A DNA stretch of 64,000 bases from the NCBI RefSeq assembly GCF_002242685.1, contig NZ_NBIM01000001.1, positions 2,021,156-2,085,155 of the forward strand, written 5' to 3'. The notes under the pieces were generated by a model, which was not told the origin of the DNA, ran no database searches, and saw nothing but the letters and a program-made list of their open reading frames with translations. Numbering within the stretch: the stretch's first letter is position 1; each line of letters starts with the position of its first letter. This document shows positions 1-64,000 of the stretch, in pieces. Origin of the DNA: Oceanimonas doudoroffii (GTDB lineage: Bacteria > Pseudomonadota > Gammaproteobacteria > Enterobacterales > Aeromonadaceae). The translations under genes were made by a program, and so were the position numbers.

Positions 1-76
1 GCGCATACCCCTGGCCGGCAAAGAGCTGCCAGGCTGCTGCCAGGATCTGTGCACGGGTTTTCTGCTTCTTGTCCAT
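1..76 (-). CDS. TetR-family regulator, N-terminal fragment (cut by window edge)
   Basis: Only the first 25 codons are inside the window. The frame starts at an ATG whose complement lies at 74-76 and opens MDKKQKTRAQILAAAWQLF, the usual first helix of a TetR DNA-binding domain (charged lead, T-R-x-x-I-L-x-A-A, then x-L-F-x-x-x-G-Y). It diverges from the small membrane-protein genes at 179-863, and the space between holds two near-identical palindromes, so it probably represses itself and that divergent unit. The ligand-binding domain is not visible, so the inducer is unknown. The family call is good for so short a piece; a longer view could change the subfamily. Confidence 0.7.
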   Translation of the reverse strand, partial: MDKKQKTRAQILAAAWQLFAGQGYA

Positions 77-124
77 CTTTCCTGTCGTCCTGCCTTTAGC
101 GAATGGCACGATTCTAGTTGAAAA

Positions 125-160
125 TTGAGCGCGCTCAAAATATATTAATGAGCGCGCTCA
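125..160. promoter_or_regulatory. Tandem palindromic operators between tetR and divergent gene
   Basis: TTGAGCGCGCTCAA at 125-138 is a perfect 14-bp palindrome. TGAGCGCGCTCA at 149-160 repeats its 12-bp core exactly. The centres are 23 bp apart, about two helical turns. They sit between the divergent TetR start (76) and the next gene start (179). Two copies in such a position is the usual layout of a self-regulating TetR operator; that role is inferred. Confidence 0.7.
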
Positions 161-178
161 ATTTTTAAGGTGAGAATG

Positions 179-391
179 ATGAAATCTCTCTGTATTCGTG
201 TACTTGGCTACGTCCTGTTTCTGCCATTTCTGTTCTTTTACAGCTACATCCTCGGGCCCGTGTTAAAAGTCATACTGGTCCCGGGTGGGCTGGCATTACT
301 GTTCCTGATTCTGGGCTGGCGGGATGGGGTGAAGCCTTTTCTGCATCTCTGCCTGAAACCCGGACAGAAAAAAGAGTCCAAGTCCGTTTAA
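179..391 (+). CDS. Small inner-membrane protein, function unknown
   Basis: A 70-residue protein with two closely spaced hydrophobic segments (about residues 7-27 and 30-47) and a short basic tail ending in K and S residues. It is not a family I recognise. The ATG at 179 is chosen because AAGG at 167-170 lies eight bases before it; GTG at 170 and ATG at 176 are in frame but poorly placed. It is the first gene after the twin TetR palindromes and probably shares a transcript with the membrane protein that follows 31 bases later. Control by the divergent TetR regulator is an inference from position. Confidence 0.55.
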   Translation: MKSLCIRVLGYVLFLPFLFFYSYILGPVLKVILVPGGLALLFLILGWRDGVKPFLHLCLKPGQKKESKSV

Positions 392-422
392 GACACAAGG
401 GGCAGTGCAGAGAGTCATGCCG

Positions 423-863
423 ATGAAGAGCAAGGTATTGTTAAACGCAGGAGGAATGGCCAGTCTGCTCGCCGCCCTGTTACATCTGTCTGTTATTGCC
501 GGTGGCCCGGACTGGTATCGTTTTTTCGGCGCGGGCGAACAAATGGCAAAACTGGCCGAGCAGAGCAGCTGGTATCCGGCATTACTCACCCTGATGATCA
601 GCTCGCTCCTGGCCGCTGCCGCCATGTATGCTTTCTCGGGATCGGGGTTAATTGCCCGTTTACCCTGGCAACGCCCGGTGCTTTGCATCATTACCGGTGT
701 TTACCTGTTTCGCGCCGTCTACGGTGTGTTATTCCTGCTGATAGCTGGTCGCTTTCCGCTATTACAACAGGCCACGGAAAGACCGGTATTTATGCTGGCC
801 AGTTCACTGATCTGCCTGGCAATTTTTCTGGGAGTAAGAAGTCATTGGCATCGTTTGAGCTAA
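423..863 (+). CDS. Predicted four-helix membrane protein, function unknown
   Basis: A 146-residue, strongly hydrophobic protein with about four membrane spans (near residues 5-25, 50-70, 80-105 and 120-140) joined by short loops. There is no signal peptide, and the helices carry no residues that suggest catalysis. Several in-frame starts exist (405, 417, 423); 423 is preferred because GAGAG at about 410-414 is at ribosome-binding distance. It probably forms a two-gene unit with the small membrane protein before it, under the divergent TetR regulator. The family was not recognised with certainty, so no function is given. Confidence 0.55.
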   Translation: MKSKVLLNAGGMASLLAALLHLSVIAGGPDWYRFFGAGEQMAKLAEQSSWYPALLTLMISSLLAAAAMYAFSGSGLIARLPWQRPVLCIITGVYLFRAVYGVLFLLIAGRFPLLQQATERPVFMLASSLICLAIFLGVRSHWHRLS

Positions 864-936
864 TTGCAAAGCCATATAAACGATAAACGTGGGCAGGTCA
901 GACAACCAGCCCACGTTACAGTGCTTATTGCATCAA

Positions 937-2043
937 TCAGTCAATACGGTCTTCAAACACGCTGAGCGACTGGACCTTGGCATCGTCAACCTCGACTCCC
1001 AGCCCCGGGTTATCAGATAGCTCAATGTGTGTTTCGTTACCTGGCATAACGGCAACATCATCTGAAATCATCGCCGGGCCAACCATGTCATTGGCCACGA
1101 TATTGCAATGCGCCATTGCCAGGTGAGCTCCCGCCAGAGTAGCCACACTCGACTCCACCATAGAGCCAATCTGACAAGGAATGTCTGCGGCCAGGCCAAG
1201 CTCGGCCATGGTACGGGCCGCATGCAGGCCTGCGGATTTCATCAGCTTGATATTCACCAGATCCGCCGCATTCAGCCTGATCACCTCGAGCATATCGCGT
1301 ACGCCATGAATGGGCTCATCGGCCATGATCAATGCGTCGGTGGCGCCGGTGATCCGTGCCAGGGCTTCCAGATTTTCAATGGAGACCGGTTGCTCAAACC
1401 AGTCAACCCGATAAGGAGCCGCCTGACGGATCACCTGTAATGCCTGTTTGGCGCTCCATCCCTGATTGGCGTCCACCCTCAGCTTCACATTCGGCTTCAT
1501 CGCCTCACGCACTTTCGCAATACGTTCAATATCCAGCTCCGGAGCATCACCCAGTTTTATCTTGATTGAGCTATAGCCTCGCTTGCAGGCATCCTGCGCC
1601 TGGCGCGCCATTTCTTCCGGATCCAGCATACTGATCACACAAGGCAGCTCAATACGGGTATGGTGACGGCCGCCCAGTAATGTGTAGAGCGGAACGTTAC
1701 ACTGCCTGGCCAGCAAGTCATGCAAGGCAATATCCAGTGCGGCTTTGGCTGAGGGGTTATGACGTATTCGGGTTTCAGCAACACGATGGAAATAACCGAT
1801 GCTGTCTACCGGTTTTCCGATAAGCAGAGGAGCCAGCTCCCTGGCAATGATCTGCCGGGCCGACTGCCAGGTTTCACCCGACACATGCTGGTCAACAACG
1901 GCTTCTCCCCAGCCAACTTGTCCTGAGCTTGACTCAACCTTCACCAGAATGCTTTCAATATCTTCATAGGTATCGTAAGCAATCTTGAATGGCTGTTTGA
2001 GAGGCAGACGAATACCATAAACAGTGATTTGTTTAATTTTCAT
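937..2043 (-). CDS. Enolase-superfamily dipeptide epimerase (L-Ala-D/L-Glu epimerase type)
   Basis: A 368-residue mandelate racemase/muconate-lactonising-type enzyme: N-terminal capping domain to about residue 125, then a TIM-barrel. It has the acid-base pair of the epimerase subgroup: K161-x-K163 (SIKIKLG) on one face and K266 (NIKLMKSAG) on the other. The magnesium ligands are D191 (DANQGW), E218 (EQP) and D242 (ADEP). Known members epimerise dipeptides such as L-Ala-D-Glu. The start at 2043 opens MKIKQITVYG, the family's normal N-terminus; a longer in-frame reading adds 20 unlike residues and overlaps the transporter. It is last in a unit with a YfcC carrier and an M20 hydrolase, which fits peptide or N-acyl-amino-acid use. 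The exact substrate is not settled; muconate-type cycloisomerases are close relatives. Confidence 0.8.
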   Translation of the reverse strand: MKIKQITVYGIRLPLKQPFKIAYDTYEDIESILVKVESSSGQVGWGEAVVDQHVSGETWQSARQIIARELAPLLIGKPVDSIGYFHRVAETRIRHNPSAKAALDIALHDLLARQCNVPLYTLLGGRHHTRIELPCVISMLDPEEMARQAQDACKRGYSSIKIKLGDAPELDIERIAKVREAMKPNVKLRVDANQGWSAKQALQVIRQAAPYRVDWFEQPVSIENLEALARITGATDALIMADEPIHGVRDMLEVIRLNAADLVNIKLMKSAGLHAARTMAELGLAADIPCQIGSMVESSVATLAGAHLAMAHCNIVANDMVGPAMISDDVAVMPGNETHIELSDNPGLGVEVDDAKVQSLSVFEDRID

Positions 2044-2056
2044 AGAAATATGTCCT

Positions 2057-3454
2057 TCAAGACCAGGAAATATAGTAAGCAAGGGTAACCATACTGATCG
2101 CAAGCGCCAGCTGTATCAGAAAAAGTGGCAGAATCCATTGAATCCATTTCCCCCAAGACACTCCCGCTACCGATAATCCCGCCATAAAGTAACCGGAAGT
2201 CGGTGTGATGATATTGGTAATGCCATCCCCCAGCTGAAAGGCAAGCACCGCGGTCTGCCGGGTAACTCCCACCAGGTCGGCGAGTGGCACCATCAAAGGC
2301 ATGGTCAGCGCAGCCTGTCCGCTACCGGACGGCACCAGGCAATTAAGCACCAGCTGGACAAGAAACATACCGACAGCCGTCAGTACAGGAGGCATGCTCC
2401 CAATCACCTGCTCCAGCTGATAAAGAATGGTATCCAGTATATTGCCGTCCTTAAGTACAATAAGAATACCGAAGGCAAACCCCACCACCAGGGCGCCCAT
2501 GGCAATTTCCTTAAGTCCGTTCACAAAATGCTCGGCGATTTCGTTCGGGCTCATCCGGGCAAATATCCCAACGGCCATGCCCATCATCAGGAAGACAGCG
2601 GATATCTCACCGATATACCAGCCATGACGTATCACGCCATATGCAATCAGCAGGATAGAGCCAGAAAACGCCGTCAGAATGAAACGGTCGGCGGTGCCGA
2701 GCGGAGCGAGATCGGATATTTCTTTATTCAGCTCAGCCGCAGAGCCTGGTGGTGACTTCACCCTGGCTGCATATAACGTGACAAACGCGATACTGACCCC
2801 GACAAATACAAACCAGTAGGCAACCCGCAAACCAAGGCCGGAGAACATGGGTAGCTGCGCAATATCCTGAGCCACACCAACCGTAAACGGGTTCATGAAT
2901 GCAGCAGAAAATCCGGCACCGGCACCAACCAGCGGCACGGCAGCGGCCACCATGGCGTTATAGCCCAGCATTTTCATTATTGGCGCAAGAATAATGATGA
3001 AGGCAATACTTTCCTCCGCCATTCCAAATGTTGCACCGCCAATGGCAAACAGCAGCATCAGTAATGGAATAAGGATAAGATCATTACCCGAGAGGCTGCG
3101 GCTAATGCTGTTAACCAGTTTTTGCAGCACCCCCGTTGCCTTAAGAACACCGAATGCGCCACCGGAGATAAAAATAAAGAAGATAATACTACTGCCTTCT
3201 TTCATTCCGCTGAAAACAGCCATAAAGGGAGTTAGCAGTGTAGCTTGCTGCCCTTCCATAACGGAGTAGCTGCCGGGCACCACCACCGTTTTACCTTGCT
3301 CTGAAATAACACGTTCATAGCTGCCCGCATCAACCAGATAGGTCATTGCAGCCGCAATACAGATAAAGGTAAACAAGACCACAAAAATATGAGGAAAGGC
3401 AAATTGCCGACGCGATGTTGCCTCAAGCGTAACAGTCCTGTCCATCTGACTCAT
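2057..3454 (-). CDS. YfcC-family (DcuC/C4-dicarboxylate carrier superfamily) transporter
   Basis: A 465-residue inner-membrane carrier with about 11-12 hydrophobic spans. It has the YfcC features: an N-terminal helix followed by a periplasmic loop (AGSYER...VVPGSYSV), an inner repeat with GGATFGMAEESIAFI near residue 140, and a C-terminal GDGITNIITPTSGYFMAGL. Family members are annotated as basic amino-acid antiporters or peptide/dicarboxylate carriers, but few have been tested. The start at 3454 has GGGAGG six bases upstream. It lies between an M20 amidohydrolase (14 bases before) and the epimerase (13 bases after), so the three should be one transcript, and it probably imports the substrate of the hydrolase. 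Substrate unknown. Confidence 0.85.
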   Translation of the reverse strand: MSQMDRTVTLEATSRRQFAFPHIFVVLFTFICIAAAMTYLVDAGSYERVISEQGKTVVVPGSYSVMEGQQATLLTPFMAVFSGMKEGSSIIFFIFISGGAFGVLKATGVLQKLVNSISRSLSGNDLILIPLLMLLFAIGGATFGMAEESIAFIIILAPIMKMLGYNAMVAAAVPLVGAGAGFSAAFMNPFTVGVAQDIAQLPMFSGLGLRVAYWFVFVGVSIAFVTLYAARVKSPPGSAAELNKEISDLAPLGTADRFILTAFSGSILLIAYGVIRHGWYIGEISAVFLMMGMAVGIFARMSPNEIAEHFVNGLKEIAMGALVVGFAFGILIVLKDGNILDTILYQLEQVIGSMPPVLTAVGMFLVQLVLNCLVPSGSGQAALTMPLMVPLADLVGVTRQTAVLAFQLGDGITNIITPTSGYFMAGLSVAGVSWGKWIQWILPLFLIQLALAISMVTLAYYISWS

Positions 3455-3468
3455 ATAGCCTCCCTGGC

Positions 3469-4626
3469 TTACTGGTTATTGTCGAGAAAACGTCTGGCAA
3501 CATGGGAAAGAAAACGGCTTCCCTTCTCCAGAATACTGTCGTTAAAGTCGTAATCCGGCTGATGGAGCTGGGGGGCATGGCAGCCGGCTCCATTACCAAT
3601 CCATGCATACACACCGGGCACCTCTTCCAGAAACGCCCCCATATCGTCTGCTCCCATGCTAATGGGATGCTCAACCAGCCCCTCAGCGCCCCATAGCTCC
3701 TCTACCACGCTGCGGGACAGCACCGTCAGGTCAGGATCATTTGCTACCGGAGGCGTTGAACGCCGGTAATCAATGGTCTGAGTGCACCCTGTTGCCAGCG
3801 CCACTCCCTGTGCAATATCGTGAATCCGTTTTTCAATGTCCTGTCTGACCTCAGGCCTGAAACTGCGGGCCGTTCCCTTCAGACTGGCAGAAGTGGGGAT
3901 CACGTTACTGGCAAAGCCACTTTGCAGGCTCCCGACACTGACCACCGCAATGTCTTCAGGATTAATATTGCGGCTGACTATCTGCTGCAGAGCCGTTACA
4001 AATAGCCCGGAAGCCAGTACCGGATCCGACGAAAGGTGAGGCATGGCGCCATGACCACCTTCTGCATGAAATTCGATTTCAAAGTCATCGCTAGATGCCA
4101 TATGAGGCCGACCGTGTATCACAAAACGACCCGCTTCCACCCCGGGCCAGTTATGCAACCCAAACATGGCATCAACCGGGAAACGTGCCAGCAAGCCGTC
4201 CTCAAGCATCGCAGGGGCCCCGGTACCCAATTCTTCGGCGGGTTGGAAGATAAGTACAACACGGCCAGATGCCGGCCTGTTCTTTAGCAGAGACATCGCC
4301 GCCCCTATCAACATCGCCGCATGACCGTCATGGCCGCATGCATGCATCACTCCCTGATGCTCGGAAGCATGTCCGGTCACATTCGTCTCGGCGATCGGCA
4401 ACGCATCCATGTCTGCTCTCAAACCAACACTGGCACCGGCGGTCAAACCATGGATAACGCCGACCACACCATGGCCACCAATGTTTTGGTAGATTTCATC
4501 CACGCCAATAGCACGTAACATGCAGACGATTCGTTCTGCCGTCTGCTGCTCGGCACCAGACAACTCCGGAAAGCGGTGCAACTCTTGTCGAAAAGCAATT
4601 ATGCGCTCAATATCCTGCTTATTCAT
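3469..4626 (-). CDS. M20D-family metal-dependent amidohydrolase (hippurate/N-acyl-amino-acid hydrolase type)
   Basis: A 385-residue cytoplasmic metallo-amidohydrolase of the M20D group (hippuricase, IAA-amino-acid hydrolase, N-acetyl-diaminopimelate deacetylase). Visible marks are HRFPELSGAE near the N-terminus, LRADMDALPI, the metal motif HACGHDGHAAML near residue 100, FQPAEELGTGAPAM and HGAMPH in the dimerisation domain. Such enzymes release an amino acid from an N-acyl or aryl-acyl group. ATG at 4626 (MNKQDIERI) is preferred, with GAGGG about ten bases before it; an in-frame TTG at 4656 is possible. It is first gene of the unit with the YfcC carrier and the epimerase and diverges from a LysR gene that probably controls it. 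The acyl group cannot be read from sequence. Confidence 0.88.
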   Translation of the reverse strand: MNKQDIERIIAFRQELHRFPELSGAEQQTAERIVCMLRAIGVDEIYQNIGGHGVVGVIHGLTAGASVGLRADMDALPIAETNVTGHASEHQGVMHACGHDGHAAMLIGAAMSLLKNRPASGRVVLIFQPAEELGTGAPAMLEDGLLARFPVDAMFGLHNWPGVEAGRFVIHGRPHMASSDDFEIEFHAEGGHGAMPHLSSDPVLASGLFVTALQQIVSRNINPEDIAVVSVGSLQSGFASNVIPTSASLKGTARSFRPEVRQDIEKRIHDIAQGVALATGCTQTIDYRRSTPPVANDPDLTVLSRSVVEELWGAEGLVEHPISMGADDMGAFLEEVPGVYAWIGNGAGCHAPQLHQPDYDFNDSILEKGSRFLSHVARRFLDNNQ

Positions 4627-4847
4627 TAACCAGAACCCTCGATTTTCCGTCTTCAAAATTTCCCCAAACTACTGATTTTTTTAACAAATTCAGCGCATAA
4701 GAAGATGAAAACAACCACGGGATCTCAGCGTCCGTGAAGTTGCACTAAAAAGTGTTTTTCAGCATATTCAACGAATCAAAGGTGGAACAATACTTCTTCT
4801 CTATAGAGTCATGCCTTTCTGGTATGTCATGCAGGTCGCAGCACGTT

Positions 4848-5747
4848 ATGGATATAAAGAAACTGAGGTACTTTTTGTCGGTCGTTAACGAAGGCTCTAT
4901 CACCTCTGCGGCCAAAAAAATCCCTATCGCCCAGCCGGCCCTGACTCGTCAGATACGACTGCTGGAAGAAAGCCTGAACACCAGGTTACTGGACCGGAAC
5001 TACAAAGGTGTCGCCTTAACGGCGGCAGGGGAGTTTCTGTATGAAAGCGCACGCCGGCTGGTGGATGAGTTCGACAGTATCATCATGCAGACCAAGGAAA
5101 TTGCAGACGAAAACACCGAGAGTCTCGCCATTGGTATTACCACCATTCATCCCTACATACCCGGAATATCAGGACTGATCAGCAGGTTTCGCGCCCAGAA
5201 CCCGAACATCAAGCTGTCACTTGAATCCATGCTGTCTGGCCCTCAGACCTCCGCCATTCTCGAAGGCCGCATAGACGCCGGTATATTATTTATGGAAGAT
5301 GAGGATGAATCATTATTTGATACATTTACCATCAGTACCTATCCCATGGCCGTGATCAGCAGCCGTTATGCAGGCCTGCTGGTAACCCCTCCCAACTCGT
5401 TACATGATCTCGACGGTCTGCCCTTTATCCGCTTCAAGCGGACCTCTACTCCGGGCAGCTACGACCGTATAGACCAGCATTTTCGCGATGCCGGGATCAC
5501 CCCCAATGTTATTCAGGAATGTCACGATGACATCACCATTCGCAGCCTGGTCGCGACAGGAATGGGATACGCCATCATGCCCGGCATACTCGCTGCTGGT
5601 GATGACAACCTGATTGCCTATCAACTGGATGATCTCGATATTGACTCATCACTGAAGCTGGCATGGCGTAAAGGAAGCACATCCGAAGAAGTTGAAACAC
5701 TGTTGGCCATTGCCAAAAGTGAGTCAATCGCGGGCCCAGTTTCCTAG
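4848..5747 (+). CDS. LysR-family transcriptional regulator of the peptide/acyl-amino-acid module
   Basis: A 299-residue LysR protein: winged helix-turn-helix in residues 1-60 (MDIKKLRYFLSVVNEGSIT..., QPALTRQIRLLE) and a periplasmic-binding-like effector domain after it. The true start is the ATG at 4848; upstream in-frame codons add 32 residues that do not look like a LysR start. It diverges from the M20 hydrolase gene with about 220 bp between starts, the classic LysR layout, and is followed by a DapA-type aldolase on the same strand after 196 bp. It probably activates the divergent operon in response to its substrate. The GAGRI-type effector region (residues 90-290) gives no ligand clue. 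Confidence 0.88.
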   Translation: MDIKKLRYFLSVVNEGSITSAAKKIPIAQPALTRQIRLLEESLNTRLLDRNYKGVALTAAGEFLYESARRLVDEFDSIIMQTKEIADENTESLAIGITTIHPYIPGISGLISRFRAQNPNIKLSLESMLSGPQTSAILEGRIDAGILFMEDEDESLFDTFTISTYPMAVISSRYAGLLVTPPNSLHDLDGLPFIRFKRTSTPGSYDRIDQHFRDAGITPNVIQECHDDITIRSLVATGMGYAIMPGILAAGDDNLIAYQLDDLDIDSSLKLAWRKGSTSEEVETLLAIAKSESIAGPVS

Positions 5748-5943
5748 AGCAAGGAACAACAAGAACGGCAAGCCATCGGCCGGAGCGGAAACGAACCATA
5801 TTAAAAACGACGGCTCTTTCAGCGCCGGTGGTCCCCAAACATGCGGACAGCCCCAAAATACATCGAAGAAAACGAGGAAGAATGGTAGCCATATAACCCC
5901 ATATCCCTATCAGGCTATGCCCACCACCCAGGAGCCAGACAAC

Positions 5944-6831
5944 ATGTTTAGTGGTTTAAGCGCGTTTCCCCTTACCCCCATGAATGCGAAAGGACCGGAC
6001 GAAGCGGCATTTGTGTGCCTGATTGAGCGCCTGGCCGAGGCAAAGGTGGACTCTATCGGTGCCCTGGGTTCCACCGGCAGCTATGCCTATCTGAACCGGG
6101 CCGAGCGGGCGAGAGTCGCCCGACTGGCGGTACAGCATGCCGGCCAGGTACCGGTGATGGTGGGCATAGGCGCGACGAGCACCCGAGAAGTGCTGCGCCT
6201 TGCCGAAGATGCCCAGCTGGCCGGTGCCAGTGCATTGTTGCTGGCACCTGTGTCCTATCAGCCATTGACCAGTGAAGAAGTGTACGAGCTGTATAGCAGC
6301 GTGAGTCACGAACTGTCGGTGCCGCTCTGTGTCTATGACAATCCCCGAACCACTCATTTTGAATTCAGTGACGAGCTGCATGGCCGTATCGCACGCTTGC
6401 CCGGCGTCGCTTCCATCAAAATTCCCGGTGTTCCCGCCGAACCAGAGGCCGCAAGGGAGCGAGTGGCACGTCTGCGTAAGCTGATACCGTCCCATGTATC
6501 CATCGGCATCAGCGGAGATCCCTGGGCTGCGACCGGCCTTAACGCCGGCTGTGAAATCTGGTATTCGGTGCTGGGAGGCCTCTTTCCCCAAGCCGCCCTT
6601 GCACTGACCAGGGCGGCGCAGCGGGGTGATGCCGCACTGGCCGAACAGCTATCAAGGCAACTGGCTCCGCTCTGGGCCATGTACAACCAGCATGGTAGCG
6701 CGCGAGTCACGGCTGCCGCAGCGGAATTGCTGGGGTATGTGAACGCTCCTTGCTTGCCGGCTCCTCTTCAAGCACTGAATAACACTGAGCGGACGACACT
6801 GGCCTCCTTGCTGACTAAGCTGGCGTTGTAA
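5944..6831 (+). CDS. DapA/NanA-type class I aldolase (dihydrodipicolinate synthase family)
   Basis: A 295-residue TIM-barrel protein of the DHDPS/N-acetylneuraminate lyase family. The Schiff-base lysine is K159 (ASIKIPG) and the partner tyrosine is Y131 (CVYDNPRTT). The usual GTTGE pyruvate-carboxylate loop is replaced by GSTGSY at about residues 42-47, which argues against true dihydrodipicolinate synthase and for a catabolic aldolase or dehydratase. The start at 5944 has AGGAG about nine bases upstream; upstream in-frame codons overlap the LysR gene and are unlike the family. It follows the LysR gene on the same strand and faces away from the M20/YfcC/epimerase unit, so it may handle a product of that pathway. 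Substrate unknown. Confidence 0.82.
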   Translation: MFSGLSAFPLTPMNAKGPDEAAFVCLIERLAEAKVDSIGALGSTGSYAYLNRAERARVARLAVQHAGQVPVMVGIGATSTREVLRLAEDAQLAGASALLLAPVSYQPLTSEEVYELYSSVSHELSVPLCVYDNPRTTHFEFSDELHGRIARLPGVASIKIPGVPAEPEAARERVARLRKLIPSHVSIGISGDPWAATGLNAGCEIWYSVLGGLFPQAALALTRAAQRGDAALAEQLSRQLAPLWAMYNQHGSARVTAAAAELLGYVNAPCLPAPLQALNNTERTTLASLLTKLAL

Positions 6832-6966
6832 CTGTCCTTTGCCCATGGTCATCGAGCATAAAAGGGCCAGGCCTTCAGTAAGGTTTAAATGAAAGACATT
6901 CCCCCTTGGCCTGTTCCGTCAATATATTGAATACTGTTCACTATGCCGATCAGAGAAGCCCGCACC

Positions 6967-7794
6967 ATGACCGAAGCCCACGCCGAGCTGGTTGAGTTTA
7001 TTCATCAATACCCTCGCCTGCTGGTGCTGACCGGTGCCGGCATCAGCACCGATTCGGGTATTCCCGACTACCGGGATCAACAGGGCCAGTGGAAGCGTCA
7101 GCAGCCGGTGCAGCACCCGGACTTTATGCGCTGCGAACACACCCGCAAGCGCTACTGGGGCCGCAGCCTGGTGGGCTGGCCGGTGATGCGCGACGCCCTG
7201 CCCAACCCGGCCCACAATGCCCTGGCACAACTGGAGCAACTGGGGCATGTCAGCCTGCTGGTCACTCAGAACGTCGACGGCCTGCACCAGCGCGCCGGCA
7301 GTCACCGAGTGGTTGACTTGCACGGCCGCTCCGATCGAGTGGTGTGCATGAGCTGCGACTACCGCTGCAGCCGGAACGACACCCACCGGCGCAGCGCCGA
7401 ACTGAATCCGGACTTCACCCATTACACCGCCGCCACGGCGCCGGATGGCGATGCCGATCTGGAAGTGGACTTTAGCCGTTTTCGTATTCCCGAGTGCCAC
7501 CGCTGTGGCGGCATTCTCAAGCCCGACGTGGTGTTCTTTGGCGACAATGTGCCCAAACAGCGTGTGGTGAATGCCCTGGACGCCCTTGAAGCTGCCGACG
7601 GTCTGCTGGTGATCGGCTCGTCGCTGATGGTCTATTCCGGCTTTCGCTTCTGCCGCAAGGCGCAGGAATGGAACAAGCCCATAGCAGCCCTCACGCTGGG
7701 TAAAACCCGCGCCGATGCGCTGCTCAGCCTCAAGCTGAATGCGTCCATCACCCCGCTGCTGCAGGCGGCATTGCACGGGCTGAATGCGCAATAA
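6967..7794 (+). CDS. Sir2-family NAD-dependent protein deacylase
   Basis: A 275-residue sirtuin that removes acyl groups from lysines using NAD. The NAD-binding GAGIS at residues 23-27, the DYRD segment after it, TQNVDGLHQRAG and the catalytic histidine in DLHGR are all present. Four zinc cysteines can be counted: C-x-x-C near residue 122 (CMSCDY) and C-x-x-C near residue 172 (CHRCGG). The longer-than-usual zinc module places it in the class that bacteria share with SIR4-type proteins rather than with E. coli CobB. ATG at 6967 is preferred; an earlier in-frame ATG at 6943 has no ribosome-binding site. It stands alone between the DapA-type gene and the cyclotransferase-like gene. Targets are unknown. 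Confidence 0.9.
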   Translation: MTEAHAELVEFIHQYPRLLVLTGAGISTDSGIPDYRDQQGQWKRQQPVQHPDFMRCEHTRKRYWGRSLVGWPVMRDALPNPAHNALAQLEQLGHVSLLVTQNVDGLHQRAGSHRVVDLHGRSDRVVCMSCDYRCSRNDTHRRSAELNPDFTHYTAATAPDGDADLEVDFSRFRIPECHRCGGILKPDVVFFGDNVPKQRVVNALDALEAADGLLVIGSSLMVYSGFRFCRKAQEWNKPIAALTLGKTRADALLSLKLNASITPLLQAALHGLNAQ

Positions 7795-8036
7795 CTCGCC
7801 TTTCTAAAAGCCGGTTCAAACCATTACGACAACGAGCTTGCCATTCCCCTTGGCCCATTCGGTATAATTTTCGGACGTGACCTCATGCGATCAGGCATGC
7901 ACCTGACGCTCACGATGAAAAGTAAGTGTGACTATCAAACACGTCACCTCAGCCAGGAATGCGACGTACGACAAGGGAACGGTCTCAATATAGATACCCG
8001 CAGCGCGAAAAAGGTTCGCTGCCATGAGGAGGATGA

Positions 8037-8369
8037 ATGACCACAAGACTGTTCGTTTACGGCACCCTGGGGCCGGGCAGGCCCAATGAGCATGTGCTGA
8101 CCGCCATTGGCGGCTCCTGGGAAACCGCCACCATCACGGGAACGCTACGCCAGGAAGGCTGGGGGGCTGCCATGGGTTACCCCGGTATAGACCTGGATGA
8201 CAACGGCGAGAAGATTGAAGGCTTTGTCTTTAGCTCGCAAAATTTGTCCGAGCACTGGGCCGCCCTGGATGAATTTGAAGGTGAGGGTTACGAGCGGGTC
8301 TTGACCAAGGTCACGCTGACGAATGGCAGCACGGTGGAAGCATACGTTTATACCTTGAGCAAAGCCTGA
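8037..8369 (+). CDS. Gamma-glutamylcyclotransferase-like protein (AIG2/GGCT fold)
   Basis: A 110-residue protein of the gamma-glutamylcyclotransferase-like (YtfP/AIG2) family. It opens TTRLFVYGTLGPGRPNEHVL, with the conserved YGTL substrate-binding loop at residues 8-11, and carries the family glutamate in WAALDEFEGEGYER near residue 82. Relatives cleave gamma-glutamyl amines or gamma-glutamyl amino acids to 5-oxoproline, but many bacterial YtfP proteins have no shown activity. A strong AGGAGG lies directly before the start. The 240 bp upstream hold no gene that I can support. It appears to be a single-gene unit. Confidence 0.85.
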   Translation: MTTRLFVYGTLGPGRPNEHVLTAIGGSWETATITGTLRQEGWGAAMGYPGIDLDDNGEKIEGFVFSSQNLSEHWAALDEFEGEGYERVLTKVTLTNGSTVEAYVYTLSKA

Positions 8370-8644
8370 CCGCTTTCTGAAGAACAACTCCCCGCGATTG
8401 CGGTTATCGCCGACCAGGGCCACCTGGCGGTTAGCATTGTCCTGATAAAAAGAGACATGGCGATCACCATGATTGCCATCACTCCGGTCGAACAAGTCAT
8501 CACCTTGGTTAATGGGGTGACATTTTCATCAAGACAGCCCAAGCAATAAGGAATACGCCCTATTAGGCTCCAGCCCAGCCCGGTGTGTCTAAGCCCAAGA
8601 CTATTGTAGAATCAGCGCCAGCCCTTCACTCCCAAGGAGCCGCC

Positions 8645-10321
8645 ATGTCGCTCGTGCTGCTGCTTATTCAGCAGATGTCCCTGTACCTGGTCATTGTCTA
8701 TCTGGTCAGCAAGACCCCCCTGTTCAGGCTGCTGACCGAACCCTCGACCCGGCTGCCCCATAAAGTCTTTATTTATCTGGTCTTTTCCGGCTTTTGCATC
8801 ATGGCCACCTACTTTGGGGAGCAGACCCATGGCGCCATTGCCAATACTCGGGCCATGGGTGCGGTGCTGGGCGGCCTGCTGGGCGGCCCGGTTACCGGTA
8901 CCCTGGTGGGCCTGACCGGGGGCCTGCACCGTTACAGCCTGGGCGGCTTTACCGATATGGCCTGCGCCGTGTCCACCACCCTGGAAGGCCTCTCCGCCGG
9001 CCTGGTCAGCCTTTACCTGCGTCGCACCGGCAGAAGCGAGCTGATCTTCAATCCGCTGCGGGTATGCCTGCTTACCCTGTTTGCCGAGCTGATGCAGATG
9101 GCCATTATTCTGCTGCTGGCCCGGCCCTTTGATGACGCCCTTGAACTGGTGCTGCAGATTGCACCGTCCATGCTGCTGGTCAACTCGGTGGGCGCGGCCC
9201 TGTTCATGAGCATGGTGCGCGATCAGAAAGCCATGCTCGACAAACAGTCCTCCGCCTTTTCCACCAAGGCGCTGAAAATCGCCGAGCGCAGCGTGGGTCT
9301 GCTCAGCAAGGGCTTTAATGAAGAAACCAGCGCCCAGGTGGCGCGCATTCTGATAGAAGAAACCCGGGTCGGCGCCGTGGCCATTACCGACAGGGAGAAA
9401 CTGCTGGCCTTTATCGGCATCGGCGCCGATCACCATCTGCCCGGCGCCCCCATCTCTTCGCAAATGACCCTGGATGCAATTCAGCAAAACAAGGTCATGT
9501 TTGCCGACGGCGTGGATGTGCCCTACTCCTGCTCCATGTCACCCCACTGCCGCCTCGGCTCCAGCCTGGTGATTCCGCTGCGCAGTGACAACGAGGTGGT
9601 GGGCGCCATCAAGCTCTATGAGCCCAAGAACAAGCTGTTTCTCAATATCAACCGCACCCTGGGAGAAGGCATTGCCCGGCTGCTGTCCAGCCAGATCCTG
9701 TTTGGCCGATTTCTGGAGCAACGCAGCCTGCTCACCCAAACCGAACTCAAGTTGTTGCAGGCCCAGGTCAATCCGCATTTTCTGTTCAACGCCCTGGGCA
9801 CCATAGGCGCCATTACTCGGCGAGATGCGAACAAGGCACGCCAGCTGTTGCAGCACCTCAGCCAGTTTCTGCGCATCAACCTCAAACGCACCACCGGCCT
9901 GGTCACCCTGGGAGACGAGCTGGAACACATTGATGCCTACCTGACCATTGAAAAGGCCCGCTTTGTCGACAAGTTGCAAGTGGAGCTGAATATTCCCGAG
10001 GCATTACACGGTTTGCGAGTGCCGGCCTTTACCCTGCAGCCCATTATCGAAAACGCGGTCAAACACGGCACCTCCCACCTGCTGGACACCGGTCATATTC
10101 GCGTCACCGCCACCCGTCAGGGCACCACCCTGCATCTGGAGGTCACCGACAACGCCGGGCTGTATCGGCCCGCAAAAGAGTCGGACGGCCTGGGCATGAA
10201 CCTGGTGCACAAGCGCATTCAGAACCTGTTCGGGCCCGACTACGGCCTGAATGTCAGCTGCGAGCCCGGTGAACAGACCCGGGTTGACATTAGCCTGCCG
10301 ATTACGGAGTCCTCACCATGA
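8645..10321 (+). CDS. btsS: LytS/BtsS-type sensor histidine kinase (pyruvate sensor)
   Basis: A 558-residue membrane sensor of the LytS family, the length of E. coli BtsS (561). About six membrane spans fill residues 1-190 (5TM-LYT domain, with GLTGGLHRYSLGGF), followed by a GAF-type domain to about 370. The His-kinase motif is QAQVNPHFLFNALGTIG with its phospho-accepting histidine, and the ATPase has FTLQPIIENAVKHG and DNAG. ATG at 8645 is chosen for AAGGAG at 8634-8639; GTG at 8585 is in frame but has no site. It overlaps the response regulator by 4 bp (ATGA), so the two are co-translated. An exact BtsR box and a CstA-family transporter downstream identify the system as BtsSR, which senses extracellular pyruvate in E. 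coli. Confidence 0.9.
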   Translation: MSLVLLLIQQMSLYLVIVYLVSKTPLFRLLTEPSTRLPHKVFIYLVFSGFCIMATYFGEQTHGAIANTRAMGAVLGGLLGGPVTGTLVGLTGGLHRYSLGGFTDMACAVSTTLEGLSAGLVSLYLRRTGRSELIFNPLRVCLLTLFAELMQMAIILLLARPFDDALELVLQIAPSMLLVNSVGAALFMSMVRDQKAMLDKQSSAFSTKALKIAERSVGLLSKGFNEETSAQVARILIEETRVGAVAITDREKLLAFIGIGADHHLPGAPISSQMTLDAIQQNKVMFADGVDVPYSCSMSPHCRLGSSLVIPLRSDNEVVGAIKLYEPKNKLFLNINRTLGEGIARLLSSQILFGRFLEQRSLLTQTELKLLQAQVNPHFLFNALGTIGAITRRDANKARQLLQHLSQFLRINLKRTTGLVTLGDELEHIDAYLTIEKARFVDKLQVELNIPEALHGLRVPAFTLQPIIENAVKHGTSHLLDTGHIRVTATRQGTTLHLEVTDNAGLYRPAKESDGLGMNLVHKRIQNLFGPDYGLNVSCEPGEQTRVDISLPITESSP

Positions 10322-11028
10322 TCACCTGCCTGATTGTTGACGACGAGCCCTTTGCCCGGGAGGAGCTGGCGGCCCAGCTGGCCGATGCCCCCGATATCGA
10401 GATTGTGGGCCAGTGCGGCAATGCCATTGAAGCCATGCAGGCCATCGGCAAGCTTCGGCCGCAACTGGTGTTTCTGGATATTCAGATGCCCCGCATCACC
10501 GGCATGGAGCTGCTCGCCATGCTGGATCCCGACACCATGCCCAGGGTGGTGTTCGTCACCGCCTACGACGAATTTGCGGTGCAGGCCTTTGAGCGCCACG
10601 CCTTTGACTATCTGCTCAAACCGGTGAACGAGCAGCGGCTGCAGCAAACCCTGGAAAAAGTACGCCGGGATCTGCGGCCGCAGCCGGTGGCAACGCTGGC
10701 CCCCGCCCGGCTCGAACACCTGCCCTGTTACAGCGGCCAGCGCCTCAAGGTGGTGCCGGTGCCAGAGGTGGAATACGTGTTCAGCGATATCGGCGGCGTG
10801 CACGTGGCCACCGCCGGCGAACAGGTGCACACCAACATGACCCTCAAGGTCATAGAAGAAAAAACCCCGCTGGTGCGCTGCCACCGGCAATACCTGGTCG
10901 CCCCCGGCGCCATAGCCGAAATTGAAATGCGCTCCGCCGGCGCCGAGATCCTTACCCGCACCGGCGCCCGCGTGCCGGTGTCACGGCGCTATCTCAAATC
11001 GCTGAAGCAGCTGCTGGGATTTCACTAG
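10318..11028 (+). CDS. btsR: LytTR-family response regulator BtsR
   Basis: A 236-residue response regulator. The receiver domain (residues 1-120) has the acidic pair D8-D9, the phospho-acceptor D54 in LVFLDIQMP, the T/Y switch at VFVTAYDEF and K104-equivalent in DYLLKPVNE. The C-terminal LytTR DNA-binding domain covers about residues 135-236 (VRCHRQYLV, PVSRRYLKSLKQLL). It starts inside the stop of btsS. Its binding site, two ACCGCT(C/T)A half-sites 13 bp apart, lies 32 bp after its stop and before the transporter gene, so it should activate that gene when phosphorylated. Confidence 0.92.
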   Translation: MITCLIVDDEPFAREELAAQLADAPDIEIVGQCGNAIEAMQAIGKLRPQLVFLDIQMPRITGMELLAMLDPDTMPRVVFVTAYDEFAVQAFERHAFDYLLKPVNEQRLQQTLEKVRRDLRPQPVATLAPARLEHLPCYSGQRLKVVPVPEVEYVFSDIGGVHVATAGEQVHTNMTLKVIEEKTPLVRCHRQYLVAPGAIAEIEMRSAGAEILTRTGARVPVSRRYLKSLKQLLGFH

Positions 11029-11059
11029 CCAACTGAGCGATCGTTCACTTTCGCTATCG

Positions 11060-11088
11060 ACCGCTCACCCCACGGTTACGACCGCTTA
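11060..11088 (+). promoter_or_regulatory. BtsR (LytTR) binding site upstream of btsT
   Basis: ACCGCTCA at 11060-11067 and ACCGCTTA at 11081-11088 are direct repeats separated by exactly 13 bp. This matches, base for base and in spacing, the consensus reported for E. coli BtsR/YehT: ACC(G/A)CT(C/T)A-N13-ACC(G/A)CT(C/T)A. It lies about 80 bp before the transporter start, where an activator would act. Confidence 0.9.
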
Positions 11089-11168
11089 CCCATTTGCCGC
11101 TTTCGCCGGCGCCCCGGTTACATACACTGACAATCTTTTTACAAACCGGATACAAGAGGGATGATGTC

Positions 11169-12605
11169 ATGACCTGGTTTCTGCTCTGTGTCGGGCTCCT
11201 GCTCGGCGGCTATTTCATTTATGGCACCTTTGTGGAAAAGGTGTTTGGCGTCAAAACCCAGAGACAGACGCCGGCGTTTACCCAGGGAGACGGGGTGGAC
11301 TATGTGCCCATGTCCAAGGGCAAGGTGTATTTGATCCAGCTGCTCAACATTGCCGGCGTGGGCCCCATTTTCGGTCCCATCCTGGGGGCGCTCTACGGTC
11401 CCGCCGCCATGTTGTGGATTGTGCTGGGCTGCATTTTTGCCGGTGGCGTGCACGACTACTTCTCGGGCATGCTGTCGGTGCGTAACGGCGGGCAGTCGGT
11501 GCCCAACCTGGCCGGCAAGTACCTGGGCCGGGGCGCCAAAAACTTCATGAACGTGTTCGCCATTGTGCTGCTGCTGCTGGTGGGCGTGGTGTTTATCTCC
11601 GCCCCCGCCGGCCTGCTGGCCAAGATAACCGGCGTGAGCGTGTCGGTGTTTATCGGCGTGATCTTCGTATATTACCTGCTGGCCACCATAGTGCCGGTCG
11701 ACAAGATCATCGGCCGCCTGTACCCCTTCTTTGGTGCCCTGCTGATCTTCATGTCGGTCGGCCTGACCCTGGCGCTGGTGGTCTCCAGCGAGCACAGCAT
11801 GCTGCCGGGCTTTGAAGCCGGCGACTTCCTGCAAAACCTGAACCCCAACGACATGCCGCTGTGGCCGGCGTTGTTTATCACCATCGCCTGTGGCGCCGTA
11901 TCGGGCTTTCACGCCACCCAGTCACCGCTGATGGCCCGCTGTGTGGAAAATGAAAGCAATGGCCGCTTCGTGTTCTACGGTGCCATGATCGGCGAAGGCA
12001 TTATCGCCCTTATCTGGTGCGCCATTGCCCTGTCGTTCTTTGGTGGTGTGGACGGCCTGAACACCGGCATGGCCGGCAACCCGGCCAATGTGGTGTATGA
12101 AGCCTCTACCGGCCTGCTGGGTGTTGTGGGCGGATTTATGGCGGTGCTGGGCGTGATTGTGCTGCCCATTACCTCCGGCGATACCGCCTTCCGCTCCGCC
12201 CGCCTGATCCTGGCCGAGTATTTCAATATGCCGCAAACCCGACTGCCCAAGCGTCTGCTGCTGGCCATTCCGCTGTTTGTAATGGGTGCCGTGCTGACCC
12301 AGGTGGACTTCGGCGTGATCTGGCGCTACTTCGGTGTGGCCAACCAGGCCACCGCGGTAATGATGCTGTGGACCGCCGCCGCCTACCTGTTGCGCCACAA
12401 CAAGCTGCACTGGATTGCCACCGTACCGGCCATGTTCATGACCACTGTGGTTATCAGCTTCCTGCTGAACTCCGCCACCCTGGGCGCGGGTCTGCCAATG
12501 ACCCTGTCTACCGTGGCCGGCCTGGTGATTACCCTGGTGGTCACCGCCCTGCTCATCACCCGTATCAAGGGTCGTAACGAGGGCATGCTGGCCGACGAAG
12601 CCTGA
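11169..12605 (+). CDS. btsT: CstA-family pyruvate/peptide transporter (short form), BtsR target
   Basis: A 478-residue inner-membrane carrier of the carbon-starvation CstA family with 13 or so hydrophobic spans. Family marks include GVGPIFGPILGALYGP, GGVHDYFSGMLSVRNGG and FHATQSPLMARCVENE. E. coli BtsT and CstA are about 700 residues, so this is the short form that lacks their C-terminal extension. The ATG at 11169 follows GAGGG; codons before it overlap the promoter. The exact BtsR box upstream and the btsSR genes immediately before it support the name btsT and a role in pyruvate uptake, though cstA would be an acceptable name. A strong terminator follows 20 bp after the stop. Confidence 0.88.
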   Translation: MTWFLLCVGLLLGGYFIYGTFVEKVFGVKTQRQTPAFTQGDGVDYVPMSKGKVYLIQLLNIAGVGPIFGPILGALYGPAAMLWIVLGCIFAGGVHDYFSGMLSVRNGGQSVPNLAGKYLGRGAKNFMNVFAIVLLLLVGVVFISAPAGLLAKITGVSVSVFIGVIFVYYLLATIVPVDKIIGRLYPFFGALLIFMSVGLTLALVVSSEHSMLPGFEAGDFLQNLNPNDMPLWPALFITIACGAVSGFHATQSPLMARCVENESNGRFVFYGAMIGEGIIALIWCAIALSFFGGVDGLNTGMAGNPANVVYEASTGLLGVVGGFMAVLGVIVLPITSGDTAFRSARLILAEYFNMPQTRLPKRLLLAIPLFVMGAVLTQVDFGVIWRYFGVANQATAVMMLWTAAAYLLRHNKLHWIATVPAMFMTTVVISFLLNSATLGAGLPMTLSTVAGLVITLVVTALLITRIKGRNEGMLADEA

Positions 12606-12625
12606 TAATGGTTGTCGCCAGGACC

Positions 12626-12657
12626 AAAAAGCCGGCCCCTGTGGGCCGGCTTTTTTT
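12626..12657 (+). terminator. Rho-independent terminator after btsT
   Basis: GCCGGCCC at 12631-12638 pairs with GGGCCGGC at 12643-12650 across a 4-base loop, flanked by AAAAA and followed by TTTTTTT. It lies between convergent genes and can serve both. Confidence 0.9.
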
Positions 12658-12668
12658 GTCTGACACAC

Positions 12669-13487
12669 TCAGTCCAGGGTGACTTCGTAGCCGGTAAACT
12701 TGCGCAGGTTAATCACCCCGGTGTCGAGGATCAGATACTGCCCCTTGATGCCCAGCAGGGTGCCGGCCACCACGGGGTTCTTGTCAAAGTTGTGGCTGAC
12801 AATCTTTGTCGGGTATTCCAGCACCGGGTAGCTGAGCTCCACCGGGGGTTCATCGAGCACGGTAATGGCCTCGTTGCCGTATTTGAGCGTGAGCTCGGCC
12901 AGCTTCTCTTTGATTTCCGGCAGCAGACGTTCGGCTTCGCCCTTGAGATCGATGGGCGTTTCATCGCCCTTCAGCATGGCGCGCCAGTTGGTCTTGTCGG
13001 CCACCATATCGGCCAGGGCCACTTCCACAAAACCGGACAACTGGCGGGTAGCCACGCTCAGAATCGGCAGCGCCTGGGTAGCACCCTGATCAATCCAGCG
13101 GGTGGGCACCTGGGTATGGCGGGTGATGCCCACCTTGATACCCGAGGTGTTGGCCAGATAGACGATGTGCTGCACCATGCAGTTGCGATCGCCCCACTCG
13201 GGCTCACGGCAGGTGCCCTCAAAATAGTGGCAGGTTTCCGGCTTCATCACGCACATGTCGCAGCGGGCCAGCTTCTTCATGCAGGGAAAGCAGTGGCCCT
13301 GAGAGTAGCTTTTTTTGGTTTTGCGGCCGCAGGCATCGCAATAGATATTGCCGCCGAAGGTCAGTTTCAGGGGCTGGCCCAGGCGGGCATTGAGGTCGAT
13401 GCGGTGCTCGCCCAGGGCCAGTTCATAGGCCACGGGCGCATCCAGCCGCGCCGGCATCTTGATCAGGGTTCCGGTGAGGTTGCTCAT
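12669..13487 (-). CDS. DUF2797 family protein with zinc-binding cysteines
   Basis: A 272-residue conserved protein of the DUF2797 family, role unknown. Cysteines are grouped as C-D-A-C-G (residue about 49), C-F-P-C-M (about 67), C-D-M-C and two later ones, which suggests a zinc-ribbon pair in the N-terminal third. The rest (VYLANTSGIKVGITRHTQVPTRWIDQGA) resembles a GIY-YIG-like fold segment, a comparison made by eye. ATG at 13487 (MSNLTGTLIKM) is chosen as the family-like start; an ATG at 13520 is in frame. It stands alone between the bts locus and a GntR gene and shares the terminator at 12626-12657. Confidence 0.75.
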   Translation of the reverse strand: MSNLTGTLIKMPARLDAPVAYELALGEHRIDLNARLGQPLKLTFGGNIYCDACGRKTKKSYSQGHCFPCMKKLARCDMCVMKPETCHYFEGTCREPEWGDRNCMVQHIVYLANTSGIKVGITRHTQVPTRWIDQGATQALPILSVATRQLSGFVEVALADMVADKTNWRAMLKGDETPIDLKGEAERLLPEIKEKLAELTLKYGNEAITVLDEPPVELSYPVLEYPTKIVSHNFDKNPVVAGTLLGIKGQYLILDTGVINLRKFTGYEVTLD

Positions 13488-13556
13488 GCTTGCTTCATCA
13501 TTGTTATGGTATGAAGCCATTCTATCAGCCGAGTGAATGAGAGTCCCGGCGCCGGA

Positions 13557-14246
13557 TCAGCGCTCGCCCGCGTCTCGCTGGCGGGACTGCTCAAAACGCG
13601 CCTTGAACTTCTCGCCGATCTCGCTAAAGGTGGTGATATTTTCTTTCGCCAGTCGTGACGCCAGCTCGGCGTTACCGGCACAGATGGCATCCACCAACGG
13701 CTGATGGCTGGCGGCAATCTCCGCCGGCTCATGGGTGACTAGATCAATGTTGAAATAAATCAGCATCTGGTTGGCCACGTTCTGGTATATGCCGTAAAGC
13801 CGCTGGTTCTCGCTCAGCTCCACAATCAGGCTGTGCAGGCTAAGCTCCATTCTGCTCAGCTCCTGACTATCCACCCCGGGGGTAGCGGCCTTCTCCAGAA
13901 ACAAATTCATCATTTGCCGCAGCCGCTCGCGGCCTTCGGCACTCAGCCGCTCGGCCGCCAGCCAGGCGGAAATAGGCTCCAGAGCCACCCGCAAATGAAA
14001 TAACTCCCACAGATCATGCTCATTCAGATCTATCACCTGCCAGCCCACATAGGGGGTCTGAACCACTATGCCTTCGTGGGCCAAAGTGTTCAGCGCCATG
14101 CGCACCGTGCTGCGCGACAGCTCCAGCTCCCGGGCCAGGGCACTTTCCACCAGCCTTTGCCCCATTCGGAAATGACCACTGAGGATCAGCTCGCGCAGAT
14201 AATCGGCGGCTTGTTCCTCCAGGCTGCTTTTAATGATTTTTTTCAT
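13557..14246 (-). CDS. GntR-family (FadR/FCD subfamily) regulator of the UxaA/BCCT cassette
   Basis: A 229-residue FadR-type GntR regulator. The winged helix-turn-helix covers residues 10-75 (YLRELILSGHFRMGQRLVESALARELELSRSTVRMALNTLAHEG) and an all-helical FCD effector domain follows. FCD histidines that often hold a metal are only partly evident. It diverges from the four-gene cassette at 14449-18672 with 202 bp between starts, so it most likely controls that cassette and binds one of its acid intermediates. No clear ribosome-binding site precedes the ATG at 14246. Confidence 0.87.
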   Translation of the reverse strand: MKKIIKSSLEEQAADYLRELILSGHFRMGQRLVESALARELELSRSTVRMALNTLAHEGIVVQTPYVGWQVIDLNEHDLWELFHLRVALEPISAWLAAERLSAEGRERLRQMMNLFLEKAATPGVDSQELSRMELSLHSLIVELSENQRLYGIYQNVANQMLIYFNIDLVTHEPAEIAASHQPLVDAICAGNAELASRLAKENITTFSEIGEKFKARFEQSRQRDAGER

Positions 14247-14370
14247 TACATATCAATCGTTAGAGTGAATCGAGCGAGAGCATTGTACCGGATTCCGCAC
14301 CACGAAAGGCGTGCTGCCGGCATTCCGCCGCTCAAATATGTGTGATGAGCAGCCAAAAAATACACACATT

Positions 14371-14404
14371 TTACGCTGTTACTTGGTTTTAACATATGTA
14401 TAAT
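14371..14404 (+). promoter_or_regulatory. Probable promoter/operator of the UxaA/BCCT cassette
   Basis: TATAAT at 14399-14404 is a consensus -10 box 44 bases before the first cassette start. TGTTAC at 14377-14382 is a poor -35 at 16-bp spacing. ACATATGT at 14392-14399, a perfect palindrome, overlaps the -10, where a GntR repressor could block polymerase. A related TACATATC lies next to the gntR start on the other side. Operator role is inferred. Confidence 0.4.
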
Positions 14405-14448
14405 CGCCGACTGTAGATTGTAGGACAATCAACAAAAGGATAGTTCAT

Positions 14449-14787
14449 ATGACAGTTAAAGCCATTCGTCTGGCCCAACAGGACAACGTGGCCACCCTGC
14501 TGAGCGATGCGCTAAAGCATCAAGCAGTCGACGTTATCGACGATAAAAATCGGCTGGTTGGCCGCTATCAGGCACTCCAGGCCATTCCCTTTGGCAACAA
14601 GATGGCGCTGCACGCCATTGCTTCCGGGCAGCCCGTGAGCAAGGCAGGCCATGCCATTGGCGTTGCCATCTCCGCAATTCCAGCAGGTGAGCTGGTGCAC
14701 GTCCAAAACGTGCGCAGCCAGCGGCTCGACATTCCGCCCGCCATTATCGGGCAGATCATTGACCAGATGCGGATCGAAACCGAATGA
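14449..14787 (+). CDS. SAF-domain small subunit of a split UxaA/SuyA-type lyase
   Basis: A 112-residue SAF-domain protein equal to the N-terminal part of altronate/galactarate dehydratases (UxaA, GarD) and to the separate small subunit SuyA of sulfolactate sulfo-lyase. Characteristic are IRLAQQDNVATLL at the start, GNKMALHAIASGQPVSKAGHAIGVA in the middle and AGELVHVQNVRSQR near residue 85. The stop overlaps the start of the large subunit by 4 bp (ATGA), as expected for partners made in fixed ratio. In this fold the small subunit is thought to contribute to the metal site. It is first gene of the cassette under the divergent GntR regulator. Substrate is not known; sugar acids or sulfonated hydroxy acids are the known choices. 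Confidence 0.85.
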   Translation: MTVKAIRLAQQDNVATLLSDALKHQAVDVIDDKNRLVGRYQALQAIPFGNKMALHAIASGQPVSKAGHAIGVAISAIPAGELVHVQNVRSQRLDIPPAIIGQIIDQMRIETE

Positions 14788-15962
14788 AACAGGAATTTCA
14801 GGGTTACCGGCGCCCCAATGGCCAGGTTGGCATTCGCAACCACATTTTGATCATCGCCATTGATGAATGTGCCGAGGGCATCGCCCAGGCCGTGCGTCAG
14901 CAGGTCAGCGAGTGCGTCATCGTCACCAATCACTACACCTGCATGTATGCCGGCAACGAAGAACTGGTCAATATCATGACCGGTGCCGCCCTTAATCCCA
15001 ATGTGGCGGGAGTACTGCTACTCAACATGGGCTGCGGCAGCATAGACCCGACCCTGATCGCCACTCCGATAGAGCAGGCGGGCAAACCGGTCCGGCGGCT
15101 GTCGATCATCAGGAACAAGGGCACGCGTCAGAGCATTCGCGACGGTGTCGCCCTGGCAAAAGAGCTGGTGGCGCTGGCGGCGACAATCCCGATAGCACCG
15201 GTGGCCCTCAGCGAGCTGCTGGTGGGAGTGAAATGCGGCGGCTCCGATACCAGCTCCGGCATCGCATCCAACCCGGCGGTGGGTCGCGCAGTGGATGCCT
15301 TGGTAGATGCCGGTGCCAGCTGTGTGGCCGGCGAACTGATTGAGCTGATTGGCTGCGAAAGCATTCTGCGCCAGCGGGCGGTCAGCCCAGCGGTGGCCGA
15401 CAAGCTGGAGCGGCTGATCCAGGAAGAAGAGCAGCGCTGGCACGTGCCCGGTACCGAGGTGGAAACCATGAGCATCGGCAACAGTGTCGGCGGCCTCACC
15501 ACCCTGGAAGAAAAGGCTTTGGGCGCCCTGCACAAAACCGGCACCCGCCCCATTCAGGACGTGCTGCGCATTACCCCGCAAGGAATCGAAACACCTAAAG
15601 CGCCGGGTATGTACCTGTCGGAAACCACTCACCTGTGCGGTGGCTCGGGCATGCACTTTGCCGCCCTGGGGACCCAGGTCATTTTGTGGACCACCGGCGG
15701 GGCCGGCTTCAGCAACCCGATCGTGCCGGTGATTCGAGTGAGCGGCAATGCTTTGCTTATCACCGAAGACATCGACGTGGATGTAAGCGGCATCATGTCG
15801 GCTACCCAAAGCGTGGAGCAGGCGGCCGGCGACGTGCTCGACTGCCTGGGCCGGGTTATCGACGGAGAACAAACCGCCATTGAGGAAGTCGGCTTTGCCT
15901 ACTGCTCGCTCTATCAGAAGGACCAGCGCCTGGAAACGCTGATCCATGCCCAACCGGTTTAA
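14784..15962 (+). CDS. Large catalytic subunit of a split UxaA/SuyB-type dehydratase or lyase
   Basis: A 392-residue protein matching the C-terminal part of altronate dehydratase and the large subunit of sulfolactate sulfo-lyase (SuyB). Marks are GYRRPNGQVGIRNHILII at the start, the NHYTCMYAG cysteine segment near residue 50, LLVGVKCGGSDTSSGIASNPAVG near 155 and a histidine/cysteine region THLCGGSGMHFAALGTQ near 285. These enzymes use iron or manganese to remove water, or sulfite, from a hydroxy acid. It overlaps the SAF subunit by 4 bp and is followed 11 bases later by an enolase-superfamily enzyme. Compared with UxaA the two domains are separate genes, as in SuyAB. The context transporter is BCCT, unusual for a sugar acid. 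Confidence 0.85.
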   Translation: MKQEFQGYRRPNGQVGIRNHILIIAIDECAEGIAQAVRQQVSECVIVTNHYTCMYAGNEELVNIMTGAALNPNVAGVLLLNMGCGSIDPTLIATPIEQAGKPVRRLSIIRNKGTRQSIRDGVALAKELVALAATIPIAPVALSELLVGVKCGGSDTSSGIASNPAVGRAVDALVDAGASCVAGELIELIGCESILRQRAVSPAVADKLERLIQEEEQRWHVPGTEVETMSIGNSVGGLTTLEEKALGALHKTGTRPIQDVLRITPQGIETPKAPGMYLSETTHLCGGSGMHFAALGTQVILWTTGGAGFSNPIVPVIRVSGNALLITEDIDVDVSGIMSATQSVEQAAGDVLDCLGRVIDGEQTAIEEVGFAYCSLYQKDQRLETLIHAQPV

Positions 15963-15973
15963 AAGAGGATTAA

Positions 15974-17092
15974 ATGCATATAACCGATGTGGAAGTGATT
16001 TGCCTGCGGGTGCCGGCGGCGGATCAGGAGTGCGAGTGGGGCGAAGACGCGGTCATTGTGCGGGTGCACACCGACACCGGCCTGATTGGCGTGGGTGAAG
16101 CAGACAGCTCTCCCGCCGTGATCAAGGCCTGCATTGAAACGCCCCAGTCCAACCTCTATTGCCACGGTCTGCGCTCGCTGCTGATCGGTGAAAACCCGCT
16201 GGAGATAGAGCGGCTGTGGAACAAAATGTACTGGGCGTCCAACTACGTGGGCCGCCGGGGCGCCGGCATTCATGCCATCAGCGCGATCGACATAGCCCTG
16301 TGGGACATTGCCGGTCAGTTTTACCAGGTGCCGCTCCATACCCTGCTGGGCGGGCGGTACCGGAATCGCATCAAGGCCTACGGCACCTTTATTCCCGATG
16401 CCGACCCCGAGGCCAACGGTGCCATTGCCGCCGGACTGGTAGCCCAGGGCTTTACCAGCATCAAGTTTGGCGGCGGCGTGTTCGGCGACGATCCCGATAC
16501 CGATGTGCGCATCGTCAAGGCGGTGCGTGAAGCCGTGGGCGAGCACATAGAAGTGCAGATCGATCTGGCGTCGAAGTGGCGCACCTCGGGGCACGCCGCC
16601 TGGATGGCCGAACGCCTGGCGCCCTTCAACCTGAACTGGATTGAAGAGCCGGTACTGGCCGACGATCTGGCCGGTTATCAGCGGCTGGCGGGAAAGCTCA
16701 AGGCCAAGCTGGCCGGGGGCGAATCGCTCACCACTCGTTACGAATTCAAACATTTTCTGGAGCATTCCGGGGTCGATATCGTACAGCCGGACATCACCCG
16801 CTGCGGCGGCATCACCGAAATGAGGAAGATCTACGATCTGGCTCAGTTGTATGGCGTGCAACTGGTACCCCACGGATTCAGTACCGGCATTTTGCTGGCC
16901 GCCTCGGTGCATTTCCTTGCCGCCAGTGAACACGGCACCCTGATGGAATACTCCCAGAGTCAAAGTCCGTTGTTCACCGAACTGGTGGCCAACCTCCTGC
17001 CTTTTGAACAGGGTCATGTTCCGGTCCCGAACTCACCCGGGTTGGGTGTGGAGCTCAACGAAGACATCCTCGACCGGTACCGTGTGTCATAA
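15974..17092 (+). CDS. Mandelate racemase/sugar-acid dehydratase-type enolase-superfamily enzyme
   Basis: A 372-residue enolase-superfamily enzyme of the mandelate-racemase subgroup. The residues line up closely: K164 (SIKFGGG; the second lysine of KxK is Gly), metal ligands D197, E224 and E250, and the D273/H300 dyad (QPDITRCGG and LVPHGF). Members of this subgroup dehydrate acid sugars (galactonate, rhamnonate and others) or racemise alpha-hydroxy acids. GAGG lies six bases before the ATG. It is the third cassette gene, directly before the BCCT transporter, so its substrate should be the same compound or its enantiomer. A role in epimerising or dehydrating a hydroxylated betaine-like compound is possible but only inferred. 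Confidence 0.85.
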   Translation: MHITDVEVICLRVPAADQECEWGEDAVIVRVHTDTGLIGVGEADSSPAVIKACIETPQSNLYCHGLRSLLIGENPLEIERLWNKMYWASNYVGRRGAGIHAISAIDIALWDIAGQFYQVPLHTLLGGRYRNRIKAYGTFIPDADPEANGAIAAGLVAQGFTSIKFGGGVFGDDPDTDVRIVKAVREAVGEHIEVQIDLASKWRTSGHAAWMAERLAPFNLNWIEEPVLADDLAGYQRLAGKLKAKLAGGESLTTRYEFKHFLEHSGVDIVQPDITRCGGITEMRKIYDLAQLYGVQLVPHGFSTGILLAASVHFLAASEHGTLMEYSQSQSPLFTELVANLLPFEQGHVPVPNSPGLGVELNEDILDRYRVS

Positions 17093-17112
17093 ATGAAATG
17101 GAATCATTCAGC

Positions 17113-18672
17113 ATGAAGCAAACAAGAAACACCATCGACAAACCGCTGATGCTGGTCAGTCTGACCACCATCTTTTTTATCGTGGCGGGTCTGTCTGTCT
17201 ATCCCGAGCAGGGAAATGCCATTGCCAAGCGACTGTTTGGCATGCTCACCGAGCAGTTCGGTTCACTGTACCTGCTGTTTGGCTTTTTCAGCGTCATCGT
17301 GCTGGCCTGCATCGCCTTTGGCAAACACGGCAACATTCGCCTGGGTGAACACAAGCCCCAGTACAGCCTGTTTACCTATCTGGCCATGATGATCTGCGCC
17401 GGCCTGGGATCGGCCACCGTGTACTGGGCTTTTCTGGAATGGGGCTATTACTACATGAACCCGCCCTACGACATTGCCCCCCACTCCACCATGGCGGCAG
17501 AGTGGGCCACCAGCTACAACATGTTCCACTGGGGCATTTCGGCCTGGTCGCTGTACTGCATTGCCTCACTGCCGGTGGCCTATTCCTTTCACGTGCGCAA
17601 GAATTCCCAGCTTAAGCTGTCCGCCGTGTGTGAAAGCATCATGGGGCGTTTCTACAATGCCGCCGTGGGCCGAGTGATCGACACCATCTTCATCTTCAGC
17701 TGCGTCGGCGCCATGGGCATTACCCTTGGGCTGAGCGTGCCCATGGTGACCGAAGGCATCGCCTCGCTGCTGGGCACCGAAAACGGCTTTGGCATGAACC
17801 TGGGACTGATGCTGGCCATTACCGCCCTGTTTACCGTCAGCTCCTACGTGGGCATCGAAAAGGGCATGGCCAGGCTAAGCGACATGAACACCAAACTGGC
17901 GGTGCTGTTCGTACTGGCCATTCTGGTGCTGGGGCCGACTACCTTTATCATCGATCAGTCCGTCAACGGTTACGGCCTGATGCTGCAGAACTTTATTCGC
18001 ATGAGCCTGTGGACCGATCCGGTGGCAGGTGGATCCTTCCCGACATCCTGGACCGTATTCTACTGGGCCTACTGGATGACCTATGTGCCCTTTATGGCGC
18101 TGTTCGTCACCAAGGTGTCGGCGGGCCGCACCCTGAAGGAAGTGATCCTCAGCATGGTCGTGGGTGGCAGCGCCGGCTGCTTTATCTTCTTTGGTGTACT
18201 GGGCAGCTACAGCATGAGTACCCATCTCCACGATCTGGTCAACGTCACCGAATCGCTCAACAGCATTGGCGGCTCGGCTACCGTAGTGGCAGTGCTTAAG
18301 ACCCTGCCGTTCAGTACCCTGTTTATTCTGGTGTTTGCGGTGATGTCGGTGCTGTTCCTTGCCACCACCCTGGACTCGGCGTCTTTTACCCTGGCGGCCA
18401 CCGCCTCCAACCAGCTCGACGAAAACGCCAACCCGCCTACGGCACTACGGCTGTTCTGGTGCCTGATCCTGGCGGCGGTGCCCCTGGCGATGATGTTTAT
18501 CGACGCCCCCCTGAGCACGGTGCAGACCCTGGCCATCGTCACTTCACTGCCGCTGATGGTAGTGATCTTTATCATGCTGTACGGTTTCTTTCGCTGGCTT
18601 AATGGCAGGGAGACCCTGAGCCGGCAGGCTTCACATTCCGACGAACAACCGGCAGTCATCGCGGCCGATTGA
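17113..18672 (+). CDS. BCCT-family (betaine/carnitine/choline-type) transporter
   Basis: A 519-residue carrier with 12 membrane spans. The BCCT substrate and signature regions are visible: GLGSATVYWAFLEWGYYYMNPP near residue 100 and FYWAYWMTYVPFMALFVTKVSAGRT near 320. The tryptophan-rich box and the glycine-poor unwound segment (no GMGIG) are more like CaiT, a sodium-independent exchanger, than like sodium-driven BetP. ATG at 17113 has GGAA ten bases upstream; an in-frame ATG at 17098 lacks a site. It ends the four-gene cassette and is followed by a terminator. BCCT carriers move quaternary ammonium or sulfonium compounds, which bears on what the enzymes act on. Confidence 0.87.
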   Translation: MKQTRNTIDKPLMLVSLTTIFFIVAGLSVYPEQGNAIAKRLFGMLTEQFGSLYLLFGFFSVIVLACIAFGKHGNIRLGEHKPQYSLFTYLAMMICAGLGSATVYWAFLEWGYYYMNPPYDIAPHSTMAAEWATSYNMFHWGISAWSLYCIASLPVAYSFHVRKNSQLKLSAVCESIMGRFYNAAVGRVIDTIFIFSCVGAMGITLGLSVPMVTEGIASLLGTENGFGMNLGLMLAITALFTVSSYVGIEKGMARLSDMNTKLAVLFVLAILVLGPTTFIIDQSVNGYGLMLQNFIRMSLWTDPVAGGSFPTSWTVFYWAYWMTYVPFMALFVTKVSAGRTLKEVILSMVVGGSAGCFIFFGVLGSYSMSTHLHDLVNVTESLNSIGGSATVVAVLKTLPFSTLFILVFAVMSVLFLATTLDSASFTLAATASNQLDENANPPTALRLFWCLILAAVPLAMMFIDAPLSTVQTLAIVTSLPLMVVIFIMLYGFFRWLNGRETLSRQASHSDEQPAVIAAD

Positions 18673-18696
18673 GCCAGCTTGTAAACCGGAAAACTC

Positions 18697-18729
18697 AAAA
18701 GGGCGAAAGCGTGTGCTTTTGCCCTTTTT
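18697..18729 (+). terminator. Terminator after the UxaA/BCCT cassette
   Basis: AAAAGGGC-GAAAGC pairs with GCTTTT-GCCCTTTT across GTGT, then TTG. It ends the cassette 25 bp after the transporter stop. Confidence 0.8.
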
Positions 18730-18793
18730 GCTTTTTGAGCCCCTGCTTCCATACTCAGCCTCACGCCCCCCTCAACTCATCAAGGAGCACGCC

Positions 18794-19213
18794 ATGGCCC
18801 CCGTGCACTATCCGCGTCTGACTCACCTCGCCCTGCATGTGCGCAATCTCGACGCCTGCCTGCTGTTTTACCGGGACTTTTGCGGCATGACAGAAACCCA
18901 CCGGCGGGAAAGCGGCCCCCAGACCATCGTGTGGCTGGCGGAGCCGGGCCGGGAGCAGGACTTTGTGTTTGTGCTGATGAACGGCGGCGAGGATCTGCAC
19001 CTGGGTGAGCGGGACTACCGCCACTTCGGCTTTGCCCTGCCCAGCCGCGCGGCGGTGGACGCCCTGGCCGAGCAGGCCAGACGGGCGGGCTGCCTGCTGT
19101 GGCCGCCCCGGGACGAGCCCTTTCCGGTGGGCTATTACTGCGGGGTCAAGGATCCCAACGGCAACCAGGTGGAATTCAGCTTTGGTCAGCCTCTCGGTCC
19201 GGCCGCGCACTGA
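18794..19213 (+). CDS. VOC-superfamily (glyoxalase/dioxygenase fold) protein
   Basis: A 139-residue protein of the vicinal-oxygen-chelate fold: two beta-alpha-beta-beta-beta modules. The metal ligand positions are occupied by H11 (LTHLALHVRN), the acidic/his region in RHFGFALPS near residue 75 and E in QVEFSF near residue 128, as in glyoxalase I-like and fosfomycin-resistance-like proteins. AAGGAG precedes the ATG at 18794. The last 38 bp overlap the 3' end of the PhoD-like gene on the other strand. The reaction cannot be named from sequence; substrates in this fold range from methylglyoxal adducts to catechols. Confidence 0.82.
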   Translation: MAPVHYPRLTHLALHVRNLDACLLFYRDFCGMTETHRRESGPQTIVWLAEPGREQDFVFVLMNGGEDLHLGERDYRHFGFALPSRAAVDALAEQARRAGCLLWPPRDEPFPVGYYCGVKDPNGNQVEFSFGQPLGPAAH

Positions 19214-21104
19214 GCCCCGGCTTCAGGCTGTCCACCGGCTCAAGAAAGTCCACCACGCCCTCGTGGGTAATCTGCTGCACGCACACCGGCTCGCCCTGCT
19301 CGTTAAAACGCACATGGCCGATACCGGCGCGGTTGAGCAGCCGCTCGCCCTTAGACGCCGCCACCGGTGAGTGCGGGGTAATGCGCAGCCGACGCCGGCG
19401 GGTGAACCAGTTCAGCGGCGAGCGCGGCGCATAGAGCCAGCGGTTGAGCCGGTCGAGCACGTCCAGCAACCGGCGCGGAAACTCATTCTTGATGCCACTG
19501 CTGGTGATCTGCCAGATATGGGGCTCGCCCCCCCGGTGTCGCAGGCGAATGTCGTACATAAAGGAGTAGTGCACGTCGCCGGAGAGGATCACGTAGTTGG
19601 CCGGCGTGCGGGCATGACGAAAGATATTCAGGATCACGTTGGCGGTGCCCTTGTGGGCCATCCAGTTTTCCGCGTCCACCAGCAGCGGCTTGCCCAGCCA
19701 GGTAAAGATCTTCTGGATCACCTCGATCAGTTTCACCCCGAACACCGGTGTGGGCGACACCACCACCACCGACTCCTGGTGCAGCATCTCGCCCTGCAGC
19801 TCGGTGAGCGCCTCCCAGTCCATCAATCCGGACGGCCGGCTGAAATTGGACTCGGATCGCCAGCGCCGGGTACGGGTGTCGAGCACCAGCAGCCGGGGTT
19901 TTGTGTCGAGCTGATATTGCCAGCCGTCAAAGGCCAGCAGGCTGTCGATCAGCCGATCCTGGTACGCGCCGGTAGGATCCTGGCTCCAGGCCTGCAAGCG
20001 CTCCAGGGGCTCGCCGGCAAAGGCGTCGGGATCATTGCCCCAGCCCTGACAGATCAGGTAGCCCGCCAGGGCATTGCCAATGATCCGCCGGGAGAACGGA
20101 TGGCCATAGGCGCTTTCCTCCCAGGCGGCGGTGAGATTCCAGTCGTCGGTCACGTCATGATCGTCAAAGATCATCAGGCTGGGCAGGTTGGCCAGCAGCC
20201 GGCGCACCGCCGGCAAGCCATCCACAAAGGCCGCAAGCCGGTCCCGCTCGTGCTGATAACGCTCGGCCAGCTTGCCGTCGAGCCGCGGCCGGTCATCGGG
20301 CAGCAGCCGCCAGGGCACCGGCGACCACACCAGCAGATACATGGCCAGCACCTCGGCCAGGGTGATCAGGTGGTTGGCGGCGCTGCTGGTGGTAAAGATG
20401 GGCTTGCGCGCCCCTTCAAAAAAACGCTTTTGCAGCGGCACGTTGGCCCGCGTGTCGGGCAGCAGCTCATTGCGCCGGTAATAGTTGAGGGGGCTGGCAA
20501 AGAGCTCGGCGCTGTCGGCCACCAGGGCCCCCTCCAGCTGCTCGTCGTACAGCCCCAGCACCTCAATCAACTGGTGAATGGCGGTCAGCATGGGGCCGGC
20601 CACGTCGTCGGCATAAATTTGGTCGCCACTCATCATCATCAGCGCCGGCCGCTGCCGAGGCTGCCGGTGGCGCTCGGCCAGCCAGTCATCCGCCGCCACC
20701 AGACCGTCGGGGGCGGCATGATGGGGCTTGCGGCAAGAGCCGTGCAGCAGGCTGTCGAGCCGCTCCCGAATCACCAGCGCCGGCAGGCTTTCCCCCTGGT
20801 AACACAGCTCCCCGCCCCAGTCGGCCATGCCCTGCCAGTGTGGTTCGTTCACTCGGCACCATTGCAGATCGTAGGGCAGATGGGTGTCGGTGGGCAGGGG
20901 GTCGTCCAGCCTCAGATCCAGCAACTGAATAAAGCACGACTCGCCCACCCGCAGTTGCCGGTGGCCGTCACCGGAAAATGGCAGCGGGTCGCGGCCGGGC
21001 AGACACAGCCGAAAGTTCAGGGCTTCGCGGCTGGCCAGCCAGAATACCAGGCGTTCACTGTTGGCGCGGCGCAGCAGGGGGCCGGCGAGAATGGTGGAAT
21101 CCAT
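19176..21104 (-). CDS. PhoD-like metallophosphatase family protein
   Basis: A 642-residue protein of the PhoD-like phosphatase family (binuclear metal fold). Metal-site segments are MMMSGDQIYADDV near residue 157, MIFDDHDVTDDWN near residue 315 and ILSGDVHYSF near residue 510. There is no signal peptide or twin-arginine motif, so unlike Bacillus PhoD it should stay in the cytoplasm; bacterial relatives of this type are uncharacterised. An N-terminal region of about 140 residues (DSTILAGPLLRR...) resembles the PhoD N-domain. It is alone, with its 3' end overlapping the VOC gene by 38 bp in convergent orientation, and diverges from the chemoreceptor gene. Substrate unknown. Confidence 0.82.
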   Translation of the reverse strand: MDSTILAGPLLRRANSERLVFWLASREALNFRLCLPGRDPLPFSGDGHRQLRVGESCFIQLLDLRLDDPLPTDTHLPYDLQWCRVNEPHWQGMADWGGELCYQGESLPALVIRERLDSLLHGSCRKPHHAAPDGLVAADDWLAERHRQPRQRPALMMMSGDQIYADDVAGPMLTAIHQLIEVLGLYDEQLEGALVADSAELFASPLNYYRRNELLPDTRANVPLQKRFFEGARKPIFTTSSAANHLITLAEVLAMYLLVWSPVPWRLLPDDRPRLDGKLAERYQHERDRLAAFVDGLPAVRRLLANLPSLMIFDDHDVTDDWNLTAAWEESAYGHPFSRRIIGNALAGYLICQGWGNDPDAFAGEPLERLQAWSQDPTGAYQDRLIDSLLAFDGWQYQLDTKPRLLVLDTRTRRWRSESNFSRPSGLMDWEALTELQGEMLHQESVVVVSPTPVFGVKLIEVIQKIFTWLGKPLLVDAENWMAHKGTANVILNIFRHARTPANYVILSGDVHYSFMYDIRLRHRGGEPHIWQITSSGIKNEFPRRLLDVLDRLNRWLYAPRSPLNWFTRRRRLRITPHSPVAASKGERLLNRAGIGHVRFNEQGEPVCVQQITHEGVVDFLEPVDSLKPGLSARPDREADQS

Positions 21105-21309
21105 GAAACATCCGATGGGTAAATCAACATGGCCATGATAACCACTGCCGCTCGAGCTTGAAAGAAAAGCCCCCTCAAGGCCGGACGACTTCTGCCGTTA
21201 CCCTTGAAGACGCCACTCGGTGACGAAACGGTTATTTTGTATCATCTTTAATGACACTTATGAAACAAAATGATACAACCATGTAAACAACCAAATGGTG
21301 AGATCAAGG

Positions 21310-22980
21310 ATGAAACGACTTTCCATCAGGCAAAAGATTTTGTTGCTGGCCCTGCTGCCCCTGTTGCTGCTGGCCGCGGTCAGCACCTGGGTCAATGTAT
21401 CCCAATCCATGCGCCTCAAGGAGCTCAGCGGCGAAAGCCTGCATCGCTCCCTGCTGGAATCCCGCAAGCAACAACTGGCCAATTACATGGAGCTGGCCAT
21501 CACCAGCATTCAGCCACTGCTGGCTCGGGGCGATACCGCCATTGCCCGGGATCAGCTGCGCCGGCTGCGCTTTGACAATGGCGCCGGCTATTTCTTCGTT
21601 TACGATCACCGGGGCGTACAGGTGGTCAGCGCCGACAACCCGGGCCGGGAAGGCAATAACTATCTCAATGCCACCAGCCCGGACGGCCGCCACCTGGTGC
21701 AGGAATACATCGAGCTGAGCCGGGACGGCGGCGGCTATGTGGAATATAGCTGGCCCAAGCCCAACAGCGACGAAGGCGCGCCCAAGTTGGCCCATATCAT
21801 GCCCGTACCCGGCACCGACTGGCTGCTCGGCACCGGTTTTTACATCGACGATCTGCTGGCCACAGTGGCAACCCTGGAGCGGGAGCTGTCGTCCTCGGTA
21901 CGCCAGGGCATGATCAATTCCGCCCTGTCGGCGGCCCTGCTGCTGGCACTGATTGCCGCCGTCGGCCTGGTCATCGCCCGGGGCATTCACGCCCCCATTC
22001 GCCAGGCGGTGGTCACCATGGAAAACATCGCTCAGGGGGAAGGGGATCTGACCCGCCGGCTCGATGCCGGCCAGCACAACGAGCTGGGCACCCTAGCCCG
22101 CTGCTTTAACCAGTTTGCCGGGCAAATAAGCGAGCTGGTGCAGAACACCCGCCACTCCGCCAACACCCTGCAGCAGGCCAGTGACGAACTGCAGCGCTTT
22201 ATGCGGGAAACCGAAGCCGGCATTGATCGCCAGCACCACGAAAGCGATCAGCTGGCCACCGCAATGAACCAGATGTCGGCCACCGCCCAGGAAGTGGCCA
22301 GCAGCGCCGCCAACGCCGCCGAGGCCGCCGAACAGGCTGAACGCCTGGTGACCAATGCCCAGCATCAGCTGCAGGGCACCATAGCGGTGATTGACGGCCT
22401 GGAAAACCAAGTGGCGGCCGGGGTGGATATCATTCAGCGGCTGGGCAAGGAATCGGAGCAGATTGGCACCGTTCTTGACGTGATCCGCGGCGTGGCCGAA
22501 CAAACCAACCTGCTGGCGCTGAACGCCGCCATCGAAGCGGCCCGGGCCGGCGAGCAGGGCCGGGGATTTGCGGTGGTGGCCGACGAGGTACGCACCCTGG
22601 CCGGCCGCACCCAGACCAGCACCGAGGAGATCCATACCATGATCACCCAGTTGCAGCAGGGAGCCAAGGAGGCGGTACAGGCCATTGAAAGCATTCGCGA
22701 CGGCAGCAGTCACACCGTGGCCGAGGCCAGACGCATTGACGAGGCCCTGCTCGACATCGGCACCGCGGTAAACACCATCAACCTGATGAACGCCCAGATC
22801 GCCAGCGCCGCGGAAGAGCAAACCCAGGTGTCGGAAAGCATCAACACCAATGTGCACCAGATAGTGGCCATTGCCGAGCAGACCAACGCCGGCTCCCGGG
22901 CCGCCAGCGAAACCAGCCGTCAGGTGGGTGAGCTGGCCAGCAGCCTGCAACAATTGGTGGGTCGCTACCGCACCAGCTGA
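21310..22980 (+). CDS. Methyl-accepting chemotaxis protein with single Cache sensor
   Basis: A 556-residue chemoreceptor. Order of parts: a first membrane span at about residues 10-30, a periplasmic sCache-type sensor to about 190 (GYFFVYDHRGVQVVSADNP, then GTDWLLGTGFYIDD), a second span near 200-220, HAMP to about 275, and the MCP signalling hairpin with tip EQTNLLALNAAIEAARAGEQG near residue 400. No C-terminal CheR/CheB pentapeptide is seen. ATG at 21310 is chosen because GGTGAG at 21297-21302 is well spaced. sCache receptors often bind small carboxylates, but the ligand is not predictable. It stands alone between PhoD-like and PerM-type genes. Confidence 0.92.
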   Translation: MKRLSIRQKILLLALLPLLLLAAVSTWVNVSQSMRLKELSGESLHRSLLESRKQQLANYMELAITSIQPLLARGDTAIARDQLRRLRFDNGAGYFFVYDHRGVQVVSADNPGREGNNYLNATSPDGRHLVQEYIELSRDGGGYVEYSWPKPNSDEGAPKLAHIMPVPGTDWLLGTGFYIDDLLATVATLERELSSSVRQGMINSALSAALLLALIAAVGLVIARGIHAPIRQAVVTMENIAQGEGDLTRRLDAGQHNELGTLARCFNQFAGQISELVQNTRHSANTLQQASDELQRFMRETEAGIDRQHHESDQLATAMNQMSATAQEVASSAANAAEAAEQAERLVTNAQHQLQGTIAVIDGLENQVAAGVDIIQRLGKESEQIGTVLDVIRGVAEQTNLLALNAAIEAARAGEQGRGFAVVADEVRTLAGRTQTSTEEIHTMITQLQQGAKEAVQAIESIRDGSSHTVAEARRIDEALLDIGTAVNTINLMNAQIASAAEEQTQVSESINTNVHQIVAIAEQTNAGSRAASETSRQVGELASSLQQLVGRYRTS

Positions 22981-23019
22981 GTCTGAGCGGCAGTAACCAG
23001 CTGCAAGCTGAGTGCACAT

Positions 23020-23042
23020 GCCGGCGGCCTCTGACCGCCGGC
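23020..23042. terminator. GC-rich hairpin after the chemoreceptor gene
   Basis: GCCGGCGG at 23020-23027 pairs perfectly with CCGCCGGC at 23035-23042 around a 7-base loop. The following CCCCCTTTA is a weak T-tract, so terminator strength is uncertain. Confidence 0.45.
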
Positions 23043-23115
23043 CCCCTTTAACCGCTGGCCAGTCCCACCGCCCTTCTTTACACTGGCTGTCCGTTTCTTT
23101 CGGATCCTTGCCAAC

Positions 23116-24153
23116 ATGCGCGAAAAACTCGAACAACGTTCCTTTCTGTTTACCCTGCTGCTGGTCAGCCTGCTGTTCGGCCTGGTGCTCAAACCCTTCT
23201 GGGGCGCCATTTTCTGGGCCTGCGCCATTACCGTGATCTTTTCGCCGCTGCAGCACCGTATTCTCGGACGCATTGGCCACAAGCCCAACCGCGCCGCCCT
23301 GCTGACCCTGCTGGTATGTGTGGTGATCGTGGTGCTGCCGGTGCTGTTTATCGCCACCTCCTTTATTCAGGAAGGACTGGCGCTGTATCAGCGTATCGAT
23401 CAGGGCGAGGTCAGTCCGGGCAAGCTGCTGACCCAGGTGCGCAACGCCTTTCCGCTGCTGCCCGATCTGCTCGGCCAGCTGGGCATCAACCTGGACAGTG
23501 CCAAGCTCTCGGAAACCGCCCTGGCCGGCAGCAAGGTGCTGGCGGAAAAGGCGCTCACCGCCGGCCAGAGCACCTTTGGCTTTGTGGTGGACGTGGCGCT
23601 GATGCTGTATCTGGCGTTCTTCCTGCTGCGCGACGGCAACCAGCTCACCGAGCTGATGGTGCGGGCCCTGCCCCTGGGCGACGACCGCGAGCGCATGTTG
23701 TTTGCCAAGTTCTCGGAAGTGACCCGGGCCACGGTCAAGGGCAACATTCTGGTGGCCATGGCCCAGGGAGCCCTGGGCGGCTTTATTTTCTGGGTGCTGG
23801 GCATTCCCGGCCCGCTGCTGTGGGGGGTGGTGATGGCGTTTCTGTCGCTGATCCCGGCCATAGGCGCGGCCCTGGTGTGGTTGCCGGTGGCCATTTACCT
23901 GTTCGCCACCGGCGAGTGGCTGTCAGGCGCCGTGCTGGTGGCCTTTGGCGCCCTGGTCATCGGCCTGGCCGACAATGTGCTGCGGCCGCTGCTGGTGGGC
24001 CGGGACACCAAGCTGCCCGACTACCTGGTGCTGTTTTCCACGCTTGGGGGGATCAGCCTGATGGGGGTCAACGGTTTTGTCATCGGCCCCCTGGTGGCGG
24101 CACTGTTCCTGGTGTTCTGGGATATCTTTACGCGGGAGTTCAACGGCCGCTAA
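23116..24153 (+). CDS. AI-2E/PerM-family membrane protein
   Basis: A 345-residue membrane protein of the AI-2E transporter family (formerly UPF0118), which includes TqsA, PerM and sodium-proton antiporters. There are about eight spans: paired helices at residues 10-50 and 60-85, then a cluster from 140 to the end with the conserved GIPGPLLWGVVMAFLSLIPAIGAALVW and DNVLRPLLVG segments. The start follows the weak site GGATCC. It is monocistronic, with a strong terminator 18 bp after the stop. Members differ widely in function, so transport of AI-2 should not be assumed. Confidence 0.85.
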   Translation: MREKLEQRSFLFTLLLVSLLFGLVLKPFWGAIFWACAITVIFSPLQHRILGRIGHKPNRAALLTLLVCVVIVVLPVLFIATSFIQEGLALYQRIDQGEVSPGKLLTQVRNAFPLLPDLLGQLGINLDSAKLSETALAGSKVLAEKALTAGQSTFGFVVDVALMLYLAFFLLRDGNQLTELMVRALPLGDDRERMLFAKFSEVTRATVKGNILVAMAQGALGGFIFWVLGIPGPLLWGVVMAFLSLIPAIGAALVWLPVAIYLFATGEWLSGAVLVAFGALVIGLADNVLRPLLVGRDTKLPDYLVLFSTLGGISLMGVNGFVIGPLVAALFLVFWDIFTREFNGR

Positions 24154-24171
24154 GCGGCGGCTTTCCCCGAC

Positions 24172-24203
24172 AAAAAAGGCCCGCACGGTGTGCGGGCCTT
24201 TTC
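24172..24203. terminator. Bidirectional terminator between perM-like gene and allA
   Basis: GGCCCGCAC at 24178-24186 pairs with GTGCGGGCC at 24190-24198 around a 3-base loop, with AAAAAA before and TTTT after. It serves both convergent genes. Confidence 0.9.
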
Positions 24204-24221
24204 TTATTCGGCAATGCCGGT

Positions 24222-24731
24222 TCAGTCGAGCTCAATGCTCAGCTGAATCGACTCGTCGAAGTAAAATTCGTCACAGTTGTTGCCCGGACCGCTGCGATCC
24301 ACCACCAGGAACTCGTCGTTGTCGCGCAGCGCCATGATCGGATGGTGCCATACGCCCCTGTGGTAGTTCACACCCTGGCGACCGGTGGCACGGAAGGCGC
24401 GCACGGTGGCCGGGTCGATATGCATGCTGCCGTCGCCAACCGGCGCCACCACCAGCAGGAAGTCATGACCGAACAGCGGAATGAACGACTGGGAACCAAA
24501 GGGATGGCGCTCCAGCATTTTCACCTGCAGCGGGTATTCCAGCATTTCGGCGCGGAAAATATTGATGATGCCCTGGCCCTGTTCGTCCAGCTGCACTTCG
24601 CCCAGCTTGTGATAACGCTGAGTGGAGCCGTTGTTGATCATGAAATAATCACGACCTTCGGATTCGATCACGTCGCCAAAGGGAGCAAAGGCTTCCTTGG
24701 TCAGCGGCTCGATCTTGAGAGTTTTGATCAT
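24222..24731 (-). CDS. allA: Ureidoglycolate lyase AllA
   Basis: A 169-residue cupin-fold protein that splits ureidoglycolate into glyoxylate and urea, the last step of purine-ring breakdown by the allantoicase route. The family patterns are clear: FAPFGDVIE at the start, FRAEMLEYPLQVKMLERHPFGSQSFIPL in the middle and NYHRGVWHHPIMAL near residue 122 with the active-site histidines. GGAGGC lies before the ATG. It is third after puuE and uraD, 58 bp beyond uraD, with a hairpin in that gap that may lower its expression. The matching allantoicase or allantoate amidohydrolase is not in this window. Confidence 0.95.
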   Translation of the reverse strand: MIKTLKIEPLTKEAFAPFGDVIESEGRDYFMINNGSTQRYHKLGEVQLDEQGQGIINIFRAEMLEYPLQVKMLERHPFGSQSFIPLFGHDFLLVVAPVGDGSMHIDPATVRAFRATGRQGVNYHRGVWHHPIMALRDNDEFLVVDRSGPGNNCDEFYFDESIQLSIELD

Positions 24732-24746
24732 TGCTGCCTCCTGCAG

Positions 24747-24782
24747 AGAAGAAAGAAAGGCGAGGCACGAACGCGCCTCGCC
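24747..24782 (-). terminator. Intercistronic hairpin between uraD and allA
   Basis: GGCGAGGC (24759-24766) pairs with GCCTCGCC (24775-24782) around 8 bases; read on the minus strand it is followed by TTTCTTTCTTCTC. It looks like a leaky terminator inside the operon, which would make allA less abundant than uraD. Confidence 0.6.
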
Positions 24783-24789
24783 GGTTGGA

Positions 24790-25305
24790 TTACATGTCGT
24801 TCAAACGGAACGCGGCAATCTTGTTGATTTCGGCAACGGCGCGATCAAACTCGGTGTCGTAGTCGTTGTGAATGCGCTCTTCAAAGGCCGCCAGGATCTG
24901 GTGACGATTGGAACCCTTCACCGCCATGATGAAAGGAAACTGGAATTTTTCCTTGTAGGCGTTGTTCAGGAAGGTGAAGCGCTCAAACTCTTCGGCGGTA
25001 CACTCGCTGATGCCGGCACCGGCCTGCTCGTTGGTGGAGGCTTCGGTCAGCTCGCCCCGCTGGGCAGCCTTGCCGGCCAGATCCGGGTGAGCATTGATCA
25101 GGTCAAGCTGAGCCTGCTTGTCGGCGTTCAGCATCACACCGCTCATGCGGGCGTGCAGATGTTCAATCTCGTTGTCGGCCTCGGTCAGGCCCTGATCGAA
25201 GGTCTGCTCGGCCACCCAGGGAGAATGCTCATAGATGTCGGCGAAGGTCTTGACGAATTCGTCGCGGCCCAGGGTGCTGGGCTTGCAGGTCTTGAACAGG
25301 CTCAT
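24790..25305 (-). CDS. uraD: 2-oxo-4-hydroxy-4-carboxy-5-ureidoimidazoline (OHCU) decarboxylase
   Basis: A 171-residue all-helical OHCU decarboxylase that gives (S)-allantoin. The catalytic histidine is in INAHPDLAGKAAQRGELTEAS (about residue 73), followed by SxxEQ-type ASTNEQAGAG and the closing FPFIMAVKGSNRHQILAAFEERI. The start shares one base with the puuE stop (TAATG), so the two are translationally coupled. It lacks the transthyretin-like HIU hydrolase domain that is fused in some organisms; here uraH is a separate divergent gene. Cytoplasmic. Confidence 0.95.
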   Translation of the reverse strand: MSLFKTCKPSTLGRDEFVKTFADIYEHSPWVAEQTFDQGLTEADNEIEHLHARMSGVMLNADKQAQLDLINAHPDLAGKAAQRGELTEASTNEQAGAGISECTAEEFERFTFLNNAYKEKFQFPFIMAVKGSNRHQILAAFEERIHNDYDTEFDRAVAEINKIAAFRLNDM

Positions 25306-26225
25306 TACTTGTTTCCTTTGTAGGGGTGGTGCTCATGCCAGTGCTTGGCAATGTCGATGCGGCGGGTGAACCACACCTTGTCGTGGCTGCGGGCGTACTT
25401 GATGAAACGCTCCAGACCGGCCATGCGGCCCGGACGGCCCAGCAGGCGGCAGTGCATGCCGATAGACAGCATCTTGGGTGCTTCGGCACCTTCTTCATAC
25501 AGTACGTCAAAGGCGTCTTTCAGGTACTGGTAGAATTCTTCACCGGTGTTGTAGCACCCCTGGCCAAAGCGCATGTCGTTGGTGTCCATGACATACGGAA
25601 TCACCAGGTGGCCCTTGCCGTTGTTGTCTACCCAGTAAGGCAGGTCGTCACCGTAGGAGTCGGAGTCATACAGGAAACCGCCCTCTTCCATCACCAGCTT
25701 GCGGGTGTTGGGGCTGTCACGGCCGGTGTACCAGCCCAGCGGGCGCTCGCCACAAACACGCTCAAAGATGTCCAGCGCCTTGTACAGGTGCTCGCGCTCT
25801 TCTTCTTCGCTCATGAACTGGTAGGTGATCCACTTGTAGGCGTGGGAGCAGATCTCGTGGCCTTCGTCCATGAACGCCTTGGCGATTTCCGGATAACGCT
25901 CGATGGCGGTGGCCACGGCGAAGATGGTCAGCGGAATGTCGTAGCGCTTGAACAGGCGCAGCAGGCGCCAAACACCGGCACGGCTGCCATATTCATAGAT
26001 GGATTCCATGCTCATGTGACGAGCGTCGGGGAAGGACACGGCCGCCGGCATTTCGGACAGGAAGGCTTCAGACTCACCATCGCCGTGCAGCACACAGCGT
26101 TCACCGCCTTCTTCATAGTTCAGTACGAAGTTGATGGCGATACGGGCATCACCGGGCCATTTGGGGTGAGGCGGGTTGGCGCCATACCCGACGAGGTCGC
26201 GCGGATAGTCTTTGTTTTGGCTCAT
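25305..26225 (-). CDS. puuE: Allantoinase PuuE (polysaccharide-deacetylase fold)
   Basis: A 306-residue metal-independent-type allantoinase of the PuuE family, which hydrolyses allantoin to allantoate. It is unrelated to the amidohydrolase AllB. Diagnostic segments are YPRDLVGYGANPPHPKWPG at the start, NFVLNYEEGGE, GHEICSHAYKWITYQFMSEEEE near residue 130, GWYTGRDSPNTRKLV and MHCRLLGRPGRMAGLERFI near the end. AGGAG lies ten bases before ATG 26225; an in-frame extension upstream overlaps the operator region and is unlike the family. First gene of puuE-uraD-allA, divergent from uraH. A TTGTATACAA palindrome lies 86 bases upstream. Confidence 0.95.
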   Translation of the reverse strand: MSQNKDYPRDLVGYGANPPHPKWPGDARIAINFVLNYEEGGERCVLHGDGESEAFLSEMPAAVSFPDARHMSMESIYEYGSRAGVWRLLRLFKRYDIPLTIFAVATAIERYPEIAKAFMDEGHEICSHAYKWITYQFMSEEEEREHLYKALDIFERVCGERPLGWYTGRDSPNTRKLVMEEGGFLYDSDSYGDDLPYWVDNNGKGHLVIPYVMDTNDMRFGQGCYNTGEEFYQYLKDAFDVLYEEGAEAPKMLSIGMHCRLLGRPGRMAGLERFIKYARSHDKVWFTRRIDIAKHWHEHHPYKGNK

Positions 26226-26585
26226 CGGAAAACTCCTAAAAAACAACGGGTTATCTGCCGGCCGGGAGCAGCCGGATAAAGAGAGTTTGACGGTCGTCAC
26301 AATCTTCCCATTGTATACAATAAAATCAACTTATGTAAATGACCGGTTTAGTTTTTGTATCGGAATGGTCCGGCAATTCTTGCTTTGCGGCGCCAAAGCA
26401 AAGACAATCGACAATGAATCAAGACCCCAGCGCTGAAAAATGTGAACTGGCGCGTCAAAAAAATATCTTTATGTTAAAATAATGTAGACTCGACAGTTGT
26501 CTTGATGTAAAAACACTTCTGCCGGCGAAGACCGTCGGCAGTACCTTGGACTTTGAAGACGCTTTACGCGCAAGGTAACTTGAAA
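26226..26585. promoter_or_regulatory. Divergent control region of puuE and uraH
   Basis: This 360-bp gap holds no gene. TTGTATACAA at 26311-26320 is a perfect 10-bp palindrome of the kind bound by FCD-type GntR proteins, and closely related 10-mers lie at 52209, 52443 and 61309. The right half is AT-rich (26455-26515) and includes TAAAAT and TAATGT as possible -10 boxes for uraH. No riboswitch-like fold was recognised. Confidence 0.6.
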
Positions 26586-26939
26586 ATGGGAAGATTAACT
26601 ACTCACGTACTCGATACTGCCAAGGGCCTGCCCGGCTCCGACATCAAGGTTGAACTGTACAAGGTGGATGGCGAGCAAACCACGCTGATCAACACCGTAT
26701 ACACCAACCATGACGGCCGTACCGATGCGCCCATCCTGGAAGGTGCAGACTATGTTTCCGGTAAATACCAGCTGGTCTTCCACACCTCTCCTTACTTCAA
26801 GAAACAAGGTATTGAACTGCTCGAGCCGGCGTTCCTGGATGACGTTGTTATCCGTTTCGGTATTGCCGAGGGCGAAGAGCACTATCACGTACCCCTGCTG
26901 ATCGCGCCCTACAGCTACTCTACCTACCGCGGTAGCTAA
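26586..26939 (+). CDS. uraH: 5-hydroxyisourate hydrolase (transthyretin-like)
   Basis: A 117-residue transthyretin-related protein that opens 5-hydroxyisourate to OHCU, the substrate of UraD. The three family markers are in place: RLTTHVLDTAKG with the active histidine (residue 6), HDGRTD near residue 44 with the arginine, and the C-terminal tetrapeptide YRGS. There is no signal peptide, so it is cytoplasmic. ATG 26586 is the usual family start; an earlier in-frame codon at 26553 adds residues that do not fit. It diverges from puuE and probably forms a unit with the purine permease after a long hairpin. Confidence 0.95.
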   Translation: MGRLTTHVLDTAKGLPGSDIKVELYKVDGEQTTLINTVYTNHDGRTDAPILEGADYVSGKYQLVFHTSPYFKKQGIELLEPAFLDDVVIRFGIAEGEEHYHVPLLIAPYSYSTYRGS

Positions 26940-26956
26940 AGGGTCGCAGACGGCTC

Positions 26957-27000
26957 CTGCCCATGCCGCCGGCTCAGGGAACGACTGGCGGCATGGGCAG
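26957..27000 (+). repeat. Long intercistronic stem-loop between uraH and the permease
   Basis: CTGCCCATGCCGCC (26957-26970) is perfectly complementary to 26987-27000: a 14-bp stem with a 16-base loop. No T-tract follows, so it is not a standard terminator and is more likely an mRNA-stabilising or attenuating structure. Confidence 0.7.
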
Positions 27001-27030
27001 TCTGCACACTACCCACGAGGATTTCCGGTT

Positions 27031-28374
27031 ATGGAACACGCCAAGCACGAGCCAACCCCTCAGTCCCTTCCCACCTCTTCGGGATTTCTGGACAGGTTGT
27101 TCAAACTCAGCGCCCATGGCACTACGGTCAAAACCGAGCTGGTTGCCGGTCTGACCACCTTTATTACCATGGCGTACATTATTTTCGTCAACCCCACCAT
27201 CATGGCCAGCTCCGGCATGGACGCGGGCGCCGTGTTCGTGGCCACCTGCCTTGGCGCCGCCGTGGCCACCCTGTTTATGGGGCTGTACGCCAACTGGCCG
27301 GTGGGGCTGGCACCAGGCATGGGCCTGAACGCCTTCTTTGCCTTTACCGTGGTCGGCGAGATGGGCTACAGCTGGGAAGTGGCCCTGGGCGCCGTGTTCT
27401 GGTCCGGCATCATCTTTACCGCCATGAGTTTCTGGAAGATTCGTGAATGGGTACTCGACGCCATTCCCGAGTCCTTGCGCTATGCCATGACCGCGGGCGT
27501 GGGCCTGTTCCTCGGCCTGATTGGCCTGAAAACCGCCGGCATAGTAGTGGACAACCCCGCCACCCTGGTGAGCATGGGGGACTTTACCAACCCCAACGCC
27601 TGGCTGGCCGCCGTCTGTTTCCTGATCATTGCCGCCCTGGCCCACCGCCGTGTGTTTGGTGCCGTGCTGATCGGCGTGCTTGGCACCACCCTGGTGGGCC
27701 TGGGCATGGGCCTGGTGGAATACAACGGCATTTTTGCCGCACCGCCCAGCATCACTCCCACCCTGTTCAAGCTGGACATCATGGGTGCGCTGGATGTGGC
27801 CATGGTGACCGTGATCCTGTCGTTCCTGTTTGTGAACATGTTTGACACCGCCGGCACCCTGATGGGCGTGGCCGAGCGTGCCAACCTGCGCCGCGCCGAT
27901 GGCAGCATTGAAGGCCTGAAGAAATCCCTCAAGGCCGACAGCGCCTCTTCGGTTGTGGGCACCTTTATCGGTTGCCCGCCGGTCACCAGCTATGTGGAAA
28001 GCTCGGCCGGCGTGGCCGCCGGGGGTCGCACCGGCCTGACCGCCGTGACCATTGCCGCCCTGTTCCTGCTGTCCATCTTCCTGGCGCCGCTGGCCGGCAT
28101 GGTGCCCGCCTACGCCACCGCGGGGGCGCTGATTTACGTGGCCTTTGCCATGATGAGCAGCCTGGCCAATATCGACTGGCAGGATTACACCGAAATGGCC
28201 CCGGCGGCGCTGACCGCGCTGATGATGCCGCTGACCTTCTCCATTGCCAACGGCATTGCCATGGGGTTTGTGGCCTACGCCGTGCTCAAGGTAGCCACCG
28301 GCCAGGCCAACAAGGTGTCGGTAGGTGTTTATGTACTGAGCGCCATCTTCGTGGCCAAGTTTATCTATATGTAA
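27031..28374 (+). CDS. NCS2/AzgA-type purine permease (hypoxanthine/guanine/adenine)
   Basis: A 447-residue carrier of the AzgA-like branch of NCS2, with 12-14 spans. The branch is shown by TELVAGLTTFITMAYIIFVNP near residue 37, GLAPGMGLNAFFAF near 90, SFLFVNMFDTAGTLMG near 265 and GCPPVTSYVESSAGVAAGGRTGLTA near 310. E. coli members GhxP, GhxQ, AdeP and AdeQ import guanine/hypoxanthine or adenine by proton symport. AGGA lies before the ATG. It follows uraH and is closed by a terminator; with GuaD and XdhABC elsewhere in the window it supplies substrate for the oxidation pathway. Which base it prefers is not evident. Confidence 0.92.
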   Translation: MEHAKHEPTPQSLPTSSGFLDRLFKLSAHGTTVKTELVAGLTTFITMAYIIFVNPTIMASSGMDAGAVFVATCLGAAVATLFMGLYANWPVGLAPGMGLNAFFAFTVVGEMGYSWEVALGAVFWSGIIFTAMSFWKIREWVLDAIPESLRYAMTAGVGLFLGLIGLKTAGIVVDNPATLVSMGDFTNPNAWLAAVCFLIIAALAHRRVFGAVLIGVLGTTLVGLGMGLVEYNGIFAAPPSITPTLFKLDIMGALDVAMVTVILSFLFVNMFDTAGTLMGVAERANLRRADGSIEGLKKSLKADSASSVVGTFIGCPPVTSYVESSAGVAAGGRTGLTAVTIAALFLLSIFLAPLAGMVPAYATAGALIYVAFAMMSSLANIDWQDYTEMAPAALTALMMPLTFSIANGIAMGFVAYAVLKVATGQANKVSVGVYVLSAIFVAKFIYM

Positions 28375-28392
28375 GCAGCCACTGCCGCATAC

Positions 28393-28421
28393 AAAAAGCC
28401 ACCGTTCGCGGTGGCTTTTTT
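28393..28421 (+). terminator. Terminator after the purine permease
   Basis: GCCACCG (28398-28404) and CGGTGGC (28409-28415) close a stable TTCG tetraloop, flanked by AAAAA and TTTTTT. Confidence 0.92.
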
Positions 28422-28516
28422 GTTGGTTTGCAGGTCCCGGTTTATCGGGCCGCTGGCTGACTCGCCCGAGTGCAGTCGGGCCTGTAAAGCGGGCCTCACA
28501 ACCGGATCTTGAACAC

Positions 28517-28855
28517 TCACCCCGCCAGCCGGCTCATGCGCCGACGCAGCTCGCTCATCTTGTCATTCATCACCTGCTCAAAGCGGGCCAGCTCCTGCAG
28601 CAGCCGCTCCCGGGAACTTTGCCGGCCCAGCAGCCGCTCCAGCTCGTCAATGGCAGCATCCAGCGCCTGGGCCACTTCCCGGTTGATCACCTGGGGAAAA
28701 CGAAACTTGAGGCTGGCGGGCAGGCAGGAGTCGGCATCGCGCTCGAACCAGACCTTCAGCTCCTTGTGGGTGTCGGCGTCACGCAGGCGAAAACGGCTGA
28801 TACGGTCGATGTCTTCAATGCCCATGGCGGCCAGGGTGGGATAGGCCTGATTCAT
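28517..28855 (-). CDS. DUF3461 family protein, copy 1
   Basis: A 112-residue DUF3461 protein, a family found in gammaproteobacteria with no known role. It opens MNQAYPTLAAMGIEDIDRISRFRLR, has a beta-rich middle (LKVWFERDADSCLPASLKFRFP) and ends in a long heptad-like helix (residues 70-108), probably a coiled coil for dimer formation. GGAGG precedes the ATG; an in-frame upstream codon adds an unlikely 19 residues. A diverged paralogue lies 500 bp away at 29357-29761. The pair flank a small plus-strand gene. Confidence 0.8.
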   Translation of the reverse strand: MNQAYPTLAAMGIEDIDRISRFRLRDADTHKELKVWFERDADSCLPASLKFRFPQVINREVAQALDAAIDELERLLGRQSSRERLLQELARFEQVMNDKMSELRRRMSRLAG

Positions 28856-29065
28856 AACAACCTCCGGTTCGCGAACAACTCGCTTACATTGTGTTAACCA
28901 AAGGCTAGTCACTTGCGCAGACTGTGATTAGAGCCAGTTGCCGGCGGCCGCTGAGACCAGCTGGCTCCATTGATCGGCCCGTCCTGGTGCTAATGCCAAA
29001 CCCTGGCCGCTCCTAGAGTGAAGGACACTACCTGTGCATATAACAAAACAAGACAAGGAGCCGTT

Positions 29066-29314
29066 ATGGCAGCAACTACCCTCACCCTAGAACTGAGCCC
29101 GGAGCTCGCCGCGCTGTTTGAACAGTACGAAGCCCTGACTCGCGTCAGCGCCGAGCAATATGTGCAGCAACTGGTGGAAAAGACCCAGCCCACCCTGGAA
29201 GCCATGGTGGCGGCGCTGCAGGAAGCCGGCGACGACGAGGCCGCGGTCATGGAGCTATTTGGCAAAAAAATGGCCGAGTCCATGCTGCGCCAGCAGCAGG
29301 CGGTTCAGGCCTGA
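29066..29314 (+). CDS. Small acidic helical protein, function unknown
   Basis: An 82-residue acidic protein (MAATTLTLELSPELAALFEQ...) predicted to be almost all helix, with a methionine- and glutamine-rich C-terminus. AAGGAG lies eight bases before the ATG, which makes it a real gene despite its size. There is no signal peptide or membrane span. It lies between the two DUF3461 genes on the opposite strand and is followed by a perfect hairpin. The LELSPELAALFEQY opening recalls ribbon-helix-helix antitoxins, but no toxin partner is present, so I do not assign that role. Confidence 0.6.
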   Translation: MAATTLTLELSPELAALFEQYEALTRVSAEQYVQQLVEKTQPTLEAMVAALQEAGDDEAAVMELFGKKMAESMLRQQQAVQA

Positions 29315-29326
29315 GGATCGAGTGAT

Positions 29327-29349
29327 AGCGCAGGCTGAATGCCTGCGCT
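29327..29349. terminator. Hairpin between convergent small gene and DUF3461 copy 2
   Basis: AGCGCAGGC (29327-29335) pairs perfectly with GCCTGCGCT (29341-29349) around TGAAT. There is little T-tract on either side; probably a weak bidirectional terminator. Confidence 0.55.
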
Positions 29350-29356
29350 TCAGAAC

Positions 29357-29761
29357 TTACTTCAGCGCCTCTATCTGTCGGCGCAATTCGTCCAGCTTGT
29401 CCTGCATCACCCGCTCCATGTGCTCCAGATCCGCCAGCAACTGCTGCTTGGTATCCAGGGTCGCCTCGTCGCTGTGCGTTTCGCCGCCCAGCAGCCGGTG
29501 CAACTCCAGCAGCGCCTGGCGCAGCACCGGGCTGGTGTCTTCCAGCCGGTGCCACTGCTCGGTTTTCTGAAATTCCATGGGGCCAAGGGAGCCAGGCCGG
29601 GCAAAGGTGAACTTCTTGCTGCGCGACAACAGCGAGCCCTTGGGCCTGTGGTAATAGATCTTGAGCACGTCGGCCCGGGCTTCACGCCTGAGCTGATAGC
29701 GGCTGATGTTGTCAAAAGAGGTAATACCCATCTGGGTGAGGGTCGAGTAGTGTTCGGTCAT
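29357..29761 (-). CDS. DUF3461 family protein, copy 2
   Basis: A 134-residue DUF3461 protein closer to the family norm than copy 1: MTEHYSTLTQMGITSFDNISRYQLRREARADVLKIYYHRPKGSLLSRSKKF, then a C-terminal coiled coil (MERVMQDKLDELRRQIEALK). Copy 1 has lost the KGS/KKF basic patch (R-D-A-D-S-C in its place), which suggests the two copies have diverged in role. The start at 29761 is the family's usual one; in-frame codons upstream give an unlike 44-residue lead. Function unknown. Confidence 0.83.
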   Translation of the reverse strand: MTEHYSTLTQMGITSFDNISRYQLRREARADVLKIYYHRPKGSLLSRSKKFTFARPGSLGPMEFQKTEQWHRLEDTSPVLRQALLELHRLLGGETHSDEATLDTKQQLLADLEHMERVMQDKLDELRRQIEALK

Positions 29762-29970
29762 TGCTGCCCATCTCAAAAAATCGGTGTTCAACACATTTCG
29801 CCCGCCGGCGAAAAGGCTGTTGCTGACGGCGTTCTTCCTTGAGCAGCACCGGCGCGAAGGCCAAAAAAGCAACAGGGGCGGCAAGTCTGCCATGGCCGGC
29901 TGCCACCGGACAGGGCCAGTTAACCCGACTCACTGGAACCAGTCGGCCTGAGCTCGTCAGGCCGACTGGT

Positions 29971-31296
29971 TCAGGCAGACACCAGCACCGTTTTACTGCG
30001 ACTGAAGCGTTTTAACGGCAGCCGCTGATCCGGGCTGGACTGCGGCGGCCAGTGGCTGTTGTGGTAAGGGTTCGGGTTGACCCGGCACAGATCAAAGGGC
30101 AACGACCGGGCCAGCTGCTCGCCCCGGGCCAGATCCCGTGTCCAGATGGAGGCGATACCATCGGGAGACATGGACCGGCACAAGGCCTGCATGCCGTGCT
30201 CGTCCGCCACCCGCAGCACACTGCTGACGGGGCCGGCGGGCCAGGCGGGAAACAGCGTCGTCGCCGGATCCTGCCCTTCGATCAGGGTGGCCGGGTAATA
30301 CCAGCCTTCCTCGTCGGGCAGATAACCGCCACAACGAATGCGCCCGCCCTGGCGCTCGGCCTCACGCAGCTGACGCTCCAGCCACTCCCGCTGACCGCTT
30401 TTGGCCAGCGGTCCCAGCTCGGTGTCACTGTCGTCGGGCCGGCCCGAGCGCAGCGAAGCCAGCCGTTCACCCAGCCGCTCCAGAAACGCCTCCGCCAGGC
30501 CGGGGGTGATCAACACTCCGCCCTCGCTCTGGCGCCAGCTGGCCCGGTAACGAAAACAGCCATTCAACACCGACTCCACCGCCGGCTCCAGGTCGGCGTC
30601 GTCCAGGATCAACTGCAGATCCGCCTCGGCCAGCTCCAGGATCACCGGCTTGAGCCGGCCCCCCGCCAAGGCGGCCATGATGGCCCCGCCCTGGCGCTCA
30701 CCACTGTAGGCCAGGCCGCCGATGCGCGCATCCGCCACCACTCCGGCCACCTGCTCCTTGGAGATGCGCAGGGGGGTGATCAGGCCTTCCGGCACCTCGG
30801 CCTCGGTCATCAACCGCGCCAGCAGCTCCACCAGCCGGGACAGGTGTTCCGCCGGCTTCAGCAACAGCCCATTACCGGCCATCAGCGCCGGCGCCAGCAA
30901 CCGAACACATTGCCACAGCGGGGCCGGGCCGGCGGTAAGCGCCAGCATCAGTCCCAGCGGCCGCTGGCTGACCTGGCTGCGCGCCGCAGGCAGCATGGCC
31001 TGACCGTTGGCGGCGAAATGGGCGCACTCTTCGGCACAGCGTTCCACTTCCCGCAGGCAATCCTTCAGCAGGGTGCCGGTTTCCAGGCAGAGTTCCCGGG
31101 CCATGCGCTCACGGCCGGCCGACAGCGCCGATGCCAGCCGGTACAGCAGGGCGGCCCGTTCCGACGGCGCCTCGTGCTGCCATGCCTGCGCGGCCTGATA
31201 GGCCTGGTGCAGCCGCTGCTCCAGCCGGTCTTCACTCAGGCAGGCATGGTGGGCCAGCACACGGCCCGAACTGGGATCAAAGGAAACAAAAGTCAT
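29971..31296 (-). CDS. Aldehyde dehydrogenase-like protein lacking catalytic residues
   Basis: A 441-residue protein of the aldehyde dehydrogenase fold: ELCLETG near residue 69, LMAGNGLLLKPAEHLSRLVELL near 138, ILELAEADLQLILDDADLEPAV near 220 and the C-terminal oligomerisation strand (LPLKRFSRSKTVL). The base E221 (LELGG-equivalent) is present, but 34 residues later, where all active ALDHs have Cys, this protein has R255 (FRYRASWRQ against F-x-N-x-G-Q-x-C). The catalytic Asn (PWNFP) is Pro124 (TAGPAPL). It also lacks about 40 residues against the usual 480-500. The frame is intact, so it seems a maintained pseudoenzyme rather than a decaying gene. It is alone, divergent from the SulP gene. 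Role unknown. Confidence 0.8.
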   Translation of the reverse strand: MTFVSFDPSSGRVLAHHACLSEDRLEQRLHQAYQAAQAWQHEAPSERAALLYRLASALSAGRERMARELCLETGTLLKDCLREVERCAEECAHFAANGQAMLPAARSQVSQRPLGLMLALTAGPAPLWQCVRLLAPALMAGNGLLLKPAEHLSRLVELLARLMTEAEVPEGLITPLRISKEQVAGVVADARIGGLAYSGERQGGAIMAALAGGRLKPVILELAEADLQLILDDADLEPAVESVLNGCFRYRASWRQSEGGVLITPGLAEAFLERLGERLASLRSGRPDDSDTELGPLAKSGQREWLERQLREAERQGGRIRCGGYLPDEEGWYYPATLIEGQDPATTLFPAWPAGPVSSVLRVADEHGMQALCRSMSPDGIASIWTRDLARGEQLARSLPFDLCRVNPNPYHNSHWPPQSSPDQRLPLKRFSRSKTVLVSA

Positions 31297-31462
31297 CGCA
31301 AGGCTCCTTGGGCCGGGCTGTCCGCACCCTCATCGATGATATCGGCTGGTATACTCAAGGCTATGGTGACACTCGACACCAGATTTTCATCGACGTTATT
31401 GACTTGTTAACTGGCCGGCAATGGCCAGTTTCCCCTGTTTAATGGAACCAGGGAGGATTTCC

Positions 31463-33244
31463 ATGCCCGAGCCGAAAGCCGGCCAGGCTTCTCGCTGGCA
31501 GCGCCTGCTGCCCTTTCTTGGCTGGTGGCCTATGGTCAATGGCGCCAGCCTGCGGGCCGACGCCCAGTCCGGCCTGACCAACGCCATTGTGGTGCTGCCC
31601 CAGGGGGTGGCCTATGCCCTGATCGCCGGCCTGCCGCCGGAGTACGGCCTCTACGCCGCCATTATTCCCGCGGTGATTGCCGCCCTGTTCGGCTCCTCCT
31701 GGCATTTGATCTCCGGGCCCACCGCCGCCATGTCGGTGGTGGTGTTTACCTCGGTGAGCCCGCTGGCCGAACCCGGCACCGCCGCCTTTATTGCCCTGGC
31801 CCTGACGCTGACGCTGATGAAGGGGGTGTTTCAGCTGGTGCTGGCCCTGGCCCGGCTCGGGGTGCTGGTGAATTTCGTGTCCCAGTCGGTGGTGATCGGC
31901 TTTACCGCCGGGGCCGCCGTGGTGATCGCCTCCAGTCAGCTACCCACCCTGCTGGGGATCAGCGTCGACAATGACGGCAGCGTCACCGGCACCTGGTGGC
32001 AGCTGCTGCATCATTTGAAGGAAGTGGACTATTACACCCTGTCGCTGGCGCTGTTCACCGTGCTGGCCTGTGTGCTCATCAAGCGCTGGCGGCCGCGCTG
32101 GCCCAACATGCTGCTCGCCCTGGCGCTGGCCAGCGGCCTGGCGGTGTTGATGGATCCTGGCCATGAACATATCGCCCTGGTGGGTGCCATTCCTTCAGGC
32201 CTGCCGCCGCTCAGCCTGCCCGATTTCAACCTGGCCAGCATCAGTGCGCTGGCGCCGGGCGCACTGGCCATCAGCCTGCTGGGGCTGGTGGAGGCCGCCG
32301 CCATTTCCCGGGCCATCGCCAGCCGCTCGCACCAGCGCCTCGACGACAATCAGGAGTTTGTCGGCCAGGGGCTGTCGAACATCGTCGGCGCCTTTTTCTC
32401 CTGTTACGCCTCGTCAGGCTCCTTCAGCCGCTCCGGCATCAACTACACCTCGGGCGCCCGCACCCCCATGGCGGGTATCTTTGCTTCCGGGTTTTTACTG
32501 CTGATTATTCTGCTGATCCCGGGCATCACCACCTGGCTGCCACGCCCGGCCATGGCCGGTCTGCTGCTGGTGGTGGCCTGGAACCTGATCGACTTTCGCC
32601 ATATTCGCATGATCATTCGCGGCTCCCGCTCCGAAGCCACGGTGCTCACCGCCACCTTTGGCGCCACCCTGCTGGTAGAGCTGGAATTCGCCATTTATAC
32701 CGGGGTGATACTGTCGCTGGTGTTTTATCTCAAGCGCACCTCCACTCCCAGGGTGGTGTCGATATTGCCCGATCCGGACAGCAAGCATCCGTTTTTCGTC
32801 AACGCCGAGCGCCGCCGCCTGCCCTATTGCCCCCAACTCAGAGTGATTCGCATTGAGGGCTCGCTGTTCTTTGGTGCGGTCAACCATGTGCAGGAATATC
32901 TGCAGGCCATTCGCGAGCCCCGGCTGCTGATCGTGGCCAACGGCATCAACTTCGTCGACATGGTCGGCGCCGACATGCTGGTGCAGGAGGCCGAACGCCG
33001 TCGGGAGCTGGGCGGCGATCTGTATCTGTGCAACCTGCGGGAAGGGGTGCTGCGCTTTCTATTGCGCAACAACCGCCTCGACGAAATTCGCCGGGATCAT
33101 GTATTTATCAACAAGGGCCAGGCCATACACCGCATTTATGATCAATTGAATGCGGATATTTGCCGCACCTGCACCGCCCGCATTTTCAGGGAGTGTCATA
33201 TTCGGCCGCCGGGCCAGCAACTCGACGTAAAGCAGGCAGACTAA
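31463..33244 (+). CDS. SulP/SLC26-family anion transporter with STAS domain
   Basis: A 593-residue SulP carrier: about 14 spans in residues 35-430, including the signature GLPPEYGLYAAIIPAVIAALFGSSWHLISGPTAAMSVVVF near residue 65, and a cytoplasmic STAS domain in residues 455-565 (LRVIRIEGSLFFGAVNHV, then NFVDMVGADML). Known members carry sulfate, bicarbonate, fumarate or other anions. GGGAGG is seven bases before ATG 31463. The stop lies in a 14-bp tandem repeat. Its link to the taurine island 3 kb away (sulfate out or in) is possible but unsupported by operon structure. Confidence 0.9.
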   Translation: MPEPKAGQASRWQRLLPFLGWWPMVNGASLRADAQSGLTNAIVVLPQGVAYALIAGLPPEYGLYAAIIPAVIAALFGSSWHLISGPTAAMSVVVFTSVSPLAEPGTAAFIALALTLTLMKGVFQLVLALARLGVLVNFVSQSVVIGFTAGAAVVIASSQLPTLLGISVDNDGSVTGTWWQLLHHLKEVDYYTLSLALFTVLACVLIKRWRPRWPNMLLALALASGLAVLMDPGHEHIALVGAIPSGLPPLSLPDFNLASISALAPGALAISLLGLVEAAAISRAIASRSHQRLDDNQEFVGQGLSNIVGAFFSCYASSGSFSRSGINYTSGARTPMAGIFASGFLLLIILLIPGITTWLPRPAMAGLLLVVAWNLIDFRHIRMIIRGSRSEATVLTATFGATLLVELEFAIYTGVILSLVFYLKRTSTPRVVSILPDPDSKHPFFVNAERRRLPYCPQLRVIRIEGSLFFGAVNHVQEYLQAIREPRLLIVANGINFVDMVGADMLVQEAERRRELGGDLYLCNLREGVLRFLLRNNRLDEIRRDHVFINKGQAIHRIYDQLNADICRTCTARIFRECHIRPPGQQLDVKQAD

Positions 33245-33279
33245 GGAAGGAAGACTAAGGAAGGAAGACTAAGGAAGGC
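33239..33279. repeat. 14-bp tandem repeat at the end of the SulP gene
   Basis: GACTAAGGAAGGAA is repeated almost three times with no mismatch (33239-33252, 33253-33266, 33267 on). The first unit contains the SulP stop codon TAA. Purine-rich; probably slippage-generated and likely to vary in copy number. Confidence 0.85.
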
Positions 33280-33386
33280 ACTGGCCATATGGCCGGTGTC
33301 TAACTGGCCCTGTTCCGGGCGAGGGTGAAGGTTAGAGTGGGTTAACACTTTTTTTACTTTCAGCCGTTGCCAGTGAGGCCAGTGCC

Positions 33387-34367
33387 ATGACCGATCTTCT
33401 TCACGACCACCCCAGCCAGTTGCGCCCGGTGCGCGAACTGTTCAACCTCGACGTGGACATGCAGGTGCCGGTGTTCGAACACAGGGACGAGCACGTGCCC
33501 GATATCGATCCCAACTACTGCTTCAACCCGGACGTCACCCTGGCCATTCTGGCCGGCTTTACCCGCAACCGCCGAGTACTGCTGCAGGGCCTGCATGGTA
33601 CCGGCAAATCCACCCATATCGAGCAGGTGGCGGCTCGCCTCAACTGGCCCTGCGTGCGGGTCAACCTGGACGGCCACATCAGCCGTCTGGATCTGGTGGG
33701 CAAGGACACCATAGTGCTGGAGGAAGGCAAGCAGATCACCCGCTTTCAGGAAGGCATAGTGCCCTGGGCGCTGCGCCGGCCGGTGGCGCTGATCTTTGAC
33801 GAATTCGACGCCGGCCGCCCGGACGTGATGTTCGTCATTCAGCGCATTCTGGAGCAGGACGGCAAGTTCACCCTGCTCGATCAGAACCAGGTGATCACCC
33901 CCAACCCGCATTTTCGGCTGTTTGCCACCGCCAATACCGTGGGGCTCGGCAACGTCACCGGCCTGTATCACGGCACCCAGCAAATAAACCAGGCCCAGAT
34001 GGATCGCTGGAACATCGTCGCCAAGCTCGACTACCTGCCTCGGGAAGACGAAATCAGCATCATTCAGGGCAAGGTGCCCCGCTACAACGACGCCCGCGGC
34101 TTTGAACTGATCAGCAGCATGGTGGCGGTGGCCGAGCTGACCCGGGCCGGTTTTGCCGCCGGGGATCTGTCCACCCTGATGTCGCCCCGCACCCTGATCG
34201 CCTGGGCCGAAAACACCGAGATCTTCGGGGATGCGGCGCTGGCGTTCCGGCTGTCGTTTCTCAACAAGTGTGACGAGGCCGAACGCCCGCTGGTGGCCGA
34301 ATACTACCAGCGCTGTTTTGACCAGGAGCTGGTCGAGCCACAAGCCCTGCAACTGACGGCCATTTAA
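33387..34367 (+). CDS. cobS: CobS-type AAA ATPase (cobaltochelatase small subunit-like)
   Basis: A 326-residue AAA-type ATPase very like alphaproteobacterial CobS, the ATPase part of the aerobic cobaltochelatase CobNST. It opens with the CobS-specific RPVRELFNLDVDMQVPVFEHRDEHVPDIDPNY segment, then has Walker A GLHGTGKST near residue 72, Walker B ALIFDEFDAG near 137, sensor 1 in FATANT and the arginine-finger region QMDRWN. It is two bases before cobT, so they are an operon and should form a chaperone-like ring. No cobN or other corrin gene is in the window, so a role in cobalt insertion is by homology only; a MoxR-like role in loading metal into another protein is possible. Confidence 0.85.
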   Translation: MTDLLHDHPSQLRPVRELFNLDVDMQVPVFEHRDEHVPDIDPNYCFNPDVTLAILAGFTRNRRVLLQGLHGTGKSTHIEQVAARLNWPCVRVNLDGHISRLDLVGKDTIVLEEGKQITRFQEGIVPWALRRPVALIFDEFDAGRPDVMFVIQRILEQDGKFTLLDQNQVITPNPHFRLFATANTVGLGNVTGLYHGTQQINQAQMDRWNIVAKLDYLPREDEISIIQGKVPRYNDARGFELISSMVAVAELTRAGFAAGDLSTLMSPRTLIAWAENTEIFGDAALAFRLSFLNKCDEAERPLVAEYYQRCFDQELVEPQALQLTAI

Positions 34368-34369
34368 TC

Positions 34370-36124
34370 ATGGCTGCCTCATCCCACACGCCTCAGGATG
34401 CCGCCGCCGAAGCCCGCCGTCAGCAGCGGCTGGAAGAGCTGTGCGCGGCACTGATACGGGCCCAGTCGGCCGAGTCCGAGGTTCGCTACCGGGGGCACCG
34501 GCTGGAATGGCGGGGCAAGGCCTATCCGCTGCGCGCGCCGCACCTGCAGCTGGACTCCCAGCAGGACGACTGGGGTTCCTGCCGGGGGGTGGCCGACGCC
34601 ATTGCCCTGCGCCTGCGCCACCACGACGGCGATCTTCACCGCCACTGGCTGCCCGCACCGCCGGTGGCCCGGCTGGTGTTTGAACTGCTGGAGCAGCTCA
34701 GGGTGGAATCCCTGGTACCCGCCCATCAGCCGGGCAGCCGCCGCAACCTGCACCACAGGTTCAGTGCCTGGAGCAACCGCTTTCTGGCCTCGGGCCAGAC
34801 CGAAAGCCACCTGGGGTTGCTGCTGTTTAGCCTGTCGATGATGAGCTGGGTGCAACTGGGTGGAGGCCCCATCGACGAAGGCACCGAGCACCTGATCGAG
34901 TCGACCCGCATGTTCCTGTTGCGGGAGATCGGCCAGCCCTTTGGCCGCATTCGCCGTCACCGCGAGGAGCAGGCCGCCTTTGCCGAGCAGGCACAGGCCA
35001 TTGCCCTCACCGTGAGTGAGCTGGTGGACGATCTGCAGCAACAGCTGGCCGACGGTGAACAGGACAAGGAGGCCCTGGAGCAGGTGGGCAAAAGCTTTGG
35101 CCTGCTGCTGGATCTAAACGGTGACGGCGACGAAGGTGGCGGCGAGGCCGGTGGCGCTGTCGCCCGGTTCAGTGACGGTGAAGCCGCCTATCGTGTGTTC
35201 ACCAATCACTTTGACAAGGAGTGGCAGGCAGACAAAAAGGTGCGTCCCGAACTGCTGGAGCGGCTGCGTGAGCAGCTGGACCTGCGCATTCGCGAGCAGG
35301 GCCTCAACCTCAACGGCCTGACCAAAAAGCTGCGCCGGCTGCTGGCCCGGCCGCAGAACGACGGCTGGCGCTTTGGCGAGGAAGAGGGCCAACTCGACGG
35401 TCGCCGGCTGTCGACCCTGGTCACCAGCCATGCCGACCGCCGCGTGTTCAAGCAACCCAGGGACGAATGGCATGCCAATGCCACCGTGACCATTTTGGTG
35501 GACAACTCCGGATCCATGCGTACCCACATGGGGCACATCGCCATGCTGATTGACCTGCTGGTGCGAGCCCTGGAACGCACCGGAGCACGTACCGAGGTGC
35601 TGGGCTTTACCACCGGCCACTGGAATGGCGGTAAACCCCTGAAAGAATGGCAACGCCGAGGCCGGCCAGCCAATCCCGGCCGGCTTAACGAGCGCTGCCA
35701 TCTGGTATACAAGGGTGCCGATACCTCCTGGCGCCGTGCCCGGCGCAGCCTGGCCGCCCTGCTCAAGGGCGACATGTTCCGGGAAGGACTGGATGGTGAG
35801 GCATTGCTGTGGGCGGAGCAGCGGCTGCTGGCCGAGGACACCGACGAGCGCCTGCTGCTGGTGATCTCCGACGGCTGCCCCATGGACACCGCCACTCGCC
35901 AGTACAACAACCAGGACATTCTCGACAGCCACCTGATCGCCGTAGCCGACCGGCTGGAGCGCGAGCAGCGCATTCGGCTGTGTGCCCTGGGGGTGGGTCT
36001 GGATCTCAGCCGCTATTACCGGCACAACCAGTTGCTCGACCTGGAGCACAGCCCCGACAACCGGATTTTTGATGAGATCCTGGCGCTGCTGGGCCGCACC
36101 CTGCGCGGCCCGCATGCCGGTTGA
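34370..36124 (+). CDS. cobT: CobT-type VWA-domain protein (cobaltochelatase middle subunit-like)
   Basis: A 584-residue protein resembling CobT, the partner of CobS. An N-terminal helical region to about 240 is followed by an acidic linker (LNGDGDEGGGEAGG near residue 255) and a C-terminal von Willebrand A domain from about 365 with the MIDAS motif DNSGSMR (near residue 382) and SDGCP near 500. In the chelatase, the CobST ring drives the large subunit CobN. Start overlaps nothing and sits two bases after the cobS stop. No terminator is clear; 308 bp of non-coding DNA follow before the TRAP operon. Same caveat as cobS about true role. Confidence 0.83.
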   Translation: MAASSHTPQDAAAEARRQQRLEELCAALIRAQSAESEVRYRGHRLEWRGKAYPLRAPHLQLDSQQDDWGSCRGVADAIALRLRHHDGDLHRHWLPAPPVARLVFELLEQLRVESLVPAHQPGSRRNLHHRFSAWSNRFLASGQTESHLGLLLFSLSMMSWVQLGGGPIDEGTEHLIESTRMFLLREIGQPFGRIRRHREEQAAFAEQAQAIALTVSELVDDLQQQLADGEQDKEALEQVGKSFGLLLDLNGDGDEGGGEAGGAVARFSDGEAAYRVFTNHFDKEWQADKKVRPELLERLREQLDLRIREQGLNLNGLTKKLRRLLARPQNDGWRFGEEEGQLDGRRLSTLVTSHADRRVFKQPRDEWHANATVTILVDNSGSMRTHMGHIAMLIDLLVRALERTGARTEVLGFTTGHWNGGKPLKEWQRRGRPANPGRLNERCHLVYKGADTSWRRARRSLAALLKGDMFREGLDGEALLWAEQRLLAEDTDERLLLVISDGCPMDTATRQYNNQDILDSHLIAVADRLEREQRIRLCALGVGLDLSRYYRHNQLLDLEHSPDNRIFDEILALLGRTLRGPHAG

Positions 36125-36432
36125 CAAGGGCATGGAAAGACACAGAAAATTAACATTAAATTTACAACAAAGAGTTTTAAGCAACTGATATTTAAGGATT
36201 TACATTCTGGACCCAGCCCGCCAATCCAAGTGGTCCTAACCAATTTAACCGCCACATTCAAAGATGGTGTCAGGCTTTTGAACAAGCCGAACACCATCGC
36301 CAGCCGTCCTGGCAGTCCCTTCAGGGCAGGACGACCAGCATTGAGCCAGTCTCGCGCAGTGTTCGCACCGCGCGCTATCACGGAAGGTAAGGGCCCGCTT
36401 ACACCCGGGCCGTACAACTGGAGCAAGCAACC
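36125..36432 (+). promoter_or_regulatory. Control region of the taurine TRAP operon with extended inverted repeat
   Basis: No gene is seen. GATGGTGT-CA-GGCTT (36263-36277) faces AAGCC-GA-ACACCATC (36284-36298), an inverted repeat of 13 paired bases per arm. Upstream, CTGGAC at 36207-36212 and TGGTCCTAA at 36231-36239 resemble the CTGGAC(C/T)TAA element reported for TauR in Rhodobacter. TGGTCC also occurs before tauX and before the sulfite-exporter gene. AT-rich DNA at 36145-36205 could hold the promoter. The ribosome-binding site is GGAG about 11 bases before the ATG. Confidence 0.5.
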
Positions 36433-37446
36433 ATGATCTTCAAGCAACGTTTTGTGAAATCCCTGTCTCTCGCCCTTTGCCTGGGCGCCGCCATGGCCAG
36501 CCCGCAACTGCTGGCCAAGACCTTCCGCATTGCGGTGGGCGACGGCGCCGGCGGTACCCAGCACGAGCTGGGCAAGGCCTTTTCCGAGGAGCTGAAGCAA
36601 CGCACCGGCGGCAAGCACGACACTCAGCTGTTCCTCAACGGCCAGCTGGGCAGCGAACAGGCCACCGTCAACGACGCGTCAATGGGGCTGCTCGATTTCT
36701 CCATTCTGGCCATCAACAACGTCACCCCCTTCTCCCCCACCGTGGGCGTACTGACCCTGCCCTACATGGTGCAGAGCGTGGATGACGCCGTGACCCTGAC
36801 TCAAGGAGAAGTGGGCCAGCAGCTGATTGACAACACCCTGCGTGACGCCGGCGTGCGTATTGTGGGCTGGGCCTATTCCGGTTTTCGCGTGCTGACCAAC
36901 TCCAAGCAGCCGGTGTCCAGCCTGTCCGATCTGCAAGGCCTCAAGATTCGCGTTCCCAATAACGAAATCATGATCGATACCTACCGCGCCTGGGGTATCA
37001 CCCCCACTCCCATGGCCTGGTCCGAAACCTTTACCGGCCTGCAGATGGGCGTGGTGGACGGTCAGGACAACCCCTATATCACGGTGTCGGCCATGAAGTT
37101 CGACGAGGTGCAGAAGTACATCACCAACATTCGCTACCTGTTCTCTATTGAGCCCCTGATTATGTCGGAAGCCGTATTCCAGGAGCAGCCGGAAGACGTG
37201 CAGCAGGCCATTCTGGCCGCCGGCCAGGCCGCTACCGAGCACAGCGCTCAGTGGCTGGTAGCTCAGGAAGATCGCATCAAGGCCGAGCTGGCTGAAAAAG
37301 GCATGCAGATCAGCGAGCCCGAAGGCGGTGAGCAGGAGTGGATCGACAAGGCCGTGAGCCAGGTGTGGCCCAAGTATTACGACATGGTGGGTGGCAAGGA
37401 AAAGCTGAACCAAATCCTGCAATCCCTGGGTCGTGACACCATTTAA
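36433..37446 (+). CDS. tauK: TRAP transporter substrate-binding protein (DctP/TauK type), probable taurine
   Basis: A 337-residue periplasmic binding protein. The signal peptide is residues 1-28 (basic start, hydrophobic core, ...SPQLLAK). The mature protein has the DctP fold: GDGAGGTQHELGKAFSEEL, then FRVLTNSKQPVSSLSDLQGLKIRVPNN near residue 155 with the conserved arginine that pairs with the ligand's acid group, and GLQMGVVDGQDNPY near 205. TRAP systems use sodium or proton gradients. Taurine is proposed because xsc, pta, tauR and tauXY lie within 15 kb and because TauKLM is the taurine TRAP carrier in Rhodobacter. A perfect hairpin separates it from the next gene, consistent with excess binding protein. 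Confidence 0.82.
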   Translation: MIFKQRFVKSLSLALCLGAAMASPQLLAKTFRIAVGDGAGGTQHELGKAFSEELKQRTGGKHDTQLFLNGQLGSEQATVNDASMGLLDFSILAINNVTPFSPTVGVLTLPYMVQSVDDAVTLTQGEVGQQLIDNTLRDAGVRIVGWAYSGFRVLTNSKQPVSSLSDLQGLKIRVPNNEIMIDTYRAWGITPTPMAWSETFTGLQMGVVDGQDNPYITVSAMKFDEVQKYITNIRYLFSIEPLIMSEAVFQEQPEDVQQAILAAGQAATEHSAQWLVAQEDRIKAELAEKGMQISEPEGGEQEWIDKAVSQVWPKYYDMVGGKEKLNQILQSLGRDTI

Positions 37447-37460
37447 TCTCGTCACTTGGT

Positions 37461-37483
37461 CTGCCCCCGCCACGCGGGGGCAG
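37461..37483 (+). terminator. Intercistronic hairpin between tauK and tauL
   Basis: CTGCCCCCGC (37461-37470) pairs perfectly with GCGGGGGCAG (37474-37483) around CAC. No T-tract follows. Such hairpins after binding-protein genes protect the upstream mRNA and lower downstream expression. Confidence 0.7.
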
Positions 37484-37506
37484 CGTTCGTCAGGGAGGAA
37501 ACGGCC

Positions 37507-38142
37507 ATGTCCGCCGGCACCATCATCTACCGCATCGTAGATAATATCGAAAGGGTGATCTGCAGCACCCTGCTCGCCACCTTTGTGGTGATCCTGTTTA
37601 TGCAGATATTGTTACGGCAATTGTTTGACCACTCCCTCGCCTGGAGCGAGGAACTCTCCACCTACATGTTTGTGTGGTTTGTGTATTTCGGCGCCAGCTA
37701 CGCCACCAAACTGGCGGCCCACAACAGGGTCACCTTTCAGTTCAAGCTGTTCCCGCCTCGAGTGGCGGTGTGGAGCGAGGCCCTGGCCGATCTGATCTGG
37801 GTGGGCTTCAACAGCTACTTCGTGTGGCTCAGCTATGACTTCGTGTTCAACAAAATGAACCTGTTCTGGAAGTCCCAGACCCTGGGGGTTCCGATGAAAT
37901 ACATTTACATGATACTGCCGATCGCCTTTGCCCTGATGACCTTTCGCATTCTGCAGGTAAATTACTACAAGCTGATCAGGGGCATCGACATTCGCGATCC
38001 CGAGTCGCTGGAAGTGGAAAAACTCATGGATTCTGCCCAGCAAACCAAAGGTAGTCCGGCTGCTGAACATGCCCAAGAGGCAGACGCTAAAACTAAAACC
38101 TCCTCTCAGAATCAGATGAAGGCAGGAGTCCATCATGGTTGA
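37507..38142 (+). CDS. tauL: TRAP transporter small permease subunit (DctQ/TauL type)
   Basis: A 211-residue inner-membrane protein with four spans (near residues 15-40, 50-70, 90-112, 132-152) and the DctQ segment LAWSEELSTYMFVWFVYFGASYATK. The C-terminal 50 residues are a polar cytoplasmic tail rich in Q, K, T and E (QQTKGSPAAEHAQEADAKTKT), longer than usual for the family. GGGAGG precedes ATG 37507. It overlaps the large permease gene by 8 bp. It links the binding protein to the DctM channel; substrate proposed as taurine from context. Confidence 0.85.
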   Translation: MSAGTIIYRIVDNIERVICSTLLATFVVILFMQILLRQLFDHSLAWSEELSTYMFVWFVYFGASYATKLAAHNRVTFQFKLFPPRVAVWSEALADLIWVGFNSYFVWLSYDFVFNKMNLFWKSQTLGVPMKYIYMILPIAFALMTFRILQVNYYKLIRGIDIRDPESLEVEKLMDSAQQTKGSPAAEHAQEADAKTKTSSQNQMKAGVHHG

Positions 38143-39478
38143 ATCATCCGTCGTGCTGATCCTGTTCGGCAGCTTTCTGGCGCTGCTGCTGCTGGGGGCC
38201 CCCATCAGCGTGTCCCTCGGCGTATCGGCGCTGGCGTCGTTTTTGTATCTGGGTGAAAACCCCATCAAGTTCGTGCAAATCGCCTTTACCTCGGTGGGCT
38301 CGTTTCCGCTGATGGCGCTGCCCGCCTTTATTCTGGCGGGCGCCCTGATGGAGGCCGCCGGCATCTCCAAGCGGCTGGTGGATCTGGCGGAGAGCTTTGC
38401 CGGCCCCTTTACCGGCGGCATGTCGGCCGCCACCGTCATGGCCTGCATGTTCTTTGGCGCCATTTCCGGCTCCGGCCCCGCCACTACCGCCGCCGTGGGC
38501 ATGCTGATGATTCCGGCCATGGTCGATCGGGGCTACGGCAAGGGCTATGCCTCCGCCATTACCGCCTCGTCCGGCGGGCTGGGGGTAGTGATTCCGCCGT
38601 CCATTCCCATGGTGATTTTCGGCATTTCCGCCATTGGCCTGATGGCCCCCCCGGAGGCGGTGGCCGAGCACGGCCAGTTTCAGTCGGTGTCGATTCCCAA
38701 GCTGTTTATCGCCGGCGTGCTGCCCGGACTGGTGCTGTCCTGCGGCCTGCTGACCATGAACTATTTCCTGTGCAAGAAGCAGAATTACACCGGCACCACA
38801 GATGGCTGGTCCGGCGCCAATATTCTCACCGCCCTGCGCAAGGGCACCTGGTCGGTGCTGGCCCCCATCGTGATTCTCGGCGGCATTTACAGCGGCCTGT
38901 TCACCCCCACGGAGTCGGCCATTGTCGCCATTTTCTACACCCTGGTGATCGGTTTTTTCGTGCACCGGGAACTGAAGGTGAAAGACGTGCTGCGCTCGCT
39001 GGAAACCACCACCTGGCTCACCGGGCGGGTACTGCTGATCCTGTTTACCGCCACCGTGTTCGGGCGGCTGCTGGTGGAGAACCAGATTCCGGCGATCGTG
39101 GCCGCCTCCATGCTGGAGCTGACCACCAATATCTATCTGATCTGGGCGCTGATCATCTTCTTCCTGCTGTTTGTGGGCATGTTTATGGAGACCCTGGCGG
39201 CCATTTTGATCCTCACCCCGGTGCTGCTGCCGGTGGGCTACAGCCTAGGAATAGATCCGGTGCACTTCGGCATCGTGGTGGTGTGCTGCCTGTCCATCGG
39301 CTTTCAGACCCCGCCCCTGGGCGAAAACCTGTTTATCGCCTCGGGGGTATCGGGCAGCTCCATTGAGGAGATTTCCCTGCGGGCCCTGCCCTTTGCCCTG
39401 ACCTCGGTGCTGGCGGTGTTCATTATCGCCTACATACCGGAGATCACCCTGTTCCTGCCCAGATTGCTAGGGTACTAG
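38135..39478 (+). CDS. tauM: TRAP transporter large permease subunit (DctM/TauM type)
   Basis: A 447-residue DctM protein with about 12 spans. Family marks are LLGAPISVSLGVSALASF near the N-terminus, ALMEAAGISKRLVDLAESFAGPFTGGMSAATVMACMFFGAISGSGPATTAAVG near residue 70, GVVIPPSIPMVIFG near 150 and GFQTPPLGENLFIASGVSG near the end. Its start is inside the last codons of the small permease. This subunit carries the solute across the inner membrane. Gene order P-Q-M followed by a universal stress gene is the same as the ectoine carrier TeaABCD of Halomonas. Confidence 0.92.
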   Translation: MVESSVVLILFGSFLALLLLGAPISVSLGVSALASFLYLGENPIKFVQIAFTSVGSFPLMALPAFILAGALMEAAGISKRLVDLAESFAGPFTGGMSAATVMACMFFGAISGSGPATTAAVGMLMIPAMVDRGYGKGYASAITASSGGLGVVIPPSIPMVIFGISAIGLMAPPEAVAEHGQFQSVSIPKLFIAGVLPGLVLSCGLLTMNYFLCKKQNYTGTTDGWSGANILTALRKGTWSVLAPIVILGGIYSGLFTPTESAIVAIFYTLVIGFFVHRELKVKDVLRSLETTTWLTGRVLLILFTATVFGRLLVENQIPAIVAASMLELTTNIYLIWALIIFFLLFVGMFMETLAAILILTPVLLPVGYSLGIDPVHFGIVVVCCLSIGFQTPPLGENLFIASGVSGSSIEEISLRALPFALTSVLAVFIIAYIPEITLFLPRLLGY

Positions 39479-39492
39479 CCAGGGTAACAAAC

Positions 39493-39535
39493 GCCGCCGG
39501 CGTGATCGGGATCAAGGCCCGTTCGCGCCGGCGGC
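39493..39535 (+). repeat. Intercistronic inverted repeat between tauM and the stress-protein gene
   Basis: GCCGCCGGCG (39493-39502) is perfectly complementary to CGCCGGCGGC (39526-39535) with a 23-base loop that contains GATCGGGATC. No T-tract follows. Confidence 0.6.
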
Positions 39536-39602
39536 ATCATGATCAGTTGCTCGATCGGCCGGCCGGCTGATCGTGTTTCGTTTCAGCCAGGAGGACATGG
39601 CC

Positions 39603-40103
39603 ATGCTGCCGCAAGTCAAAAAAATCCTGTATTGCACCGATCTGTCCAAGAACGCTTCTTACGCCTTTCAGTATGCCGTGTATCTGGCCCGGGAAACCAG
39701 CGCCGACATTCATGTGCTCAAGGTGGTGGAACGGTTGTCGAGCGACGAAAAGCTCACCCTGCAGTCCTATGTTCTCAACCAGAGCAGCCGCGAGGAATTT
39801 CTGCACCAGCGCCTGAACCATGCCCGGGAACGGCTGCGGCAACGCCAGGATTACTTCTGGGAGCACATCGCGCCAGAAGAGCGGGCCCTGCGCACCAAAA
39901 TTGTGGGCTGCGAGGTGGTGGAAGGTTATCCGGAGCAGACCATTCTGGCCCGCTCCAGGGAGCTGGAGTGCGATCTCATCATCATGGGCGCCCACGAGAA
40001 AGGCTGGTTTCACACCCTGCTGGGCAGCGTGGCCAAGAACGTGCTGCGGGAATCACGCATTCCCACCCTGATCGTGCCCCGCCCGGAAAAGCAAACGGCC
40101 TGA
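39603..40103 (+). CDS. Universal stress protein linked to the TRAP transporter (TeaD-like)
   Basis: A 166-residue UspA-family protein. It opens VKKILYCTDLSKNASYAFQYAVYLA and carries the ATP-binding signature G-x2-G-x9-G-x-V near residue 130 (MGAHEKGWFHTLLGSVAKNVL), so it probably binds ATP. AGGAGG is eight bases before ATG 39603; an ATG at 39597 is too close to it. In Halomonas elongata the equivalent gene teaD is last in the TRAP operon and lowers transport. Here too it follows the DctM gene, after a hairpin, and is closed by a terminator. A regulatory role on the carrier is the likely reading. Confidence 0.87.
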   Translation: MLPQVKKILYCTDLSKNASYAFQYAVYLARETSADIHVLKVVERLSSDEKLTLQSYVLNQSSREEFLHQRLNHARERLRQRQDYFWEHIAPEERALRTKIVGCEVVEGYPEQTILARSRELECDLIIMGAHEKGWFHTLLGSVAKNVLRESRIPTLIVPRPEKQTA

Positions 40104-40214
40104 GCCGTCTTTCCCTGTTCCCTCTCCCTTGCACCGGCGGGGCCCTCGTCCCTGGTCGTGGCATTCGTGCTCATGGTTCTTATCTGTCGGCCAACCCGGC
40201 GACCACCAACCAAA

Positions 40215-40243
40215 AACGGCCCCGCAAGGCGGGGCCGTTAACA
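40215..40243. terminator. Bidirectional terminator between the TRAP operon and the amidohydrolase gene
   Basis: AACGGCCCCGC (40215-40225) pairs with GCGGGGCCGTT (40229-40239) around AAG, with AAAA on the left. It lies between convergent genes; on the minus strand the following T-run makes it a good terminator. Confidence 0.85.
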
Positions 40244-40271
40244 CTAACGGCAAGATCCGTGTGGGTTCCGG

Positions 40272-41588
40272 TTAGTAGGAACGATCCGGCCGGCCATCCA
40301 GCCCGGGATAGGGAGAACGAAATGGCACCACCACGTGGCCATTGGAGATCACCATCATGGGATTATGAAGGTTCATCGGCACTTCAAGCGGGTTGCGTTC
40401 CACCACCACCAGATCCGCTTCCTTGCCCGCTTCCAGCGAGCCGGTGTCATCGTCCATGCCAAACACTTCTGCCGGAATAATGGTGGCCGCCCGAATCGCA
40501 TCCAGCGGGGTCATGCCCCCGTGTTCAATAAAGGCGTTAATCTCGCCGGCAATGCGCGACACGCTGTCGGGCGCATACTCGGTATCCACTCCGGTAATCA
40601 TGGTCACGCCCATCTCATGGGCCCTGGCCAGCATCTGTTGCTGGTTTTCCAGGATCCAGGGAGCCACACGCCGGGCCGTGGGAGTGTTGTAGTCGTCATG
40701 AGGCAGTAAGAAGCCTTCGGTGGAAATGTAGGTAGGCGTCCAGACCGCGCCGGCCTCCTTGATCGCCTGCAATCCCTTTTCGGTAATGTACTGACCGTGT
40801 TCAATGGTGCCACAACCAGCCCGGGCCGCGACTATGGCCGCCTCTTCCCCCTGAATGTGGCACATGATCTTGCCACCGTGCTTGCCGGCCTCATCGGCAA
40901 TGGCCGCGATTTCCTTTTCACTGTAATAAAGCCAGAAAGCATCGGCAGTGCCCCCGGCGGTATTGCCACCCACCCGGGTCTTGATCCAGTCGGCCCCCCG
41001 ATCAAAGTTGATCCTGACGGCCTCACGCAGGTTTTCCTCTCCCTGCAGCTCCACATTCATAAACCTGAACAGACGCGGATCCTCGAGGGCATCATCCTTG
41101 AGGTGGCGCTTTACGTATACGCCGGTAGCCACCATGTCGGGGCCGGGAAAATAGTCATTGTCGACGGCATCACGAAAGGCCATGTCCTTCATGCCCATGG
41201 CTCCGGCAGAGCGAATGGTGGTAACGCCCGACTCCAGCGCATACCAGGCGGCGTCCTGGCCGTGCCCGTGGTAATGACTGTCAAAAAAACCCGGCAGCAC
41301 GTAATAGCCATTAACATCCTGAACATCCAGCTCTGCCGGAGGCGCCTTCGTGCTGATGGACTCTATTTTGCCGTCCTTCAGCAAAATGGTGCGGTTCTTC
41401 AGCAGCTCACCCTTTTTTACATCCAGCACATTGGCATTGGTCAGCGCCAGACGTACCGGCTCCAGCCGCTCGGGCGCATTGGGTTGCGCCTTGCCGCTGT
41501 AATGAATGGACTGGGCCTGCAGGCCGGCCGATACCAGCAGGGAAACCAGCGTCAGCCCCTGAGCGCTTCTGAGCAGCGTGTTGTGCAT
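40272..41588 (-). CDS. Exported metal-dependent amidohydrolase (imidazolonepropionase/prolidase-like)
   Basis: A 438-residue amidohydrolase-superfamily protein with a signal peptide (residues 1-26, ...SAGLQAQS), so it acts in the periplasm. The metal centre is visible: H-x-H in FFDSHYHGHG near residue 104, the carbamylated-lysine position in ADWIKTRVGG near 203, histidines in IMCHIQGEE and GTIEHG, and D in TGVDTEY near 355. The closest kind is the imidazolonepropionase/Xaa-Pro dipeptidase group, which cleaves amide bonds of peptides and N-acyl compounds. The gene lies between the TRAP carrier and the xsc operon and is preceded by a TTTCCG-N4-CGGAAA palindrome. Release of taurine from an N-acyl or peptide conjugate is a guess from context. 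Confidence 0.85.
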   Translation of the reverse strand: MHNTLLRSAQGLTLVSLLVSAGLQAQSIHYSGKAQPNAPERLEPVRLALTNANVLDVKKGELLKNRTILLKDGKIESISTKAPPAELDVQDVNGYYVLPGFFDSHYHGHGQDAAWYALESGVTTIRSAGAMGMKDMAFRDAVDNDYFPGPDMVATGVYVKRHLKDDALEDPRLFRFMNVELQGEENLREAVRINFDRGADWIKTRVGGNTAGGTADAFWLYYSEKEIAAIADEAGKHGGKIMCHIQGEEAAIVAARAGCGTIEHGQYITEKGLQAIKEAGAVWTPTYISTEGFLLPHDDYNTPTARRVAPWILENQQQMLARAHEMGVTMITGVDTEYAPDSVSRIAGEINAFIEHGGMTPLDAIRAATIIPAEVFGMDDDTGSLEAGKEADLVVVERNPLEVPMNLHNPMMVISNGHVVVPFRSPYPGLDGRPDRSY

Positions 41589-42079
41589 CTTGTATGTCCT
41601 TATGAAGATGGAGTGATTACATTTCCGCCAACGGAAACGATTCGGCGCTCAAGCTGATGATTATCAACTCGAGACATTGCTAACAATAAATAAATTTAAA
41701 ATTAACAACCAATAAAAATAACAGTCTAATTCAGTAACTGTGATGTCAACTGACAATAAAACCGCATCAAAACAAGGGGAAAATACGATAGCTTGAAAGC
41801 ATTCGAATGAAAAAATAAAAGATAATAAAATCAAAACCTAAAATAATATTTCCCGATGACAAGCAGAAGCCGGAACAGCATATAACAGCAGGTACGCTGG
41901 CAAGATGGCCGTAACACGACAAGAACAATAAACTGTTAACAAAAACATAAAAAACACTTCATTATGAGTAATCAAGTGCCCAAATGGCCAGGTAACACCG
42001 CCGTCTTTATGCTGCGACTCGTCGCAAGGCCAATGACACCGATATCGGTTTTACCCTGCTTTTGCTACCCAGTCTTGCA
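41589..42079. other. AT-rich non-coding interval upstream of the amidohydrolase gene
   Basis: No credible gene lies in the 554 bp between 41588 and 42143. TTTCCG-CCAA-CGGAAA at 41622-41637, 34 bases before the amidohydrolase start, is a perfect palindrome around four bases and a possible operator. From about 41660 to 41990 the DNA is strikingly AT-rich, with A-tracts and many AATAAA/TAAAAT strings, in contrast to the surrounding GC-rich coding DNA. It could bind H-NS-like proteins or mark transferred DNA; neither is shown. Confidence 0.6.
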
Positions 42080-42115
42080 AACAAAAGAACCGGGCCTGAG
42101 CCCGGTTAAAAAGGA
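42080..42115 (-). terminator. Terminator of the xsc-pta-DUF6506 operon
   Basis: AACCGGGC (42088-42095) pairs with GCCCGGTT (42100-42107) around 4 bases. On the minus strand CTTTTGTTT follows, 36 bases after the DUF6506 stop. Confidence 0.85.
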
Positions 42116-42142
42116 GTGAGTATAAGTACGTATTAAAAAGGA

Positions 42143-42436
42143 TCAGCCCCAGTGGATCCGGTCCTGATCCTCCGGACGATGGGTCGCGCGCCCCAGGGGC
42201 ACATGATCATTGATCGCAGCGCGGATCGCCGCTTCTTCTTCGGCGGTGAAGCCGCCGCACAGCTCGATCAGTTCGATGCGGCGGGTCAGCATTTCCTGGG
42301 CGGCCATAATGGCTTCGTCCAGGGTGCTGACACCGGACACCGCCAGATCAAAGGCGTCGCTCTTGATGCGGCCATGATGCTTGAACAGCTCCAGATCGGC
42401 GGCCTTGACGATAAATCCGTAACGGCTGAGGGTCAT
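42143..42436 (-). CDS. DUF6506-like small protein in the xsc-pta operon
   Basis: A 97-residue protein (MTLSRYGFIVKAADLELFKHHGRIKSDAFDLAVSGVSTLDEAIMAAQEM...), which I take to be DUF6506. It is a mixed alpha-beta protein with no signal peptide, a lone cysteine (ELCGGFTAEEEAAIR) and histidines in the tail. AAGGAG precedes the ATG. It is the last gene of the xsc-pta unit, 15 bp after pta, and ends at the operon terminator, so it should be made with the sulfoacetaldehyde enzymes. No function is known to me; binding a small thiol- or carbonyl-containing metabolite is possible but unshown. Confidence 0.7.
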   Translation of the reverse strand: MTLSRYGFIVKAADLELFKHHGRIKSDAFDLAVSGVSTLDEAIMAAQEMLTRRIELIELCGGFTAEEEAAIRAAINDHVPLGRATHRPEDQDRIHWG

Positions 42437-42451
42437 ATCGGGTCTCCTTGT

Positions 42452-43420
42452 TCAGGCGGTCACGCGTGCCGCCGCGGCGGCACGGGCCGCAACCGGGGTC
42501 TGGCGGTTGTGATGGACGATGCTGGCCAGGGCACAGGACGCCAGCCTGGCCTCGGGCGGATCGGCGCGGGAGGTGAGGATGATCGGCACTCTGGCCCCCA
42601 GCACCAGGCCGGCGGCGGTGGCCCCCATAAAATACACCATCTGCTTGAACAGAAAGTTGCCCGACTCCAGGTTAGGTACCAGCAGAATATCCGCCTCGCC
42701 GGGCACCCTGCCGGCAATGCCCTTGATCGCCGCGGCCTCCCGGGATACGGCATTGTCAAAGGCCAGCGGCCCTTCCACCACGGCACCGGGCAGCGCGCCC
42801 ATGGCCGCCAGCTTGACCAGCTCGGCGGCGTCCTGGCTCGACGGCATGCTTCTGCTTACTTCTTCGGTGCCCGACAACACGGCCACCTTGGGCTCGTCGC
42901 AGCCCAGGGCATGTAAAAACTCAATGGCATTGCGGGCGATATGCAGCTTATCGAGTACCCCGGGCTGCACATTGATCACCGCATCGGTAATGCACAACGC
43001 CTTGCAGCTGCCCGGCACCGTCATATAGAACACATGGCTCAGGCGGCTGTCGGTGCGCAGCCCGGCGGCACGGTTGAGCACCGCCCGCAGCAGCACGTCG
43101 GTGTGCACATGGCCCTTCATGATGGCGTCGGCCTCGCCTTGGCTGACCAGGGCCACGCCGGCCTGGGCCGCCGCCGCTTCATCGGCGGCATGCACCAGCC
43201 GCACGCCGGCCAGATCCCAGCCCAGGGTTTCGGCCTCATGACGAATACGGCTTTCATCGCCTACCAGGATGGGTTCGATCAACCCCTCATCCTGTGCCAT
43301 GCGAGCACTGGCCAGGGACACCTGATTGACCGGATTGATCACCACAGTGGTCACGGCCGCGTATTGCCGGGCCTGCGCCAGCAGGTGGGCGGGGCACTCC
43401 TTTGGATTGGTATTAAGCAT
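42452..43420 (-). CDS. pta: Phosphate acetyltransferase (short Pta/Ptb type) of sulfonate dissimilation
   Basis: A 322-residue phosphotransacetylase domain protein without the N-terminal DRTGG/CobB domain of E. coli Pta. Motifs are EADAIMKGHVHTDVLLRAVLN near residue 97, ITDAVINVQP near 144 and LVPNLESGNFLFKQMVYFMGATAAGLVLGARVPIILTSRADPPEARLAS near 250, with the catalytic acid/arginine at the latter. It converts the acetyl phosphate from Xsc to acetyl-CoA. ATG 43420 follows AAGGGAA; a GTG one codon earlier is in frame. It comes 132 bp after xsc across two hairpins and before DUF6506. The related phosphate butyryltransferase is excluded by context. Confidence 0.92.
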   Translation of the reverse strand: MLNTNPKECPAHLLAQARQYAAVTTVVINPVNQVSLASARMAQDEGLIEPILVGDESRIRHEAETLGWDLAGVRLVHAADEAAAAQAGVALVSQGEADAIMKGHVHTDVLLRAVLNRAAGLRTDSRLSHVFYMTVPGSCKALCITDAVINVQPGVLDKLHIARNAIEFLHALGCDEPKVAVLSGTEEVSRSMPSSQDAAELVKLAAMGALPGAVVEGPLAFDNAVSREAAAIKGIAGRVPGEADILLVPNLESGNFLFKQMVYFMGATAAGLVLGARVPIILTSRADPPEARLASCALASIVHHNRQTPVAARAAAAARVTA

Positions 43421-43498
43421 CACTGAATTCCCTTTGATGACGGCCAGTAGACAACCGAATACCGCTTGGCAAACGGGATTGGGTTGGCTTTTGAAAAG

Positions 43499-43545
43499 AC
43501 CCGGCCGCGCGCGGCCGGGTAAAAGGGCTGCTCTCGCGAGCAGCC
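43499..43545 (-). terminator. Tandem hairpins between xsc and pta
   Basis: A perfect 22-bp palindrome (43499-43520, centre GCGCGC) and a second stem GGCTGCTC/GAGCAGCC (43526-43533 with 43538-43545). On the minus strand each is followed by CTTTT. They look like serial weak terminators within the operon, or an mRNA processing site. Confidence 0.65.
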
Positions 43546-43552
43546 GTACCTG

Positions 43553-45316
43553 TCAGCAATAGTCTTTGTACTTATCCAGGTGGCGCACCGGCTTGGACAG
43601 GGCGTCACGACGGAAGGGGTCGCCCAGCTCGCGGGTACACATGATTTCAATAACGGTGGTCTTGCCTTCTTCCATCTGGCGGGTGATGGCGGTTTGCAGC
43701 GCCGGGCCCACGTCTTCCAGCTTGTCGACGGTCACACCCTCGGCCCCCATGGCACGGGCGATGTCGGCAAAGCTCGGGTTTTCCAGATCGCCGGCCACAA
43801 AGCGGCGGTTGTAGAAGTCGACCTGGTTCTTCTTCTCGGCGCCCCACTGGCGGTTGTGGAACACGATGGAGGTCACCGGAATGTTTTCCCGTACGCAGGT
43901 CATGATTTCCATCATCGACATGCCCCAGGCGCCGTCACCGGCGTAGGACACGGCCGGGCGCTCGGGCGCGGCGGTCTTGGCACCGATAATGGTGGGCAGG
44001 GCATAACCGCAGTTGCCGAAGCTCATGGCGGCAAAGAAGGAGCGCGGCTTTTCAAAGCGCAGGTAGCTGTTGGCCACGGAGTTGATGTTGCCGATATCGG
44101 TAGACACCATCACGTTCTCGGGCATGGCCTTTTCCAGCTCACGCAGTACCTGACGGGGGTGCAGGTAGCTGCCTTGTTCTTCCGACTGCTCGGCGATCAT
44201 GTCGAGGGAATAATCGTCCTTCTCGTGGATCCACTGGTCCAGTTCGGCTTCCCAGGCCTGCTTCTCGGAGGCGATTTCGGTGGCGCGGGCACCCTTGTTT
44301 TCCAGGCAGGAAACGTTGAGGTTCTGCAAGCGATCCAGAATGGTCACGGCAGCGGCCTTGGCATCGCCGCACACGCCCACGGAGATCTTCTTCACCAGAC
44401 CCAGCATCTTGGCGTCGCAGTCCACCTGAATGATCTTGGCTTCCTTCGGCCAGTAGTCCAGGCCGTGCTGCGGCAGGGTGCCGAACGGACCAAGACGGGT
44501 GCCCAGCGCCAGTACCACGTCGGCGCGGGACAGCAGCTTCATGCCGGCCTTGGAGCCCTGATAGCCCAGGGGACCACACCACAGCGGGTGGCTGGCGGGG
44601 AAGGAGTCGTTATGCAGGTAGCTGTTGACCACGGGGGCACCCAGGTACTCGGCCAGCGCCTTGCACTCTTCCACCGCGTCGGCCATGACCACACCGCCAC
44701 CGGAGATGATCACCGGGAACTGGGCTTCGGCCAGCAGGGCGGCGGCCTGTTGCAGGCTCTGCTCACCACCGGCGCCACGCTCAATGCGGATCGGCTCGGG
44801 AATTTCTACATTGATGTCGCCGTAGAAGAAGTCCCGGGGAATGTTGAGCTGGGTCGGACCGTTGTCGAGCATGGCACGGTCGAAACAGCGGGCGGTGAAC
44901 TCGGCCATGCGCGCCGGGTTGGCCACGTGGCCCTGGTACTTGGTGATGGTTTCAAAGAAGGGCAGCTGCTGCGCTTCCTGAAAGCCGCCCAGACCCTGAG
45001 TCATGGAACCGGTTTCCGGGGTAATGCACACCACCGGGCTGTGGGCCCAGTAGGCCGCGGCGATGGCGGTCACGAAGTTGGTGATGCCGGGGCCGTTCTG
45101 GGCGATACAGACGCCGTGACGGCCACTGACCCGGGCATAACCGTCGGCCATGTGGCCGGCGCCCTGCTCGTGCACGGTAGGGATCAGGCGAATGCCGGCC
45201 GGGGCAAAAATGTCCATGGCATCCATAAAGGCCGAGCCCATGATACCGAACACATCGGTAACACCGTTGGCCGCCAGGGTTTCGACCAAAGCTTCACTGG
45301 GAGTCATACGTGGCAT
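43553..45316 (-). CDS. xsc: Sulfoacetaldehyde acetyltransferase
   Basis: A 587-residue thiamine-diphosphate enzyme: sulfoacetaldehyde plus phosphate gives acetyl phosphate and sulfite. Domains are the N-terminal Pyr domain with the catalytic glutamate in TVHEQGAGHMADGYARVSG near residue 48, the middle domain, and the PP domain with the ThDP motif GDGAWGMSMMEIMTCVRENIPVTSIVFHNRQWG near residue 440. Unlike acetolactate synthases it has the Xsc C-terminus (RELGDPFRRDALSKPVRHLDKYKDYC). AAGGAAG precedes ATG 45316; the longer in-frame reading is unlike the family. First gene of xsc-pta-DUF6506. It ties the whole island to sulfonate use. Confidence 0.96.
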   Translation of the reverse strand: MPRMTPSEALVETLAANGVTDVFGIMGSAFMDAMDIFAPAGIRLIPTVHEQGAGHMADGYARVSGRHGVCIAQNGPGITNFVTAIAAAYWAHSPVVCITPETGSMTQGLGGFQEAQQLPFFETITKYQGHVANPARMAEFTARCFDRAMLDNGPTQLNIPRDFFYGDINVEIPEPIRIERGAGGEQSLQQAAALLAEAQFPVIISGGGVVMADAVEECKALAEYLGAPVVNSYLHNDSFPASHPLWCGPLGYQGSKAGMKLLSRADVVLALGTRLGPFGTLPQHGLDYWPKEAKIIQVDCDAKMLGLVKKISVGVCGDAKAAAVTILDRLQNLNVSCLENKGARATEIASEKQAWEAELDQWIHEKDDYSLDMIAEQSEEQGSYLHPRQVLRELEKAMPENVMVSTDIGNINSVANSYLRFEKPRSFFAAMSFGNCGYALPTIIGAKTAAPERPAVSYAGDGAWGMSMMEIMTCVRENIPVTSIVFHNRQWGAEKKNQVDFYNRRFVAGDLENPSFADIARAMGAEGVTVDKLEDVGPALQTAITRQMEEGKTTVIEIMCTRELGDPFRRDALSKPVRHLDKYKDYC

Positions 45317-45574
45317 AGCTGTCTTCCTTTTGCTGTTTCCCGTCGGTGGCGGCCTGTCGCCATCTCCTGGGTTGGGTTGAGTCAAATAATCCGTTTTCTG
45401 TTCAAACAGGTTTGCGTTTGTTGTTCTCGTTATGAATGACGGGTGAACAACGCTGGCTGACAAGAGCCCGAGGTCACTCGCTTGGGGAACAGCTTAGGAA
45501 GGGGGGGCCGGGTAACATAGGGCCAGATTTGCCAACCATGTTACGCCAGCGTTAAAAAATGGGGCCAGGCCGGT

Positions 45575-46471
45575 TCAGCCGCTGGCCAGCAAGGCGCTTT
45601 GTTGCCAGAAACGGGCGGCCAGTTCGGAACGGGGGGCACCCAACCGGCACAGTTCAATGTCGAGATTCAGGGCGCGCACGCCCGGCAGTAGTGCCACCCG
45701 GCCGCTGGCAAGTTCGTCGCGTACCAGGCTTTCCGGCAGAAAGGCCGCACCCTCGCCCTGCAGCAACTGGGCCTTGAGCCCTTCCCCCAGGGCATTTTCA
45801 CACACCGGTCGCCAGGGCAACTCCCCCAGGGCCGGCAGGCACTGCTGCTGCACCAGGGCACCGAGAAAGGCATCCCTGGGATAGAGCAGCAGGGGCAGTG
45901 GCCGCTGTTCTTCCAGCCGGAACAGCGGTGTCCCCTGCGCATCGGTGGCCGCCACCAGCACCAGCCGATCCCGGCCCAGGCACAGCCGCTCCACGTCCGG
46001 TCGCTGCGGTGCCTCGGCGCCGTCGGGGCCGGAAAAGCACAGCAAAAAGTCCACCGCTCCGGCCATGAACTGCTCCATGGCTTCGTGGTAATGGCCGGTG
46101 TTGAGCCGCACCAGGCCCTCGCCCAAGGCCGGCCGCAACCGGTGCAGCCAGGCGGGAAAAAAGGTCACCGCCAGCGCCGGCTGGGTGATCAGGCTCAACC
46201 CCGGCGTGTGCTGCTGGCTTTGGCGCAGCTGGCTGCGTACTCCATAAATCTGGGCCAGCAACTGGCGCGCCTGCTCCAGAAAGGCCTCGCCGGCGGGGGT
46301 CAGCTCCAGCGGATAGCGATTGCGGCACACCAGCGCCACCCCCAGCCAGTTTTCCAGCGAGCGAATACGCCGGCTGAAGGCGGGCTGGGTCACAAAGCGG
46401 CTTTCCGCCGCCCGTGAAAAGCTGCCCTGCTCGCTCAGTGCGATAAAATCATGCAGCCACTTGGTTTCCAT
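45575..46471 (-). CDS. LysR-family regulator (HypT/YjiE-like) divergent from the sulfite exporter
   Basis: A 298-residue LysR protein whose N-terminus (METKWLHDFIALSEQGSFSRAAESRFVTQPAFSRRIRSLENWLGVALVCRN) is clearly of the E. coli HypT/YjiE type rather than CysB or YeiE. A substrate-binding domain follows from residue 90. AAGGA lies before ATG 46471. It diverges from the PSE-family exporter with 131 bp between starts and lies upstream of xsc on the same strand, so it may regulate the exporter in response to sulfite or to oxidant stress. Cysteines at about residues 58, 152 and 168 could sense redox state; that is speculation. Confidence 0.87.
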   Translation of the reverse strand: METKWLHDFIALSEQGSFSRAAESRFVTQPAFSRRIRSLENWLGVALVCRNRYPLELTPAGEAFLEQARQLLAQIYGVRSQLRQSQQHTPGLSLITQPALAVTFFPAWLHRLRPALGEGLVRLNTGHYHEAMEQFMAGAVDFLLCFSGPDGAEAPQRPDVERLCLGRDRLVLVAATDAQGTPLFRLEEQRPLPLLLYPRDAFLGALVQQQCLPALGELPWRPVCENALGEGLKAQLLQGEGAAFLPESLVRDELASGRVALLPGVRALNLDIELCRLGAPRSELAARFWQQSALLASG

Positions 46472-46602
46472 GACGTTGTCCTTGTTGTTGGAATTCACAC
46501 CTATGCAAAAAAGTAATCGCCCTGGCCGAAAACGGCATTGGCTCGCCGGCCTGGTCCGTCAATAACATTAAAGCAACATTCATTCTTGATTACGGAGGGG
46601 CC

Positions 46603-47643
46603 ATGGCCGCCGACACTCATTCCCCGGTTCTGGGCCTGGTGCAGCGCATCGAGGAAATCCGCAAACGTTATTTTCCCGGCATCTGCGTGGCCGCCACCAT
46701 CGGCATTGCCGCCAGCTTTCTGTCTCAGCACTACGGTGCCCCCGCCATGCTGATGGCCCTGCTGCTGGGGCTGGCATTCAATTTTCTCAGTCATGAACCC
46801 CAATGTGCCCCGGGCCTGGAGCTGTCGGCCAAGACCCTGCTGCGCCTGGGCGTGGCCCTGCTGGGCCTGCGCATCACCTTTGGCGACGTGCTCACGCTGG
46901 GTTGGCAGCCCATGCTGATGGTGTGCTCCGCGGTGGTGCTGACCATCTGCTTTGGCGTGGTCATGGCCCGCTGGCTGGGCTTTTCCAAGGAGTTTGGCAC
47001 CCTTACCGGCGGCTCGGTGGCCATTTGCGGCGCCTCGGCGGCCATGGCCATCAGCAGCGTGCTGCCCCAGAGCGAGCAGGCCAAGCGCGACACCCTGTTT
47101 ACCGTGATCAGCGTCACCACCCTCAGCACCCTGGCGATGATCTTCTACCCCATGATCAGCGAAGCCCTGGGGCTGTCGGATCAGGAAGCCGGCCTCTTTA
47201 TCGGCGCCACCATTCATGACGTGGCCCAGGTGGTGGGCGCCGGCTACAGCATGTCGGCCGAGGTGGGTGATCTCAGTACCTTCGTCAAGCTGCTGCGGGT
47301 GGCCATGCTGGTGCCCATCGTGATGACCATCGGCATTCTGATCCGCCGTGCCGCCAGCAAGCAGGGTCAGGCCGGCGGCGGCAGCCGAGTGGCCATTCCC
47401 GGGTTTCTGATCGGCTTCGTGGTCCTGTTTGTACTCAACAGCCTGGGCTGGATTCCGCAGGATCTGAGCGCCCCTCTGGCCAACAGCTCATCCTGGCTGC
47501 TGCTCACCGCCATCGCCGCCCTGGGCGTGCGCACCCAGCTCAAGGACATTCTCTCGGTGGGCTGGAAGCCGGTGCTGCTGGTGGTGCTGGAGACCGCCTT
47601 TATCGCCCTGCTGGTTATCGCCTATCTGCTGCTGATGGGGTAA
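46603..47643 (+). CDS. PSE-family sulfate/sulfite exporter (YeiH-type)
   Basis: A 346-residue membrane protein with about ten spans of the putative sulfate exporter family (YeiH, formerly UPF0324). Characteristic are LMALLLGLAFNFLSHEPQCAPGLELSAKTLLRLGVALLGLRITFGDV near residue 50, LTGGSVAICGASAAMAISSVLP near 132 and GATIHDVAQVVGAGYSMS near 203. GGAGG precedes the ATG. In taurine clusters such a gene sits next to xsc and is thought to expel the sulfite or sulfate set free. It diverges from the HypT-like LysR gene and ends at a strong terminator. The anion has not been proven in this family. Confidence 0.87.
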   Translation: MAADTHSPVLGLVQRIEEIRKRYFPGICVAATIGIAASFLSQHYGAPAMLMALLLGLAFNFLSHEPQCAPGLELSAKTLLRLGVALLGLRITFGDVLTLGWQPMLMVCSAVVLTICFGVVMARWLGFSKEFGTLTGGSVAICGASAAMAISSVLPQSEQAKRDTLFTVISVTTLSTLAMIFYPMISEALGLSDQEAGLFIGATIHDVAQVVGAGYSMSAEVGDLSTFVKLLRVAMLVPIVMTIGILIRRAASKQGQAGGGSRVAIPGFLIGFVVLFVLNSLGWIPQDLSAPLANSSSWLLLTAIAALGVRTQLKDILSVGWKPVLLVVLETAFIALLVIAYLLLMG

Positions 47644-47670
47644 CCCCGCCCCCGTTATTCCCCTGGCGAA

Positions 47671-47699
47671 CAAGGCCCCGTACTGGCGGGGCCTTTTTG
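47671..47699. terminator. Bidirectional terminator between exporter and tauR
   Basis: AAGGCCCCG (47672-47680) pairs with CGGGGCCTT (47687-47695) around TACTGG, then TTTTT-G. It directly abuts the tauR stop on the other strand. Confidence 0.9.
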
Positions 47700-49166
47700 T
47701 CAGGTCATGTCCTTGATCAGTGCCACCAGGGCTTCGATGCCGGGACGTATACGCTCGGCGGCAATGGAGGAATAGCCCAGCCGAAAATAATTGAGCGGCA
47801 CTGTTTCACCCTGAAAATGAATATCGCCGGGCTCGATCAGTATGCCCCTGTCCGCCGCCTCCTTGCGCAATATGCGGCTGTCGAGACCTTCGGGGCCCTG
47901 CACCCAGTAGCAGGAGCCGCCAAAGCCGGGCTGGCGGCTGGAGCTGGGCAACAACTCGTCTAGCGCCGCGCCCATCTCCCGCCAGCGTTCTTCGTAAGCC
48001 CGGGCCAGGTTCATGATCAGGGCGTCGTGATAGCCCCGCTCCAGAAACAGTGCCACCGAGCGCTGGTTGTTGGCGGCCGGGTGGCGCAGCATCAGCCGGC
48101 GCAGGGCGCGGGCCTCGCGAATCAGCTCCGCCGGCCCCACCAGGTAGCCCAGCCGGAGTCCCGGCGCCAGGGTCTTGGACAGGCTGCCCACGTAGAGCAC
48201 CCGGTCATTCTTGTCCAGGCTCTTTAACGCCGGCGTGGGATTGGTCTTGAAGTTGGTCTCGCTTTCGTAATCGTCCTCGATGATCAGAAAGTCCTGCTCG
48301 CTGGCCTGCTTCAGCAATTCAAAGCGCCGCTCCAGGGGCATGGTCACCGTGGTCGGGCACTGGTGGCTGGGAGTGGTGTACACCAGGTCACAGCCGGACA
48401 ACCGCTCATCGACGATCAGTCCCTGCTCATCCACCGGCAGCGGGCGAACCTTTGAGGGGTTCATGGTGGCGATATTGCGAATGTCGACATACCCCGGATC
48501 CTCAATGCCGATGGTGCTGTCCTTGTCGAGCAGCAACTTGGCCAGCAGATAGAGGGCCTGCTGGGCCCCTACCGTCACCAGGATCTGGTCCGCTGAGGCC
48601 CAGACGCCGCGCCGGGGCAACAGCCGGGTCCGGATCTGCTCGATCAGCAGGGGATCATCGTTGTCAAAGCTGTCGGACGCCCAGTCGCGAATGGCGGGAA
48701 TGCTCACCGCGTCGCGACAGCACTCACGCCAGTTGTTGCTGGGGAACAGGCTGGGATCGAACTGGCCGTAGATAAAGGAATAAGGGTATTTCTGCCAGTC
48801 TCTGGGCTTGCTGATATTGTGCTGGTCGCTGGGGCGCACCTTGAGTTTACGGCTCCAGTCCGGCGGCGTGCCCGCTGTGGTGGGCGCCTTGGCTTCGGGC
48901 AGCTCCGGGCGCTTTGACAATATCTCCGGGTTCACAAAATATCCGCTGCGCTCCCTGGCCAGCAGGTAGCCGTCGTCGAGCAGGTGCTCATAGGCCAACA
49001 CCACGGTATTGCGGGCAATGCTGAGCTGCTTGGCCAGCTTGCGGCTGGACGGCAGCGGGCTGTCGACGGGAATGTTGCCGTTAAGAATGGCGGCGGCGAT
49101 TTGTTCGCGCAGCTGCTGCTGCAGGCTGGTGTTTTTTTCCGTGGAAAGGTGGAACAGCTGAAACAT
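47700..49166 (-). CDS. tauR: MocR-family (GntR-aminotransferase) regulator TauR
   Basis: A 488-residue regulator: GntR winged helix in residues 10-78 (QQLREQIAAAILNGNIPVDSPLPSSRKLAKQLSIARNTVVLAYEHLLDDGY) and a PLP-binding fold-type I aminotransferase domain after a linker. The PLP lysine is in YVGSLSKTLAPGLRLGYLVG near residue 318, with DDYESE before it. TauR of Rhodobacter, of this family, activates taurine genes. The position between the exporter and tauYX supports the same name. AAAGGTAAG lies before ATG 49166, and a perfect inverted repeat lies 53 bp upstream. It probably senses taurine or its amine product through PLP. Confidence 0.88.
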   Translation of the reverse strand: MFQLFHLSTEKNTSLQQQLREQIAAAILNGNIPVDSPLPSSRKLAKQLSIARNTVVLAYEHLLDDGYLLARERSGYFVNPEILSKRPELPEAKAPTTAGTPPDWSRKLKVRPSDQHNISKPRDWQKYPYSFIYGQFDPSLFPSNNWRECCRDAVSIPAIRDWASDSFDNDDPLLIEQIRTRLLPRRGVWASADQILVTVGAQQALYLLAKLLLDKDSTIGIEDPGYVDIRNIATMNPSKVRPLPVDEQGLIVDERLSGCDLVYTTPSHQCPTTVTMPLERRFELLKQASEQDFLIIEDDYESETNFKTNPTPALKSLDKNDRVLYVGSLSKTLAPGLRLGYLVGPAELIREARALRRLMLRHPAANNQRSVALFLERGYHDALIMNLARAYEERWREMGAALDELLPSSSRQPGFGGSCYWVQGPEGLDSRILRKEAADRGILIEPGDIHFQGETVPLNYFRLGYSSIAAERIRPGIEALVALIKDMT

Positions 49167-49218
49167 GAAAAGGCTTACCTTTCAGTGAGTTGAATTCTAT
49201 GGCGAAACCACGCACTAC

Positions 49219-49251
49219 GCCCTCTGAGTCGAACCTTGTAACTCAGAGGGC
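49219..49251. promoter_or_regulatory. Perfect 11-bp inverted repeat upstream of tauR
   Basis: GCCCTCTGAGT (49219-49229) and ACTCAGAGGGC (49241-49251) are exact complements with an 11-base spacer. The A-run lies on the wrong side for a terminator of tauY on the minus strand (T-run comes before the stem). It may be an operator or an mRNA leader hairpin; centre spacing is 22 bp, two helical turns. Confidence 0.55.
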
Positions 49252-49288
49252 AAAAAAGTAAAACCCTTGTTAACAATCAAATGCAAAT

Positions 49289-50713
49289 TTACAGATGCTC
49301 GTCACGCAAATGGTACCAGTGATAGAGCATGCGCTGGCCCAGGCGGCGGAAGGGCGCAAACAAATGCCCCGGCAGCGGCGAGTTGTAAATGGGCAGCTCA
49401 AAACCTTCCTGAATGCCGGCAATGCGCTGGGCCATGCGCCGGCCGGCATGGGCCGAGAACATGACACCGTTGCCGCCGTAGCCCAGGGCATAGTAGATCT
49501 GCTCCTTGTCATCGGGCTGATAGATGCGCGGCATCATGTCGTGGCTGACGTCCACCCAGCCCCACCAGGAGTAGTCGATCTGAATGCCGGTGAGCGGCGG
49601 AAACTTGCGATGCAGGCCGTCAATCAGCATTTGCAGGTGCTTGGGGTTGCTGGCATCGGCCCCGGTAATGGAGCTGCGGCTGCCGATCTGCACGCGGTTG
49701 TCGGGCAGCTTGCGATAGTAGTAACGCAGGGTACGGGTGTCGGTGATCACCTCGTTGGTCCTGAAGTTACAGGCATCCAGCTCCTGCTCGGTCAGCGGCC
49801 GGGTTACCAGGGAGTTGGACAGTATTGGCATGATCTTGCTGTTCAGGCTGCCGTGCAGGCCCTGGGAGGTGTAGCCCCCGGTAGCCACGCCCACCGCCCG
49901 TGCGCGCACCGTGCCGCCCGGGGTCTTGATGTGGTGCACACCATTGATGGTTTCCCAGCCCAGCACCGGACTGGAGGGATGTATGGTCACACCCAGGCTG
50001 CGGGCCCAGCGGTGATAGCCGTGCGCCAGCTTGAGCGGGTGCACACCGATGCCGTCGGGCTCGTGCATGGCACCCACCGCCTCGGCCTCGTTGACGTAGT
50101 TGCGGCTGAGGGTGGCCTTGTCGAGCATCTCGGTTTCATAGCCGAACTGCTCGCGCAGCACCTTGGCTTCCGCTTCCAGCTTGCGCATCGCCTTGTCGCG
50201 GTGGGCAATATAAAGGTGGCCGCCATCCTGGGGATCGCAGTCGATATTGCCGTCCCGAATCAGGCCCTTGAAGGTGTCAAAGCCTTCCCGCACTTCTTCG
50301 TGCATTTTACGCGCGGTGCTCAGCCCCCAACGCTTGACCCACTGGGAGCGGGTCAAGCGGCCCGAGGCATTCTGGGCCTGGCCGCCGTTGCGGCTGGTGC
50401 AGCCCCAGCTGACCTGGTTGGCCTCGAGAATGGTAGCCTTGATGCCGTGATCCCGAGCCAGGTGCAGGGCCGCAGACAGGCCGGTAAAGCCGCTGCCGAT
50501 AATCACCACGTCGACATCCATGTCAGCGGTTACGGGGCCATCATCCTCCGGCGGTGTGCCGGCAGTGGCAACCCAGTAGGTGGGGGCGTACTGCTGACCC
50601 CGGCCGGGGTTGGGCGCCACCAGGGGATCATAGCCGGGATCGTAACGATCCAGCACGGTGTCGGCCTGTGCCGGCTGGCGGTAATCCGCCCGAGTGTTGT
50701 TGACCATATCCAT
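49289..50713 (-). CDS. tauY: Taurine dehydrogenase large (flavoprotein) subunit TauY
   Basis: A 474-residue FAD-dependent oxidoreductase of the DAO family. The dinucleotide motif is VDVVIIGSGFTGLSAALHLA near residue 68, followed by ATILEANQVSWGCTSRNGGQ, with the C-terminal ALGYGGNGVMFSAHAGR flavin contact near 430. A 60-residue N-terminal lead (RYDPGYDPLVAPNPG...YWVATAG) is typical of the gamma-glutamylputrescine oxidase/TauY kind. Together with the small gene upstream (tauX) it matches TauXY of Paracoccus, which oxidises taurine to sulfoacetaldehyde and ammonia with a cytochrome-type acceptor. It begins 38 bp after tauX. Without the tauX/xsc context it could be taken for a general amine oxidase. 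Confidence 0.87.
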   Translation of the reverse strand: MDMVNNTRADYRQPAQADTVLDRYDPGYDPLVAPNPGRGQQYAPTYWVATAGTPPEDDGPVTADMDVDVVIIGSGFTGLSAALHLARDHGIKATILEANQVSWGCTSRNGGQAQNASGRLTRSQWVKRWGLSTARKMHEEVREGFDTFKGLIRDGNIDCDPQDGGHLYIAHRDKAMRKLEAEAKVLREQFGYETEMLDKATLSRNYVNEAEAVGAMHEPDGIGVHPLKLAHGYHRWARSLGVTIHPSSPVLGWETINGVHHIKTPGGTVRARAVGVATGGYTSQGLHGSLNSKIMPILSNSLVTRPLTEQELDACNFRTNEVITDTRTLRYYYRKLPDNRVQIGSRSSITGADASNPKHLQMLIDGLHRKFPPLTGIQIDYSWWGWVDVSHDMMPRIYQPDDKEQIYYALGYGGNGVMFSAHAGRRMAQRIAGIQEGFELPIYNSPLPGHLFAPFRRLGQRMLYHWYHLRDEHL

Positions 50714-50751
50714 ATTTGTGATTCCCGTTAACTGAGTGTGGCTGCCGTGGC

Positions 50752-51147
50752 TTAGCGCGGATCCAGCAGTGGACGATCCTTGCGGAAGGCCTGTTTCAGC
50801 GCCAGCTTGCCGCCCTTGAGGGTGAACAGATCCACGCCGTCGGCCTCAATGCGACGGCCGTCCGGCGTAGTGGCACAGAAGGTCCACTGAGACACGCCCC
50901 GATCGCCTACCGCAAAGTGGCTGGTGTTGTTCCACTGCACATCCGGCATGCTGGTCCATACATTGATAAACGCGGCGGCAACGGCATCGGCGCCCTCAAA
51001 ACGGTTGCCGTGGGCATCGGGGCCGGCGGCGCCTTCAAACACAACATCATCGGTCATGCAGGCCATGACACCGTCGATATCGTGACGGTTAAAGGCGGCG
51101 AACAGCTGCTCCAGCAGGGCGATGGTTTTCTGGTTTTCGGTGGACAT
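50752..51147 (-). CDS. tauX: Taurine dehydrogenase small subunit TauX (NTF2-like)
   Basis: A 131-residue NTF2/SnoaL-like cone-fold protein (LLEQLFAAFNRHDIDGVMACMTDDVVFEGAAGPDAHGNRFEGADAVAAAF...). TauX of Paracoccus is an NTF2-like protein encoded just before tauY, and the order here is the same. GGGAG is before the ATG. How this fold contributes to taurine oxidation is not known; it may dock the flavoprotein or the electron acceptor. First gene of tauX-tauY(-tauR). The 243-bp space upstream holds TGGTCC (51272-51277, minus strand) shared with the TRAP control region. Confidence 0.85.
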   Translation of the reverse strand: MSTENQKTIALLEQLFAAFNRHDIDGVMACMTDDVVFEGAAGPDAHGNRFEGADAVAAAFINVWTSMPDVQWNNTSHFAVGDRGVSQWTFCATTPDGRRIEADGVDLFTLKGGKLALKQAFRKDRPLLDPR

Positions 51148-51390
51148 ATCAATTCTCCCTTGGCCATTGAAGTGGCGATGAACCCTGACCCGACGACGCC
51201 GGGCCGTTTACATGCTCATAACATTAGGGGGAAAGGGGGCGAGGCCGGTAGCGCCAGTTGTCCGTGTCGGCTTGGACCACCCTCCATCACGAGAAAGAAT
51301 GACGGCAGGAAAAGGGCAAAGAGAGAGAAAGGAAAGAGGAATACGGCAAGGCCGGGGTGGAGTGCCACCCCAGATACACGATATGAGAAA

Positions 51391-52125
51391 TCAGCGACCG
51401 CGGCGCTTTTTGGCGACGCCGGAAAACACCACGTGCAGGTCGGTGGAGGCGGAGTCGCCGTCCAGATTGAGCTTGGCTTCGATGTGATTCAGGTGCTCGG
51501 TCATTTGTTGCATGGCCGTGTCCTTGTCGCCGGACTCAATGGCATTCAACAGGATTTCGTGCTCATTAAAGGAGCAATGGGCCTGATGACCGACTTCGTA
51601 CTGGGCAATAATCAACGAGGTCTGGGACACCACGCTGCGCTGAAAGTTGAGCAGCGGCGTATTATTGGCCATGTGCGCCAGCTCCAGGTGAAATTCACCG
51701 GACAGGCGAATGCCGCTGCCCCGGTCGCCCCGGGCAAAGGCGTCCTGCTCTTCCTTGACCATGGCGCGCATGCGGGCCAGGCTCTCGGGTGTGGCGTTCT
51801 GCACCGCCAGCTCGGTAACCGCCAGCTCCACCACGCGGCGGGCGGCAAAGATCTGCCGGGCTTCTTCAACGCTGGGTGCGGCCACCACGGCGCCCCGGTT
51901 GGGACGAATGATCACCACCTGCTCATGAGACAGGCGCAGCAGGGCGCGCCGAATAATGGTACGGCTGACCCCGAAGATGTCTCCCAAGGCTTCCTCGCTG
52001 AGCTTGGTGCCGGGCGCCAGGCGTTGCTCCAGAATAGCGTCAAAGATATGCTCGTAGACGATATCGTCCTGGGTGTTTGAGCTCGACTTGACAGGTCTTG
52101 GCTCCAGTTGACTGAGTGAACTCAT
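51391..52125 (-). CDS. FCD-type GntR regulator of purine catabolism (probable)
   Basis: A 244-residue FadR/VanR-type GntR regulator: winged helix in residues 20-85 (VYEHIFDAILEQRLAPGTKLSEEALGDIFGVSRTIIRRALLRLS) and an FCD domain whose metal histidines are visible (GEFHLELAHMANN, NEHEILL, EHLNHIE). ATG 52125 is the likely start. It lies downstream of guaD on the same strand beyond a terminator, and its own promoter carries ACGTATACAA at 52209-52218, the same palindrome found before puuE/uraH and before the HbpS-like gene. It is therefore the best candidate for the regulator of both purine loci, with a purine or ureide as ligand. That assignment is inference. Confidence 0.85.
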   Translation of the reverse strand: MSSLSQLEPRPVKSSSNTQDDIVYEHIFDAILEQRLAPGTKLSEEALGDIFGVSRTIIRRALLRLSHEQVVIIRPNRGAVVAAPSVEEARQIFAARRVVELAVTELAVQNATPESLARMRAMVKEEQDAFARGDRGSGIRLSGEFHLELAHMANNTPLLNFQRSVVSQTSLIIAQYEVGHQAHCSFNEHEILLNAIESGDKDTAMQQMTEHLNHIEAKLNLDGDSASTDLHVVFSGVAKKRRGR

Positions 52126-52208
52126 GCTTTGGTTTCCGTTTGCGATCCTGGCTCGGCGGCATTGGCATGCCGTCTCCACCATTATCAGTTAAAAAATTGT
52201 TACATTAC

Positions 52209-52218
52209 ACGTATACAA
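52209..52218. promoter_or_regulatory. GntR-type palindrome before the purine gntR gene
   Basis: ACGTATACAA (reverse complement TTGTATACGT) lies 84 bases before the gntR start. The identical 10-mer is at 52443 and 61309 and a perfect-palindrome form at 26311. Confidence 0.6.
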
Positions 52219-52274
52219 TCTAACGCGGTTTTTGCCGTTACGACAGCCGCAATGTCCAAGTCTGTGACTGAACA

Positions 52275-52303
52275 CAAAAAACGCCCGGCCCGGGCGTTTT
52301 TTC
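52275..52303 (-). terminator. Terminator of the xdhABC-guaD operon
   Basis: ACGCCCG (52281-52287) pairs with CGGGCGT (52291-52297) around GCC, with AAAAAA and TTTTTT on either side. It lies 23 bases after the guaD stop. Confidence 0.9.
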
Positions 52304-52325
52304 GTGCTCGAATCACCCGTATGCG

Positions 52326-53639
52326 CTAGTTGGCGACATCCCGTCTGTGCCGGCATTCGCCGTAAACATGGGTTTCGGCAATGGCCCTGTCATCGCCCAG
52401 CATCATCAGCACAAACAGCTTTTCAAACAAAGTCTGCGCATTTTGTATACGTGCCTTCATCAGCGGAGTCGCGTGCAGGTCGATCACCAGGAAGTCGGCC
52501 TCCTTGCCCGGCTGCAGGTTGCCCAGCCGGTCGTCCAGGCGCAGCGACTCTGCCCCGCCGAGGGTAGCCAGGTAAAAGGCCTTGAGCGGATGCAGCTTCT
52601 GCTGCTGCAGCTGCTGAATCTTGTAGGCTTCGTTGATGGTCTGCAGCATCGAAAAGCTGGTGCCGGCGCCCACGTCGGTGCCCAGGCCCACGCGAATGCG
52701 GTGTTGCTCGGCCGAGGTCAGGTCGAACAGGCCGGAGCCCAGGAACAGGTTGGAAGTCGGGCAAAAGGAAATCACCGAGTCCGTTTCCCCCATGCGCTCG
52801 CTCTCTTCCTGCTCCAGGTGTACCGCATGGGCAAACACCGAGCGCTCGCCGAGCAGGCCGAAGTGGTCATAGACGTCCAGGTAACCCTTTTGTTCGGGGA
52901 ACAGCGACTTGACCCATTCGATCTCCTGCTTGTTTTCCGACAGGTGGGTCTGCATGTAGAGATCGTCATACTCGCTCATCAGCCGCCCGGCCACGGTCAG
53001 CTGCTCGGCGGTGCTGGTCGGGGCGAAGCGCGGCGTTACCGCATAGAGCTGGCGTCCGTTCTTGTGCCAACGCTCGATCAGCGCCTTGCTGTCGGCGTAG
53101 GACGATTCGGGGGTGTCCAGCAGGTAGTCGGGGGCGTGGCGGTCCATCATCACCTTGCCGGCGATCATGCGGGTATTGCGCCGGGACGATTCGGTGAAAA
53201 AGGCATCCACCGCCTGCGGGTGCACGGTACCGAACACCATGGCGGTAGTGGTGCCGTTGCGCAGCAGCTCGTCGAGAAACAGCCCGGCCACACGGGCGGC
53301 GTGGGCCGGCTCGGCAAACTTGCGCTCCTCCGGAAAGGTGTAGTTATTGAGCCAGTCGAGCAGCTGGTCGCCGTATGAAGCGATCATCTCGGTCTGGGGA
53401 AAATGAATATGGGTATCGATAAAGCCCGGCGTGATCAGCCGATTTTCCAGCGTAATCACTTGCGTACCGGCGGGCAGCCGGTCCAGCACTTCCGGTGCCG
53501 GTCCCACATCCTGAACATGGCCGTCGGCCACCACCAGCACACCATCTTCGTGCCAGACGAAGGAATCATCGAGGCCGACCCTGGCCGGGTCACCCAGGCT
53601 GTACAAAATGGCGGCGCGGTAGGCTACGGGTTGCGTCAT
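52326..53639 (-). CDS. guaD: Guanine deaminase
   Basis: A 437-residue amidohydrolase-superfamily enzyme that converts guanine to xanthine, the length of E. coli GuaD (439). Metal ligands: H-x-H in PGFIDTHIHFPQTEMIASYGDQLLDWL near residue 75, H in MQTHLSENKQEIEWV near 232, H in FAHAVHLEQEE near 268 and D in VGLGTDVGAGTSFSML near 322. AAGGAG is before ATG 53639. It is the last gene of xdhA-xdhB-xdhC-guaD, so its xanthine passes directly to the dehydrogenase. A GntR-type palindrome lies within its coding sequence at 52443-52452. Confidence 0.95.
   Translation of the reverse strand: MTQPVAYRAAILYSLGDPARVGLDDSFVWHEDGVLVVADGHVQDVGPAPEVLDRLPAGTQVITLENRLITPGFIDTHIHFPQTEMIASYGDQLLDWLNNYTFPEERKFAEPAHAARVAGLFLDELLRNGTTTAMVFGTVHPQAVDAFFTESSRRNTRMIAGKVMMDRHAPDYLLDTPESSYADSKALIERWHKNGRQLYAVTPRFAPTSTAEQLTVAGRLMSEYDDLYMQTHLSENKQEIEWVKSLFPEQKGYLDVYDHFGLLGERSVFAHAVHLEQEESERMGETDSVISFCPTSNLFLGSGLFDLTSAEQHRIRVGLGTDVGAGTSFSMLQTINEAYKIQQLQQQKLHPLKAFYLATLGGAESLRLDDRLGNLQPGKEADFLVIDLHATPLMKARIQNAQTLFEKLFVLMMLGDDRAIAETHVYGECRHRRDVAN
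52443..52452. promoter_or_regulatory. Intragenic copy of the purine GntR palindrome within guaD
   Basis: TTGTATACGT is identical to the copies at 52209 and 61309. In the guaD frame it spells Arg-Ile-Gln with the rare isoleucine codon ATA. It lies 318 bases upstream of the gntR start, so it could be an auxiliary operator. Confidence 0.4.
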
Positions 53640-53668
53640 CTCTGCGCGTCTCCTTGAAATCAATAAAA

Positions 53669-54496
53669 TCAGGCGTGCTCGGCCTGAATGGCGGCGGGGC
53701 TCGCCTCAGCAATGGCGGCCGCGTCACCGGCCTGATAGGCGGCGATCAGCTGACCGGCCACAGACACGGCGATCTCCGCCGGGTGTTTGCCGGCCACCTC
53801 GGGCAGGCCGATGGGGCAGATCATGCCGGCCAGGGCGGCGTCGTCAAAGCCCCGCTCCTTCAGCCGGTAATCAAAGCGCTTACGCTTGGTGCGCGAGCCG
53901 ATCACGCCGAAATAGCGGGCATCCTTGCGCTTGAGAATGCGGGCGCACAGTTCAAGATCAAGCTGGTGGTTGTGGGTCATCACCAGGTAGTAACTGCCGG
54001 TTGGCTGATCATCCACCTCGTCCACCGGATCCTCGCTGACCAGGGCGGTCACCCCTTCGGGCAGCTCGGCGGGAAACTCCTCGGCCCGTGAGTCCACCCA
54101 GGTAATGCGAAACGGCAGCGTCGCCAGTACATGTACCAGTGCCTTGGCCACATGGCCGGCGCCGAACAGCACCAGGTGATGACGCGGCCGCACCACCGGC
54201 TCCAGCATGATGGTGGCCATGCCGCCGCAGCACTGGCCCAGGCTGGCGCCCAGGTTGAAGCGCTCGATGCGCATGTGCTGTTCGCCACCGGCCAGCATTT
54301 GCCGTGCCAGCTCCAGCGCCTTGTATTCCAGGTGGCCGCCGCCGATGGTGGCGTAACAGCCCTCTTCGGTCACCAGCATTTTGGTACCGCTGTCACGGGG
54401 GGTGGAGCCCTTGTGCTCCACCACGGTGACCATGACGCAGGGTTCGCCCCGCTGCTCCAGCTCGGCCAGGGTTCGAATCCAGTTGTCCTTGAACAT
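53669..54496 (-). CDS. xdhC: Xanthine dehydrogenase accessory protein XdhC
   Basis: A 275-residue XdhC, which binds molybdenum cofactor, promotes its sulfuration and inserts it into the XdhB subunit. The N-terminal domain (MFKDNWIRTLAELEQRGEPCVMVTVVEHKGSTPRDSGTKMLV) carries the conserved cysteine, and a Rossmann domain follows (LVLFGAGHVAKALVHVLATLPFRITWVDSRAEEFP near residue 105; ELCARILKRKDARYFGVIGSRTKRKRF near 185). GGGAG is before the ATG. Third gene in the operon, 53 bp after xdhB. It is cytoplasmic and not part of the mature enzyme. Confidence 0.95.
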   Translation of the reverse strand: MFKDNWIRTLAELEQRGEPCVMVTVVEHKGSTPRDSGTKMLVTEEGCYATIGGGHLEYKALELARQMLAGGEQHMRIERFNLGASLGQCCGGMATIMLEPVVRPRHHLVLFGAGHVAKALVHVLATLPFRITWVDSRAEEFPAELPEGVTALVSEDPVDEVDDQPTGSYYLVMTHNHQLDLELCARILKRKDARYFGVIGSRTKRKRFDYRLKERGFDDAALAGMICPIGLPEVAGKHPAEIAVSVAGQLIAAYQAGDAAAIAEASPAAIQAEHA

Positions 54497-54549
54497 GTGT
54501 CGCTCCCGGGGCGGCGCACCGCCCCTCTGGTATGCAGATTGCCGGCCGG

Positions 54550-56949
54550 TTACTTGATGGAAACCGCGTCAGTGGCAGCGGCCTCTTCCTGCTCCACCAG
54601 CCCTCGCATTTGCTCCACCGCCCACAGCACCCGCTCGGGCGTGGCCGGCGCGTCGATGTGGGGGTAACGCAGGTAACCGGACACGCTGGCCACGGCGTCT
54701 TTCAGCGCACACCACACCGCCATGCCCAGCATGAAGGGTGGCTCGCCCACGGCCTTGGAGTGGAACACGGTGTCTTCCGGGTTCTTGCGGTTTTCCACCA
54801 GCTTGACGCGGAATTCCGTCGGCATGTCGGCCACCGCCGGAATCTTGTAGCTGGCGGGGCCACTGGTCATCAGCCGGCCCTGCTCGTTCCATACCAGCTC
54901 CTCGGTGGTCAGCCAGCCGGCGCCCTGAATAAAGGCACCTTCCACCTGGCCGATGTCGATGGCCGGGTTCAGGGAGTCACCCACGTCGTGCAGAATGTCG
55001 GTGCGCAGCAGCTTGTATTCGCCGGTGAGGGTATCCACCACCACTTCCGAACAGGCGGCGCCATAGGCGAAGTAGTAGAACGGGCGGCCCGAGCCGGTGG
55101 CGTGATCGTAGTAGATCTTCGGGGTCTTGTAGAACCCGGTGCTCGACAGCGATACCTGGTTGAAGTAGGCCAGCTGCACGAACTCCTGAAACGACATCAG
55201 GGTGTGGCGAATCTGCACAAAGTTGTTCTTGAACACCACTTCTTCCGGACTGACCTGGAAGTGGCCCGCCGCCCAGTCAATCAGTCGCTGCTTGATGGTC
55301 TGGGCCGCATTCTGGGCCGCCTTGCCGTTCAGATCGGCACCACTCGACGCCGCGGTGGGTGAGGTGTTGGGCACCTTGTCGGTGTTGGTGGCGGTGATCT
55401 GAATGCGATCGATGTCCACCTGGAACTCTTCCGCCACCACCTGGGCCACCTTGATGTTGAGGCCCTGCCCCATCTCGGTGCCACCATGGTTGAGGTGAAT
55501 ACTGCCGTCGGTGTAGACGTGGATCAGTGCACCGGCCTGGTTGAGGAAGGTGGCGGTAAAGGAAATACCGAACTTCACCGGCGTGATGGCAATCCCTCTC
55601 TTCAGGATGGGACTGTTGGCGTTGAAGGTACGAATTTCCTCGCGGCGCTTGGCGTATTCCGACGACAACTCCAGATCCGCCACCAACTCGTGAATGATGT
55701 TGTGCTCCACCGGCTGATGGTAATGGGTGACGTTGCGCTCGGCCTTGCCATAGAAGTTAATCTTGCGGATCTCCAGGGGATCCTTGCCAAGGTGTGAGGC
55801 AATTTCGTCCATCACGTGCTCTATGGTCATCATGCCCTGAGGACCGCCAAAGCCGCGATAGGCAGTGTTGGATGCGGTGTTGGTCTTGCAGCGATGGCCG
55901 ATCACGGTGGCATCGCCCAGGTAGTAGGCATTGTCGGAATGGAACATGGCCCGATCGACAATGGACGATGACAGATCCGGCGAATAACCGCAGTTACCGG
56001 CCACGGTGATTTCTGCCGCCTGAATGCGGCCATGATCATCAAAGCCGATTTTGTACTGGTTGTAGAAGGGATGACGCTTGCCGGTCATGATCATGTCTTC
56101 CATGCGCGGCAGCCGCATCTTGGCCGGGCGACCGGTGAGACGGGCCACCACGGCAGCCATGCAGGCAGGGCCGGCGGCCTGGGTTTCCTTGCCGCCGAAG
56201 CCGCCACCCATGCGGCGCATGTCGATCACCACCTTGTTCATGGGTACGCCCAGCACACTGGCCACCAGCTTCTGAACCTCGGTGGGGTTCTGGCTGGAGG
56301 TAAACACCATCATGCCGCCGTCTTCGGTGGGCACCACGGAGCTTATCTGGGTTTCCAGATAAAAATGCTCCTGACCGCCGATATGCAGGCTGCCCTCGAT
56401 CACGTGCTTGGCCTTTTTCAGGCCGGCGGCGGAGTCGCCCCGCTGCTGCTTGTGGCTTTCGGTCACAAACAGCTCTTTTTCCAGGGCCTCTTCCACCGAC
56501 AGCACCGCCGGCAGCTCTTCGTATTCCACAATGGCCGCCATGGCCGCCTTGCGTGCAGTTTCCAGATCATTAGCGGCTACCGCCAGCACCGGCTGGCCGT
56601 AATATTCCACCTTGCCATCGGCCAGCAGCGGATCACCGGCCAGCACCGGGCCGATGTCGAGCTCGCCGGGCACGTCTTCGGCGGTAATGGCAATGGCCAC
56701 GCCGGGGAACTGGTAACAGGGGCTTACGTCCAGTTTGGTGATGCGGGCATGGGCCTTGTCGGACAGCCGGGCATACACATGCAACTGATTGGGGAATTCC
56801 AGCCGATCGTCAATGTACTGGGCTTCACCGGATACCTGCCGGGCGGCGCTGTCGTGGGGCACGCTCTTGCCCACGCCGGTTTGCAGTTCCTGTTTCATCT
56901 TCGCCATCATTTCATCGATGGTGAGCGTGTTCTGCGGTTTGTTAGACAT
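54550..56949 (-). CDS. xdhB: Xanthine dehydrogenase molybdenum-binding subunit XdhB
   Basis: A 799-residue molybdenum hydroxylase subunit. Cofactor and active-site segments: GQEHFYLETQ near residue 205, RRMGGGFGGKETQ near 250, AYRGFGGPQGMMTIEH near 365 with the substrate arginine, GGTEMGQGLNIKVAQV near 490, and AVGEPPFMLG near 740 with the catalytic glutamate. The Arg-plus-Glu pair is what marks xanthine dehydrogenase rather than aldehyde oxidase. It overlaps xdhA by 8 bp and is preceded by it in the transcript. The XdhAB pair turns hypoxanthine and xanthine into urate, giving electrons to NAD. Confidence 0.96.
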   Translation of the reverse strand: MSNKPQNTLTIDEMMAKMKQELQTGVGKSVPHDSAARQVSGEAQYIDDRLEFPNQLHVYARLSDKAHARITKLDVSPCYQFPGVAIAITAEDVPGELDIGPVLAGDPLLADGKVEYYGQPVLAVAANDLETARKAAMAAIVEYEELPAVLSVEEALEKELFVTESHKQQRGDSAAGLKKAKHVIEGSLHIGGQEHFYLETQISSVVPTEDGGMMVFTSSQNPTEVQKLVASVLGVPMNKVVIDMRRMGGGFGGKETQAAGPACMAAVVARLTGRPAKMRLPRMEDMIMTGKRHPFYNQYKIGFDDHGRIQAAEITVAGNCGYSPDLSSSIVDRAMFHSDNAYYLGDATVIGHRCKTNTASNTAYRGFGGPQGMMTIEHVMDEIASHLGKDPLEIRKINFYGKAERNVTHYHQPVEHNIIHELVADLELSSEYAKRREEIRTFNANSPILKRGIAITPVKFGISFTATFLNQAGALIHVYTDGSIHLNHGGTEMGQGLNIKVAQVVAEEFQVDIDRIQITATNTDKVPNTSPTAASSGADLNGKAAQNAAQTIKQRLIDWAAGHFQVSPEEVVFKNNFVQIRHTLMSFQEFVQLAYFNQVSLSSTGFYKTPKIYYDHATGSGRPFYYFAYGAACSEVVVDTLTGEYKLLRTDILHDVGDSLNPAIDIGQVEGAFIQGAGWLTTEELVWNEQGRLMTSGPASYKIPAVADMPTEFRVKLVENRKNPEDTVFHSKAVGEPPFMLGMAVWCALKDAVASVSGYLRYPHIDAPATPERVLWAVEQMRGLVEQEEAAATDAVSIK

Positions 56950-58387
56950 AAGACGTCACCCTGGTTTCCAGTTTCAGATCCTGTTGCTCGATAAAGCACT
57001 TGTACAGCAGGTTGGCTGCGGTGCGAGTGCGGTATTCCTTGCTGGCACGAAAATCCGACAGCGGCTCAAAGTCGGCTTCCAGGGCCTTCATGGCGGCCTT
57101 GACCGTGGCCATGTTCCAGCTTTGGCCCAGCAGCGCCTGTTCACAGCCGGAGGCCCGCTTGGGAGTGGCGGCCATGCCGCCAAAGCCGATGCGGGCGTCG
57201 GTGACGGTGCCATTCTCGATGATCAGGTTGAAGGCACCACACACCGCGGAAATGTCGTCGTCTATCCGTTTGGACAGCTTGTACACCCTGAAGTGCTGAT
57301 TGGCGGCGGGCTTGGGCACGATAATGCGCTCGATAAACTCGCCCTGCTCCTGGGCCGTCACCTTGTAGCTGAGGAAGTAGTCTTCCACCGGCAGTTCGCG
57401 CACGCGCTCACCCTTGCGCAACACCAGGGTGGCGTTCAGCGCAATCAGTACCGGCGGCGCATCGCCGATGGGCGAGGCGTTGCCGACGTTACCCCCAAGA
57501 GTGCCCTGGTTACGGATTTGCAGGGACGCAAAGCGGTGCAGCAGCTCACCGAAGTCGGGATAGTAGCGGTTCAGCGCCTCGTAGCTGTCACTCAAGGAGC
57601 GGGCGGCACCAATCACCAGGCCATCGTCGGTCTCTTCCAGGGTTTTCATGTCGGCCACGTTGCCCACATAAATCATGGTGGGCAGCTCGCGGTGGAACTG
57701 GGTCACTTCCAGCGCCAGATCGGTGCCGCCGGCCAGCAGCCGGGCATCCGGGTGCTGCTCCAGCAGGGTGGCCAGTTCGGCGCTGCTGGTGGGCGAGAAG
57801 CACACCTTGTCGTCACCGCTCAGGGTCACCAGGGTGTCGGTCTCAATTTGCGCCAGTTGCTCCACCAGCTGCTGCTCGTAGCGGGAAAAGTCATCGGCCA
57901 GTTGCGGTTGTTCGGCAATGGCCTTGGCGGCGTCCACTATGGGGCGATAGCCGGTACAGCGGCACAGGTTACCGGCCAGGGCCTCAAAGATGTCGTGCTG
58001 TCCGGCCGCCGGCTTGTTCTTGCTCAGCGCAAACATCGACATGATAAAGCCCGGGGTGCAGAAGCCGCACTGGGAGCCGTGAAAGTCGACCATGGCCTGT
58101 TGCACCGGGTGCAGGCGGCCATCCTTGGACTTGAGATCTTCCACGGTGAGCAATTGCTTGCCGTGCAGTGCCGACACAAAGGTCAGGCAAGAGTTGACCG
58201 AGCGATAACGCATGCGGTCACCGTCACGCTCGCCCAGCACCACGGTGCAGGCGCCGCAGTCACCGGAGCCGCAGCCTTCCTTGGTGCCGGTCTTGCCAAC
58301 GCGGGTGCGCAGATAATTGAGCACCGTCATATTGGGGGACAGGTCCTGCTCCTGTCGCAGCTCCTGATTTAACAGAAAGGTGATCAC
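56942..58387 (-). CDS. xdhA: Xanthine dehydrogenase FAD/iron-sulfur subunit XdhA
   Basis: A 481-residue subunit. The plant-type [2Fe-2S] cluster ligands are C39, C44 and C47 (GCGSGDCGACTVV) plus a later cysteine, the second cluster uses CGFCTPGF (near residue 107) and CRCTGY (near 142), and the FAD domain from about 190 has LLAGGTDLALEV and NVGNASPIGDAPP. Together with XdhB it forms an (alpha-beta)2 enzyme. First gene of xdhA-xdhB-xdhC-guaD. Its promoter carries a RutR-type operator at 58468-58481, so control by the nearby TetR protein is likely. Confidence 0.96.
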   Translation of the reverse strand: MITFLLNQELRQEQDLSPNMTVLNYLRTRVGKTGTKEGCGSGDCGACTVVLGERDGDRMRYRSVNSCLTFVSALHGKQLLTVEDLKSKDGRLHPVQQAMVDFHGSQCGFCTPGFIMSMFALSKNKPAAGQHDIFEALAGNLCRCTGYRPIVDAAKAIAEQPQLADDFSRYEQQLVEQLAQIETDTLVTLSGDDKVCFSPTSSAELATLLEQHPDARLLAGGTDLALEVTQFHRELPTMIYVGNVADMKTLEETDDGLVIGAARSLSDSYEALNRYYPDFGELLHRFASLQIRNQGTLGGNVGNASPIGDAPPVLIALNATLVLRKGERVRELPVEDYFLSYKVTAQEQGEFIERIIVPKPAANQHFRVYKLSKRIDDDISAVCGAFNLIIENGTVTDARIGFGGMAATPKRASGCEQALLGQSWNMATVKAAMKALEADFEPLSDFRASKEYRTRTAANLLYKCFIEQQDLKLETRVTSYV

Positions 58388-58467
58388 GGCTTGCCTCCTT
58401 CAGGGTTCTGGCGCCTGGCCGAACAAATGAGTTGTTAATATCTTCACATCTAATTAAATTAAAATCT

Positions 58468-58481
58468 GACTCATGGGTCAA
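58468..58481. promoter_or_regulatory. RutR-type operator between xdhA and the MFS gene
   Basis: TGACTCATGGGTCA keeps the TGAC-N6-GTCA arms and spacing of the E. coli RutR consensus (TTGACCA-N2-TGGTCAA), with 6 of 7 positions symmetric. It lies 81 bases before the xdhA start, in AT-rich DNA. A RutR-like TetR gene is 1.5 kb away. Confidence 0.6.
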
Positions 58482-58610
58482 CAATTATTTTACACTCAAG
58501 TTGCCGGTGCCCGCCACTTCATAGTTAACTGCCTGTTGGCACGACGGTTTCGGGCAAGCCATGAAAGGCCCGGCCTGTTTTCTTTAAGTGTAGTGGGAGC
58601 CCTGTTTATC

Positions 58611-59993
58611 ATGTTTGAGACATCCCCAGACCGGCAGGCACACCGCGTCTTTGCCGGTGTAGCCCTGGCCATCATGCTGGGCGCGCTGGAAATCACCCTG
58701 CTGATGCCGGCCATTTCCAGCCTGGGGCGCACCTTTGACGCCCCAGCCCTGGCGCCGCTGCTGGTCAGCGGCTATCTGTTCACCATGACCCTGACCATGC
58801 CGGTATATGGCCGGCTGAGCGATCGTTTCGGCCGCCTGCCCTGCCTGCTGACGGCCATTGCCCTTTTTATATTGGGTTCGATGACCAGTGTCCTGGCCGA
58901 CAGCCTGGCGCAGCTGCTGGCCACCCGGTTACTCACCGGTCTCGGTGGCGGTGGCCTGATTGCACTGTCGTTTGCGGTGATTGCCGATGTAATACCGCCT
59001 CGTCAGGTGGGCCGCTATCAGGGACTGATCTCCACCCTGTTCGCGGTATCCAGCGTGGCCGGGCCGCTGCTGGGCGCCGCCCTGATCGCCCGCTTTGACT
59101 GGCGCTGGCTATTTCTGTTCAAGCTACCCCTGGGCGTACTCGCCATGGGGCTGTGCTGGTGGGCACTGCAGGGCCTGGGACACAGGGGTACCCGCAGCAG
59201 GCCCGACCACACCGGCATGGTGCTGCTGGTGCTGGCGGGGGTGGCTTGGGGACTGTCCACCAACACCGCCGAGCTGCTGCCGGCACTGGCGCCGTGGCAG
59301 CCGCTCCTGATCGGTTCGGCCCTGCTGCTCAGCCTGTTGCTGCTGGTGCAGCAGTGGCGGCATCCTCACCCCGTGCTGCCGTTGCGGCTGCTGGGCGAGC
59401 GTCTGATGGCCATGGCAGTGCTGCTGCTGGCCTTGTCGGAAGCGGTGCGGTTGGGGTTGCTGGTGTATCTGCCCCTGGCGCTGGAGCAGCAGGGGCAGCG
59501 GCCGGAAGACACCAGCCGAGTATTGCTGTGGTTTATTCTAAGTGTCACCGCCGGCACCTTTGTCAGCGGCAAGCGCATTGCCCATGTGGGCTACTGCCGT
59601 CCCTTTCCCTGGGCCGGTGGCCTGCTGCTGGGACTGGGCTGTGGCCTGCTGTGGGGCTTGGTGAACCATGGCCTGAGCGGCCTCTGGCTGTATGGTGGTT
59701 TAATTGCCGCCGGCGTGGGCATCGGCTTTCTGATCGTGGCCTGCTCCATCGCGGTGCAGAACGCCCTGCCCGCCAGCCAGCTGGGGGCTGGGCTGGCGCT
59801 GATGAACTTCTGCCGCTCGCTGGGCGGCACCCTGGGAGTGATCTGGCTGGGCTGGCAGTATCAGCAGCAACAGGCCGACTGGTCGGCGCCGGTCTACCTG
59901 TCACTGGCCGGCTATGGCCTGGGATGTCTGCTGCTGGGTTTTATCATGCCCGACCGGGAGCTGGGCAACCAGGCCAAGAACCCCTCGAGCTGA
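58611..59993 (+). CDS. MFS transporter, DHA2 (EmrB/QacA-like) type
   Basis: A 460-residue carrier with 12-14 spans. Motif A is YGRLSDRFGRLPCLLTAI near residue 67, motif C-like GLISTLFAVSSVAGPLLGAAL lies near 148, and the DHA2 LFKLPLGVLAM near 180. The family mostly expels drugs and small organic ions. ATG 58611 is the first start that gives a normal MFS N-terminus; GGGAG lies 13 bases before. It diverges from xdhA and is convergent with a RutR-like gene only 3 bp from its stop. In this place it may move a purine or ureide; no substrate can be read from sequence. Confidence 0.83.
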   Translation: MFETSPDRQAHRVFAGVALAIMLGALEITLLMPAISSLGRTFDAPALAPLLVSGYLFTMTLTMPVYGRLSDRFGRLPCLLTAIALFILGSMTSVLADSLAQLLATRLLTGLGGGGLIALSFAVIADVIPPRQVGRYQGLISTLFAVSSVAGPLLGAALIARFDWRWLFLFKLPLGVLAMGLCWWALQGLGHRGTRSRPDHTGMVLLVLAGVAWGLSTNTAELLPALAPWQPLLIGSALLLSLLLLVQQWRHPHPVLPLRLLGERLMAMAVLLLALSEAVRLGLLVYLPLALEQQGQRPEDTSRVLLWFILSVTAGTFVSGKRIAHVGYCRPFPWAGGLLLGLGCGLLWGLVNHGLSGLWLYGGLIAAGVGIGFLIVACSIAVQNALPASQLGAGLALMNFCRSLGGTLGVIWLGWQYQQQQADWSAPVYLSLAGYGLGCLLLGFIMPDRELGNQAKNPSS

Positions 59994-59996
59994 CTG

Positions 59997-60617
59997 TCAG
60001 GCTTCGGCCAGGGGGCTGACCCGGCAGCCTTCGATCACCATGCGGGTGATCACCTCGGCGGCCTGATCAAAGTCGGTCTCGTCGAGCTCGTCCTTGCCCA
60101 GGGCCATGGTGATCTGCCAGTTGAAGTCGGCGTAGGTCTGGGTGGATGCCCAGATGGCAAACAGCAGGTGCTTGGGCTCCAGCCGGGCCATCAGCCCCTG
60201 CTCCATCCACTGACTCAGGCGCTCGCTTAGAAAACGGGTCTGGCCGCTCAGGCGTTGAATGATGTCTTCCGGCAGGTGGGGAGCACCGTGCATGATCTCG
60301 CTGGCGAACACCTTGGAGGCATAGGGGTAATCCCGGGAGATGAGCAGCTTGGCGCGAATGTAGGCGGTCAGCGCCGTCAGCGGATCCTGATGTTCTTCAA
60401 AGGGCGCCGAGGCCGCCAGCAACGGTTCGGTGACGCTTTCCAGCACGGCCCGGTACAGGTTTTCCTTGCTGCCAAAGTAATAGTAGATATTGGGCTTGGG
60501 CAACTGCGCCAACTCGGCGATATCGGCGGTCTTGGTGGCGGCATAGCCGTGCTCGGCAAACACCCGGCTGGCTGCGCGAATAATCTTCTCTTCGTTCCTT
60601 GCTCTTATCCGTGACAT
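59997..60617 (-). CDS. RutR-like TetR-family regulator
   Basis: A 206-residue TetR protein. The HTH is in residues 10-57 (IIRAASRVFAEHGYAATKTADIAELAQLPKPNIYYYFGSKENLYRAVL) and the C-terminal domain is of the YcdC/RutR kind (LFAIWASTQTYADFNWQ near residue 155, ATG 60617 chosen as the family start). E. coli RutR senses uracil or thymine and controls pyrimidine and purine genes. The TGAC-N6-GTCA site before xdhA is the natural target here. A different inverted repeat lies before its own gene. Confidence 0.85.
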   Translation of the reverse strand: MSRIRARNEEKIIRAASRVFAEHGYAATKTADIAELAQLPKPNIYYYFGSKENLYRAVLESVTEPLLAASAPFEEHQDPLTALTAYIRAKLLISRDYPYASKVFASEIMHGAPHLPEDIIQRLSGQTRFLSERLSQWMEQGLMARLEPKHLLFAIWASTQTYADFNWQITMALGKDELDETDFDQAAEVITRMVIEGCRVSPLAEA

Positions 60618-60668
60618 AGTTATTTTTTGGCTCCGTCCACAAAATGCGGGCTTTGTTTTTGCCAACCA

Positions 60669-60683
60669 TACCGGAATACGGTA
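60669..60683. promoter_or_regulatory. Inverted repeat before the RutR-like gene
   Basis: TACCG (60669-60673) and CGGTA (60679-60683) are perfect complements with a 5-base spacer, 52-66 bases before the start. It does not match the RutR consensus; possible operator of unknown factor. Confidence 0.35.
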
Positions 60684-60789
60684 AAAATTCATAAAAAAAA
60701 CGCCCACCACAAGGTGAGCGTGAAAAAAGAGTAACCAAGGTTACCCCTCGACCAAAACAACATGTTATCCCAGCGGGGAGACAGCTCCC

Positions 60790-61221
60790 TCAGCTGCAAT
60801 CCGCCTGCAGGCCGGCATGCTCGACGCCGGCTACCGCGCAGGCTTCATCCACATCGGACAGATCGCCGGTAATGCCGACGGCGCCGATGATGCGCTTGTT
60901 TTCATCACGAATAAGTACCCCGCCCGGCGCCGGCAGAATTTTGCCTTCGCCCAGGGTATTGAGTGACTGCATAAAGCCCGGCCGGGCTGCGGCCATTTCC
61001 GCCAGCCCGCGAGAGCTGCGTCCCAGGGCGATGGAGCCCCAGGCCTTGGCAATGGCGATATCGGGGCGCATCAGACTGGAATTGTCCTGCCGCTGCAGGG
61101 CCACCAATACGCCTGCATTGTCCAGCACAGCCACGGTCAGCGGCGCGGCCGAGACTTCCTTCGCCCGGTTCAGTGCGCCCTGAATGATCACCAGTGCCTG
61201 TTCAAGTGAAACTGTATTCAT
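60790..61221 (-). CDS. GlcG/HbpS-family heme-binding-like protein
   Basis: A 143-residue protein of the GlcG/HbpS (DUF336) fold: MNTVSLEQALVIIQGALNRAKEV..., APLTVAVLDNAGVLVALQRQDNSSLMRPDIAIAKAWGSIALG near residue 30, and PGGVLIRDENKRIIGAVGITGDLSDVDEACAVAG near 100. Relatives bind heme or cobalamin or are encoded next to glycolate oxidase. No signal peptide, so it should be cytoplasmic. Its upstream region carries the TTGTATACGT palindrome (61309), which ties it to the purine GntR regulon. Role unknown; it may guard or assist a flavin or heme oxidase. Confidence 0.82.
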   Translation of the reverse strand: MNTVSLEQALVIIQGALNRAKEVSAAPLTVAVLDNAGVLVALQRQDNSSLMRPDIAIAKAWGSIALGRSSRGLAEMAAARPGFMQSLNTLGEGKILPAPGGVLIRDENKRIIGAVGITGDLSDVDEACAVAGVEHAGLQADCS

Positions 61222-61308
61222 TACTTAATGACTCCCTGTCTAGCCATACTAAAGTATTACCAACTGGGCCCTAATAAAACATAAAACCGGGACAAAGTTA
61301 ACAGATTT

Positions 61309-61318
61309 TTGTATACGT
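61309..61318. promoter_or_regulatory. Purine GntR-type palindrome before the HbpS-like gene
   Basis: TTGTATACGT lies 88 bases before the HbpS-like start on the minus strand and 150 bases before the SieB-like start on the plus strand, in AT-rich DNA. Same 10-mer as at 52209 and 52443. Confidence 0.55.
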
Positions 61319-61467
61319 TTAATATAAAGATAATTATCTTATTACCTTTCCCACCATCCTGCGCTCGGTGTTAACATTCCCTCAGTGTGGCCTCACTGGC
61401 ACATATTTTGCCTGAACTGTGCCATGGACTTTCGGGCCTGCCTGGCCCTTCCTCGGAGAGACGAACA

Positions 61468-62040
61468 ATGCCGGAGTTGCGACAGGTTTCCACGCTGAAC
61501 TGGTTGATGTGCTGGTTGATGCTCAGCTGCCTGATGATCACCCTGCTGCCCGAGCGGCTGTTTGCCGGCGCCCTGGGTACCTGGCTGGCAGATTACCGCC
61601 TGCTGTTTGTGCTGATGATGGTACTGTCGGCCACCTACTTTTTATCCATCGCGGCCATCATGCTGTTTCAGCACGTCTTTTACCGCAAGCAACGGCTGAC
61701 CCGACAAAAGCTGCTGAAGGAACTGCTGGATTATCTGGACGCCAGTGAAAAGGCGGTGCTGCGGGAGTTCGTCATTCAGCGCAGAAACGTCATAAAACTG
61801 CCGGTAACCGAGCCCGCCGTCAAAAATCTGCTACAGCAGGGTATTCTCAGCCATGCCTATGGCGAGCCCGGCGACACCGTCCTGCAGGGGATTCGGCCAC
61901 TGATGGTAACCCTGGAGGCCAGGCCGCTGCTCACCTTTCGCGTGCTGGGACTGAACCCGGCCAGCATGACCGACGAGCAAAAAAGTCAGATCATGAGCAA
62001 CCGACCCCGCTATGCCAGCAGGCAGCTGGGCCGGGGCTGA
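61468..62040 (+). CDS. SieB-like membrane protein
   Basis: A 190-residue protein with two N-terminal membrane spans (about residues 10-28 and 46-70) and a cytoplasmic part with ELLDYLDASEKAVLREFVIQRRNVIKLPVTEPAVKNLLQQGIL. That pattern is like the superinfection-exclusion B (SieB) family, widespread in chromosomes as well as phages. CGGAGAG is eight bases before ATG 61468. No other phage gene is nearby, so this is a chromosomal relative, not a prophage remnant. Function here is unknown. The family call is by eye. Confidence 0.6.
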   Translation: MPELRQVSTLNWLMCWLMLSCLMITLLPERLFAGALGTWLADYRLLFVLMMVLSATYFLSIAAIMLFQHVFYRKQRLTRQKLLKELLDYLDASEKAVLREFVIQRRNVIKLPVTEPAVKNLLQQGILSHAYGEPGDTVLQGIRPLMVTLEARPLLTFRVLGLNPASMTDEQKSQIMSNRPRYASRQLGRG

Positions 62041-62049
62041 GCCGGCACT

Positions 62050-62511
62050 TCAGTCGCCGGTTCTTTCCTTCAGGTAACCTTCATAATCGGGAATGCAAAT
62101 GCTGAAGTCGGCGCTCATCTGAGCGCTGTTAATCAGCATGTCGGCGGTGGCGGCATTGGTGGCTACCGGAATATTCCATACCGAGGCCAGCCGCAACAAC
62201 GCCTTGACGTCCGGATCATGAGGTACGGCGTTGAGCGGGTCCCAGAAGAAAATCAGCACGTCGATCTTGCCCTCGGCGATCAGCGCGCCCAGTTGCTGAT
62301 CGCCGCCCATGGGGCCCGACAGCAGGCACTCGACCGGCAGCCCGACCCGACGACCGAGCATGGTGCCGGTGGTGCCGGTGGCATACAGGCGGTGGGGGCG
62401 CAGCGCCTCGGCGTGGGTGGATACCCAGTCCAGTAACTGGGATTTCTTGTGATCGTGGGCCACCAGGGCCACGTTCTTGCGGGCGGAAAGGGTTCGTTGC
62501 GTCTCTTTCAT
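62050..62511 (-). CDS. mgsA: Methylglyoxal synthase
   Basis: A 153-residue methylglyoxal synthase (E. coli 152), which makes methylglyoxal from dihydroxyacetone phosphate and relieves sugar-phosphate stress. The phosphate loop and catalytic aspartates are in [15 protein letters not shown] (H, D) near residue 17, ATGTTGTML near 45 and [29 protein letters not shown] near 65, with the catalytic Asp in GGDQQ. ATG 62511 is the family start; codons upstream overlap the intergenic hairpin. Single gene, convergent with the SieB-like gene 9 bp away. Confidence 0.95.
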
Positions 62512-62585
62512 GGCTACGGCATCCTTAATGATAACTGCCCCCATGGTAGCCAAAGCTGCCTCAAATAAGCAGCCCTGCAAAACAC

Positions 62586-62611
62586 AAAAAGCCCCCTTTC
62601 GGGGGCTTTTT
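62586..62611 (-). terminator. Terminator between bfd and mgsA
   Basis: AAAAAGCCCCC and GGGGGCTTTTT close a TTTC loop, 22 bases after the bfd stop. It should end the bfd transcript. Confidence 0.9.
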
Positions 62612-62632
62612 CAATGATCGTGAGCTCCGGAC

Positions 62633-62824
62633 TCAGGCCACCTCGTAATAGACGGCGTTTTTGGCGGTCTCCTCGGCCAGAATGGCTAGGGCCACGGGTA
62701 TGCACTTGCCACACTGGGCACCCACACCCAACTCGCGCTTGAGATCCATAAACTCGCTATGACCCTCGGCAATGGCCTCTTTCAGCTGGCGCTCTGTAAT
62801 ACCCTTGCACAAACACACATACAT
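62633..62824 (-). CDS. bfd: Bacterioferritin-associated ferredoxin
   Basis: A 63-residue Bfd, the [2Fe-2S] protein that reduces iron in bacterioferritin for release. The four ligands are C4 and C6 (MYVCLCKG) and C38 and C41 (GAQCGKCIP). The usual C-terminal helix is present. It is normally repressed by Fur when iron is ample. AT-rich DNA upstream (62850-62890, ATGATATCAGTTATCA) could hold a Fur box. No bacterioferritin gene is beside it. Monocistronic. Confidence 0.93.
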   Translation of the reverse strand: MYVCLCKGITERQLKEAIAEGHSEFMDLKRELGVGAQCGKCIPVALAILAEETAKNAVYYEVA

Positions 62825-62927
62825 GGAAATGTCCTCCGCTCTCAGGACAAATCTAAATGATATCAGTTATCAGTGCAAGTCAATTTTGTTGAAAAAAACG
62901 ACGTCGATCACGGCGTTTTTGCCGGGT

Positions 62928-63353
62928 TCAGTTTCGCTGCCTGGCGGCAAGGGCATCGACTTGAGCCGACAAATCATAGCCGGCGGCGGCGCACTGCTGC
63001 AGCAGCTCGGCCACCGGCTGCCGGGAAGCCTGTGACAGCGCCCACAGGGTGATGGAACGCGTACCGCTGCGGCAAAATGCCAGCGCCGGTTGCGGGTGTG
63101 CCTGCAGTGCCTGGTCAAAACGCGCAATGGCGCCCTCGGTAAACTGACCGGAGCTGATAGGTATCCACTCCCAGGCAAAGCCCCGGGCCCTCGCCTGCTC
63201 GGCCAGTGCCTCGGCCGCCGGCTGGCCGGCGGCTTCACCGTCGGGGCGGTTGCAGATCAGGGTGCGGTAGCCCAGGGCCTGTAACCGGGGCAAATCCTCG
63301 GTGGTCACCTGATCCGCCACCGCAAAATTCGCTGTGACCGGCTTGATATCCAT
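62928..63353 (-). CDS. DUF442/TIGR01244-type phosphatase-like protein
   Basis: A 141-residue protein of the DUF442 family (beta-lactamase-hydrolase-like, dual-specificity phosphatase fold). It opens MDIKPVTANFAVADQVTTEDLPRLQALGYRTLICNRPDGE and has the C-x5-R phosphatase loop CRSGTRS near residue 95. In other bacteria the same domain is fused to a persulfide dioxygenase (Blh) and linked to sulfide handling. AGGAAG precedes the ATG. It is free-standing here, between bfd and tuf. Confidence 0.83.
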   Translation of the reverse strand: MDIKPVTANFAVADQVTTEDLPRLQALGYRTLICNRPDGEAAGQPAAEALAEQARARGFAWEWIPISSGQFTEGAIARFDQALQAHPQPALAFCRSGTRSITLWALSQASRQPVAELLQQCAAAGYDLSAQVDALAARQRN

Positions 63354-63446
63354 GCTGGCTTCCTCATGCTGTGTTCGGCGCGGACTGCCCGCAGGCCTTT
63401 AGATTAGAAGCTACTAACGTAAAGGACTGCACGCAAGCCATAAACG

Positions 63447-63474
63447 AAAAAAGGAGGCCGAAGCCTCCTTTTTT
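63447..63474. terminator. Terminator after tuf
   Basis: AAAAAAGGAGGC (63447-63458) pairs with GCCTCCTTTTTT (63463-63474) around CGAA. Very strong; ends the EF-Tu transcript. Confidence 0.95.
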
Positions 63475-63500
63475 ACAGCGCGGGTTGCGCCAGTCATCAA

Positions 63501-64000
63501 TTACTTGATGATCTTGGCTACAACGCCGGCGCCTACGGTGCGGCCACCTTCACGGATAGCGAAGCGCAGACCGTCTTCCATCGCGATGGGAGCGATCAGG
63601 CTTACAACCATCTTGATGTTGTCGCCAGGCATTACCATTTCAACGCCTTCCGGCAGTTCGATGGTACCGGTCACGTCAGTGGTACGGAAGTAGAACTGCG
63701 GACGGTAGCCCTTGAAGAACGGAGTGTGACGGCCGCCTTCGTCTTTGGACAGTACGTATACTTCGGATTCGAAGTCGGTGTGCGGGGTGATGGAGCCCGG
63801 CTTGGCCAGAACCTGACCACGCTCAACGTCTTCACGCTTGGTACCACGCAGCAGAACACCAACGTTCTCACCAGCACGGCCTTCGTCCAGCAGCTTGCGG
63901 AACATTTCAACGCCGGTACAGGTGGTCTTGGTGGTGTCTTTGATACCAACGATTTCCACTTCTTCACCAACGCGAACGATACCACGCTCTACACGACCGG
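63501..64000 (-). CDS. tuf: Elongation factor Tu, C-terminal part (cut by window edge)
   Basis: The last 166 codons of EF-Tu, running off the right edge. Domain 2 begins at the edge ([19 protein letters not shown]) and domain 3 ends in the usual [15 protein letters not shown]. The codon choice is strongly biased to C- and T-ending preferred codons, as for a highly expressed gene. Which of the two tuf copies it is cannot be told; the usual neighbours (fusA, or tRNAs and secE) would lie outside the window. Confidence 0.97.

Follow-up and report, generated by a model that had tools for sequence, protein, structure and literature searches.

Known dehydratases of the UxaA/GarD superfamily (COG2721) and known enzymes of the mandelate-racemase (MR) group require an alpha-hydroxyl on their substrates; the lyase clade described here is a divergent one and may share this requirement. 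SuyAB, also of this superfamily, consists of a small SAF subunit and a large subunit, and SuyB has lost the conserved UxaA/GarD iron cysteines, as described in section 8 of PMC6336799. Among carriers of the BCCT family, DddT binds Na+ through Ser256, Thr418, Thr419, Asp421 and Ser422 (section 11 of PMC13270143). The Cai operon, which takes carnitine to gamma-butyrobetaine, resembles the cassette studied here in its BCCT carrier and in the dehydration of a carnitine-like acid that we propose below, and differs in that our cassette is without the CoA ligase, CoA transferase and CoA-ester hydratase of the E. coli set. An earlier note on this DNA had stated that no described pathway known to its author combines a UxaA-type lyase, an MR-group enzyme and a BCCT carrier, and likewise we found none in the open literature that combines these enzyme families.

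Layout and recurrence of the cassette

The window, a stretch of 64,000 nucleotides from Oceanimonas doudoroffii, contains a cassette of genes in this order: a divergent FCD-GntR regulator, the small and large subunits of a lyase, an MR-group enzyme and a BCCT carrier.

13557..14246, minus strand: FCD-subfamily GntR regulator, divergent (Pfam GntR 58.5 bits, FCD 70.8 bits)
14416..14430, no strand assigned: operator-like palindrome GATTGT-N3-ACAATC, 15 bp
14449..14787, plus strand: lyase small subunit with SAF domain and GNK motif (Pfam SAF 21.6 bits, barely above the cut-off of 21)
14784..15962, plus strand: lyase large subunit, UxaA/GarD superfamily, with Cys29, Cys53, Cys84 and Cys151 (Pfam GD_AH_second and GD_AH_C)
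15974..17092, plus strand: MR-group enolase-superfamily enzyme, kin of PDB 3SJN (Pfam MR_MLE N and C)
17098..18672, plus strand: BCCT carrier of the YeaV/DddT/CaiT kind (Pfam BCCT)
18697..18728, plus strand: terminator-like stem-loop with T tail, 14 pairs

Gene calls, Pfam matches and recurrence all bore out the tight operon with its own divergent regulator that the earlier note had described. The lyase subunit genes overlap by 4 bp and are followed by gaps of 11 and 5 bp; from the range of 11–20 bp claimed for these gaps the 11 stands, whereas 20 bp is obtained only if a later in-frame ATG at 17113 is taken as the BCCT start. The terminator stem was the longest of nine candidates in 13400–19400 (shuffles: mean 5.0, sd 2.6), and its end agrees with the cassette end given previously. 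A VOC/glyoxalase gene at 18788–19213 was rejected as an operon member, as it lies beyond the terminator and, of loci L009–L023, just L009 and L010 gave a match to it.

Identical gene order was found in 12 genomes (L009–L019 and L021) and in one more of the window's genus (L099), while locus L020 breaks off within the large-subunit gene. The block occurs in Oceanimonas, Oceanisphaera, Vibrio, Photobacterium and Psychromonas, and because the same order recurs across genomes the cassette is not a chance arrangement. The window's flanking genes, the nearest being CstA, DUF2797, VOC and PhoD-like by Pfam, are kept only in L009 and L010 among the 12 genomes.

The lyase and the MR-group enzyme

The GD_AH domains and four conserved iron cysteines that the lyase shares with UxaA/GarD dehydratases place it in that superfamily. 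It differs from them in having two subunits, GNK for GHK and an adjoining onium carrier. Identity to E. coli GarD and UxaA is 27–29%, and the score for the NCBIfam galactarate dehydratase equivalog was 121.8 bits against a cut-off of 730.85. In the lyase tree it belongs to a clade of its own (34 rows, support 100/100). The alignment showed the four cysteines in all 34 large subunits of this clade and an LCG...MHF motif in 33 of them, and GNK in place of GHK marks 33/33 small subunits.

The two-subunit split had previously been read as that of SuyAB. The likeness extends to the pairing of a small SAF subunit with a large one and to 32% identity with two references that we take to be SuyB, the name having been given from gene context. 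However, split subunits proved frequent outside SuyAB, and three of the four cysteines are gone in both references (IR-C, compared with CCCC in the window). Because all four iron cysteines are kept and SuyB is without three of them, we rejected membership of SuyAB. The window lyase also falls outside the SuyB branch and has no sulfonate-pathway neighbours, whereas a putative sulfate exporter adjoins the references, with TRAP, HisD and SDR genes also present in L034. A sulfonated substrate, as the earlier note had allowed, found no support. Split subunits are the one feature that speaks for 3-sulfolactate or another sulfonate; with such splits common, the flanks as listed above and the SuyB pattern absent, we consider that substrate extremely unlikely.

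The MR-group enzyme is close kin of PDB 3SJN (623 bits, nearly full length), a Shewanella pealeana protein, and the catalytic residues are conserved; no function for 3SJN was found among the matches listed in the open literature. Alignment with E. coli DgoD and RhmD showed conservation of Lys164, Asp197, Glu224/225, Glu250, Asp273 and His300. These correspond to the Lys, three acidic metal ligands and Asp-His dyad of the MR group, to which we presume the customary catalytic roles apply. None of 16 named dehydratase families scored above the cut-off (best 227.8 bits, cut-off 311).

Carriers and control

Carriers of the cassettes in the lyase clade were of two types. BCCT carriers, in three lineages, were present in 18 of 33 cassettes, a share raised by the scan having started from the window's own protein, and EamA stood in place of BCCT in the other 15, all in one Vibrionaceae branch (15/22 in an even Vibrionaceae sample). 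The proposed combination of lyase, MR-group enzyme and BCCT is weakened by the replacement of the carrier by EamA in those 15 and by the absence of the MR gene from 5/33. EamA arises once on the lyase tree. BCCT is present in three separate groups of that tree, namely L068 (whose basal position has support of only 90/65), L022/L023/L137 and a gammaproteobacterial group. Lyase and BCCT distances were correlated, with r=0.97 for the 14 gammaproteobacterial loci (Mantel p 0.0002) and r=0.87 for the full set of 17.

The earlier note had suggested a genome-neighbourhood comparison, in which sugar-acid carriers usually paired with the cassette enzymes would count against its reading. None was seen in the 33 lyase-clade cassettes, compared with 7 of the 9 clostridial outgroup loci examined (of 19 matches), where the lyases adjoin KdgT (5) or GntP (2). 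These outgroup neighbours, the EamA replacements and the enzyme families themselves, which are those of sugar-acid dehydratases, speak for ordinary sugar-acid dehydration with a BCCT gene adjacent by accident. We nevertheless regard that explanation as very unlikely, given the absence of sugar-acid carriers from the clade, the three linked BCCT lineages, the co-divergence of lyase and BCCT, the clade-specific GNK and the carnitine-type acyltransferase described below.

DddT was the highest-scoring solved carrier for the window BCCT. In an alignment the DddT Na+ ligands, as named in the section cited above, are matched in the window protein; the aromatic box and Na+ residues are largely kept, with Trp320 replaced by Tyr. 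No DMSP lyase gene was recognised adjoining the window BCCT. YeaV and CaiT are in one BCCT clade with it. The BCCT tree included 17 cassette carriers, every one of which falls in this CaiT/YeaV clade (23 rows, 100/99), whereas just 4 of the tree's 25 own-genome BCCTs do so; the L137 carrier, 88% identical to that of Oceanirhabdus, was left out. By contrast with the window's T-T-L-D-S, CaiT has T-L-V-N-A, with three of four TM10 ligands changed, and its Arg262, which we take to stand in place of Na+, is Asn in the window. The "CaiT-like" label holds for the wider clade and for one Met, itself common to DddT, and for nothing further. Since the DddT Na+ ligands are kept, CaiT-like exchange, which had been suggested, appears unlikely from these alignments.

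The closeness to DddT would also suit an elimination resembling that of SuyAB, for which PMC6336799 gives a precedent in the superfamily and a single operon would suffice. The MR-group enzyme would racemise an alpha-hydroxy acid whose beta carbon bears a trimethylammonio or dimethylsulfonio group, and the lyase would release pyruvate and trimethylamine or dimethyl sulfide. The four dehydratase cysteines, in place of the SuyB pattern, and the position outside the SuyB branch make this improbable. In addition, we know of no abundant natural substrate of that structure.

The palindrome lies 11 bp downstream of a TATAAT at 14399–14404 and is expected 0.08 times in the window at up to one mismatch. 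Of 11 genomes scanned, 9 had the exact 15-mer at the cassette and nowhere else and 2 lacked it, and a reversed control pattern was present once in 4 of the 11. A relaxed operator was without match in 7/15 EamA loci, and sigma-54 regulators take the place of GntR in four clostridial clusters. A search with the exact 15-mer, which degenerate sites would escape, returned no further regulon members, which suggests a one-operon regulon for this candidate operator.

Candidate substrate and route

A PF00755 acyltransferase is present in 3/33 cassettes, all clostridial clusters. It has GRTE and Arg, as in solved carnitine transferases, and by these residues is carnitine-type; two PF00755 copies elsewhere in Photobacterium and Psychromonas have GRID and Thr. 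In Oceanirhabdus sp. a second copy occurs with acetate kinase, phosphotransacetylase and two BCCTs, a setting that may serve deacylation for energy.

We put at about an even chance the reading that the cassette serves to take up and dehydrate a hydroxylated zwitterion resembling carnitine. As a substrate class, a hydroxylated carnitine-like onium zwitterion is fairly supported, in keeping with the catabolic role proposed in the earlier note. The BCCT carrier would bring the substrate in, probably with Na+, and the two-subunit iron lyase would remove the alpha proton and beta-hydroxyl. The MR-group enzyme would epimerise the alpha carbon or dehydrate the other stereoisomer, and therefore both isomers would be used. 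The GntR protein would repress from the one palindrome until substrate or product binds.

Most economically, the substrate would be 2,3-dihydroxy-4-(trimethylammonio)butyrate (2-hydroxycarnitine) or its sulfonium analogue, because this class would fit both enzymes (as an alpha,beta-dihydroxy acid), the carrier (as an onium zwitterion) and the clostridial acyltransferase (by its carnitine-like beta-hydroxyl, quaternary nitrogen and carboxylate). 2-Hydroxycarnitine is the sea-anemone compound anthopleurine. A literature route through that name was set aside; of the titles it gave, one concerned the metabolome of mice colonised by gut bacteria, and the others dealt with alarm cues, social predation, voles or synthesis. 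Dehydration would yield 2-oxo-4-(trimethylammonio)butyrate, from which trimethylamine could be lost; among the cassette genes there is none for an enzyme acting on a 2-oxo-4-onio-butyrate.

Carnitine itself could instead be the substrate, the lyase and MR-group enzyme acting as stereo-complementary, CoA-independent dehydratases, one per enantiomer, that meet at crotonobetaine. The carnitine-type acyltransferase in three cassettes, carriers of the CaiT/YeaV/DddT kind and a one-operon regulon would agree with this, but carnitine has no alpha-hydroxyl, as needed by known members of both enzyme families, and dehydration alone yields no carbon. BKACE, which is required for the 3-dehydrocarnitine route, is missing from 9/16 cassette genomes. 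The BKACE cluster of the host genome has a GbcA-like oxygenase, a reductase, SDRs and an aldehyde dehydrogenase as neighbours, and was not accepted as proof of an L-carnitine pathway, as no neighbour names carnitine. We consider carnitine, the use of which in this way would let the cell turn D- into L-carnitine or export crotonobetaine, an unlikely substrate.

For the 2-hydroxycarnitine reading, it is possible, if rather doubtful, that the cassette represents the first catabolic pathway for this compound or its sulfonium analogue, with an iron dehydratase of the sugar-acid superfamily repurposed for a quaternary-ammonium substrate, BCCT uptake and, in the anaerobic clostridia, a carnitine-type acyltransferase that first salvages the acyl group as acyl-CoA. 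If true, the sugar-acid lyase superfamily would be extended to onium zwitterions and the kin of the solved structure 3SJN would gain a testable role. The cassette would then mark an uncharted marine route for nitrogen- and sulfur-bearing osmolytes, one that may release trimethylamine or dimethyl sulfide.

Layout and spread of the cassette

The cassette in the window is made up of the following features, with genes assigned by gene call and Pfam:

13557-14246, minus strand: GntR-FCD regulator gene, divergent
14399-14404: TATAAT, upstream of the operon
14416-14430: perfect palindrome GATTGTAGGACAATC, downstream of the TATAAT
14449-14787, plus strand: lyase small subunit, SAF-type
14784-15962, plus strand: lyase large subunit, UxaA/GarD superfamily
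15974-17092, plus strand: mandelate-racemase (MR) group enzyme
17098-18672, plus strand: BCCT carrier
18697-18728: terminator-like stem of 14 pairs, after the BCCT gene

The two subunit genes overlap by 4 bp, the large-subunit and MR genes are 11 bp apart, and 5 bp separate the MR and BCCT genes (20 bp from the next in-frame ATG). A simple promoter scan reported no site at the TATAAT or the palindrome. Beyond the terminator-like stem is a glyoxalase/VOC gene (18788-19213) with weak likeness to fosfomycin glutathione transferases (27.7 bits, cut-off 180) that, among the contig-scan loci L009-L023, was matched in L009 and L010 only.

That scan of genome contigs with the large subunit identified 15 loci, 13 of them gammaproteobacterial (one each in Oceanimonas, Oceanisphaera and Psychromonas, four in Vibrio and six in Photobacterium) and two in Oceanirhabdus (Clostridia). 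The window's order of GntR, small subunit, large subunit, MR and BCCT was kept in 12 of the 13; the contig of the thirteenth, L020, stops within the large subunit. Among the 12 complete loci the window's flanking genes were present in L009 and L010 only, and a further genome of the window's genus (L099) carried this same block. The four-gene operon with divergent GntR gene described in the earlier note was confirmed, and the cassette is genuine, beyond chance, and conserved as one unit. In overlapping samples, with the own genome counted each time, the MR protein (E<=1e-100) had matches in 3/398 genomes at the level of the phylum, 7/394 at that of the order and 1/274 at that of the class. Lyase matches (E<=1e-90, centre genomes included) came from 22/169 Vibrionaceae, 2/147 genomes in the order of Oceanirhabdus and 1/6 genomes in the family of another centre genome, G904.

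The lyase, its neighbouring carriers and the operator

After duplicates of one locus were removed, the lyase clade comprised 34 large subunits, which formed a single group on a long stem in the lyase tree (support 100/100). In the alignment each of the 34 carries the four cysteines found in UxaA and GarD of E. coli, whereas both SuyB references (L034 and L035, labelled from gene context) and a Variovorax protein (L038) have the fourth only. L034 is neighboured by TRAP, HisD, SDR and putative sulfate exporter genes, and L035 by a putative sulfate exporter gene. Watanabe (PMC6336799) describes these cysteines as conserved in the superfamily, with sulfolactate sulfo-lyase as the exception. The proposed kinship of the lyase with SuyAB is not supported by these residues, and its split subunits are not diagnostic of SuyAB, because a two-subunit L-fuconate dehydratase, named from gene context, is also described in that paper (PMC6336799). 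In the small subunit the superfamily HK is replaced by NK in 33/33 clade members (excluding L144, where no small subunit was found); all 15 outgroup rows have HK.

Carriers were counted in the 33 cassettes with known surroundings, L020 being left out: 15 had EamA, including L138, where a BCCT lies some 3 kb away from the lyase as well, and 18 had BCCT, an uneven sample because the contig scan started with the window's own protein. Comparison with our own reference set found no sugar-acid carrier inside the 33 cassettes, flanks being covered unsystematically. The 22 Vibrionaceae lyase matches, paired to known loci by contig and place, corresponded to the 15 EamA cassettes, six BCCT loci already in the set, and L020. 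EamA formed a single Vibrionaceae branch of the lyase tree (93/76), one change, and BCCT occurred in three places: a clostridial acyltransferase group, a gammaproteobacterial group, and L068, which has the order MR-BCCT-lyase and a basal position supported at only 90/65. The cassette BCCTs were of three kinds, the window type, that of L068 (50% to the window) and the Oceanirhabdus type (36%).

Weaker lyase matches in clostridia (37-40% to that of Oceanirhabdus) numbered 19, and nine of their loci (L069-L077) were read. Five had KdgT, two GntP and one an MFS carrier; the scan of L074 took in no carrier gene. The neighbourhood contrast asked for in the earlier note was observed: these outgroup lyases stand with KdgT or GntP in 7/9 loci (L069-L073, L075 and L077, with split UxaA-type lyases), whereas no sugar-acid carrier was found inside the clade cassettes. 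DUF1537-like and PdxA-like genes adjoin in L069-L071 and L073 (by eye; Pfam-confirmed for L071 only), a neighbourhood suggestive of a possible C4 sugar-acid route.

The exact pattern GATTGTNNNACAATC, searched in 11 genomes, was present in nine, at 13 places, each between the GntR and small-subunit genes, and at no place away from the cassette in the 11. Both genomes without it carry an EamA cassette. As a control, the reversed pattern gave one occurrence in 4 of the 11 genomes. When the outermost base of one arm was allowed to vary, the operator was found in 15/15 window-type and 8/15 EamA loci, and in 0/4 clostridial clusters, which have sigma-54 regulators instead. The exact site would thus mark a one-operon regulon.

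The MR-group enzyme and the BCCT carrier

The window MR enzyme matched PDB 3SJN over nearly its full length (623 bits) and passed no cut-off of the named NCBIfam families. In an alignment with DgoD and RhmD of E. coli, the catalytic positions are occupied by its Lys164, Asp197, Glu224/225, Glu250, Asp273 and His300. A Trp-Gly-Glu/Gln-Asp stretch near residue 22, kept across the aligned cassette MR enzymes, could be a cation holder. The MR gene was present in 28/33 cassettes and was not found within 6.5 kb in L137, L138, L144, L149 and L150; because it is missing from these five, we take the lyase to be the core of the cassette, with the MR enzyme as an accessory.

A BCCT tree of 25 own-genome carriers, three from E. 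coli and the cassette carriers (without that of L137 and the 26th own-genome carrier, in L093) placed all its cassette carriers in one group of 23 rows (100/99), together with YeaV, three further carriers of the own genome and CaiT, which is a long branch. The top-scoring solved protein for the window BCCT was DddT, whose Na+ ligands and aromatic pocket are given in its paper (PMC13270143). The pairwise alignment showed that the window BCCT shares the Na+ ligands and most aromatic pocket residues, retaining Ser256, Thr418, Thr419, Asp421, Ser422, Trp140, Trp321 and Tyr324, with Trp320 replaced by Tyr and Ser204 by Thr. In contrast, CaiT retains one (T) of the four TM10 side chains, the others being Leu, Asn and Ala, and the window BCCT has Asn where CaiT has Arg262; Met331 of CaiT is weakly informative because it is common to DddT. 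On these residues Na+-coupled import seems likelier than exchange, and the CaiT-like exchange previously suggested was not borne out. The substrate is not readable from the BCCT family, because two tested DddT-like homologues did not transport DMSP, according to that paper (PMC13270143).

The own genome (G000, 3.8 Mb) has a very large set of BCCTs, with 29 matches, 26 apparently full-length, whose surroundings were covered by 21 stretches (L078-L098). A second cassette of like style (L097:2331-7435; G000:C1:505830-510934) contains a divergent GntR-like gene (by eye), an FAD-dependent oxidoreductase, an MR-group enzyme near PDB 4JHM (657 bits) and a BCCT sharing 42% identity with that of the window. 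At L098:5510-8538 a BCCT 41% identical to the window's is close to an AhlS-like metallo-lactonase (467.8 bits, slightly below the cut-off of 475). In L082/L083 (G000:C1:776000-799500), a probable betaine degradation cluster, two BetT-like BCCTs flank a BKACE enzyme, a GbcA-like oxygenase, a reductase, an aldehyde dehydrogenase and SDRs.

The clostridial acyltransferase and the candidate substrate

Between the lyase and BCCT in L022, L023 and L137 is a PF00755 protein that aligns with solved carnitine transferases, including the catalytic His. It has GRTE and Arg (GVNRYL), as in the aligned carnitine palmitoyl- and octanoyltransferases, at positions that Cronin in 1998 reportedly found to separate carnitine from choline enzymes. 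PF00755 was found in 5/16 cassette genomes searched; elsewhere in the Photobacterium and Psychromonas genomes it has GRID and Thr, and the Psychromonas protein has aldehyde and GMC dehydrogenases nearby, a setting that resembles choline oxidation. A second, carnitine-type copy in Oceanirhabdus sp. (L170:2645-12689) accompanies acetate kinase, phosphotransacetylase and two BCCT genes, a cluster that perhaps obtains ATP out of acetylcarnitine.

The clostridial anaerobes may take up carnitine-like compounds in acylated form and make use of their acyl group, in which case the cassette substrate would bear a carnitine-like hydroxyl. The acyltransferase would point to a beta-hydroxyl and carboxylate of this kind, and the BCCT carrier to an onium zwitterion. 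Known members of the UxaA and MR families remove the alpha proton of a hydroxy acid, and the dehydratases then drop the beta group. As both enzyme families, the carrier and the acyltransferase would intersect there, we propose 2,3-dihydroxy-4-(trimethylammonio)butyrate or its sulfonium analogue as the candidate substrate; the main competing candidates are carnitine itself and a beta-onium lactate.

In the open-access literature we found no paper joining UxaA and BCCT, with or without mandelate racemase, carnitine with mandelate racemase and BCCT, or sulfolactate sulfo-lyase and BCCT, which is weak evidence because open papers only were covered. The earlier interpretation was right in kind and wrong as to SuyAB kinship and exchange. 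The cassette is a variant built from known kinds of enzymes and carriers, and a one-operon regulon argues that its product would join general metabolism.
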